DNA from: Nitrosomonadales bacterium
GTDB lineage: Bacteria > Pseudomonadota > Gammaproteobacteria > Burkholderiales > Gallionellaceae
Direction: 5' to 3'
Assembly: GCA_016223025.1 (NCBI GenBank)
Contig: JACRPU010000096.1
Span: 1-32,835 of the forward strand
Length of the DNA stretch: 32,835 nucleotides
A program made the position numbers and the translations under genes. A model generated the notes under the pieces. It was not told the origin of the DNA, searched no databases, and saw only the letters and a program-made list of their open reading frames with translations. Positions 1-32,835 of this stretch are shown piece after piece; the first letter of the stretch is position 1, and each line of letters starts with the position of its first letter.

Positions 1-210
1 ACCCTCTTTGCGATGTTAAAAAACAACACACCCTACAGGGACAAGATGATTGACTACGAGGCGCTGAGCGTCCAACGCAATGCGCCCCGCTGGATAAAAA
101 TGCTGGTCAAGCACGGCTTTATGCCGGCCACGGCCACCGCTTCATCGCTCACATCACTCGCCTCCCTTCGCTCTCGCTTGCGACAGGCCAGAATTTGTTA
201 CGTCCCGTGA
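1..210 (+). CDS. C-terminal fragment, probably IS110-type transposase (partial at window edge)
   Basis: The reading frame is already open at base 1 and stops at 210, so only a C-terminal part is visible. The stretch with DYEALSVQRNAPRWIKML followed by KHGF resembles, from memory, the extreme C-terminus of IS110-family transposases (Transposase_20 type), which end in a conserved Tyr/Arg-rich segment. The last 30 or so residues are low-complexity Ser/Ala/Arg and do not look like a normal transposase end, so the frame may run past a truncation. No terminal repeat is visible, as expected for IS110 elements. The assignment rests on one short motif and could be wrong. Confidence 0.4.
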   Translation, partial: TLFAMLKNNTPYRDKMIDYEALSVQRNAPRWIKMLVKHGFMPATATASSLTSLASLRSRLRQARICYVP

Positions 211-293
211 GTGGTGTCTTTCACGCTAACGGTCATGGCGCAGGCCACCCAAAAAAATGAATCGTCTGCGCCCTGACCGTTTCCCTCACTCTA

Positions 294-314
294 CTCTCTC
301 CCGGAGGGAGAGAG
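294..314. repeat. Perfect 9-bp stem hairpin (CTCTCTCCC/GGGAGAGAG)
   Basis: CTCTCTCCC at 294-302 pairs with GGGAGAGAG at 306-314 across a GGA loop. No T-tract follows, so a canonical terminator is unlikely. A related dyad with CCCTCTCCC/GGGAGAGGG arms lies at 10730-10765, suggesting a dispersed intergenic REP-like repeat. Apart from this, 211-414 shows no gene. Confidence 0.6.
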
Positions 315-414
315 GGCGAGGCCCTCGCTACGCGAGATTCACGTTAAACATATATTGAGTATGCCCATCGAAAATGTTAGTCTGCACACGGGCGAAATAA
401 ACAAGGGGGGGTAC

Positions 415-2217
415 ATGCGATCAGGCAATGTAGGATTACTCTGTTCCAGTTGCGTCCTGCTCATCGCTTGTGGCACGCAGCCGGTCAAGCCTTCCGGCAA
501 ACACATCCAGAGCGAAAATGCGGATGCCGCGCGCAGCGCCGGCATCCCGCAACCGATCAAGCGCGCCGTTCCGCTTTCCCCGCCCATAGCCGCACCAAAA
601 GCCGAGACCTACAGCGTGGTCGTGACCAATGTCGCGGCCCAGGAAATCCTGTTCGCGCTGGCGCGCGACGCGAAAATCAACCTCGACATCCACGCCGGCA
701 TACAGGGTGCCGTCACGCTCAACGCGATTGACCAGACCCTGCCGCAAATCCTCAACCGCATCGCCAAACAGGTGGACATGCGCTACGAGCTGGACGGGCC
801 TAACCTGGTCGTGATGCCGGACTCGCCCTTTTTGAAGCATTACAAGATTGACTACGTCAACATGGCGCGCGACTCGGACAGCGCGATTTCAGACTCCACG
901 CAAGTCGGTTCCGGCGCAGCCGGTGGGGCAAGCGGAGGCAGCACGGGCAACAATTCGTCGCTGGCCATCAAGAACATCTCCAGGAATCATTTCTGGGAAA
1001 CCCTGACGCAGAACATCAAGGACATCCTGCGCGAAACCGACAAGGTTCTGCCGTCCGGTTCCAGCGAAACGCTGGTGCAGCAAAGCAGCGCGATCAGCAC
1101 CACCGGCACCGGTGCGCAGCAAGCGGCCGGCGGCAAAAAATCCACCGCCAAATCGCCGGGCATCGAAAACAGCCCGAACCCGGCAACCGTACAGGAAGGT
1201 GGCACCACCGTCACGCGCACCAGCACTTTCCGCGAAGCGGCTTCGGTCATCGCCAACCCGGAGAGCGGCATCGTCACGGTGCGCGCCACCGCCAAACAGC
1301 ACGATAAAATCCAGGAGTTCATAGACCAGATCATGGCTAGTGTGCGGCGCCAGGTATTGATCGAGGCAACCGTGGTAGAAGTGCGATTGAGCGATCAATA
1401 CCAGCAAGGCATCAACTGGTATCGCCTTCTTCAGAGTGGCTCCACCAAGGGTTTTTCCATAGGCCAAGCTGGAACTCCCGTGCTTCCCAATTCCGCTGCT
1501 GCAACCGCCGGTACTTTTATCCTGAATTATGTCAATCCAACTTCTAAACTCGGCAGCCTTAGCGCAAGCGTCTCGCTGTTGGAATCGTTCGGGACAGTAA
1601 AGGTGCTATCCAGCCCCAAGCTCAGCGTCATAAACAATCAGACCGCGATGCTGCGTGTGGTGGACAACCTGGTATATTTCACCATCAAGGCGGATACGGT
1701 CACCAGCCAGAATGGGCCGGCTGTCACTACCTATACGACCACCCCCAATACGGTGCCTGTCGGTTTCACCATGAGCGTAACACCGCAGATTAACGACAGC
1801 GATACGGTGCTGCTCAACCTGCGCCCTTCGATCTCACGTTTACTCAGTTATGTCGATGACCCTAATCCATCATTAGCTGGCATTAAGAGCAGAATCCCAC
1901 AAACGCAGACCCGTGAAATGGAGTCTGTGCTGAAGATCGAAAGCAACCAGATCGCGGTGCTGGGCGGGCTGATGGAAGATCGCATAGACAACTCTACCGA
2001 CGCCATTCCCGGCGCCGCCAGCATTCCGCTGTTCGGCAACCTGTTCAAGAACCGCGATGACACGACCACCAAAACCGAACTGGTGATTTTCCTGCGCCCG
2101 GTAGTCATCAAGGACGCCAGCATAAGCGGAGATTACAGCGCGTACCGCGACAGCCTGCCGAACGAGGACTTCTTCAAGGAATCCGGAAAAAGAACGGGTA
2201 ACAGCATCAAACCATGA
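415..2217 (+). CDS. mshL: MSHA-like pilus outer-membrane secretin MshL (GspD/PilQ family lipoprotein)
   Basis: This 600-residue protein forms the outer-membrane secretin ring through which the pilus or pseudopilus passes. The ATG at 415 is preferred over an in-frame ATG at 355. It follows a purine-rich AAGGGGGGG site and gives a proper lipoprotein signal peptide with lipobox LIAC and Cys19. Residues about 65-135 form a secretin N-type domain (VTNVAAQEILFALARDAKIN onwards), followed by a Gly/Ser/Ala-rich linker. The C-terminal half is the secretin domain, with the typical SVSLLESFGTVKVLSSPKLS segment and a late SIPLFGNLF motif. The length matches MshL. It overlaps mshN by four bases (ATGA), which implies coupled translation. 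GspD or PilQ are alternative names, but the neighbours favour the MSHA type. Confidence 0.88.
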   Translation: MRSGNVGLLCSSCVLLIACGTQPVKPSGKHIQSENADAARSAGIPQPIKRAVPLSPPIAAPKAETYSVVVTNVAAQEILFALARDAKINLDIHAGIQGAVTLNAIDQTLPQILNRIAKQVDMRYELDGPNLVVMPDSPFLKHYKIDYVNMARDSDSAISDSTQVGSGAAGGASGGSTGNNSSLAIKNISRNHFWETLTQNIKDILRETDKVLPSGSSETLVQQSSAISTTGTGAQQAAGGKKSTAKSPGIENSPNPATVQEGGTTVTRTSTFREAASVIANPESGIVTVRATAKQHDKIQEFIDQIMASVRRQVLIEATVVEVRLSDQYQQGINWYRLLQSGSTKGFSIGQAGTPVLPNSAAATAGTFILNYVNPTSKLGSLSASVSLLESFGTVKVLSSPKLSVINNQTAMLRVVDNLVYFTIKADTVTSQNGPAVTTYTTTPNTVPVGFTMSVTPQINDSDTVLLNLRPSISRLLSYVDDPNPSLAGIKSRIPQTQTREMESVLKIESNQIAVLGGLMEDRIDNSTDAIPGAASIPLFGNLFKNRDDTTTKTELVIFLRPVVIKDASISGDYSAYRDSLPNEDFFKESGKRTGNSIKP

Positions 2218-3626
2218 GCCTGCTACTGGATGCCCGGAAAAAAATCGAGCTCGCGCTGGATCAAACCGGTGTCCACCACGCTATTGAGCCGCAGTTGTCG
2301 GAAGCCCTGCGCCTGGAGGAATCTTCCGCTTCCGCCGCGCCATCCAGTGCCAGTTCTGCGGGAAATTCCGGTACGGCCCCGCCGCCACGCGGCGACCCTG
2401 TCGCAGCACCCGCAAGGGGTACGCCGGCGGGGCACCCACCGCCTGCGTCAAGACCGCCCGAAGGGCGAGCGTCTGACGGCGTCCCCTTTACGGGGGTACG
2501 CGGCGACCCTGTCGCAGCAGGGAAAAATTTATTTGCCGCCAAGTCTGCGCCTGCACGAGAGGGAAGGCGGTTGGGCATTATTCCCATCGCGCTCATTGGC
2601 GGCGCGGCGATTGCCGCCGGCGGGGGATATTATGTCTGGCGCGAAATCTCTCCGCCGACACCGGTGACGCGCCAGCTTCCAAAGCCACCGCCAGCCGCAC
2701 CCATCGCCAACGCCGCGCCGCCTGCCGTGCCTGCTGTTGCCGCTGCTGTCCCGGTTCCCGTGCCGGCTCCTGTTGCGTTGGCACAGGAAAGCCTGCCTGT
2801 TGCGCCCGCAGTCCCGCCTGCCGCATCGCTGGCCGCTGCCGATGAGATTGCCCCGGCCAGCAGTTTGCCGCCGCCCGCACCGCTTTCCGCAAAATCGCGC
2901 GATAGCGCTTTTCCATCCGCATCCGCCAGAGGCAAACCGCCTCGCGCAGAGGTTCACGGCATTCCACCGGAAGATGGGTTGGCAGCAGAGAGCGCATCCG
3001 ATCACCCCGCCCAAGGCATCCGCATCGAGCGCGGCCCGCAACAAGCCAGCACGGTTGACCCAAACTTGCTGGCAGCCTGGCAGGCTTACCGCAGCGGCGA
3101 TCTCGGCGCAGCCGGGCAGCGCTACAGCGAGGTGCTGAAACAGGACGCGAAGAACCGCGACGCCTTGCTGGGCATGGCCGCCATCGCGCAGCAGCAGGCG
3201 CGGGACGATGCCGCCGCACATTATTACCGCCAGGTGCTCGCTCTCGATCCGCGCGACCCCGCCGCCCACGCCGGCATGTTGTCGCTGCTGGGGCCCGGCA
3301 ATGAAGCGGGCGCGGAAAGCCGCCTGAAACTGCTGATCGAGCAGCAACCCCAATCGCCCGCGCTGCACTTTGCGCTGGGGAACCTGTATGCGGAACAATC
3401 GCGCTGGGGAGACGCGCAACAAGCGTATTTCAGCGCCAGCAACCTAGAGCCGGACAACGCGCAGTTTGCCTTCAACCTGGCCGTCAGCCTGGATCATCTG
3501 GGCAAGGGCGCGCTCGCCGCGCAGCATTACCGGCGCGCGCTGCAACTGGATGGCGCCGCCGCTTCTTCCGGAATTGACCGCGCGCAAACCCGGTTGCGCC
3601 TGAATGAGCTGATGGCCGCTCCCTGA
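2214..3626 (+). CDS. mshN: MshN-like TPR protein of the MSHA pilus cluster
   Basis: A 470-residue bitopic protein. Residues about 1-118 are cytoplasmic and include an in-frame repeat insertion (2387-2519). A hydrophobic helix (IIPIALIGGAAIAAGGGYYV) spans roughly 120-142. A long Pro/Ala-rich periplasmic linker follows. From about 285 onward there are tetratricopeptide repeats, for example AWQAYRSGDLGAAGQRYSEV, HYYRQVLALDPRDPAAHAGM and ALHFALGNLYAEQSRWGDAQ. MshN proteins have this layout and sit beside mshL and mshE. The exact role of MshN is not established; scaffolding of the secretin or inner-membrane complex is the usual inference. The gene is translationally coupled to mshL and ends 22 bases before mshE. 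Confidence 0.78.
   Translation: MSLLLDARKKIELALDQTGVHHAIEPQLSEALRLEESSASAAPSSASSAGNSGTAPPPRGDPVAAPARGTPAGHPPPASRPPEGRASDGVPFTGVRGDPVAAGKNLFAAKSAPAREGRRLGIIPIALIGGAAIAAGGGYYVWREISPPTPVTRQLPKPPPAAPIANAAPPAVPAVAAAVPVPVPAPVALAQESLPVAPAVPPAASLAAADEIAPASSLPPPAPLSAKSRDSAFPSASARGKPPRAEVHGIPPEDGLAAESASDHPAQGIRIERGPQQASTVDPNLLAAWQAYRSGDLGAAGQRYSEVLKQDAKNRDALLGMAAIAQQQARDDAAAHYYRQVLALDPRDPAAHAGMLSLLGPGNEAGAESRLKLLIEQQPQSPALHFALGNLYAEQSRWGDAQQAYFSASNLEPDNAQFAFNLAVSLDHLGKGALAAQHYRRALQLDGAAASSGIDRAQTRLRLNELMAAP
2387..2519. repeat. 22-bp direct repeats 111 bp apart inside mshN
   Basis: Identical 22-bp copies lie at 2387-2408 and 2498-2519 (core GGCGACCCTGTCGCAGCA). The spacing is 111 bp, a multiple of three, so both copies encode R-G-D-P-V-A-A in the same frame. 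The intervening DNA encodes a Pro/Gly/Arg-rich tract unlike the rest of the linker. A GGCGTCCCCTT-gggg motif in the spacer also occurs in the element at 15180-15495. Confidence 0.7.
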
Positions 3627-3648
3627 TGGCGTAACGCAGAAAAACGGC

Positions 3649-5355
3649 ATGGCATCAACTACCATCACCCAACAACCTCTGGGACGCATGCTGCTGGAAA
3701 AGGGCGTCATCAGCGAAGACCAGTTGCGCATCGCCGTCCAGGAGCAGAACAAGAACCACCAGCCGCTGGGCCGCCTGCTGGTGGGGCTGGGCTTCCTGTC
3801 CGAGGCTACCATCCGCGATGTGCTGTCGGAGAACCTGGGGCAGGAAAGCGTTGACCTCTCCACCGTCATCATAGATTCGGCAGCCATCAAGCTGATCCCC
3901 AAAGACATCGCGCGGCGCTACCAACTGCTGCCGCTGTCGGTTGACCCGCTCCACAAGCACCTCACCCTGGCTATCGCCGACCCCGACAACATCATCGCGC
4001 TGGACCAGTTGCGCGCCCTGCTCAGGGACGAATACCGCCTCACCACCCAGCTCGCGAGCGAATCGGACATCCTGCGCGCCATTGACCAGTATTACGGTTT
4101 CGAGCTGTCCATTGACGGTATCCTGCACGAGATCGAACCGGGCGAGATGGAGTACCAGGCGCTGCACCAGGGCGTCACCGAGTTCAGCCAGCCGGTGGTG
4201 CGCCTGATTGACGCCCTGCTCACCGAGGCGGTGCAGCAGGGTGCGTCCGACATCCACTTCGAGCCGGAAAGCAGTTTCCTGCGCATCCGCTACCGGATTG
4301 ACGGCGTGCTGCGCCAGGTGCGCAGCCTGCACAAAAGCTTCTGGCCGGCCATGGTGGTGCGCCTGAAAGTGATGAGCGGGATGAACATCGCGGAAACCCG
4401 CGCGCCGCAGGATGGCCGCATCTCGCTGCGGCTGTCCGGTCGCGCCATTGATTTCCGCGTCGCCTCCCACCCCACCACGCACGGCGAAAACCTGGTGCTG
4501 CGCATCCTGGACCGGCAGAAAGGCATCGTCCCCATAGACAGGATCGGGCTGGACGAAGCCTCGCTTTCCACGCTCAAGCTGATCATCGCCAAACCGGAAG
4601 GCATCGTGCTGGTAACCGGCCCTACCGGCAGCGGCAAGACCACCACCCTGTATTCGGTGCTCAACCACATCAACACCGAATCGGTCAACATCATGACTCT
4701 GGAAGATCCGGTGGAATACCCTATTCCGCTGATCCGCCAGACCTCGGTGAACGAGGCGGCCAAGCTGGATTTCGCCAACGGCATCCGCTCCATGATGCGG
4801 CAGGATCCCGACATCATCCTGGTCGGCGAAATCCGCGACCAGCCCACGGCGGAGTTGGCGTTCCGCGCCGCCATGACCGGCCACCAGGTGTATTCCACTT
4901 TGCATACCAACTCCGCCATCGGCGCGATTCCGCGCCTGCTGGACATCGGCATCCTGCCGGACATCATGGCCGGAAACATCATCGGCATCATCGCGCAGCG
5001 CCTGGTGCGCACGCTGTGCACCCACTGCAAATACCCGTATCACCCGGACAGCCTGGACCGCAGGCTGCTCGGCCTGGGCCACGAAGAAGAAATCACGCTG
5101 TATCGCGCCGCCGGTTGCGATTTGTGCCGCCACCAGGGCTATAACGGGCGCTTCGCCATCATGGAGTTGCTCAAGATGGACAACGACCTGGATGATCTGG
5201 TGGCGCGCCGCTCCAGCATCCGCGACCTGAAACAGGCGGCGCTGGACAAGGGCTTTCGCCCTCTGGCGCAGGACGGGCTGCGGCGCGTGATGCAGGGCAT
5301 CACCTCGCTGTCCGAGGTGGCGCGGGTGGTGGATCTGACCGACCGCATGAGCTAA
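3649..5355 (+). CDS. mshE: MSHA pilus extension ATPase MshE with N-terminal MshEN (c-di-GMP-type) domain
   Basis: A 568-residue GspE/PilB-family hexameric ATPase that powers pilus assembly from the cytoplasmic face of the inner membrane. Two 24-residue MshEN motifs lie at residues 10-33 and 39-62 (PLGRMLLEKGVISEDQL and PLGRLLVGLGFLSEATI). The five-residue gap between them is the layout known to bind cyclic di-GMP in Vibrio MshE. The first position of each motif, often Arg, is Pro here. The Walker A motif GPTGSGKTT starts at residue 324, and the Walker B region DPDIILVGEIRD is near 386. Two CxxC pairs (Cys457/460 and 490/493) form the zinc site. The gene follows mshN by 22 bases. GspE or PilB are alternative names, but the MshEN pair and context favour MshE. 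Confidence 0.9.
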   Translation: MASTTITQQPLGRMLLEKGVISEDQLRIAVQEQNKNHQPLGRLLVGLGFLSEATIRDVLSENLGQESVDLSTVIIDSAAIKLIPKDIARRYQLLPLSVDPLHKHLTLAIADPDNIIALDQLRALLRDEYRLTTQLASESDILRAIDQYYGFELSIDGILHEIEPGEMEYQALHQGVTEFSQPVVRLIDALLTEAVQQGASDIHFEPESSFLRIRYRIDGVLRQVRSLHKSFWPAMVVRLKVMSGMNIAETRAPQDGRISLRLSGRAIDFRVASHPTTHGENLVLRILDRQKGIVPIDRIGLDEASLSTLKLIIAKPEGIVLVTGPTGSGKTTTLYSVLNHINTESVNIMTLEDPVEYPIPLIRQTSVNEAAKLDFANGIRSMMRQDPDIILVGEIRDQPTAELAFRAAMTGHQVYSTLHTNSAIGAIPRLLDIGILPDIMAGNIIGIIAQRLVRTLCTHCKYPYHPDSLDRRLLGLGHEEEITLYRAAGCDLCRHQGYNGRFAIMELLKMDNDLDDLVARRSSIRDLKQAALDKGFRPLAQDGLRRVMQGITSLSEVARVVDLTDRMS

Positions 5356-5360
5356 GTATA

Positions 5361-5427
5361 AGCGGGTAGCCAATCCAAACGCCGCGCGTAGCGCGACAAG
5401 CCAGCTACAAGCAACGAGCTACCCGCT
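5361..5427. repeat. Perfect 10-bp inverted repeat between mshE and mshG
   Basis: AGCGGGTAGC at 5361-5370 is the exact reverse complement of GCTACCCGCT at 5418-5427. It fills most of the 93-bp mshE-mshG gap, the only sizeable gap within the pilus operon. It may form an RNA hairpin that affects transcript stability, or it may be a dispersed repeat. No T-run follows it. Confidence 0.6.
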
Positions 5428-5448
5428 AAATGAAGAGGCTTCAACAAA

Positions 5449-6651
5449 ATGGCACTGTATTCCTACAAGGCGATCAACGAGCAAGGCAAGACGGCCAGGG
5501 GCTTGCAGGACGCGGCCAACGTGGTGGACCTCGAACTGCGCCTGAAGCGCATGGGGCTGGACCTGGTACACGCCCGAGTGGACGAGAAGAAATCCACGTT
5601 CGGCAGCAAGAAAATCAAACGCTCCGACCTGATTACCTTCTTTTTCAACCTGGAGCAGCTCCTTCGCGCCGGCGTGCCACTGCTGGAATGCCTGGGCGAT
5701 TTGCGGGACAGCATGGATGACCAGAAATTCCGCGAAATCATCGCCAACATGGTGGAATCCATCCAGAACGGCATGAAGCTGTCGCAGGCGATGGCGGAAC
5801 ATCCGGATGCGTTCGACAAGATTTTTCTCAGCCTGACCCGCGCGGGCGAAGAAAGCGGCAAGCTGGCGGAGGTGTTCGGGCATCTCACCGAAGCGCTGAA
5901 ATGGCAGGACGAGATGGCCTCGCAAACCAAGAACATGATGATCTACCCGGTATTCGTCGGCGGCGTGGTTCTCGCCATCACTTTTTTCCTGATGATTTAT
6001 CTGGTGCCGCAACTGGTCGATTTCATCAAGGGCATGGGGCAGGACATTCCCGTCCAGACAAGGCTGCTGCTGGCCACCTCCGCAGTGTTCGTGAATTACT
6101 GGTACCTCATCCTCGGGCTGCCGGTTTCGCTGTTCGCCGCATTCAAACTGGTGGTGGCCTACAATCCCGGCCTGCAATACCCGCTGGACAATCTCAAGTT
6201 GCGCATCTGGCCAACCGGCCCTATCCTGCGCAAAATCATTCTGGCGCGCTTTGCCAACACCTTCGCCATCATGTACGGTTCGGGCATCTCGATACTGGAT
6301 TGCATCTCCAACTCGCGCGACCTCGCGAACAACGCGGTGATCGCCAAAAGCCTCGAACAGGTCATGCAGGAGATCGAGTCCGGCAAGAATCTCACGCAGA
6401 GCTTCCAGAACACCGGCGTGTTCCCGCCGCTGGTGATACGCATGCTCAAGGTGGGGGAAGCGACCGGGCAACTTGATATGGCGCTGCGCAACGTGAGCTA
6501 TTTTTATGACCGCGACGTGAAAGATTCGATCAAGAAAGTGCAGGTCATGATCGAGCCGACCATGACCATCGTGCTCGGCCTGCTGCTCGGCTGGGTGATG
6601 CTGTCCGTTCTTTCGCCGATTTATGACATCATCAGCAAGGTGCAGATGTAA
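5449..6651 (+). CDS. mshG: MSHA pilus inner-membrane platform protein MshG (GspF/PilC family)
   Basis: A 400-residue polytopic inner-membrane protein that couples the MshE ATPase to pilin polymerisation. The N-terminus MALYSYKAINEQGK is typical of GspF/PilC. Two homologous T2SSF cytoplasmic domains are visible: LEQLLRAGVPLLECLGDL with LTRAGEESGKLAEVFGHL, and FANTFAIMYGSGISILDCI with MLKVGEATGQLDMALRNV. Hydrophobic segments lie at about 163-187, 218-240 and 369-392. The start has AGAGG upstream. The stop codon overlaps the next ATG by one base (TAATG), so the following gene is coupled. Length and order within the cluster agree with MshG. Confidence 0.9.
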   Translation: MALYSYKAINEQGKTARGLQDAANVVDLELRLKRMGLDLVHARVDEKKSTFGSKKIKRSDLITFFFNLEQLLRAGVPLLECLGDLRDSMDDQKFREIIANMVESIQNGMKLSQAMAEHPDAFDKIFLSLTRAGEESGKLAEVFGHLTEALKWQDEMASQTKNMMIYPVFVGGVVLAITFFLMIYLVPQLVDFIKGMGQDIPVQTRLLLATSAVFVNYWYLILGLPVSLFAAFKLVVAYNPGLQYPLDNLKLRIWPTGPILRKIILARFANTFAIMYGSGISILDCISNSRDLANNAVIAKSLEQVMQEIESGKNLTQSFQNTGVFPPLVIRMLKVGEATGQLDMALRNVSYFYDRDVKDSIKKVQVMIEPTMTIVLGLLLGWVMLSVLSPIYDIISKVQM

Positions 6652-8153
6652 TGCCCAATAAAACCATCCTGTTCCTCGGCGCCGAAAATTTCCACGCCTA
6701 TGCGTGGAAGAGCGGCGCGCTTTCCGCCGCGCAGCGCTTTGCGGACAGCGCGGAGGGCAAGGAGCAATTCTCCGCGTTCCTGCAAGCCCACCCTTATCCC
6801 GCCTATCTGCTCACCGACCTGATCGAGGAGGATTTCCGCCACGAAACCGTGCCCCATCTGCGCGGAGGCGAGCGCGCCGAGATGATCCAGCGCAAGTTCG
6901 AGCAGTTCTACCGCAACACCCCGTTCCGGCAGGCGTCTTTGTTGCAGCGGCAGAAAGAAGGACGGCGCGACGACGAGATGCTGTTTTCGGCGCTGACCAA
7001 CCCCGCGCTCATCTCGCCGTGGCTGAACATCATGCTGTCGCACGGCATGCCGGTGGTCGGCATTTATTCCGTCCCCAACATCAGCGCCCCGCTGATCCGG
7101 AACAGCCCGTCGGGGCACCTGCTGCTGTCATGGGAAAAACATGCCGGGTTGCGCCAGACGTATTTTGATGCCGGGCTGCTGCGCTTCTCGCGCCTGACCC
7201 CCATCGTGGCAGGCAGCTCGCTCAGCGAACAGGTCGCCACGGAAGCCGTGCGCACCCAGCAATACCTGAAGAGCCTGAGCCTGATCCCGACCGGGCAAGC
7301 GCTGGACGTGTACATCATTTGCCACGCCGACGACCGGAACGAGCTGGCGGCACGGCTCAGCGACAACCCCGACATGCGCTATGCCTACCTCGATATCCGG
7401 GAAATGGGGCAACGCATCAAGTCGAAAGCGGCCTATGCTGACTCGGATGCCACGCCGTTGCTCCTGCACCTGCTCGCCACCAGACAGCAGCGCAGCAACT
7501 ACGCGGCTGCCGCGCATACCCACTTCTTCCAGTTGCTGCTGGCCCGCCGCAGCCTGCTCTGGCTGAGCGCGGCATTGGCTGCGGCCAGCCTGCTGTGGGG
7601 CGCCGCCAACCTGTGGGAAGGGCGCTGGCTGAACGACGACAATGCATCCCTGCGGGAGCAGGCAGGTAAATTGTCCCGGCAGGCGCAGCAAATCGCGGGG
7701 GGGTTCCCGAACACGCTGGCCGCCGCCGCCGACATGAAGACTGCCGTCCTGCTGGCGCGCAAGCTGGAAAATTATTCGCCCCCGCCGCAGAAAATAATGG
7801 GCGGGCTCGGCAAAATCCTGGTGGATTTCCCGCTCGTCCGCGTCAACCAGCTTTCCTGGCAGGCAAGCGCGACAGCGGAACCTGCGCCGCAAAACGTGGC
7901 GCCGGCAAATACTCCCGCGCAAGTCATCCTGCTCGGCGGCGATCTGACCGGATTTGCCCCCGGCGACTACCGCAACGCGCTGAATTACCTGGAACGCTTC
8001 CGGCAGGCTCTGGCGCAGCACGGATACGGCGTGACAGCGCTGACCCTGCCGCTGGACATCAGCCCGACGGGCAGCATCACAACCGGAACCGGGGAAGACA
8101 ATCCCCGGCCCGCGCAGTTTTCGCTGAAACTTGTCTGGAGGCCGGCGCCATGA
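6651..8153 (+). CDS. MshI/PilM-PilN- or GspL-like bitopic pilus assembly protein
   Basis: A 500-residue protein whose residues 1 to about 290 look like a cytoplasmic domain. A single strong membrane helix (ARRSLLWLSAALAAASLLWG) lies near 296-318 and a periplasmic domain with helical and beta-rich parts follows. This resembles GspL, or a fusion of PilM-like and PilN-like modules, and it takes the place of MshI at the start of the alignment subcomplex. No nucleotide-binding motif stands out, so an actin-like fold is inferred from position and layout only. The start overlaps mshG by one base and the end overlaps the next gene by four. Very similar proteins probably occur in related betaproteobacterial clusters, but I do not recall a settled name. 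Confidence 0.6.
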   Translation: MPNKTILFLGAENFHAYAWKSGALSAAQRFADSAEGKEQFSAFLQAHPYPAYLLTDLIEEDFRHETVPHLRGGERAEMIQRKFEQFYRNTPFRQASLLQRQKEGRRDDEMLFSALTNPALISPWLNIMLSHGMPVVGIYSVPNISAPLIRNSPSGHLLLSWEKHAGLRQTYFDAGLLRFSRLTPIVAGSSLSEQVATEAVRTQQYLKSLSLIPTGQALDVYIICHADDRNELAARLSDNPDMRYAYLDIREMGQRIKSKAAYADSDATPLLLHLLATRQQRSNYAAAAHTHFFQLLLARRSLLWLSAALAAASLLWGAANLWEGRWLNDDNASLREQAGKLSRQAQQIAGGFPNTLAAAADMKTAVLLARKLENYSPPPQKIMGGLGKILVDFPLVRVNQLSWQASATAEPAPQNVAPANTPAQVILLGGDLTGFAPGDYRNALNYLERFRQALAQHGYGVTALTLPLDISPTGSITTGTGEDNPRPAQFSLKLVWRPAP

Positions 8154-8776
8154 CTTTTTCCCGATCCGATTTCACCCATATCCGCTGGAGCCTGCTCGTT
8201 TTTCTGCTCGCGCTGGGCGCGGGCGGCGCAATAATCACGGCCAGCGAAAGCTTCATCGAAAAGGCGCAGCGCGATCAGCGGGATGCGAGGCGGCAACTGG
8301 GCGAAGCGCGCAGCCGTCTCGCCACCGCCGAGGAAGACCGGGAAAACATGCGGACTTACACGCTGGAATACAACGCGCTGCTGAAACGCAATGTCGTCGG
8401 CAGCGACCAGCGCCTGGACTGGATCGAGGGCCTGGACAAAATCCGACGGCAGGATCAGGCGCCGGGCGCGATGAGTTTCAAGTATTCCATCGCGCCGCAA
8501 AGAACCTACATGCCCGCTCCGGCGCTGGATAGCGGCAACTTCGAGCTTAACCGGAGCGACATGACCTTGCAGTTCGATTTGCTGCACGAAGAGCAGTTGA
8601 TGGTTTTTTTCGATACCGTGCGCAGCGACATCAAAGGCTGGTTTATTCTCGACAAGTGCGCGCTGGAACGCACGGGCGCCGCGCCGGAAACCGGCGCTTC
8701 CGGCACAGCGAAGCAGCTCACGGCGGAATGCGCGGGCGGCTGGGTGACATTGAGAAACAGGAGCGCGGCAAAATGA
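8150..8776 (+). CDS. MshJ/PilO/GspM-like inner-membrane protein
   Basis: A 208-residue protein with an N-terminal membrane anchor at about 13-32 (WSLLVFLLALGAGGAIITAS). A heptad-rich helical stretch follows (residues about 36-75), and then a small alpha/beta periplasmic domain. PilO, GspM and MshJ have this anchor, coiled coil and ferredoxin-like domain layout. It would dimerise with the preceding PilN-like protein in the periplasm to link the inner-membrane motor with the secretin. The gene overlaps both neighbours by four bases (ATGA type). Sequence identity in this family is low, so the call depends mainly on layout and position. Confidence 0.6.
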   Translation: MTFSRSDFTHIRWSLLVFLLALGAGGAIITASESFIEKAQRDQRDARRQLGEARSRLATAEEDRENMRTYTLEYNALLKRNVVGSDQRLDWIEGLDKIRRQDQAPGAMSFKYSIAPQRTYMPAPALDSGNFELNRSDMTLQFDLLHEEQLMVFFDTVRSDIKGWFILDKCALERTGAAPETGASGTAKQLTAECAGGWVTLRNRSAAK

Positions 8777-9258
8777 TGCGGCACAACCGTTACAGCAAAC
8801 AGCGGCTGGCTTTCGTTTGCGCCGCCGCGCTTGCGGCTCCCCCGCTCGCTCCGCCAGCGCTGGCAGACAGCCTGGGCCGCCTGTTTTTCACGCCGGAGCA
8901 GCGCGCGGAATTCGAGCAAAAGCGGGCGCGCAATGCATCCGGCGTTGCAAGCAGCGTCGCGCCAAAGGAAGGGAGCATCACCGAACCTGCCGAAAAGGAA
9001 GAAGCCCCACCCCCTTCCGTGCTGACGGTCAACGGCATCGTGCAAAAGCGCGGCGGGGTGCGCACCATATGGATAAACGGCATCCCGCAGAACGCCGGCA
9101 GCAGCGACGAACACGCGCCGGAATCCCTGGCGGTCGCGGTGCCGGGGAAAGCCCAACCCGTCCGGGTCAAGGTCGGGCAAAAACTGCTGCTGGAAAATAC
9201 CCCGCAACGCAAGCCTGCCGAACAGAAACCTGCCAAGGCTGACGACGAGGAAGAGTAA
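8773..9258 (+). CDS. MshK/PilP/GspC-like periplasmic protein
   Basis: A protein of about 161 residues. The ATG at 8773 (or the adjacent ATG at 8776) overlaps the preceding stop. It gives a signal peptide or anchor, RLAFVCAAALAAPPLAPPAL, ending near ALA. The middle is a Pro/Glu-rich linker, and near residue 80 lies a beta-rich core (VLTVNGIVQKRGGVRTIWIN). This resembles the homology region of GspC, PilP and MshK that touches the secretin. The C-terminus is charged. It is the last gene of the pilus operon and converges with thrC only 17 bases away, with no clear terminator in between. Confidence 0.58.
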   Translation: MMRHNRYSKQRLAFVCAAALAAPPLAPPALADSLGRLFFTPEQRAEFEQKRARNASGVASSVAPKEGSITEPAEKEEAPPPSVLTVNGIVQKRGGVRTIWINGIPQNAGSSDEHAPESLAVAVPGKAQPVRVKVGQKLLLENTPQRKPAEQKPAKADDEEE

Positions 9259-9275
9259 ACCCGCCCGGCACTACC

Positions 9276-10718
9276 TTATGCCGCGCTCGCGGCGATAAAC
9301 GCTTTCAGCTTCGCCACGTCGGCATCCATCACTTCCACGCGCTGCGGCAGGTTCTCTATGCCCGCCAGCGCTTCGGGACGCACCGGCTCGCGGCCCAGCG
9401 CTTCGCGGATGGTTTCCCCGAATTTGGCGGGCTGCGCCGTTTCCAGGCAGATCAGCGGCAGGCTGGGGCGGCGCTGCTCCAGCCCGACCTTGATGCCGTC
9501 GGCGGTGTGGGTGTCCACCATCACGCCGTACTCTTCCCACAGCTCGCGGATGGTCTTCAATCTGTCCTGGTGCGCGCTCTTGCCGGAGGCAAAGCGGAAT
9601 TGCGGCAATGCATCCCAATAGGGCGTGTGCCGGATATCGAATGAACCACCGGCCTCCACCCTGCCCCAGAATTCGCGCACCTTGGCCGCGTCACGCCCGG
9701 CCAGATCGAACACGAAGCGCTCGAAGTTGGAAGCCTTGGAAATATCCATCGAAGGGCTGCTGGTTTCGTAGGTGTGGTCCGTGCCGCGCGGGCGGTAGGC
9801 GCCGGTGCGAAAGAACTCGTCCAGCACATCGTTCTCGTTGGTGGCCAGGATCAGTTGCCCGATGGGCAAGCCCATCATGCGCGCGATGTGGCCGGCGCAG
9901 ATGTTGCCGAAATTGCCGGACGGCACCGCGAACGCCACCTGCTCGTCGTTGCTTTTTGTTGCGGCGAAATAACCTTTGAAGTAATACACGATCTGCGCCG
10001 ACACGCGCGCCCAGTTGATGGAATTGACCGTGCCGATCTTGTATTTGGCCTTGAAGGCGTGGTCGTTGGACACGGCCTTGACCATATCCTGCGCATCGTC
10101 AAACATGCCCCGGATGGCGATGTTGAAAATGTTGGGGTCTTGCAGCGAGTACATCTGCGCGCGCTGGAAGGCGCTCATCTTGCCGTGCGGCGACAGCATG
10201 AACACGCGGATGCCGCGCTTGCCGCGCATCGCGTATTCCGCCGCCGAGCCGGTGTCGCCCGAGGTCGCGCCGAGGATGTTCAATTCTTCGTGCTGCTGTG
10301 ATAGCGCGTACTCGAACAGGTTGCCCAGCAACTGCATCGCCATGTCCTTGAACGCCAGCGTCGGGCCATTGGACAGTTCGAGAATATGCACGCCCGGCTC
10401 CAGCGTGCGCAGCGGCGTGATGTCGCGCGCATCACTGCCGGCGCGGGTGTGGCAATAAGTTTGCGGTGTATAGGTTCTGGCGATAATGCCCTTCAAGTCG
10501 CCGGCAGGAATGTCGGTGATGAATTTTGACAGCACCGCGAAAGCAAGATCAGCATAGGGCAGCTTGCGCCATTCATCCAGTTCGGCGCGGCTCACCTGCG
10601 GGTATTGCTCCGGCAGATACAGCCCGCCATCGGGGGCAAGGCCGCCCAGCAGGATTTCGGTGAAGGTCCTGGCGGGTGACTGGCCGCGCGTGGAGATGTA
10701 TTTCATTTCATTGCTCAC
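9276..10718 (-). CDS. thrC: Threonine synthase
   Basis: A PLP-dependent cytosolic enzyme that converts O-phospho-L-homoserine to L-threonine, the last step of the threonine branch. The product is 480 residues. The N-terminus MKYISTRG and the PLP lysine motif LSNGPTLAFKDMAMQ (Lys124) are diagnostic. LGATSGDTGSAAEYAMRG is the phosphate- and cofactor-binding loop, and the length fits the long bacterial/fungal-type enzyme. A GTG at 10718 has AGGGGG upstream; an ATG at 10706 is an alternative start. Hom is encoded on the same strand but 3.1 kb upstream. In related bacteria the two are usually adjacent, so thrC here probably needs its own promoter. Confidence 0.95.
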   Translation of the reverse strand: MSNEMKYISTRGQSPARTFTEILLGGLAPDGGLYLPEQYPQVSRAELDEWRKLPYADLAFAVLSKFITDIPAGDLKGIIARTYTPQTYCHTRAGSDARDITPLRTLEPGVHILELSNGPTLAFKDMAMQLLGNLFEYALSQQHEELNILGATSGDTGSAAEYAMRGKRGIRVFMLSPHGKMSAFQRAQMYSLQDPNIFNIAIRGMFDDAQDMVKAVSNDHAFKAKYKIGTVNSINWARVSAQIVYYFKGYFAATKSNDEQVAFAVPSGNFGNICAGHIARMMGLPIGQLILATNENDVLDEFFRTGAYRPRGTDHTYETSSPSMDISKASNFERFVFDLAGRDAAKVREFWGRVEAGGSFDIRHTPYWDALPQFRFASGKSAHQDRLKTIRELWEEYGVMVDTHTADGIKVGLEQRRPSLPLICLETAQPAKFGETIREALGREPVRPEALAGIENLPQRVEVMDADVAKLKAFIAASAA

Positions 10719-10729
10719 TTCGATTAACC

Positions 10730-10765
10730 CCCTCTCCCGCTGGCAGGAGAAGGTTAGGGAGAGGG
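10730..10765. repeat. Inverted repeat CCCTCTCCC/GGGAGAGGG upstream of thrC
   Basis: CCCTCTCCC (10730-10738) pairs with GGGAGAGGG (10757-10765) over an 18-base loop, just upstream of the thrC start. It resembles the hairpin at 294-314, so it is probably a dispersed REP-like repeat. It lies in the thrC leader on the minus strand and could affect expression. Confidence 0.55.
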
Positions 10766-10888
10766 TAGATTTTCCGCACTTTTACCAGGCTTAAGCGGTA
10801 CGACGCAAGAGTCCGTCACGACGGCAGCCTTGCGGCGGCAAATGTAAGGGTAAGCACGGTGATTTCAACGCGAATGAGGGCATAGCCG

Positions 10889-11368
10889 TCAACAGCAACC
10901 ATGTTCAGGGCAAAGCTGCCGCACACTCACGCCTAAATCAGCAACAAAATCAGCTTGCCTGTGCCAGCCACTATCCAAAGCATTTACCACAGTTGCTCCT
11001 GCAACCATAGCCGCTACGAGAAACTTTCTATCATTTTTATCTACTGAATTCTGTGGCAGTTCGTTAAAGCCGCGAGCCTCGTCAGCAATCGGTGTAATGG
11101 GTACGAGCCGAATCTTCTTGCCCAGGTACATATGGTCATGGAGGTACTTGAAAAACATATCTCCCACGCCGGGCTGCCCTTTGTAGTGCAAGTGGCTGCT
11201 GTACTCGGTAAAGATTAGCTCCTGCTCATCAAGAACAATATGAGTGCGTTTTACTGGTGAGACCAATTCTTCAAGAAACACTATGCACGCATATTGGCAA
11301 GCCAGGCCGGCATGGGTATTTCGCCCATTGGCCGAAATGGCCACATTAGTATCCACGACAACATTCAT
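10889..11368 (-). CDS. PIN-domain nuclease partner of the DUF3696 ATPase
   Basis: A 159-residue protein of PIN-like fold. The first strand MNVVVDTNVAI carries Asp6. An acidic residue in LDEQELIFTEY, Asp in VDKNDRKFL and Asp in NALDSGW could complete the metal-binding acidic cluster of a ribonuclease. It is longer and more divergent than typical VapC, and no antitoxin gene precedes it. Instead its ATG overlaps the stop codon of the upstream ATPase gene (ATGA), so the two are translated together. The likely role is an effector RNase controlled by the ATPase. That is inference; a canonical VapC is less likely given the partner. Confidence 0.7.
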   Translation of the reverse strand: MNVVVDTNVAISANGRNTHAGLACQYACIVFLEELVSPVKRTHIVLDEQELIFTEYSSHLHYKGQPGVGDMFFKYLHDHMYLGKKIRLVPITPIADEARGFNELPQNSVDKNDRKFLVAAMVAGATVVNALDSGWHRQADFVADLGVSVRQLCPEHGCC

Positions 11369-12738
11369 CGGTCGGCAGCCTCCATCTTTCTCCTCAAAAT
11401 GTTTTTTCTTGTTTCGGCAATCTCGGTCATTTCATCGCCAAAAAACTCTGGCGGCCAATTCAATATTTCACCGAACATATCCAGATCGAGATCAACGAGC
11501 TTCGATTCTCCTCCAACGCTGTCGCAGAAATACAGTTTGATATTCTCGGACTCAAATATTTCTTCTGCCACGCGGCGCTGGAAGCGCCGTAGCATATGCT
11601 CGCTGTGGCTCTCTACAATCACCTGCAAATTTCTGACTTTCGCCACGGTAAGAATTACATCTGCCAAACCACTTTGCACCGACGGATGTAAATGAATTTC
11701 CGGTTGCTCCATGATAATGGTGCTACCTTCCGGAACATAGTAGAGCAAAACCAAGGCGGGCAACACTTGAGATACGCCAAAACCAACATCAGTCAACGAA
11801 GCTGATGGACTTTGGGCATCACGCTTGACTACGGCACGATAAAGGTTCGCGCCATTACCAATTTCCTCAATCTTGAATTCGTGAATTAGCTTCAGTTCTT
11901 TCAGCCAGGATGCGATCATTTCTTGAAAGGGCTTGTAACGTGTCCTTCCACCGTGGTTACGTTCTTCATTACGTGCGGTGGCGGATAGCATAGCCTCAAT
12001 TGTTCGCTCACCGCGCAGACCGACATCCAATGGGCTGGTGCCTGACCAAGGATATTCACGCTTGGGGTACTCGCGCAAGGGGCCTAGATAGTAAATCGAG
12101 TTCATCATTGACTCATATTCAGCTCCAAACAAGCCCAGAAATTCTGCATTTTGGTAATAGGTTATCGCCTGATCTGGAAATAAATGAGTCTTAATCGGCC
12201 CCGGAAGTGCCCACGCCCGCTGCTTGTTGCGCACAAAGCGGAAGTTAGACCCATCCGGGCATTCCGCATTTAATTGAAATTCTGTCCCCCCCTCCTTCTT
12301 CGGTGATATGGAAAAATGAAAACCACCAAATTGATATTCAAGGAAGTCCGAAATTAGCGTTGGCCCTCGCAGATGTGCCTTCGTTTTTACGGTAAGTATT
12401 GAATCAGAAGCCAGCGCCTCAGTTCTCTTTTTGGTTGGGTCAAAGATGCTGGCTTTCTGGTGCAAAGTCCATTCTATTTTCCATTTGAGGCCTATATCCA
12501 CCTTGTGTCCATGAATCACATCCCTGTAGCCACCCAAGTTAACTAGCTGACCAGGGCCACCAAAATCCAAAACCAATCCACGATCTGTTGCATTCTTGGT
12601 TTGCTTCAACAGCAACAAGAATTGCAGCAGACTGCTTTTACCAGAGCTATTAGTGCCGAACAGCCCTGTAACTTGACCGAGCTTGATGTCGAGTTTTTTC
12701 CAAGACTTGAAATTTTCTACATAGAGCTTATCGAGCAT
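11365..12738 (-). CDS. DUF3696-containing ABC/OLD-like AAA ATPase
   Basis: A 457-residue ATPase of the RecF/SMC/OLD-like class. The Walker A motif GTNSSGKSS lies at residues 28-36. A signature-like LTDVGFGVSQVLP, the Walker B segment STIIMEQPEIHLHP and the H-loop region VIVESHSEHMLRRFQRR lie in the C-terminal third. The end (ESKLVDLDLDMFGEILNWP, then EFFGDEMTEI) is characteristic of DUF3696. No TOPRIM nuclease domain is present, unlike true OLD proteins. The ATG at 12738 has a GAGG-type site. Base composition is clearly lower in GC than hom and thrC, consistent with transfer. ATPases of this kind often pair with nucleases in phage defence; here the partner is the overlapping PIN gene. Confidence 0.82.
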   Translation of the reverse strand: MLDKLYVENFKSWKKLDIKLGQVTGLFGTNSSGKSSLLQFLLLLKQTKNATDRGLVLDFGGPGQLVNLGGYRDVIHGHKVDIGLKWKIEWTLHQKASIFDPTKKRTEALASDSILTVKTKAHLRGPTLISDFLEYQFGGFHFSISPKKEGGTEFQLNAECPDGSNFRFVRNKQRAWALPGPIKTHLFPDQAITYYQNAEFLGLFGAEYESMMNSIYYLGPLREYPKREYPWSGTSPLDVGLRGERTIEAMLSATARNEERNHGGRTRYKPFQEMIASWLKELKLIHEFKIEEIGNGANLYRAVVKRDAQSPSASLTDVGFGVSQVLPALVLLYYVPEGSTIIMEQPEIHLHPSVQSGLADVILTVAKVRNLQVIVESHSEHMLRRFQRRVAEEIFESENIKLYFCDSVGGESKLVDLDLDMFGEILNWPPEFFGDEMTEIAETRKNILRRKMEAADR

Positions 12739-12769
12739 GACACACCTCGCACGTCAAACATATCGGCGC

Positions 12770-12775
12770 ATTATA
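12770..12775 (-). promoter_or_regulatory. Possible -10 box for the ATPase-PIN operon
   Basis: On the minus strand this reads TATAAT, about 32 bases upstream of the ATPase start codon. No good -35 hexamer is seen at the expected spacing. No gene is visible in the rest of 12739-12974. Confidence 0.3.
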
Positions 12776-12974
12776 ACCCTTCCGATGATTGCTTCGTTTC
12801 GATAGTGAAGATTGAGATTGGCAGCTTTCTGGCAATGAAATCACACATTCAAATATCGCCTATGTATCGGGAACCGCCCTTCACCTTTGCCAATTGCCCG
12901 ATTGAATGACGGAACAGTCAAGGCAGCAAACGCAGCTCGCCAATGCCCATCGTCCACGCCCCTACGCCATCGCC

Positions 12975-13370
12975 CTACCCAACCCAATTCTCGACCTTCA
13001 ATCCCGGCACTCGCTTGAGCTCCGCCACGTTGCTGGTCACGAGAATGAGTTTCCCGGCAAGCGCGTGGGCGGCAATCCACAGATCGTTGTTGCCTATGAG
13101 CTTGCCGCTGGTTTGCAGTTGCCGGCGGATTTTTCCATAGTGCACAGAGGCGGCTGCGTCGAGCGGCAGCACGGGAATCAGTGCGGTCAGGTGTTCCAGA
13201 ATTTGCCGTGTTTCCTTGGGCTTTGAACTCTTTTCCGCGCCGAAGCAGAGTTCGCCGTAAGTGACCGCGGACACGGCGGCCTTGCCGGGCGGCAGTTTGG
13301 AGAAGCGCGCCAGCACTTCGGCGGGGTGATGGTTCTTGATGTAAATACAGAGTTGGTGCGAGCAGGTGGC
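12975..13370 (-). pseudogene. vapC-like PIN toxin remnant with damaged 5' end
   Basis: From about 13356 down to 12975 the frame encodes a typical VapC: CIYIKNHHPAEVLARFSKLP, AVSAVTYGELCFGAEKS, NNDLWIAAHALA and LVTSNVAELKRVPGLKVENW. The N-terminal catalytic strand, expected as LLDTN, is broken. The bases spell CTGCTCG-CACCAAC, where two single-base gains are needed to restore L-L-D-T-N and join it to the rest. No start codon sits at the expected place. The apparent N-terminal extension to 13508 is the antitoxin gene read in one of its frames. The toxin is therefore probably inactive, or the sequence has errors here. Confidence 0.72.
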
Positions 13371-13380
13371 GCGGCGCGGC

Positions 13381-13596
13381 CTATAGCCCTGCTCGTTCTT
13401 GCAGCAGGCTGTCCGCACGCGCTCCGCCATGAAATCAGCGGGCAGTGAAGCCAGCAGGTGGAAAGCTTGTTTCAGTCGATTGGGCTTTTTTACGCAGCAC
13501 CAGCTCATCGTCGCGGCGGAAGATTTCCACCTCGTCGGTATCGAACTGGAATTCCGCCGGAATTCTCACCGCTTGCGAATTACCGCTCAGTTTGTT
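13381..13596 (-). pseudogene. vapB-like antitoxin remnant, N-terminally truncated and frameshifted
   Basis: Read on the minus strand, one frame gives a VapB swapped-hairpin domain, LSGNSQAVRIPAEF, then DTDEVEIFRRDDELVLRKK. The frame then changes at a run of six A (plus-strand T at 13486-13491) and continues as PNRLKQAFHLLASLPADFMA. A second shift is needed to reach DSLLQERAGL and the TAG at 13381. The usual first five to ten residues and the start codon are missing: an in-frame stop lies just upstream, next to repetitive DNA. At least two indels plus a 5' truncation indicate decay. Confidence 0.7.
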
Positions 13597-13689
13597 GGGT
13601 TACACCCGCAAGGGGCAGGCCGTGGTTGAAGGGGCTTCCGTCCCAACAACACACGCACCGCCGCAAGCGGCTAATCCACGTTGTTTGTT

Positions 13690-13826
13690 TAACCCAAATA
13701 ATCCATTAGGTGGAATAGCTCAGAACCGCCTCTAACTCCCCCTTGTCAGGGGGAGGACTGAACCGCCCATCCCCTGACAAGGGGAGGTTGGGAGGGGTTT
13801 GTGGCCTAATGGACAATCTGGGTTTA
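13690..13826. repeat. Long imperfect inverted repeat element downstream of hom
   Basis: The outer arms TAACCC...CCATTAGG (13690-13710) pair with CCTAATGG...GGGTTTA (13805-13826). Inside, CCCCCTTGTCAGGGGGAGG opposes CCCCTGACAAGGGGAGG. The whole is about 135 bp with arms of nearly 60 bases, like a small non-autonomous element or large REP. The right arm contains the hom stop codon, so the repeat abuts or supplies the gene end. It could act as a transcription barrier after hom. Confidence 0.65.
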
Positions 13827-15137
13827 TTTCCCCAGCTCTTCCATGCGGATGCGCGTCACCTTGCCCACCACGACCGGCAATTTTTCAATTCTGGCGATAG
13901 CCTGGTTGATGCGCTTTTCGCGCGTCAGATGGGTGAGCAGCACCAGATCTGCTTCATATTCACCCTCACCCGGCTCCTTCTGGAGCATGGCGTCAATCGA
14001 AATTTTTTCGTCTGCCAGCACGCGCGTTATGTCTGCCAGCACGCCCGGCTCATCCTGCACGCGCAGGCGCAGGTAGAAGCAGGTCTGCACTTCGGTCATT
14101 GGCAGGATGGGCAGGGCCACCAGTTGGTTGGGCTGGAAAGCCATGTGCGGCACGCGGTTCTGCGGGTCGGCGGTATGCAGGCGCGTCACGTCCACCAGGT
14201 CGGCGATCACCGCGCTGGCGGTGGGTTCCGCGCCTGCGCCCTTGCCGTAATACAGCGTGGCGCCGACCGCGTCGCCCTGCACCAGCACCGCGTTCATCGC
14301 GCCCTCCACGTTGGCGATCAGGCGCCTGGCCGGAACCAGTGTGGGATGGACGCGCAGTTCGACGCCGTCCGGCGTACGGCGCGTGATGCCCAGCAGCTTG
14401 ATGCGGTAGCCGAGCTGTTCGGCATACTTGATGTCTTTCGCATCCAGTTTGGATATGCCCTCGATATAAGCGCGCTCGAACTGCATGGGCGTGCCGAACG
14501 CGAGCGCGGAAAGGATGGTGATTTTGTGCGCGGCATCCACGCCCTCGATATCAAAAGTCGGGTCGGCCTCGGCATAGCCCAGGCGCTGCGCGTCTTTCAG
14601 CGCGGCACCGAAACCCAGGCCCTTCTCGCGCATCTCGGACAGGATGAAGTTGGTGGTGCCGTTGATGATGCCCGCAATCCATTCGATACGGTTGGCGGCC
14701 AGCCCCTCGCGCACCGCCTTGATGATGGGAACGCCGCCCGCCACCGCCGCCTCGAACGCGACCATCACGCCCTTGTCCTGCGCCGCCTTGAAAATTTCGT
14801 TGCCGTGCGTCGCCAGCAATGCCTTGTTGGCGGTGACCACATGTTTGCCGTTGGCGATGGCCTTCAGCACCAACTCTTTCGCCACGCCATAGCCGCCGAT
14901 CAGCTCTATCACGATGTCCACTTCGGGGTCGCTCACCACGGAAAAGGCATCATCCGTCACGCGGCATTTGCCCTGCGTGATCTTGTTGGCGAGCTCCAGG
15001 TTCTTGTCCGCCACCACGGTGATGCGGATGGGGCGCCCGGCGCGGCGCGCGATCTCTTCCGCGTTGCGTGCCAGCACGGTGAAGGTGCCGCCTCCCACGG
15101 TTCCGATGCCGAGCAGGCCTACGTTGATTGGTTTCAT
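13824..15137 (-). CDS. hom: Homoserine dehydrogenase
   Basis: A 437-residue cytosolic oxidoreductase that reduces L-aspartate semialdehyde to L-homoserine with NAD(P)H in the threonine/methionine pathway. The N-terminal Rossmann motif is GIGTVGGGTF, starting at residue 11. The catalytic domain has AVAGGVPIIKAVREGL and GIINGTTNFILSEM. A C-terminal ACT domain (FYLRLRVQDEPGVLADITRV) suggests allosteric feedback, typically by threonine. The ATG at 15137 follows an AGGA site. The gene lies downstream of alaA in the same direction, separated by a MITE-like insertion, and upstream of thrC but separated from it by the accessory island. The stop codon falls in an inverted-repeat arm. Confidence 0.95.
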   Translation of the reverse strand: MKPINVGLLGIGTVGGGTFTVLARNAEEIARRAGRPIRITVVADKNLELANKITQGKCRVTDDAFSVVSDPEVDIVIELIGGYGVAKELVLKAIANGKHVVTANKALLATHGNEIFKAAQDKGVMVAFEAAVAGGVPIIKAVREGLAANRIEWIAGIINGTTNFILSEMREKGLGFGAALKDAQRLGYAEADPTFDIEGVDAAHKITILSALAFGTPMQFERAYIEGISKLDAKDIKYAEQLGYRIKLLGITRRTPDGVELRVHPTLVPARRLIANVEGAMNAVLVQGDAVGATLYYGKGAGAEPTASAVIADLVDVTRLHTADPQNRVPHMAFQPNQLVALPILPMTEVQTCFYLRLRVQDEPGVLADITRVLADEKISIDAMLQKEPGEGEYEADLVLLTHLTREKRINQAIARIEKLPVVVGKVTRIRMEELGK

Positions 15138-15179
15138 TTGATTTCCTAAGTTGTTAGTAGGAAGACGTAAGTCGTAAGT

Positions 15180-15495
15180 TTGAGGGCACTTCTAAAAATC
15201 CACATTTCATCCCAACTGCTGCGTTGCGGAAAAAATTTCCTGCTGACATATCATGCATATGCGGCGCTGCGACGTGGGGTAAGCAGGCAATCCGCGTAGC
15301 GGATGCTCGCAAATTTTTTCCACGCCTTGCTGACGACTCCGCACGGGCTACTTTTGCCCGTAGCGGATCGGCGTCCCCTTGTGGGGCATTTGGGCGCTTG
15401 CTGACGACTCCGCACGGGCTACTTTTGCCCGTAGCGGATCGGCGTCCCCTTGTGGGGCATTTGGGCGAGCTCTGAATTTTTAGAAGCGCCCTTGA
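15180..15495. mobile_element. MITE-like element with terminal inverted repeats and TTGA target duplication
   Basis: The left end 15184-15200 (GGGCACTTCTAAAAATC) and the reverse complement of 15475-15491 match at 15 of 17 positions. TTGA flanks both ends (15180-15183 and 15492-15495) as a likely 4-bp target duplication. The roughly 308-bp interior encodes no convincing protein and contains a perfect tandem duplication (15326-15467). Outside the element, a GGAAGACGTAAGT motif occurs in inverted orientation near 15160 and 15525. The element fills most of the alaA-hom gap, so it may disrupt or supply transcription signals. A transposase family cannot be assigned from the ends alone. Confidence 0.75.
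15326..15467. repeat. Perfect 71-bp tandem duplication inside the MITE-like element
   Basis: Bases 15326-15396 and 15397-15467 are identical and directly adjacent. Each unit contains CGGGCTACTTTTGCCCG, a small hairpin, and CCCCTTGTGGGG, another dyad. Perfect identity suggests a recent duplication, or a repeat unit that varies in number between copies. Confidence 0.9.
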
Positions 15496-15549
15496 GTCTA
15501 TGCTGCACGACGCTTGCTAACAACTTACGTCTTCCGACTTCCGGCTGAT

Positions 15550-16800
15550 TTATTTCCCGTATCGTTTGCGGTAATACTCCAGAAAGCGCGCGATGCGCCC
15601 CACCGCCTCGGTGAGGTCGTCCGCATTGGGCAGAAACACCGCGCGGAAATGGTCCGGGTGCGGCCAGTTGAAGCCGCTGCCCTGCACCACCAGCACCTTC
15701 TCGGTTTCCAGCAGTTCGAGGATGAATTTCTGGTCATCCTCTATCGGGTACATTTTGGGATCCAGGCGCGGGAACAGGTACAGCGCGGCCTTGGGCTTGA
15801 CGCAGGTCACGCCGGGAATGGCGGTGAGCAATTTGTGCGCGAGATCGCGCTGCTTGCACAGCCGTCCGGCGGGCGCAACCAGATCGGCGATGCTCTGGTA
15901 GCCGCCCAGCGCCGTCTGGATGGCGAATTGCCCCGGTACGTTGGAGCACAGCCGCATCGAGGCAAGAATATTGAGGCCGTCAATATAATCCTGCGCGTGC
16001 TTCTTTTCGCCCGATACCACCATCCACCCGGCGCGGTAGCCGCAGGCGCGGTAGTTCTTGGACAGGCCGTTGAACGTGACGAACAGGATATCGTCCGCCA
16101 GCGAGGCGATCGAGGTGTGCGTTTCGCCGTCGTACAGCACCTTGTCGTAGATTTCGTCGGCAAAGAGAATGAGCTGGTGCTGGCGCGCGATGGCGATGAT
16201 TTCCCGCAACACGGGAACCGGGTACAACGCGCCTGTGGGATTGTTCGGGTTGATGAGCACAATCGCCCGCGTGGCGGAGCTGATCTTGCCCCGGATGTCG
16301 GCCAGGTCCGGCAGCCAGCCGCTTTGTTCGTCGCACAGATAGTGGCGCGGCGCGCCGCCTGCCAGCGTCACCGCCGCCGTCCATAGCGGGTAGTCCGGCG
16401 CCGGAATCAGCACTTCATCCCCGGTATTGAGCAAGCCCTGCATCGCCATCACGATCAGTTCGGAGGCGCCGTTGCCGATAAAAATATCTTCCAGCTCCAC
16501 CCCGGCGATGCTCTTCTGCTGGGTGTAATGCATGATGGCCTTGCGCGCGGCGAACAGGCCTTTCGAGTCGGAGTAACCGGAAGCGTCGGCGAGGTTGCGG
16601 ATCACGTCCTGCTGGATTTCTTCCGGGACTTCAAAGCCGAATGGCGCCAGGTTGCCGATGTTCAGCTTGATGATGCGGTGCCCGTCCTCCTCCATCTGCC
16701 TGGCGCGCGCCATCACCGGCCCGCGGATGTCGTAACAGACGTTGGCGAGCTTGGCGGATTTCAGCACGGGGCGAGCGATGTTTGTTTCGGTTTGCCTCAC
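15550..16800 (-). CDS. alaA: Glutamate-pyruvate (alanine) aminotransferase AlaA
   Basis: A 416-residue fold-type I PLP enzyme, predicted to interconvert pyruvate plus glutamate with alanine plus 2-oxoglutarate. It aligns from memory closely with E. coli AlaA (YfbQ): NVCYDIRGPV, LNIGNLAPFGFEVP, GNGASELIVMAMQGLLN, PAPDYPLWTAAVTLAGG and LINPNNPTGA. The Lys motif is FNGLSKNYRACGYRAGWM and the C-terminal part has FNWPHPDHFRAVFLPNADD. Translation appears to begin at a GTG (16800) with GAAAGAA upstream. In related genomes this gene precedes hom and thrC, linking alanine and threonine biosynthesis. Here a repeat element separates it from hom. Confidence 0.9.
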   Translation of the reverse strand: MRQTETNIARPVLKSAKLANVCYDIRGPVMARARQMEEDGHRIIKLNIGNLAPFGFEVPEEIQQDVIRNLADASGYSDSKGLFAARKAIMHYTQQKSIAGVELEDIFIGNGASELIVMAMQGLLNTGDEVLIPAPDYPLWTAAVTLAGGAPRHYLCDEQSGWLPDLADIRGKISSATRAIVLINPNNPTGALYPVPVLREIIAIARQHQLILFADEIYDKVLYDGETHTSIASLADDILFVTFNGLSKNYRACGYRAGWMVVSGEKKHAQDYIDGLNILASMRLCSNVPGQFAIQTALGGYQSIADLVAPAGRLCKQRDLAHKLLTAIPGVTCVKPKAALYLFPRLDPKMYPIEDDQKFILELLETEKVLVVQGSGFNWPHPDHFRAVFLPNADDLTEAVGRIARFLEYYRKRYGK

Positions 16801-16841
16801 GATGTTCTTTCAACGGCTATTTCAGCTATCCGCGAATCCGG

Positions 16842-16847
16842 TAGAAT
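16842..16847 (+). promoter_or_regulatory. Possible -10 box for the Mth938-like gene
   Basis: TAGAAT sits 80 bases before the TTG start at 16927, in the divergent region with alaA. No clear -35 hexamer is seen, so this is a weak call. Confidence 0.25.
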
Positions 16848-16926
16848 CCGCCCCAACCCCTGAAACCACGGGCTGCAAAGGCGGCAATTCTATCCGAGCA
16901 CGCCCCATGCGGCAAACGGAGACCCC

Positions 16927-17295
16927 TTGAAACTGCACTTCGAAGCACATGCTGCCCGGAATATTTTCACCGCCCACGGCGCGGGCTATGTCGCGGTCGG
17001 CGGCGAGCGTTACGAACACCCAGTCGTGGTTACGGCGGAACAGGTGTTTACCGACTGGAGGCCGCAGGAATTCGATGCGCTGATCGAGGTACACTTCGCG
17101 TATTTCCTTCCCCTGCAACCCGAGGTGCTGCTGCTTGGCACCGGCGCGACCTTGCGCTTTCCGCATCCGGGCCTGTACCGGGCGCTCATCGCTGCGCGTA
17201 TAGGCGTGGAATTCATGAACACCCCCGCCGCCTGCCGCACCTACAACATCCTGCTGGGCGAAGGCCGCAAGGTGGTGGCGGCAATTTTGTTGTAG
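16927..17295 (+). CDS. Mth938-like domain protein (DUF498, NDUFAF3-type)
   Basis: A 122-residue single-domain protein. The pattern PEVLLLGTGATLRFPHPGLY followed by GVEFMNTPAACRTYNILLGE is characteristic of the Mth938/DUF498 family. Its eukaryotic relative NDUFAF3 assists complex I assembly; the bacterial role is not established. The start is a TTG directly before KLHFEAHA, since no ATG lies near the conserved N-terminus. The gene is divergent from alaA. Downstream, 17296-17563 holds no clear gene and leads into the accessory cluster. Confidence 0.85.
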   Translation: MKLHFEAHAARNIFTAHGAGYVAVGGERYEHPVVVTAEQVFTDWRPQEFDALIEVHFAYFLPLQPEVLLLGTGATLRFPHPGLYRALIAARIGVEFMNTPAACRTYNILLGEGRKVVAAILL

Positions 17296-17563
17296 GAGAA
17301 GTATCGCTACACCCCGCTCACCCTGCGCAGACTCAATATCCGCTAAGCGCCAATAGTAGAACCTCAGCATTACCCTCTGGATGACTGGCTCTTCGTTCGG
17401 CAACATGAATGCTGGCAGCACAAAAACCGCCCGCTGGATGACGAAAATCCGAGGGAATCTCTATTCCAGCGGGAAATGGAATTTGAGCGCAAATTTAATT
17501 CCCCCTTGAGTTTATCTAGCTTGCCAATTATTATCGTGAGCAAATTAACTCAGGATTGTAATT

Positions 17564-18820
17564 ATGCCTGCCAGGCCTTATCAGCGCAAGGAAGTTCGCA
17601 CACTGCTCAACTGGCTTTCGGAGCCGCCGCGCTTTTTGATTTTTGTGGCGGGTCCGCGCCAAGTCGGCAAAACCACTTTGGTGCATGACGCGTTATCACG
17701 GTATGGGCGCAATGATTATCACTTTGTCCCCGTCGACCAGCCGGACGCACCACGCATACCCGGACTCCCCTCTGCCGAAGAAGTTGCTTATGACCAGGAT
17801 GTCAGCCCACGAGATGCCGCATGGTTGGTAAGGCAGTGGCAACACGCCCGCTCGGTCGCGCGTGAATCAACGGACGGGCACATCCTCGTTCTTGACGAAA
17901 TCCAGAAAATTCATCGCTGGTCAGAAGTTGTCAAAGGATTGTGGGATGCTGACCGGGCTGAGAGATTGAAACTGCATGTCGTTCTGTTGGGATCATCACC
18001 TTTGCTGATGCAAAAGGGAACGAGCGAGAGCCTGATGGGGCGCTACGAATTGATTCACGTTTCACACTGGTCATTTCTCGAAATGCATGAAGCCTTCGAC
18101 TTCGATCTGGACGATTACATTTATTTCGGCGGCTATCCCGGCAGCGCAGTATATATCCGTGACGAACCGCGCTGGCGCAATTATGTTAACGGCAGTTTGA
18201 TTGAGCCGAGCATAGAGAAAGATATTTTGATGATGACGCGGGTTGACAAGCCGGCGCTACTCAAACAACTGTTTTACCTTGGCTGTAATTACTCAGGGCA
18301 GATCCTTTCCTACGACAAGATGCTCGGACAGCTCCAGGATGCAGGAAACACAACGACGCTTGCCCGGTATCTGGAAATGCTGGGGAATGCCGGGTTGATT
18401 TACGGCTTACAAAAATATGCCGGGCAGCAACATCGGCGACGTGCATCTTCCCCGAGATTTAATGTTCTTAACAATGCGTTGATGTCAGCCGGATCGGGAT
18501 ACACAAAAGCAGAAGCCAAAGCGGATCGCAGTTATTGGGGACACTTGGTGGAGAGCGCAGTGGGCGCGCATCTATACAATACCGGGCATCCCGACTGCAA
18601 CCTCTACTACTGGCGCGAAAGTTCACGTGAAGTGGATTTTGTAATTGAGCGTGGCAAGAAACTTACCGCCATTGAAGTGAAGAGAGGGCCTGCTTCAGGC
18701 CATGCCAGCGGGCTCGACGTATTTGAAGAAAATTTCGGCAAGTGCCGGAAACTACTAGTTGGCGAAGGCGGCATCCCACTGGTGGAATTCCTCTCCTGCC
18801 CGGCGGAGCACTGGCTTTGA
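17564..18820 (+). CDS. AAA_14/DUF4143 ATPase
   Basis: A 418-residue ATPase. The N-terminal P-loop domain has Walker A GPRQVGKTTLV (about residues 30-40), Walker B ILVLDEIQKI and a sensor-like VVLLGSSPLLM. The C-terminal DUF4143 half ends in a PD-(D/E)XK-like strand pair, YYWRESSREVDFVIE followed by LTAIEVKRGP, as usual in this family. The biochemical role of such proteins is not settled; they are common in accessory and mobile regions. Its stop overlaps the probable TTG start of the STAND gene (TTGA), so the two are likely co-translated. Composition is less GC-rich than the flanking housekeeping genes. Confidence 0.82.
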   Translation: MPARPYQRKEVRTLLNWLSEPPRFLIFVAGPRQVGKTTLVHDALSRYGRNDYHFVPVDQPDAPRIPGLPSAEEVAYDQDVSPRDAAWLVRQWQHARSVARESTDGHILVLDEIQKIHRWSEVVKGLWDADRAERLKLHVVLLGSSPLLMQKGTSESLMGRYELIHVSHWSFLEMHEAFDFDLDDYIYFGGYPGSAVYIRDEPRWRNYVNGSLIEPSIEKDILMMTRVDKPALLKQLFYLGCNYSGQILSYDKMLGQLQDAGNTTTLARYLEMLGNAGLIYGLQKYAGQQHRRRASSPRFNVLNNALMSAGSGYTKAEAKADRSYWGHLVESAVGAHLYNTGHPDCNLYYWRESSREVDFVIERGKKLTAIEVKRGPASGHASGLDVFEENFGKCRKLLVGEGGIPLVEFLSCPAEHWL

Positions 18821-20814
18821 GCGAGACGGCAAAACCTTATCTCGTCCGGCGCACCTGTACGCGCAAATCCGGCAATGCGGATGAACAGGGAAGCCACCTG
18901 TTGGAATCCTATCGGAAGCTGCCTGCCTATGTGCTACTTGGCGATCCGGGTGCAGGCAAGACAGCGGCATTCGAGCAGGAAGCGGAAGAATACGAAGGCA
19001 AATATATCAAAGCACGCGTCTTTGCCGCGTTTAAGCCTACAGCGGAAGATCAAGGAAAAGTTCTGTTCATAGATGCATTGGACGAGATGCGCGCCGACGG
19101 GGGAGATGGCTGGACATCGCTTGCTCAAGTAGGCAGGCGTCTGGAAGAGCTGGGCTGCCCCCGTTTTCGTCTTTCCTGTCGCGAGGCGGACTGGCTAGGC
19201 GAGAGCGATAGCGCGGCCCTCAAGCGCGTATCGCCGAATGGCGAAGTTGTTGCTTTACACCTCGACCCGCTGAGCAATAGCGACGTTATCGAAATCCTGC
19301 ATCACAAAGACGGTGTTCCTGATCCGGGCGAATTTGTACGCAAGGCTGGCGAACACAGGCTGGGCGAACTGCTGCACAACCCGCAAACCTTGAATCTGCT
19401 TGTAGAAGCCGTCGGTAGAAACGAATGGCCGCAAAGCCGCAGGGAAATTTACGAAATGGCATGCCACCAACTCGTGCGCGAGGAAAGTCGGGCACACCGG
19501 GATGCCAGGCGCGAAAAACATCACTCCCCCAAGACGTTGCTGAATGCTGCTGGCTACCTGTGTGCCATTCACCTGCTGTCCGGGATTGCCGGTTTCGCAC
19601 TGGATGAAGATGCAAGCGACGATCAACACTACTATTGGAATGAGCTGGCAGCGCATAAATTGCCCTTACTTCTTGCTTTGAAAACCAATCTGTTCCAGAA
19701 AGACGGCGAAGAACAACGCATCCCGGTACACCGCAGCGTCGCCGAATATCTAGGAGCGCGCCACCTGGCGGCACGGATCGAAAATGGCGGCTTACCGTTT
19801 GGTCGCATACTGGCGCTAATGACTGGAGAAGATGGCGGCATGGTGCCCGACCTGCGCGGCGTTGCAGCATGGCTGTCCGTTCATTGCCGCACAGGACGAC
19901 CAGACCTGATTGAACGCGATCCTTTGGGGGTAGTGCTCTACGGCGACGTGCGGAATTTTGTTGTGGATGACAAACGGTTAGTCCTGAACGCATTGAAAAA
20001 CGAAGCGCAACGCTACCCTTGGTTCCGCTCGCAGGACTGGACGTCTCCGCCTTTCGGCGAGCTGGGTACGGTGGATATGGAATCAGCATTCCGGGTGATT
20101 CTTACTTCGCCTTCACGCACCGATGCCGACCAGGCACTGCTTGATTGTGTGCTTGATGCCATCCGCCATGGCGACCCAATGGCCGCTCTGTCTACCGCAC
20201 TGGAAGCCGTTGTACGAGATGCCAGCTATTGGCCGGCAGTTCGCACCAATGCGGCACGGGCGTTAATGCACGCCATGCCGGATGACAGTTCAAGACTTTT
20301 GAAGCTTGCGGAAGATATTCGTGCGGGCGCAGTCGAAGACCGGGAAGATGAGTTACTCGGTACTCTTCTGCGTAAACTTTTTCCCTCTTGTATTCCGCCT
20401 GCGCAGATATTGGACTACCTCCACAAACCAAAAAATGACAGTTTGATCGGCAGTTATTTCATGTTCTGGGTTCACGAACTCCCTGAAATAACAGCCATAA
20501 GTGATTTATCTTTGCTGTTGGATCAATTGGTACAAAAACATGCTGACCTGAGAAAGGCGCTGCGGGAACATCAACTCAACAGAATGGCCGGGGAACTATT
20601 GATTCGTGGACTTGAGGCACAGGGCGACAGCATTTCGGATGAACGCCTTTACGGTTGGCTCGGCGTCGGTCTCGACGAATATGAACAGTCCCTCAATGCA
20701 CACTGCCGACCTGATGCGTTCATTCATCAACAAGCTTGGCGGCAATCCAGGCGAGACCGCAACCCGCGAACTCGAACGCCTGCTGGCATTGCCCAGCCTC
20801 GCGCAATGGCATAA
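18817..20814 (+). CDS. NACHT/STAND-like NTPase, N-terminal part (frame broken near 20705)
   Basis: The upstream gene's stop overlaps a TTG at 18817 preceded by GGCGGAG, the probable start. The Walker A motif GDPGAGKT is at residues 42-49 and the Walker B region VLFIDALDEM at 82-91, followed by a sensor-like FRLSCREADW. A NACHT-type HRSVAEYLGARHLA follows the winged-helix region, and then a long helical-repeat region (about residues 330-630). After EYEQSL (about 20700) the frame turns into low-quality Arg-rich sequence and stops at 20814. The meaningful coding sequence continues in another frame from about 20705. STAND NTPases commonly act as ligand-sensing switches, often in phage defence; that role here is inference. 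Confidence 0.72.
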   Translation: MSETAKPYLVRRTCTRKSGNADEQGSHLLESYRKLPAYVLLGDPGAGKTAAFEQEAEEYEGKYIKARVFAAFKPTAEDQGKVLFIDALDEMRADGGDGWTSLAQVGRRLEELGCPRFRLSCREADWLGESDSAALKRVSPNGEVVALHLDPLSNSDVIEILHHKDGVPDPGEFVRKAGEHRLGELLHNPQTLNLLVEAVGRNEWPQSRREIYEMACHQLVREESRAHRDARREKHHSPKTLLNAAGYLCAIHLLSGIAGFALDEDASDDQHYYWNELAAHKLPLLLALKTNLFQKDGEEQRIPVHRSVAEYLGARHLAARIENGGLPFGRILALMTGEDGGMVPDLRGVAAWLSVHCRTGRPDLIERDPLGVVLYGDVRNFVVDDKRLVLNALKNEAQRYPWFRSQDWTSPPFGELGTVDMESAFRVILTSPSRTDADQALLDCVLDAIRHGDPMAALSTALEAVVRDASYWPAVRTNAARALMHAMPDDSSRLLKLAEDIRAGAVEDREDELLGTLLRKLFPSCIPPAQILDYLHKPKNDSLIGSYFMFWVHELPEITAISDLSLLLDQLVQKHADLRKALREHQLNRMAGELLIRGLEAQGDSISDERLYGWLGVGLDEYEQSLNAHCRPDAFIHQQAWRQSRRDRNPRTRTPAGIAQPRAMA

Positions 20815-21472
20815 CGTGTTACGCGGCGCCTTGCATGACCAGCGCATCGCCCGACGCAAGGCTGCGTTCCGCCGTCTAGGTGTCGAAGAAGTCAGCCTCA
20901 CGCTCGCCAACCTCCAGCCCGCCAGCGCCGCTGACCTCGCCGCACTGACGTTCGATCATCTACGCGACATCGCGAAAAATATCCGCCATGACAACACCAA
21001 CGATTACAGGCAGTATTGGGGCTATGCTGAAGGTGACAAGAAAAAGGATGAGCCAAAATCGGAGAGTGATTGCCGTGATGCGCTGCTGTCTGATCTGAAA
21101 ATACATCTCGGCCCGCTCGGAATTGATGCCCAGCGTGAGAGGAATTATGCGGATAATAAACGGGCCGACATCGGGATTTCATTCGGTGGCACTAATGGAT
21201 TCAACATTTCCATCGAAATAAAACAAGACCTCAGTCCAGACCTTTGGAGCGCAATCCACGAGCAATTGATTCCCAGGTATGTCCGCGATCCCGGCGCGGA
21301 TGGCCATGGCATTTATCTGGTCTTCTGGTTCGGCGGCAAAGGGATGAAACCGCCTCTCGACGGCAAAAAACTCCACAGTGCCTCCGAACTCGAAGAGCGC
21401 TTGCGGCAGACGCTCACACTGGAAGAAAGCCATCGCATCCAGATTTGTGTAATTGATTGTGCGTTGCCCTAG
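20696..21472 (+). CDS. C-terminal part of the STAND protein, PD-(D/E)XK nuclease-like
   Basis: This frame, read from about 20696 (HTADLMRSFINKL onward), continues the STAND protein after a shift. A two-base gain in the run GCACACTG would join EYEQSLNAH to TADLMRSF. Helical repeats continue, then a compact domain carries KRADIGISFGG and FNISIEIKQDL. That gives a D...E-x-K pattern of a PD-(D/E)XK nuclease, followed by HGIYLVFWFGGKG. The true intact gene would span 18817-21472, about 885 residues. An ATG at 20696 could allow separate translation of the nuclease part, but fusion is more natural. Nuclease activity is inferred from motif layout only. Confidence 0.62.
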   Translation: MHTADLMRSFINKLGGNPGETATRELERLLALPSLAQWHNVLRGALHDQRIARRKAAFRRLGVEEVSLTLANLQPASAADLAALTFDHLRDIAKNIRHDNTNDYRQYWGYAEGDKKKDEPKSESDCRDALLSDLKIHLGPLGIDAQRERNYADNKRADIGISFGGTNGFNISIEIKQDLSPDLWSAIHEQLIPRYVRDPGADGHGIYLVFWFGGKGMKPPLDGKKLHSASELEERLRQTLTLEESHRIQICVIDCALP

Positions 21473-21633
21473 CGCGAATTCTATGACTGCTTCGGAGCAG
21501 GTCGTCATTCCGCTATGTGCCAATTGCGGACGGTCGCAGTTTGCCAAAACTGTTGCGGTTGGTTCTTGAATCCGCCGCCTTTTAATAGTACAGACCGGTG
21601 GGTCTGGTGAATAACTGTTGGGCATCTTGACTC

Positions 21634-22092
21634 ATGTCGCTAGGCGATCTACATAATCCCAAGGCAGCAGCCAATCTGATCGCGAATTTTCGCAAGCGAT
21701 TCAGCACGAAGGTGTGTATGGCGCCGCAGACAGATCATTCAGGCGGTATCGTCTCTGCTCATACACTTTCTAGTCAGGCGGTTCTGCGCAAGCTCAGTGT
21801 CGATGGACATGTTTATGCACCGAATCACTCCGGGCGCTTCTCGCCCGATGCACACCCTATCGAAATCAAACGGTCGGGGCTTCGTGATGTCTCGGTGTTC
21901 AATGGCTTTTGCGCCAAACATGATGCGGAGCTTTTCAGTTGCATCGAGAACGAGCCTTTCCGTTTCCGTCGCGAACAGTGCTTCATACTTGCGTATCGTG
22001 CGGCCGCACGCGAGTGCTACCTCAAGCGGAAGCAATGTGAGTTATCCGATATTTTTTCGGCCAGGAAATCCGCTACCTTGCCGCGCCCATAG
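21634..22092 (+). CDS. Uncharacterised protein of about 152 residues, possibly truncated
   Basis: I do not know a name for this protein, but the core looks conserved: IVSAHTLSSQAVLRKLSVDG, then SVFNGFCAKHDAELFSCIE and EQCFILAYRAAARECYLKR. A Cys near residue 28, His in SAHT, and Cys/His in FCAKHD could form a metal site. Proteins with a similar SAHT-FCxxHD-EQCFLLAYRA pattern exist, usually longer, so the C-terminus from about residue 135 (LSDIFSARKS) may be out of frame or truncated. No strong ribosome site is seen before the ATG. It follows the STAND gene by 161 bases on the same strand and may belong to that cluster. Confidence 0.5.
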   Translation: MSLGDLHNPKAAANLIANFRKRFSTKVCMAPQTDHSGGIVSAHTLSSQAVLRKLSVDGHVYAPNHSGRFSPDAHPIEIKRSGLRDVSVFNGFCAKHDAELFSCIENEPFRFRREQCFILAYRAAARECYLKRKQCELSDIFSARKSATLPRP

Positions 22093-22502
22093 TTGTCACG
22101 GATGCCTTGAGTATTCGCCATTGTTGTTGTCATTCGATCCCCTGGGCTACGTGCATCCATTTCGCCCAGCAACCCTCTGTTTTTATTGTTCTGCGGCTAA
22201 ATGTGGATATGCTGTAATGTACCGTAATGTCCGGCATAATCCAAATGAATTGAAGATGGATCAGTTGCTGCGCGCCAACAGAACTCCCTGCTGTGCGAGC
22301 TCAAGCGCAAATGATCTGCAAGTGGTAATGGCAAAGCGATACACTTCGTGAGTGTCCTGTTCCGAGCGATATAAACATTAGGTTTGCCTGACTCCTGTGT
22401 GTCGAGAGCGGAACCCGGTGACCCGAGGCGGGGAACTGTTGTGTAAGCCGCACGGTTAGCTTATCGTTCGCAACCCGATCATAGATTACGCGAGCATCGC
22501 CC
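22093..22502. other. Gene-poor interval before moxR, with short dyads
   Basis: No convincing gene is seen in these 410 bases. The last 130 bases are rich in short self-complementary pieces, for example TAAGC/GCTTA around 22444-22463 and a CCCG/CGGG pair near 22420-22434. It could hold a structured RNA or the degraded edge of an inserted element. Neither can be established by eye. Confidence 0.35.
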
Positions 22503-23420
22503 ATGAGCAACTCACTGCACGCCGTCATCGCCCAGGCCGAACAGGTCATCCTCGGCAAACCGCACCAGATCAGGCTCGCGCTGGCCTGCCTGCTGGCGCG
22601 CGGCCACCTGCTGATCGAAGACCTGCCGGGCGTGGGCAAGACCACGCTGGCGCACGGGCTGGCGCGCTCGCTCGGCTTGCAGTTCCAGCGCATCCAGTTC
22701 ACCAGCGACATGCTGCCCGCCGACATTCTCGGCGTGTCGGTGTACCGGCGCGACAGTGGCGAGTTCAGGTTTCACCCCGGCCCGATCTTCGCGCAAATGG
22801 TTCTCGCCGACGAGATCAACCGCGCCACGCCGAAGACGCAGAGCGCGTTGCTGGAAGCGATGGAGGAACAGCAGGTCACCACAGAGGGTGTCACGCGCCC
22901 TCTGCCCGCACCGTTCTTCGTCATCGCCACGCAGAACCCCATCTGCCAGGCCGGCACCTTTCCGCTGCCGGAATCGCAACTGGATCGCTTCCTGCTGCGC
23001 ATCCGGCTGGGCTATCCGGACGAGCAGGCGGAGCGCGGCCTGCTCTCCGGGGTGGAACGGCGCGAAATCGTGTCCAAACTCGCGCCGCAGATGGAAGCCG
23101 CCGAACTGCTCGCCCTGCAACAGCAAGTAAAGCGGGGGTTCGTCGCTCCCGCCCTGCTCGACTACGTGCAGGCCATCCTGCGCCACACCCGCGAATCGGC
23201 GCGCTACCTGCACGGTCTGTCGCCCCGCGCCGGGCTGTCGCTGCTCGCCGCCGCGCGCGCCTGGGCATTGCTGGACGGGCGCGATGCGGTTATTCCGGAA
23301 GACGTGCAGGCCGTCCTGCCGGGCATTGCCAGCCACCGGCTGGTGGGTGCTCAGGAGGCGCAAACCTCGGATGGAGAGAAGCTTGCCAGCGAGTTGATCG
23401 AGGCGGTCGCGATTCCGTAG
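22503..23420 (+). CDS. MoxR-family AAA+ ATPase
   Basis: A 305-residue AAA+ ATPase. The Walker A region is EDLPGVGKTTLA (about residues 40-50). GPIFAQMVLADEINRATPKT covers the Walker B and pre-sensor segment, and FFVIATQNPICQAGTFPLPE holds sensor 1. A C-terminal lid domain (HGLSPRAGLSLLAAARAWAL) follows. MoxR proteins act as chaperone-like maturases, usually encoded beside DUF58 and VWA-domain proteins that they serve. Here no such partner follows: the next gene, dsbD, converges 24 bases away. The operon is either cut short or the partner lies elsewhere. The ATG at 22503 is the natural start. Confidence 0.9.
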   Translation: MSNSLHAVIAQAEQVILGKPHQIRLALACLLARGHLLIEDLPGVGKTTLAHGLARSLGLQFQRIQFTSDMLPADILGVSVYRRDSGEFRFHPGPIFAQMVLADEINRATPKTQSALLEAMEEQQVTTEGVTRPLPAPFFVIATQNPICQAGTFPLPESQLDRFLLRIRLGYPDEQAERGLLSGVERREIVSKLAPQMEAAELLALQQQVKRGFVAPALLDYVQAILRHTRESARYLHGLSPRAGLSLLAAARAWALLDGRDAVIPEDVQAVLPGIASHRLVGAQEAQTSDGEKLASELIEAVAIP

Positions 23421-23444
23421 CGGGTGAGGCAACAGAACGGATGA

Positions 23445-25274
23445 CTACAAACCCACGCTCTTCAGTGAATTGAGGAATTGCTCGACATTCTGATAGCCGG
23501 TCACGCGATAGTCGCCCTGCTCGATCCCGCGCGCATCGAAAAACAGGATAGCGGGCGGGCCGAACAGTTCGAACCGCTGGAGCATCGCCTTATCCTCGTC
23601 GCTGTTGGCGGTAACGTCGGCTTGCAGCAGCACGGCATTCTTCATACGGGCCTGCACCTTGGGATCGGCAAAGGTGTAACGCTCCATTTCCTTGCATGAC
23701 ACGCACCAGTCTGCGTAGAAGTCGAGCATGACCGGTTTGCCGCGCTCCCGCGCCAGGCGCGCATCCAGCTCGGCCACGCTCTTTACCCGCTCGAACTGCA
23801 CGTGCGCGGGGGCTTCCGCCTGGACGCTGCCGAGCGCGCCCAGCGGACGGAGAATATCGCGCGCGCCGGAAAGCGCGCCGACGAGGTAGGCGCCGCCCAC
23901 CAGCAGCGCGAGGATGCCGATGCCTTTCCACAACTTGTGCCAGCCGCCGGCGTTATGCGGCAGCGCATCCAGCGCATGCAGGTAAACGGCGGACAGCACC
24001 AGCAACATCGCCCACAGCAGCATTTGCACAGTCGTCGGGATCAGCGATGAAATGAGCCAGATGGCGACCGCCAGCAGCAGCACACCGAAAAAACGCTTGA
24101 CCGATTCCATCCAGGCACCCGCCTTGGGCAGCAAGGTTCCGGCAGAAGCGCCGATGAGCAGCAGCGGCAACCCCATGCCCATCGCCAGCGCAAACAGCGC
24201 CACCCCGCCCAGCAGCGCGTCGTGCGTCCGCCCGATATACAGCAGCGCACCCGCCAGCGGCGCGGCGACGCACGGGCCGACGATGATGGCGGACAGCGCG
24301 CCCATCACGAACACGCCGCTCAGGTGACCGCCGTGCAGCTTGTTGCTGGTATCGGTCAGCTTGCTTTGCAGGGCGGTGGGCAATTGCAGCTCGTAGAAGC
24401 CGAACATGGACAGGGACAACAGAACAAATACCCCGGCAAAACTGCCCAGCACCCACGGCGTTTGCAGCGCGTTGGACAGCAGCGTGCCGGACAGTCCCGC
24501 CGCGACGCCGACCGCCGCGTAGGTGAGCGCCATGCCGAGCACGTAGGCCAGCGACAGGATGAAGCCGTGCATGTGGGTAATGTTGTGGCCGCGCCCGACG
24601 ATGATGCCGGACAGGATGGGCACCATGGGAAATACGCAGGGAGTAAAGGCAAGCAGCAGTCCGGCGCCGAAGAAAAACGACACGATGAGCCAGAAGCTGC
24701 CCTGCTGGAACAGCTTGGCAATCCGGGTGCTCTCGCTGTCGGCGGGCGCAGGCTGCGGCGCGGCTTGCGCCGTTGGCGTTACCGCCGGTGCGGCGCTGGC
24801 CTCGGGCAGCGCAATGGTGAACGACTTGGTGGTTGGCGGGTAGCACAGGCTCTTGTCCTTGCAGCCCTGGTAGCCAGCTTCCAGCGTGATGTTCCGTGGC
24901 GTGCCGCCGCTCCGCTCCAGCGCGATTTCCGCCTGGAAGGACTGGTGGAATACCGCCATCTCGCCGAAATTGGGGTCGTGCTTGATTTCCCCCTCCGGCA
25001 GCGTGACCCTTGCAATCCTGACACCCGCATTTTTCGCGGAATCGCCCGCCAGCTTCAGGCTGACCTTGTCTCGGTAGAGATAATAGCCGGGGGTGACCCG
25101 GAAGCTGGCAAGCAGGGTGTGTCCGTCGCGCGCGCCGACCTCCACCCCGAACGCCTGATCCGGCGGCAGAATGATTTCCTGTTTCGCGCCTCCCAGCGAC
25201 GGCAGGCGATCCAGGAATCCTTCGGCGTAGGAGGGCGGGACAAAGCACAACAAAAACAGAATGACGTGGCGCAT
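23445..25274 (-). CDS. dsbD: Thiol:disulfide interchange protein DsbD
   Basis: An inner-membrane electron conduit that passes reducing power from cytosolic thioredoxin to periplasmic DsbC/DsbG and cytochrome maturation proteins. The product is about 609 residues from the ATG at 25274, which gives a clean signal peptide (MRHVILFLLCFVPPSYA). An upstream in-frame start would run through repeated DNA. The alpha domain carries the CKDKSLCYPP redox pair. The eight-helix beta domain has FTPCVFPMVPILSG and VGPCVAAPLAGALLY. The gamma thioredoxin domain has YADWCVSCKEMERYTF. All six catalytic cysteines are present. It follows cutA by 31 bases, as in E. coli and many proteobacteria where cutA and dsbD are adjacent. 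Confidence 0.95.
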   Translation of the reverse strand: MRHVILFLLCFVPPSYAEGFLDRLPSLGGAKQEIILPPDQAFGVEVGARDGHTLLASFRVTPGYYLYRDKVSLKLAGDSAKNAGVRIARVTLPEGEIKHDPNFGEMAVFHQSFQAEIALERSGGTPRNITLEAGYQGCKDKSLCYPPTTKSFTIALPEASAAPAVTPTAQAAPQPAPADSESTRIAKLFQQGSFWLIVSFFFGAGLLLAFTPCVFPMVPILSGIIVGRGHNITHMHGFILSLAYVLGMALTYAAVGVAAGLSGTLLSNALQTPWVLGSFAGVFVLLSLSMFGFYELQLPTALQSKLTDTSNKLHGGHLSGVFVMGALSAIIVGPCVAAPLAGALLYIGRTHDALLGGVALFALAMGMGLPLLLIGASAGTLLPKAGAWMESVKRFFGVLLLAVAIWLISSLIPTTVQMLLWAMLLVLSAVYLHALDALPHNAGGWHKLWKGIGILALLVGGAYLVGALSGARDILRPLGALGSVQAEAPAHVQFERVKSVAELDARLARERGKPVMLDFYADWCVSCKEMERYTFADPKVQARMKNAVLLQADVTANSDEDKAMLQRFELFGPPAILFFDARGIEQGDYRVTGYQNVEQFLNSLKSVGL

Positions 25275-25282
25275 GGCTCTCA

Positions 25283-25318
25283 ATTCCTCAATGGCTCCCG
25301 ATTCCTCAATGGCTCCCG
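25283..25318. repeat. Tandem 18-bp duplication at the cutA-dsbD junction
   Basis: ATTCCTCAATGGCTCCCG occurs at 25283-25300 and again at 25301-25318. One copy covers the end of cutA including its stop codon; the other lies in the dsbD leader. Confidence 0.85.
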
Positions 25319-25644
25319 CCCGGCAATTCACGGGTTTCCCGCTCCACCCATTGCAGATAGCCGGGAAAGCCGGCAGTTACCGAGACAGCGACGATTTCCG
25401 GAAGTTCATAGGGGTGGTGCGCGCGGATGGTTTCCTCAAGGCGCGGGTAGGCCGCGCGCGTGGTCTTGACCAGCAGCGGAACTTCGTGCGCGGATTCCAC
25501 CTTGCCCTGCCAGCGATAGACCGAGCTGCATTCTGCCAGAATGCTGACGCAGGCGGCACTATGGCTTTCTATCAGCACCTGCGCCACCCGTTGCGCGCTG
25601 GCGCGATCCGGAAGATTGGTGAACACCAGAATGATTTCGTCCAT
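25306..25644 (-). CDS. cutA: Divalent-cation tolerance protein CutA
   Basis: A 112-residue protein of the trimeric CutA1 family with a ferredoxin-like fold. Its physiological role in copper tolerance is debated. The segments VFTNLPDRASAQRVAQVLIE, AACVSILAECSSVYRWQGKV, EVPLLVKTTRAAYPRLEETI and AHHPYELPEIVAVSVTAG are diagnostic, and the length is normal. It lies between holA and dsbD in the same direction and shares its 3' end with an 18-bp duplication. Confidence 0.93.
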   Translation of the reverse strand: MDEIILVFTNLPDRASAQRVAQVLIESHSAACVSILAECSSVYRWQGKVESAHEVPLLVKTTRAAYPRLEETIRAHHPYELPEIVAVSVTAGFPGYLQWVERETRELPGGSH

Positions 25645-25689
25645 AAATGCGCTTGTCTTGTAAAGAACAGAAGCGTAGAAAACGGTCGC

Positions 25690-26703
25690 CTATGCCGCGT
25701 TTGCGCGCGCGCAGCGCATCCCCAGTTGCAGTAATTCGTCCCACGCATCGCCGGGGCGCAAGCCCTTTATCACCTTGTCCGCTTGCGCGGCCTGGCGCAG
25801 CGCGCGCTCCGCAAATGCCGGGCTGAAGCGCCGTACCGCGCGTTCCACCAGTTTCTGGCGCGCGCCCCACACGCGCGCATCGCGCAACGCGGAGGCGGGG
25901 TTGCCGCCGCGTTGCAGCGCGCGCGATACCTTGCACAGCGCGCGGATGTCTTCCGCCAGCGCCCACAGAATCAGCACGGTGGCTTCGCCTTCCGCGCGCA
26001 GGCCGTCAAGGATGTGCGCATAGCGCGCCGCATCGCCCGCGAGCACGGCTTCCGACAGCTTGAATACGTCATAGCGCGCCACATCCATCACCGAGTTTTT
26101 CACCTGGTCGAAGGATAAGGGGCCGGCGGGGAACAGCAGGGCGAGCTTCTGGATTTCCTGCCATGCCGCCAGCAGGTTGCCTTCCACCCGTTCGGCCAGA
26201 AAAACCAGCGTTTCGGCATCGGCGGACTGGCCCTGCCGCTTCAGGCGACCGGCGATCCAGCCGGGCAGCGCATTCAGCGCGATTTCCTCGCTGGCGATGA
26301 CCGCGCCATGTGCTTCAAACGCGGTGAACCACTTGCTGCCCAAGGCGGTTTTGTCCAGCTTCGGCAAGGTGACCAGGGTAACCGTGTCCGCGCTCAAGTG
26401 CTGGCAGTATTCCTGCAAAGCCTGCGCGCCTTCCACGCCGGGCTTGCCGGAAGGGATGCGCAAGTCAACCAGCTTGCGCGCGGAAAACAGCGACAGGCTT
26501 TGCGCGCTGTTGCGCAACTCCGCCCATTTGAAGCCGGGTTCGGCGGTCAGCACCTCGCGCTCGCCGTAACCTGCCGCGCGCGCCGCCGCGCGGATGGCAT
26601 CCGCCGCCTCGATGGACAGCAGCGGCGCCCCGCCGTGGACGATATACAGCGGCTTCAGGCCGGAGGCCAGGTGGCGCGGAAGGTCTTCGGCGGATAACTT
26701 CAC
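25690..26703 (-). CDS. holA: DNA polymerase III delta subunit
   Basis: A 337-residue clamp-loader subunit that opens the beta sliding clamp. The N-terminus LASGLKPLYIVHGGAPLLSI is typical of HolA, as are ESLSLFSARKLVDLRIPSGK-like residues (here QSLSLFSARKLVDLRIPSGK) and the middle segment WIAGRLKRQGQSADAETLVF. The C-terminal collar domain contains FKLSEAVLAGDAARYAHILD and AEGEATVLILWALAEDIRAL. The gene follows lptE by 16 bases, the conserved lptE-holA order of proteobacteria, and cutA follows 45 bases later. Confidence 0.93.
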   Translation of the reverse strand: MKLSAEDLPRHLASGLKPLYIVHGGAPLLSIEAADAIRAAARAAGYGEREVLTAEPGFKWAELRNSAQSLSLFSARKLVDLRIPSGKPGVEGAQALQEYCQHLSADTVTLVTLPKLDKTALGSKWFTAFEAHGAVIASEEIALNALPGWIAGRLKRQGQSADAETLVFLAERVEGNLLAAWQEIQKLALLFPAGPLSFDQVKNSVMDVARYDVFKLSEAVLAGDAARYAHILDGLRAEGEATVLILWALAEDIRALCKVSRALQRGGNPASALRDARVWGARQKLVERAVRRFSPAFAERALRQAAQADKVIKGLRPGDAWDELLQLGMRCARANAA

Positions 26704-26719
26704 GATGCGGTCGCCGGTT

Positions 26720-27232
26720 TCATGGCGCGGTTTGCTGCGGCGGCCTGGCGTGATTCAGGCGGCGCAATATCTGCTGCACCGCGTCGCCCCGCATGTTCTG
26801 GAAGAGCATCGCCTCTTCCTGTTCCTTGGCGAGAACCTGCACGTCGTCGTAGGAGAAATCGCGCCGCAGGGTGATCTCTTCCGGGGCGAGCCAGTCCTGC
26901 TGCTGGCGGTCATGCACGCGCAACGAAACGCGGTATTGCAGGCGGTACTCGCGCACCCGCCCGCCGCCGCTCAGGGAAAGGATTTGCTTGTCCGTCGCTT
27001 CCGAAACGATGTGCAGGGTCAGTTGCGCCTGATCGGGCGAATCGGCGATTTGAACGCTGTTGGCTTCGATGGCGCGTTTCAGATCGACAACAAAAGGGGC
27101 GTAATCGTTGGCCGACTTCACGTAGAGTGTCTGGAACGGCAACGCGAACGCGCTTTGGCCGCGCAGGTGGAAGCCGCAGGCACCCAGCAGCAGGGCGAGC
27201 ATCAGGACGAACACCAGCGGGACTATGCGCAT
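26720..27232 (-). CDS. lptE: LPS-assembly lipoprotein LptE
   Basis: A 170-residue outer-membrane lipoprotein that plugs the LptD barrel and helps deliver lipopolysaccharide to the cell surface. The signal peptide MRIVPLVFVLMLALLLGACG ends in the lipobox LGAC (Cys19), followed by GFHLRG, the hallmark LptE start. The mature part shows LQYRVSLRVHD and LRRDFSYDDVQVLAKEQEEA, also typical. The presence of lptE shows a Gram-negative outer membrane with LPS. It lies 13 bases after leuS and directly before holA, the standard gene order. Confidence 0.95.
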   Translation of the reverse strand: MRIVPLVFVLMLALLLGACGFHLRGQSAFALPFQTLYVKSANDYAPFVVDLKRAIEANSVQIADSPDQAQLTLHIVSEATDKQILSLSGGGRVREYRLQYRVSLRVHDRQQQDWLAPEEITLRRDFSYDDVQVLAKEQEEAMLFQNMRGDAVQQILRRLNHARPPQQTAP

Positions 27233-27245
27233 CGTCTTTTCCCCG

Positions 27246-31078
<3,833 letters not shown>

Positions 31079-31099
31079 CAGTGAAACTATGGGCGTATT

Positions 31100-31129
31100 T
31101 TGGGTTTATCCCGGATAATCCATTATAAT
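31100..31129 (+). promoter_or_regulatory. Promoter of the vapBC-type operon (TTGGGT-18-TATAAT)
   Basis: TTGGGT at 31100-31105 and a perfect TATAAT at 31124-31129 are separated by 18 bases. They lie just upstream of a palindromic operator and the antitoxin start. Confidence 0.6.
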
Positions 31130-31131
31130 GA

Positions 31132-31149
31132 ATATACATCAACGTATAT
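31132..31149 (+). promoter_or_regulatory. Palindromic operator for toxin-antitoxin autoregulation
   Basis: ATATAC (31132-31137) and GTATAT (31144-31149) form a perfect inverted repeat with a six-base centre. It extends imperfectly to GAATATAC/GTATATCC. It sits right after the -10 box, where the antitoxin or toxin-antitoxin complex of such operons normally binds to repress transcription. Confidence 0.6.
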
Positions 31150-31165
31150 CCAGAAAGGAGCAAGC

Positions 31166-31411
31166 ATGAACCTGCATATAGCCAAGTGGGGTAACAGTCT
31201 GGCGGTGCGCATACCGATGGCGTACATCCGCCGCACCGGATTGAAGGAAGGTGACACGGTTCAAGCCATTTTGACGGCTGACGGCACGATGACGATTCGC
31301 GCCGAACATTGGGATCGCAAAGCATTTACAGCCGAGCTGGCGAAAACGCGGCAAAGCATGAAGATGGGTGCGTCTGTCATGGACGAACTGCGCGGCGGAG
31401 CGCGTTACTGA
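31166..31411 (+). CDS. AbrB/MazE-type antitoxin (VapB-like)
   Basis: An 81-residue protein with a swapped-hairpin AbrB DNA-binding domain: AKWGNSLAVRIPMAYIRRTG and LKEGDTVQAILTADGTMTIR. The C-terminal helix and tail (about residues 50-81) would wrap the toxin. The ATG at 31166 follows a near-consensus AAAGGAG and is preferred over in-frame upstream codons, which would overlap the promoter. The stop codon overlaps the toxin start by one base (TGATG). The protein is expected to neutralise the PIN toxin and bind the palindrome upstream to repress its own operon. Confidence 0.88.
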   Translation: MNLHIAKWGNSLAVRIPMAYIRRTGLKEGDTVQAILTADGTMTIRAEHWDRKAFTAELAKTRQSMKMGASVMDELRGGARY

Positions 31412-31836
31412 TGGTTTGCTACGTCGATACCAGCGTGCTGGTGGCGCTCTGCGCGAACGAGCCGAAAAGCGAGAGCGTGTCCCGCTGGTACGCCAAGTGC
31501 AAAGACAAGCTTGTTTCATCGGCGTGGTGCGTGACCGAATTCGCGAGCGCATTGGGAATAAAGCAGCGCACCGGACAACTCACGACAGCAGAGGCACAGG
31601 TCGCGTGGCAGAGTTTCCAGCGCTTATGCGCAAACGACATGGCGCTGTTATCACCCGACACGGACATATTCCACAAAGCGGCGTTTTTAACCCTGGATGC
31701 CACAACAGGTTTGCGGGCGGGCGATGCATTGCATCTGACAAGCGCGTTGCAGGCCAATGTAAAACGCATGGCAACATTGGATGACGTGTTTGCACGCAAT
31801 GCCAAGCAACGGAAAATCGCAGTGGTTGCGTTTTAG
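31411..31836 (+). CDS. VapC-type PIN-domain toxin
   Basis: A 141-residue PIN-domain ribonuclease toxin. Acidic residues sit in YVDTSVLVALC (Asp6), CVTEFASALG (Glu), LRAGDALHLTSAL (Asp) and MATLDDVFA (Asp), which together form the metal site. VapC toxins cleave tRNA or rRNA, but the target cannot be read from sequence. The start overlaps the antitoxin stop. In contrast to the decayed vapBC at 12975-13596, this pair appears intact. No further gene of the operon follows. Confidence 0.88.
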   Translation: MVCYVDTSVLVALCANEPKSESVSRWYAKCKDKLVSSAWCVTEFASALGIKQRTGQLTTAEAQVAWQSFQRLCANDMALLSPDTDIFHKAAFLTLDATTGLRAGDALHLTSALQANVKRMATLDDVFARNAKQRKIAVVAF

Positions 31837-31963
31837 CGATGGCTAAATTATTTCCGGGTGTATATCCGCGCTCCCGGTTGTTACCCGTGCTGGCGGAAAC
31901 TGCATTGAGTTAGAAAAACAATTCGAGCACGGCCCCCTTTATTTTCCATCGCTTGGTAAAAAC

Positions 31964-32119
31964 CACCAGCTTTAGCTGGTGCATTTAAGGTTTTAAAAAC
32001 TATGCGCTTCACCACATGTTCTGTGAATATGGTTTTAGCGGAGTCCGCCACGGTTCACCCACTTATAGTGGGTGGCGGACGGAGCCTCAACCCACCTACT
32101 TCAGTAGGTGGTAGTTGAG
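31964..32119. mobile_element. Cluster of three hairpins resembling an IS200/IS605-type end (PATE-like remnant)
   Basis: Hairpin 1 is CACCAGC-TTTA-GCTGGTG (31964-31981). Hairpin 2 is CACCCACT-TAT-AGTGGGTG (32056-32074), enlarged by TCCGCCA/TGGCGGA. Hairpin 3 is CCACCTAC-TTCA-GTAGGTGG (32092-32111), nested in CTCAAC/GTTGAG (32086-32119). Such imperfect foldback ends and the GTAGGTGG-GTTGAG pattern (reading the minus strand) recall the ends of IS200/IS605 elements and their omega-RNA region. No tnpA or tnpB frame is present, so this would be a remnant or non-autonomous derivative. The rest of 31837-32205 has no gene. Confidence 0.55.
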
Positions 32120-32206
32120 TCCTTATTAAAAATAATTGCGCGTTAGCGGCCAGCCTCGCTATCACACCAGGCTGATATTGTCAATTGGACTGAAGTACGA
32201 TTGACG

Positions 32207-32217
32207 CCCCCCCCCCC
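32207..32217. repeat. Homopolymer of 11 C
   Basis: Eleven consecutive C lie in a non-coding stretch between the hairpin cluster and the degraded secreted-protein gene. Such runs mutate in length readily. No promoter is obviously aligned with it. Confidence 0.9.
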
Positions 32218-32239
32218 GCGAGTAGAGTAAGTTCGTGTC

Positions 32240-32354
32240 CGCACCAATCCGGGCAAGCCGGAAGCCTGGCGAAAACAAAACTATGGGGTGCGAACATCAA
32301 AAACCCCGAGAGATGGGTAAATCCTGTAGGGTGGATAAGCGAAGCGCATCCACC
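32240..32354 (+). other. Potentially structured leader before the truncated secreted-protein gene
   Basis: CGCACC (32240-32245) can pair with GGTGCG (32287-32292), enclosing CCGG-GCAAG-CCGG (32249-32261). Downstream, GGTGGAT (32330-32336) pairs with ATCCACC (32348-32354), a dyad that is a common dispersed repeat. The first part could be an RNA element; I could not match it to a known riboswitch. Confidence 0.3.
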
Positions 32355-32405
32355 TTTAAGCCGGGTGGTGCATTGAAGTCCAATATTAATCTATGGGAGG
32401 GTGAA

Positions 32406-32707
32406 ATGGGAAAAATTGTGAGAGTAAAATTACACGTTTTTGCGATTGGTTTTTTTCTTTCGCTTTCTGGGAGCAGCGCGTCCGCTCAATTAGTGACTCA
32501 CTACACATTTGATGGTAACGCCCTTGAGCATTTTGGTTTAATGCGGACACCGTTGCGAATCACCCCGTCATGCTTGGCTACGGTGGTGGCTCATGCGGCA
32601 CCTCGTTCTTTGTTGGGTTGAACGCCACATTAGGTATGTACAATAATAGTTTATATGCTTCGTCCCATTGCAATGTCAACAACCTAATCTTTAATGGGTC
32701 TTCGTGA
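32406..32707 (+). pseudogene. Frameshifted, shortened secreted LamG/lectin-like protein
   Basis: The ATG at 32406 follows GGGAGGG and opens a signal peptide (HVFAIGFFLSLSGSSASA), then QLVTHYTFDGNALEHFG, a typical start of a LamG or concanavalin-like domain. That frame degenerates after about 32540 and stops at 32621. Another frame carries on sensibly with DTVANHPVMLGYGGGSCGTS, FFVGLNATLGMYNNSLYA and NNLIFNGSS until a TGA at 32705-32707. A single indel around 32540 separates them, and much of the usual domain is missing, so the gene is a remnant. Confidence 0.6.
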
Positions 32708-32745
32708 AAGAGTGTGGGTGAAATTTAGCATGAGCACCTCTGCAA

Positions 32746-32762
32746 GCCATATGGTATATGGC
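32746..32762. repeat. Perfect hairpin GCCATAT-GGT-ATATGGC
   Basis: A seven-base stem with a three-base centre, 45 bases upstream of the partial gene at the window end. It could be an operator or an element end. Confidence 0.5.
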
Positions 32763-32806
32763 AGAATCCGGTTTGCCCCCTTGCTAGAAAACGGGAGGAT
32801 TTTCCG

Positions 32807-32835
32807 ATGGCCATCTCGCCCAAGCGCAAGCGTCT
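32807..32835 (+). CDS. First codons of a gene truncated by the window edge
   Basis: ATG at 32807 follows GGGAGG with good spacing and opens a frame (MAISPKRKR) that is still open at the last base. Too little is visible to name it. Confidence 0.45.

Follow-up and report, generated by a model that had tools for sequence, protein, structure and literature searches.

An ATPase-PIN gene pair between hom and thrC matches the candidate defence system HEC-03, and most relatives outside its clade carry an added RNA ligase gene

HEC stands for Hma-embedded candidate, and HEC-03 is the PADLOC candidate system closest to the gene pair described here. Several HECs, HEC-06 by name, showed activity according to a 2026 genome survey of archaeal immunity, and HEC-03 is not mentioned in the portion of that paper where HEC activity is treated (PMC12988326). 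HEC-03 is among the subtypes listed for rumen genomes in an extract of another paper (PMC13356809). No description of its mechanism was found in open-licence PubMed Central papers. A comparable arrangement is that of PARIS, in which a tRNase is held by an ABC ATPase and set free by a phage protein, as an extract of PMC12409363 describes. PIN catalytic residues were needed in two newly tested defence systems, according to an extract of PMC13092281.

The window analysed here is the whole of a 32,835-nucleotide stretch of DNA from a Nitrosomonadales bacterium (contig JACRPU010000096.1). The features that matter for our argument are these:

10719-13823, no strand: insertion of ~3.1 kb between hom and thrC, carrying the pair and a VapBC remnant
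10889-11368, minus strand: gene for a predicted 159-aa PIN-domain protein (HEC-03A) whose start shares ATGA with the ATPase stop
11365-12738, minus strand: gene for an SMC/Rad50-head-like ABC ATPase with a DUF3696 C-terminus (HEC-03B), 457 aa
12975-13600, minus strand: VapBC remnant inside the insertion, made up of a VapC-like ORF and, in another frame, a VapB-like stretch recognized by eye

Both open reading frames of the pair at 10889-12738 are intact and, as the original prediction said, overlap at ATGA. The ATPase matches PADLOC HEC-03B at E=1.5e-236 over residues 1-455 (model length 458), and the PIN protein matches HEC-03A at E=1.5e-71 over residues 1-158 (PADLOC-DB 2.0.0), its sole PADLOC match at E<=1. 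The two genes with these full-length matches are adjacent on one strand, as would be expected of HEC-03. Judged by these matches, the window pair is a two-gene instance of HEC-03, from which we found no difference. The original prediction knew of no named system with this exact pair. The full-length match of both proteins rules out the pair as an unnamed system. A match to a named system was among the findings that the original prediction had set down as refuting it; this one bears on the pair's novelty and not on its function. We regard the pair as probably serving in defence against viruses, and as one that PADLOC already has among its candidates. The window pair itself is a known candidate; what is new here is the set of three-gene relatives that differ from HEC-03 by an added RNA ligase. 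PADLOC 2.0.0 has no model for this ligase: when 17 of them were scanned the sole match was of one protein to a methyltransferase model, at E=0.026.

The pair resembles PARIS in joining an AAA_15-type ATPase to a separate nuclease, and AriA matches the window ATPase at 1.3e-28. Its effector, however, is a PIN protein rather than the Toprim/DUF4435 protein AriB, with no such Pfam match at E<=1. Septu (PtuA/PtuB) and the retron PtuAB share an SMC/OLD-like ATPase, PtuA aligning at Z ~18-19, but there the effector is the HNH protein PtuB and the window pair has no HNH match at E<=1. Nsn also places a partner gene after a DUF3696 ATPase, and NsnB matches the window ATPase at 2.8e-60, but NsnC is ~250-320 aa long and the window PIN protein (159 aa) has no NsnC match at E<=1. 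VapBC has a PIN-fold effector, and VapC structures are the top matches of the window PIN model, but no small antitoxin gene overlaps the window PIN gene. The overlapping gene encodes the large ATPase, which is not antitoxin-like, so the predicted lack of an antitoxin partner holds and a VapBC-like toxin-antitoxin pair is ruled out.

The ATPase has Pfam matches to AAA_15 (4.9e-25), AAA_21 and DUF3696 (28.6 bits, cut-off 22). Aligned with its homologues, it keeps the Walker A residues G28, N30, S31, G33, K34 and S36 in at least 90% of 39 sequences, and the Walker B residues E344, P346 and E347 and the H-loop H378 in all 39. The intact Walker A, Walker B, H-loop and DUF3696 end first read from the window are confirmed by this alignment and by Pfam. 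The best structural matches of its AlphaFold2 model (pLDDT 89.6) are SMC and Rad50 heads at Z ~20-22, with a maximum of 21.9, and PtuA is matched as given above. It is these structural rows that speak for a DNA-directed system, in which an SMC/Rad50-like ATPase would sense DNA ends and the PIN protein would cut DNA, as in Mre11-Rad50 or Septu. We consider this quite unlikely, since the recurrent partner of the pair in relatives belongs to the Pfam RNA_ligase family or is annotated so, and since PARIS, which is RNA-directed, also uses an ABC ATPase (extract of PMC12409363).

Other DUF3696 ATPases have varied partners. Eight genes downstream of them were tested; NsnC models are matched by six, in one case weakly (3.2e-11), and the other two, each ~316 aa, had no PADLOC model match at 1e-10. 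This variety leads us to suggest that the DUF3696 ATPase looks like a common gatekeeper with exchangeable effectors. Five loci (L126-L130) have DUF3696 ATPases of ~520-550 aa followed by a gene with an FVDPHFDPDP stretch. That gene is ~316 aa where complete (L126, L128, L129) and is cut short in L127 and L130; the two tested from these loci gave no PADLOC match at 1e-10.

The Pfam matches of the PIN protein are below threshold (PIN_3 at E=0.036, 15.3 bits against a cut-off of 27; PIN at 14.6 against 23.6), and a sequence search of solved structures found no PIN, the best rows being unrelated enzymes at E=0.21 and 0.19. Its AlphaFold2 model, made with 39 homologues, has a mean pLDDT of 93.1 and a pTM of 0.88. 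The top structural match is VapC21 (Z 9.6, rmsd 3.3, 121 aligned), and VapC toxins, FitB, SMG6 and PRORP match across the whole chain at Z 7 to 9.6, a range in which values under 8 are common by the comparison tool's own warning. Most of the best rows are VapC and other PIN nucleases; RohQ, a cyclodehydratase, and a partner protein of Cas9 occur among them too. Foldseek gave weak matches, the best at 3.3e-3 to an RNase P of the PRORP kind and none of 1004 at <=0.001. Residues D6, N8, D47, E55, D110, D113, K115 and W135 are invariant in all 39 PIN sequences, with 37 D and two E at position 132. The PIN superfamily has three to four conserved acids, and D6, D47, E55, D110 and D113 are the candidate active-site acids here. 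Membership of the PIN superfamily is confidently predicted from the modelled fold and these residues, with Pfam scores below the cut-off. The original call of a divergent PIN protein with four acidic positions stands, and the structure prediction does give the fold it expected.

Two smaller features of this protein may be mentioned. Cysteines C24, C28 and C153 each occur in 32 of the 39 PIN proteins and are absent only from seven divergent rows; they are a possible metal site or structural pair. The tail after residue 153 is 12-26 residues long outside the window's clade and 5-11 inside it.

A scan of genome contigs gave 15 loci with titles naming Beta- and Gammaproteobacteria. The HEC-03A model was found in 15 of 398 genomes of a phylum sample and 12 of 399 of an order sample, a patchy distribution; with three genomes shared by both samples and the window's own set aside, 23 others remain. 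Every one of the 39 PIN proteins has a HEC-03A match at E<=0.01. In each of the 38 other loci the gene immediately upstream of the PIN gene on the same strand is that of the ATPase, including loci whose PIN match is as weak as ~E=1e-5 (in L040 the ATPase is split into two ORFs), and this is the conserved adjacency on which the original prediction depended. Compared with three near relatives, the window's ATPase gene has a dN/dS of 0.06-0.09 and its PIN gene one of 0.09-0.16, rough ratios since some dS values are near 1 or above. These values indicate that both genes are under purifying selection and rule out a decayed insert. Together with the kept gene order they place the pair beyond chance. 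The two proteins also diverge in step: their pairwise distances correlate at r=0.94 (38 rows, window included), a value inflated by shared ancestry, and the useful part is the contrast with r=0.39 for the ATPase against the ligase (17 rows).

Outside the window's clade the pair is usually followed by a third gene. By profile and tblastn searches, an ATPase-PIN-RNA ligase order was found in 18 of 21 such loci (L044-L050, L052, L053, L055-L061, L063 and L064), the ligase coming directly after the PIN gene. The ligase of L062 is cut off by a contig end, and none was found in L051 or L054. RNA_ligase is the commonest Pfam family among the neighbours of the relatives, at least 9 of 123, which undercounts the family because further ligases were displaced by other ORFs in picking. 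The ligase is ~228 aa long, a size at which it may depend on a partner for activity. With starts partly set from the alignment it stands between a 25-base overlap and a 5-base gap after the PIN gene in 16 of 17 measured loci, and at 87 bases in the other. K45-x-D47-G48, E105, E183 and R198-x-K200 are invariant in all 17 aligned ligases, and we take these residues to be the ligase motifs. Plasmids of Azotobacter, Rhodococcus, Aeromonas and Tistrella have it in public annotation as "RNA ligase family protein"; pAcX50e of Azotobacter chroococcum (L164) is a plasmid with such a three-gene operon. In the window's clade no ligase was seen in the available sequence of 18 loci; of these L015 is little informative, as its sequence extends just 121 bases past the PIN gene.

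A ligase profile, with up to seven candidates scored per genome, matched 17 of the 398 phylum genomes. Ten matches have E<1e-78, are nearly full length and lie beside a PIN gene, in 10 of the 15 pair-bearing genomes; those with no strong match are the window's own, G196, G016, G350 and G077. The remaining seven ligase genomes, G196 included, have weaker, partial or longer ligases. G003 counts against exclusivity, with a partial ligase match (E=1.2e-53) and no ATPase or PIN gene in the 3.4 kb of sequence covered there, and besides it there are six genomes with weak or different ligases. Ligases of at least 46% identity are on nine plasmid records, which are nine of the twelve with a PIN relative; NZ_AP022111 has a ligase match in two places. 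Distant ligase relatives (25-30%) are found in six records from very large phages, two of which are the same phage. A search for a ligase that might act in trans for the window's clade gave no match in 15 of 17 genomes (those of all loci but L013). The match in G196 is the weaker, longer ligase, and that in G771 belongs to its own second ATPase-PIN-ligase operon. Genome G771 (L103, L010) has both the two-gene form and the ligase-bearing operon.

We found no PIN and AAA_15 operon, and no PIN and RNA ligase operon, described in the open-licence PubMed Central literature; none appears in the extracts of PMC9122126, PMC7824862, PMC9503650, PMC12409363, PMC3506569 or PMC3710099. No open-licence PubMed Central paper was found on DUF3696 with a PIN domain and phage, or on DUF3696 with defense. 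The main text of DefensePredictor has PIN systems and contains neither RNA ligase nor DUF3696, the terms HEC, RNA ligase and PIN are all absent from PMC12629846, and GAPS6 with PIN returned only unrelated papers among the matches listed.

The trees bear on how the ligase came to be there. In an ATPase tree the window's clade, 18 rows with no ligase, makes up a single starred branch, and the rows of three-gene loci are placed in other clades; the outgroup was other DUF3696 ATPases, whose long branches call for caution. The ligase tree disagrees, since the ligases of the divergent clade and of one middle clade mix. Between these two clades ligase identity is 57%, the same as within them, and PIN and ATPase identities are 25% and 32%. 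The ligase was therefore swapped or gained more than once. From the tree conflict and the low ATPase-ligase correlation we conclude that the ATPase-PIN pair is the core that is inherited, and that the ligase is a cassette which has repeatedly been gained or swapped. An ancestral ligase later lost in the window's clade is allowed by the ATPase tree, and we dropped this idea on account of the mixing in the ligase tree.

It seems to us reasonably likely that the pair is an ATPase-gated RNase for phage defence, acting through a complex, a trigger, RNA cutting and growth arrest. The ATPase would bind the PIN protein and keep it inactive, and would sense a phage-caused change. Once triggered, with ATP binding or hydrolysis, it would allow the PIN protein to cut RNA, most likely of the class of tRNA or another translation RNA. 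Cutting would stop phage growth by arresting or killing the cell. By analogy with PARIS the ATPase is the likely gatekeeper and the PIN protein the effector, and RNA is the likely substrate because an RNA ligase gene adjoins the PIN gene in 18 of 21 loci outside the window's clade. The interpretation first offered, an ATPase sensor that holds or triggers a PIN RNase, is partly supported: the resemblance to ATPase-plus-nuclease systems, the adjacency and the PIN fold stand, but the pair already bears a name.

Cleavage by PIN enzymes yields 5'-phosphate and 3'-OH ends, and ligases of this class can join such ends directly, with no need of end healing. PrrC and other metal-independent RNases leave cyclic-phosphate ends that need end repair (extracts of PMC3506569 and PMC9503650), and phages carry RNA ligases that undo host RNA cleavage (extracts of PMC7824862 and PMC3506569). 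A ligase partner predicts that the PIN protein cuts RNA to ligase-sealable ends. Where the ligase is present, the best reading is an RNase whose action would be reversible; resealing would blunt accidental firing or allow recovery once the threat has passed. An immune operon of the host that brings its own ligase would reverse the phage-repair logic, and would suggest reversible, dormancy-like immunity rather than suicide. We propose tentatively, a little short of calling it probable, that HEC-03 stands at the ligase-less end of a broader immune family with its own RNA repair, in which an exchangeable ligase cassette reseals the RNA cut by the PIN protein. If this is true, the window's clade is the irreversible version.

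A point against a role in defence is that the window copy has housekeeping genes, hom and thrC, on either side. Between the end of the hom ORF (13824) and the start of the thrC ORF (10718) lie 3105 bases. A search of 40 genomes of the family found Hom in 37. Among the 29 other loci thrC is visible in 26, with a hom-thrC gap of <=240 bases in 23 and of 399-874 bases in three, and hom abuts thrC in the two relatives whose Hom is closest to that of the window (94% and 92%). Judged by this comparison, the ATPase-PIN pair was inserted between the two genes. Short palindromic CTCCC/GGGAG-rich sequences occur at both insertion ends (10719-10760 and 13730-13800). The VapC-like ORF of the same insertion (12975-13508) lacks the first PIN motif, since its match begins at position 19 of 120 of the PIN model, and the upstream VapBC remnant is a separate, broken unit.

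Flanks of the window pair gave no match in the other 38 loci (blastn, 1e-10), and the pair occupies different chromosomal sites among relatives. In five loci from Methylovulum or Methylococcales (L009, L010, L011, L016 and L017) it lies after what we take by eye to be ccmC/ccmE-like genes and before ccmF-like ones, the ccmF-like gene following directly or after one or two ORFs. The pair is again inside a housekeeping operon there, in the operon's direction. In L013 and L014 it lies between a ~965-aa gene, presumably SNF2-helicase-like as judged by eye, and a ~1050-aa gene. The setting of the window copy and of the five loci like it would suit a role in general stress, in which the PIN protein trims host RNA and the ligase rejoins it, and a PIN protein with an RNA ligase could make a repair pair. 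We think such RNA processing apart from phage defence very unlikely, given the patchy distribution and plasmid copies, the window's clade in which no ligase was seen, and the BREX and methylase neighbours of some loci.

The module is mobile. A PIN relative is on 12 plasmid records, six of them from Aeromonas, three from Acinetobacter and one from Rhodococcus (Actinomycetota); six of the 12 are predicted to be conjugative and four mobilizable. For phage carriage there was no match in the phage collection, and in viral_contigs five stretches matched a pattern, none encoding a relative. Carriage on conjugative or mobilizable plasmids and at different chromosomal sites would fit an addiction module, with the ATPase as antitoxin for a PIN toxin that is kept since its loss kills, and with no specific response to phage. 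PIN is, moreover, one of the two predominant RNase toxin superfamilies (extract of PMC3710099). Addiction nevertheless seems unlikely to us, as the PIN protein is partnered by an ATPase of 457 aa in which the Walker and H-loop motifs are conserved, and not by a small DNA-binding antitoxin, and as many relatives add a ligase.

The enrichment in defence islands that the original prediction proposed as a check on the gated-RNase reading is suggestive only. We compared 123 of the 124 proteins nearest 23 loci, picked mechanically as ORFs, with 105 control proteins from 17 stretches of the same genomes. At E<=1e-20 there were 130 PADLOC families among the neighbours and 32 among the controls, but the test is no more than suggestive because PADLOC families overlap, and the commonest family accounts for just 6 of 123 neighbours against 1 of 105 controls. 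Within the window, the proteins scanned for a defence setting were the pair and the VapC-like ORF. Of nine large neighbours chosen by size, six were without a match at 1e-80; PglX was found at one locus, and Ppl with BrxHI at a second. These three, along with an N-6 DNA methylase, are neighbours of relatives outside the window's clade. On an Acinetobacter soli plasmid (L167), where the DUF3696 ATPase is annotated as two ORFs, an HNH endonuclease gene follows the PIN gene in the ligase's place, with an N-6 DNA methylase nearby.
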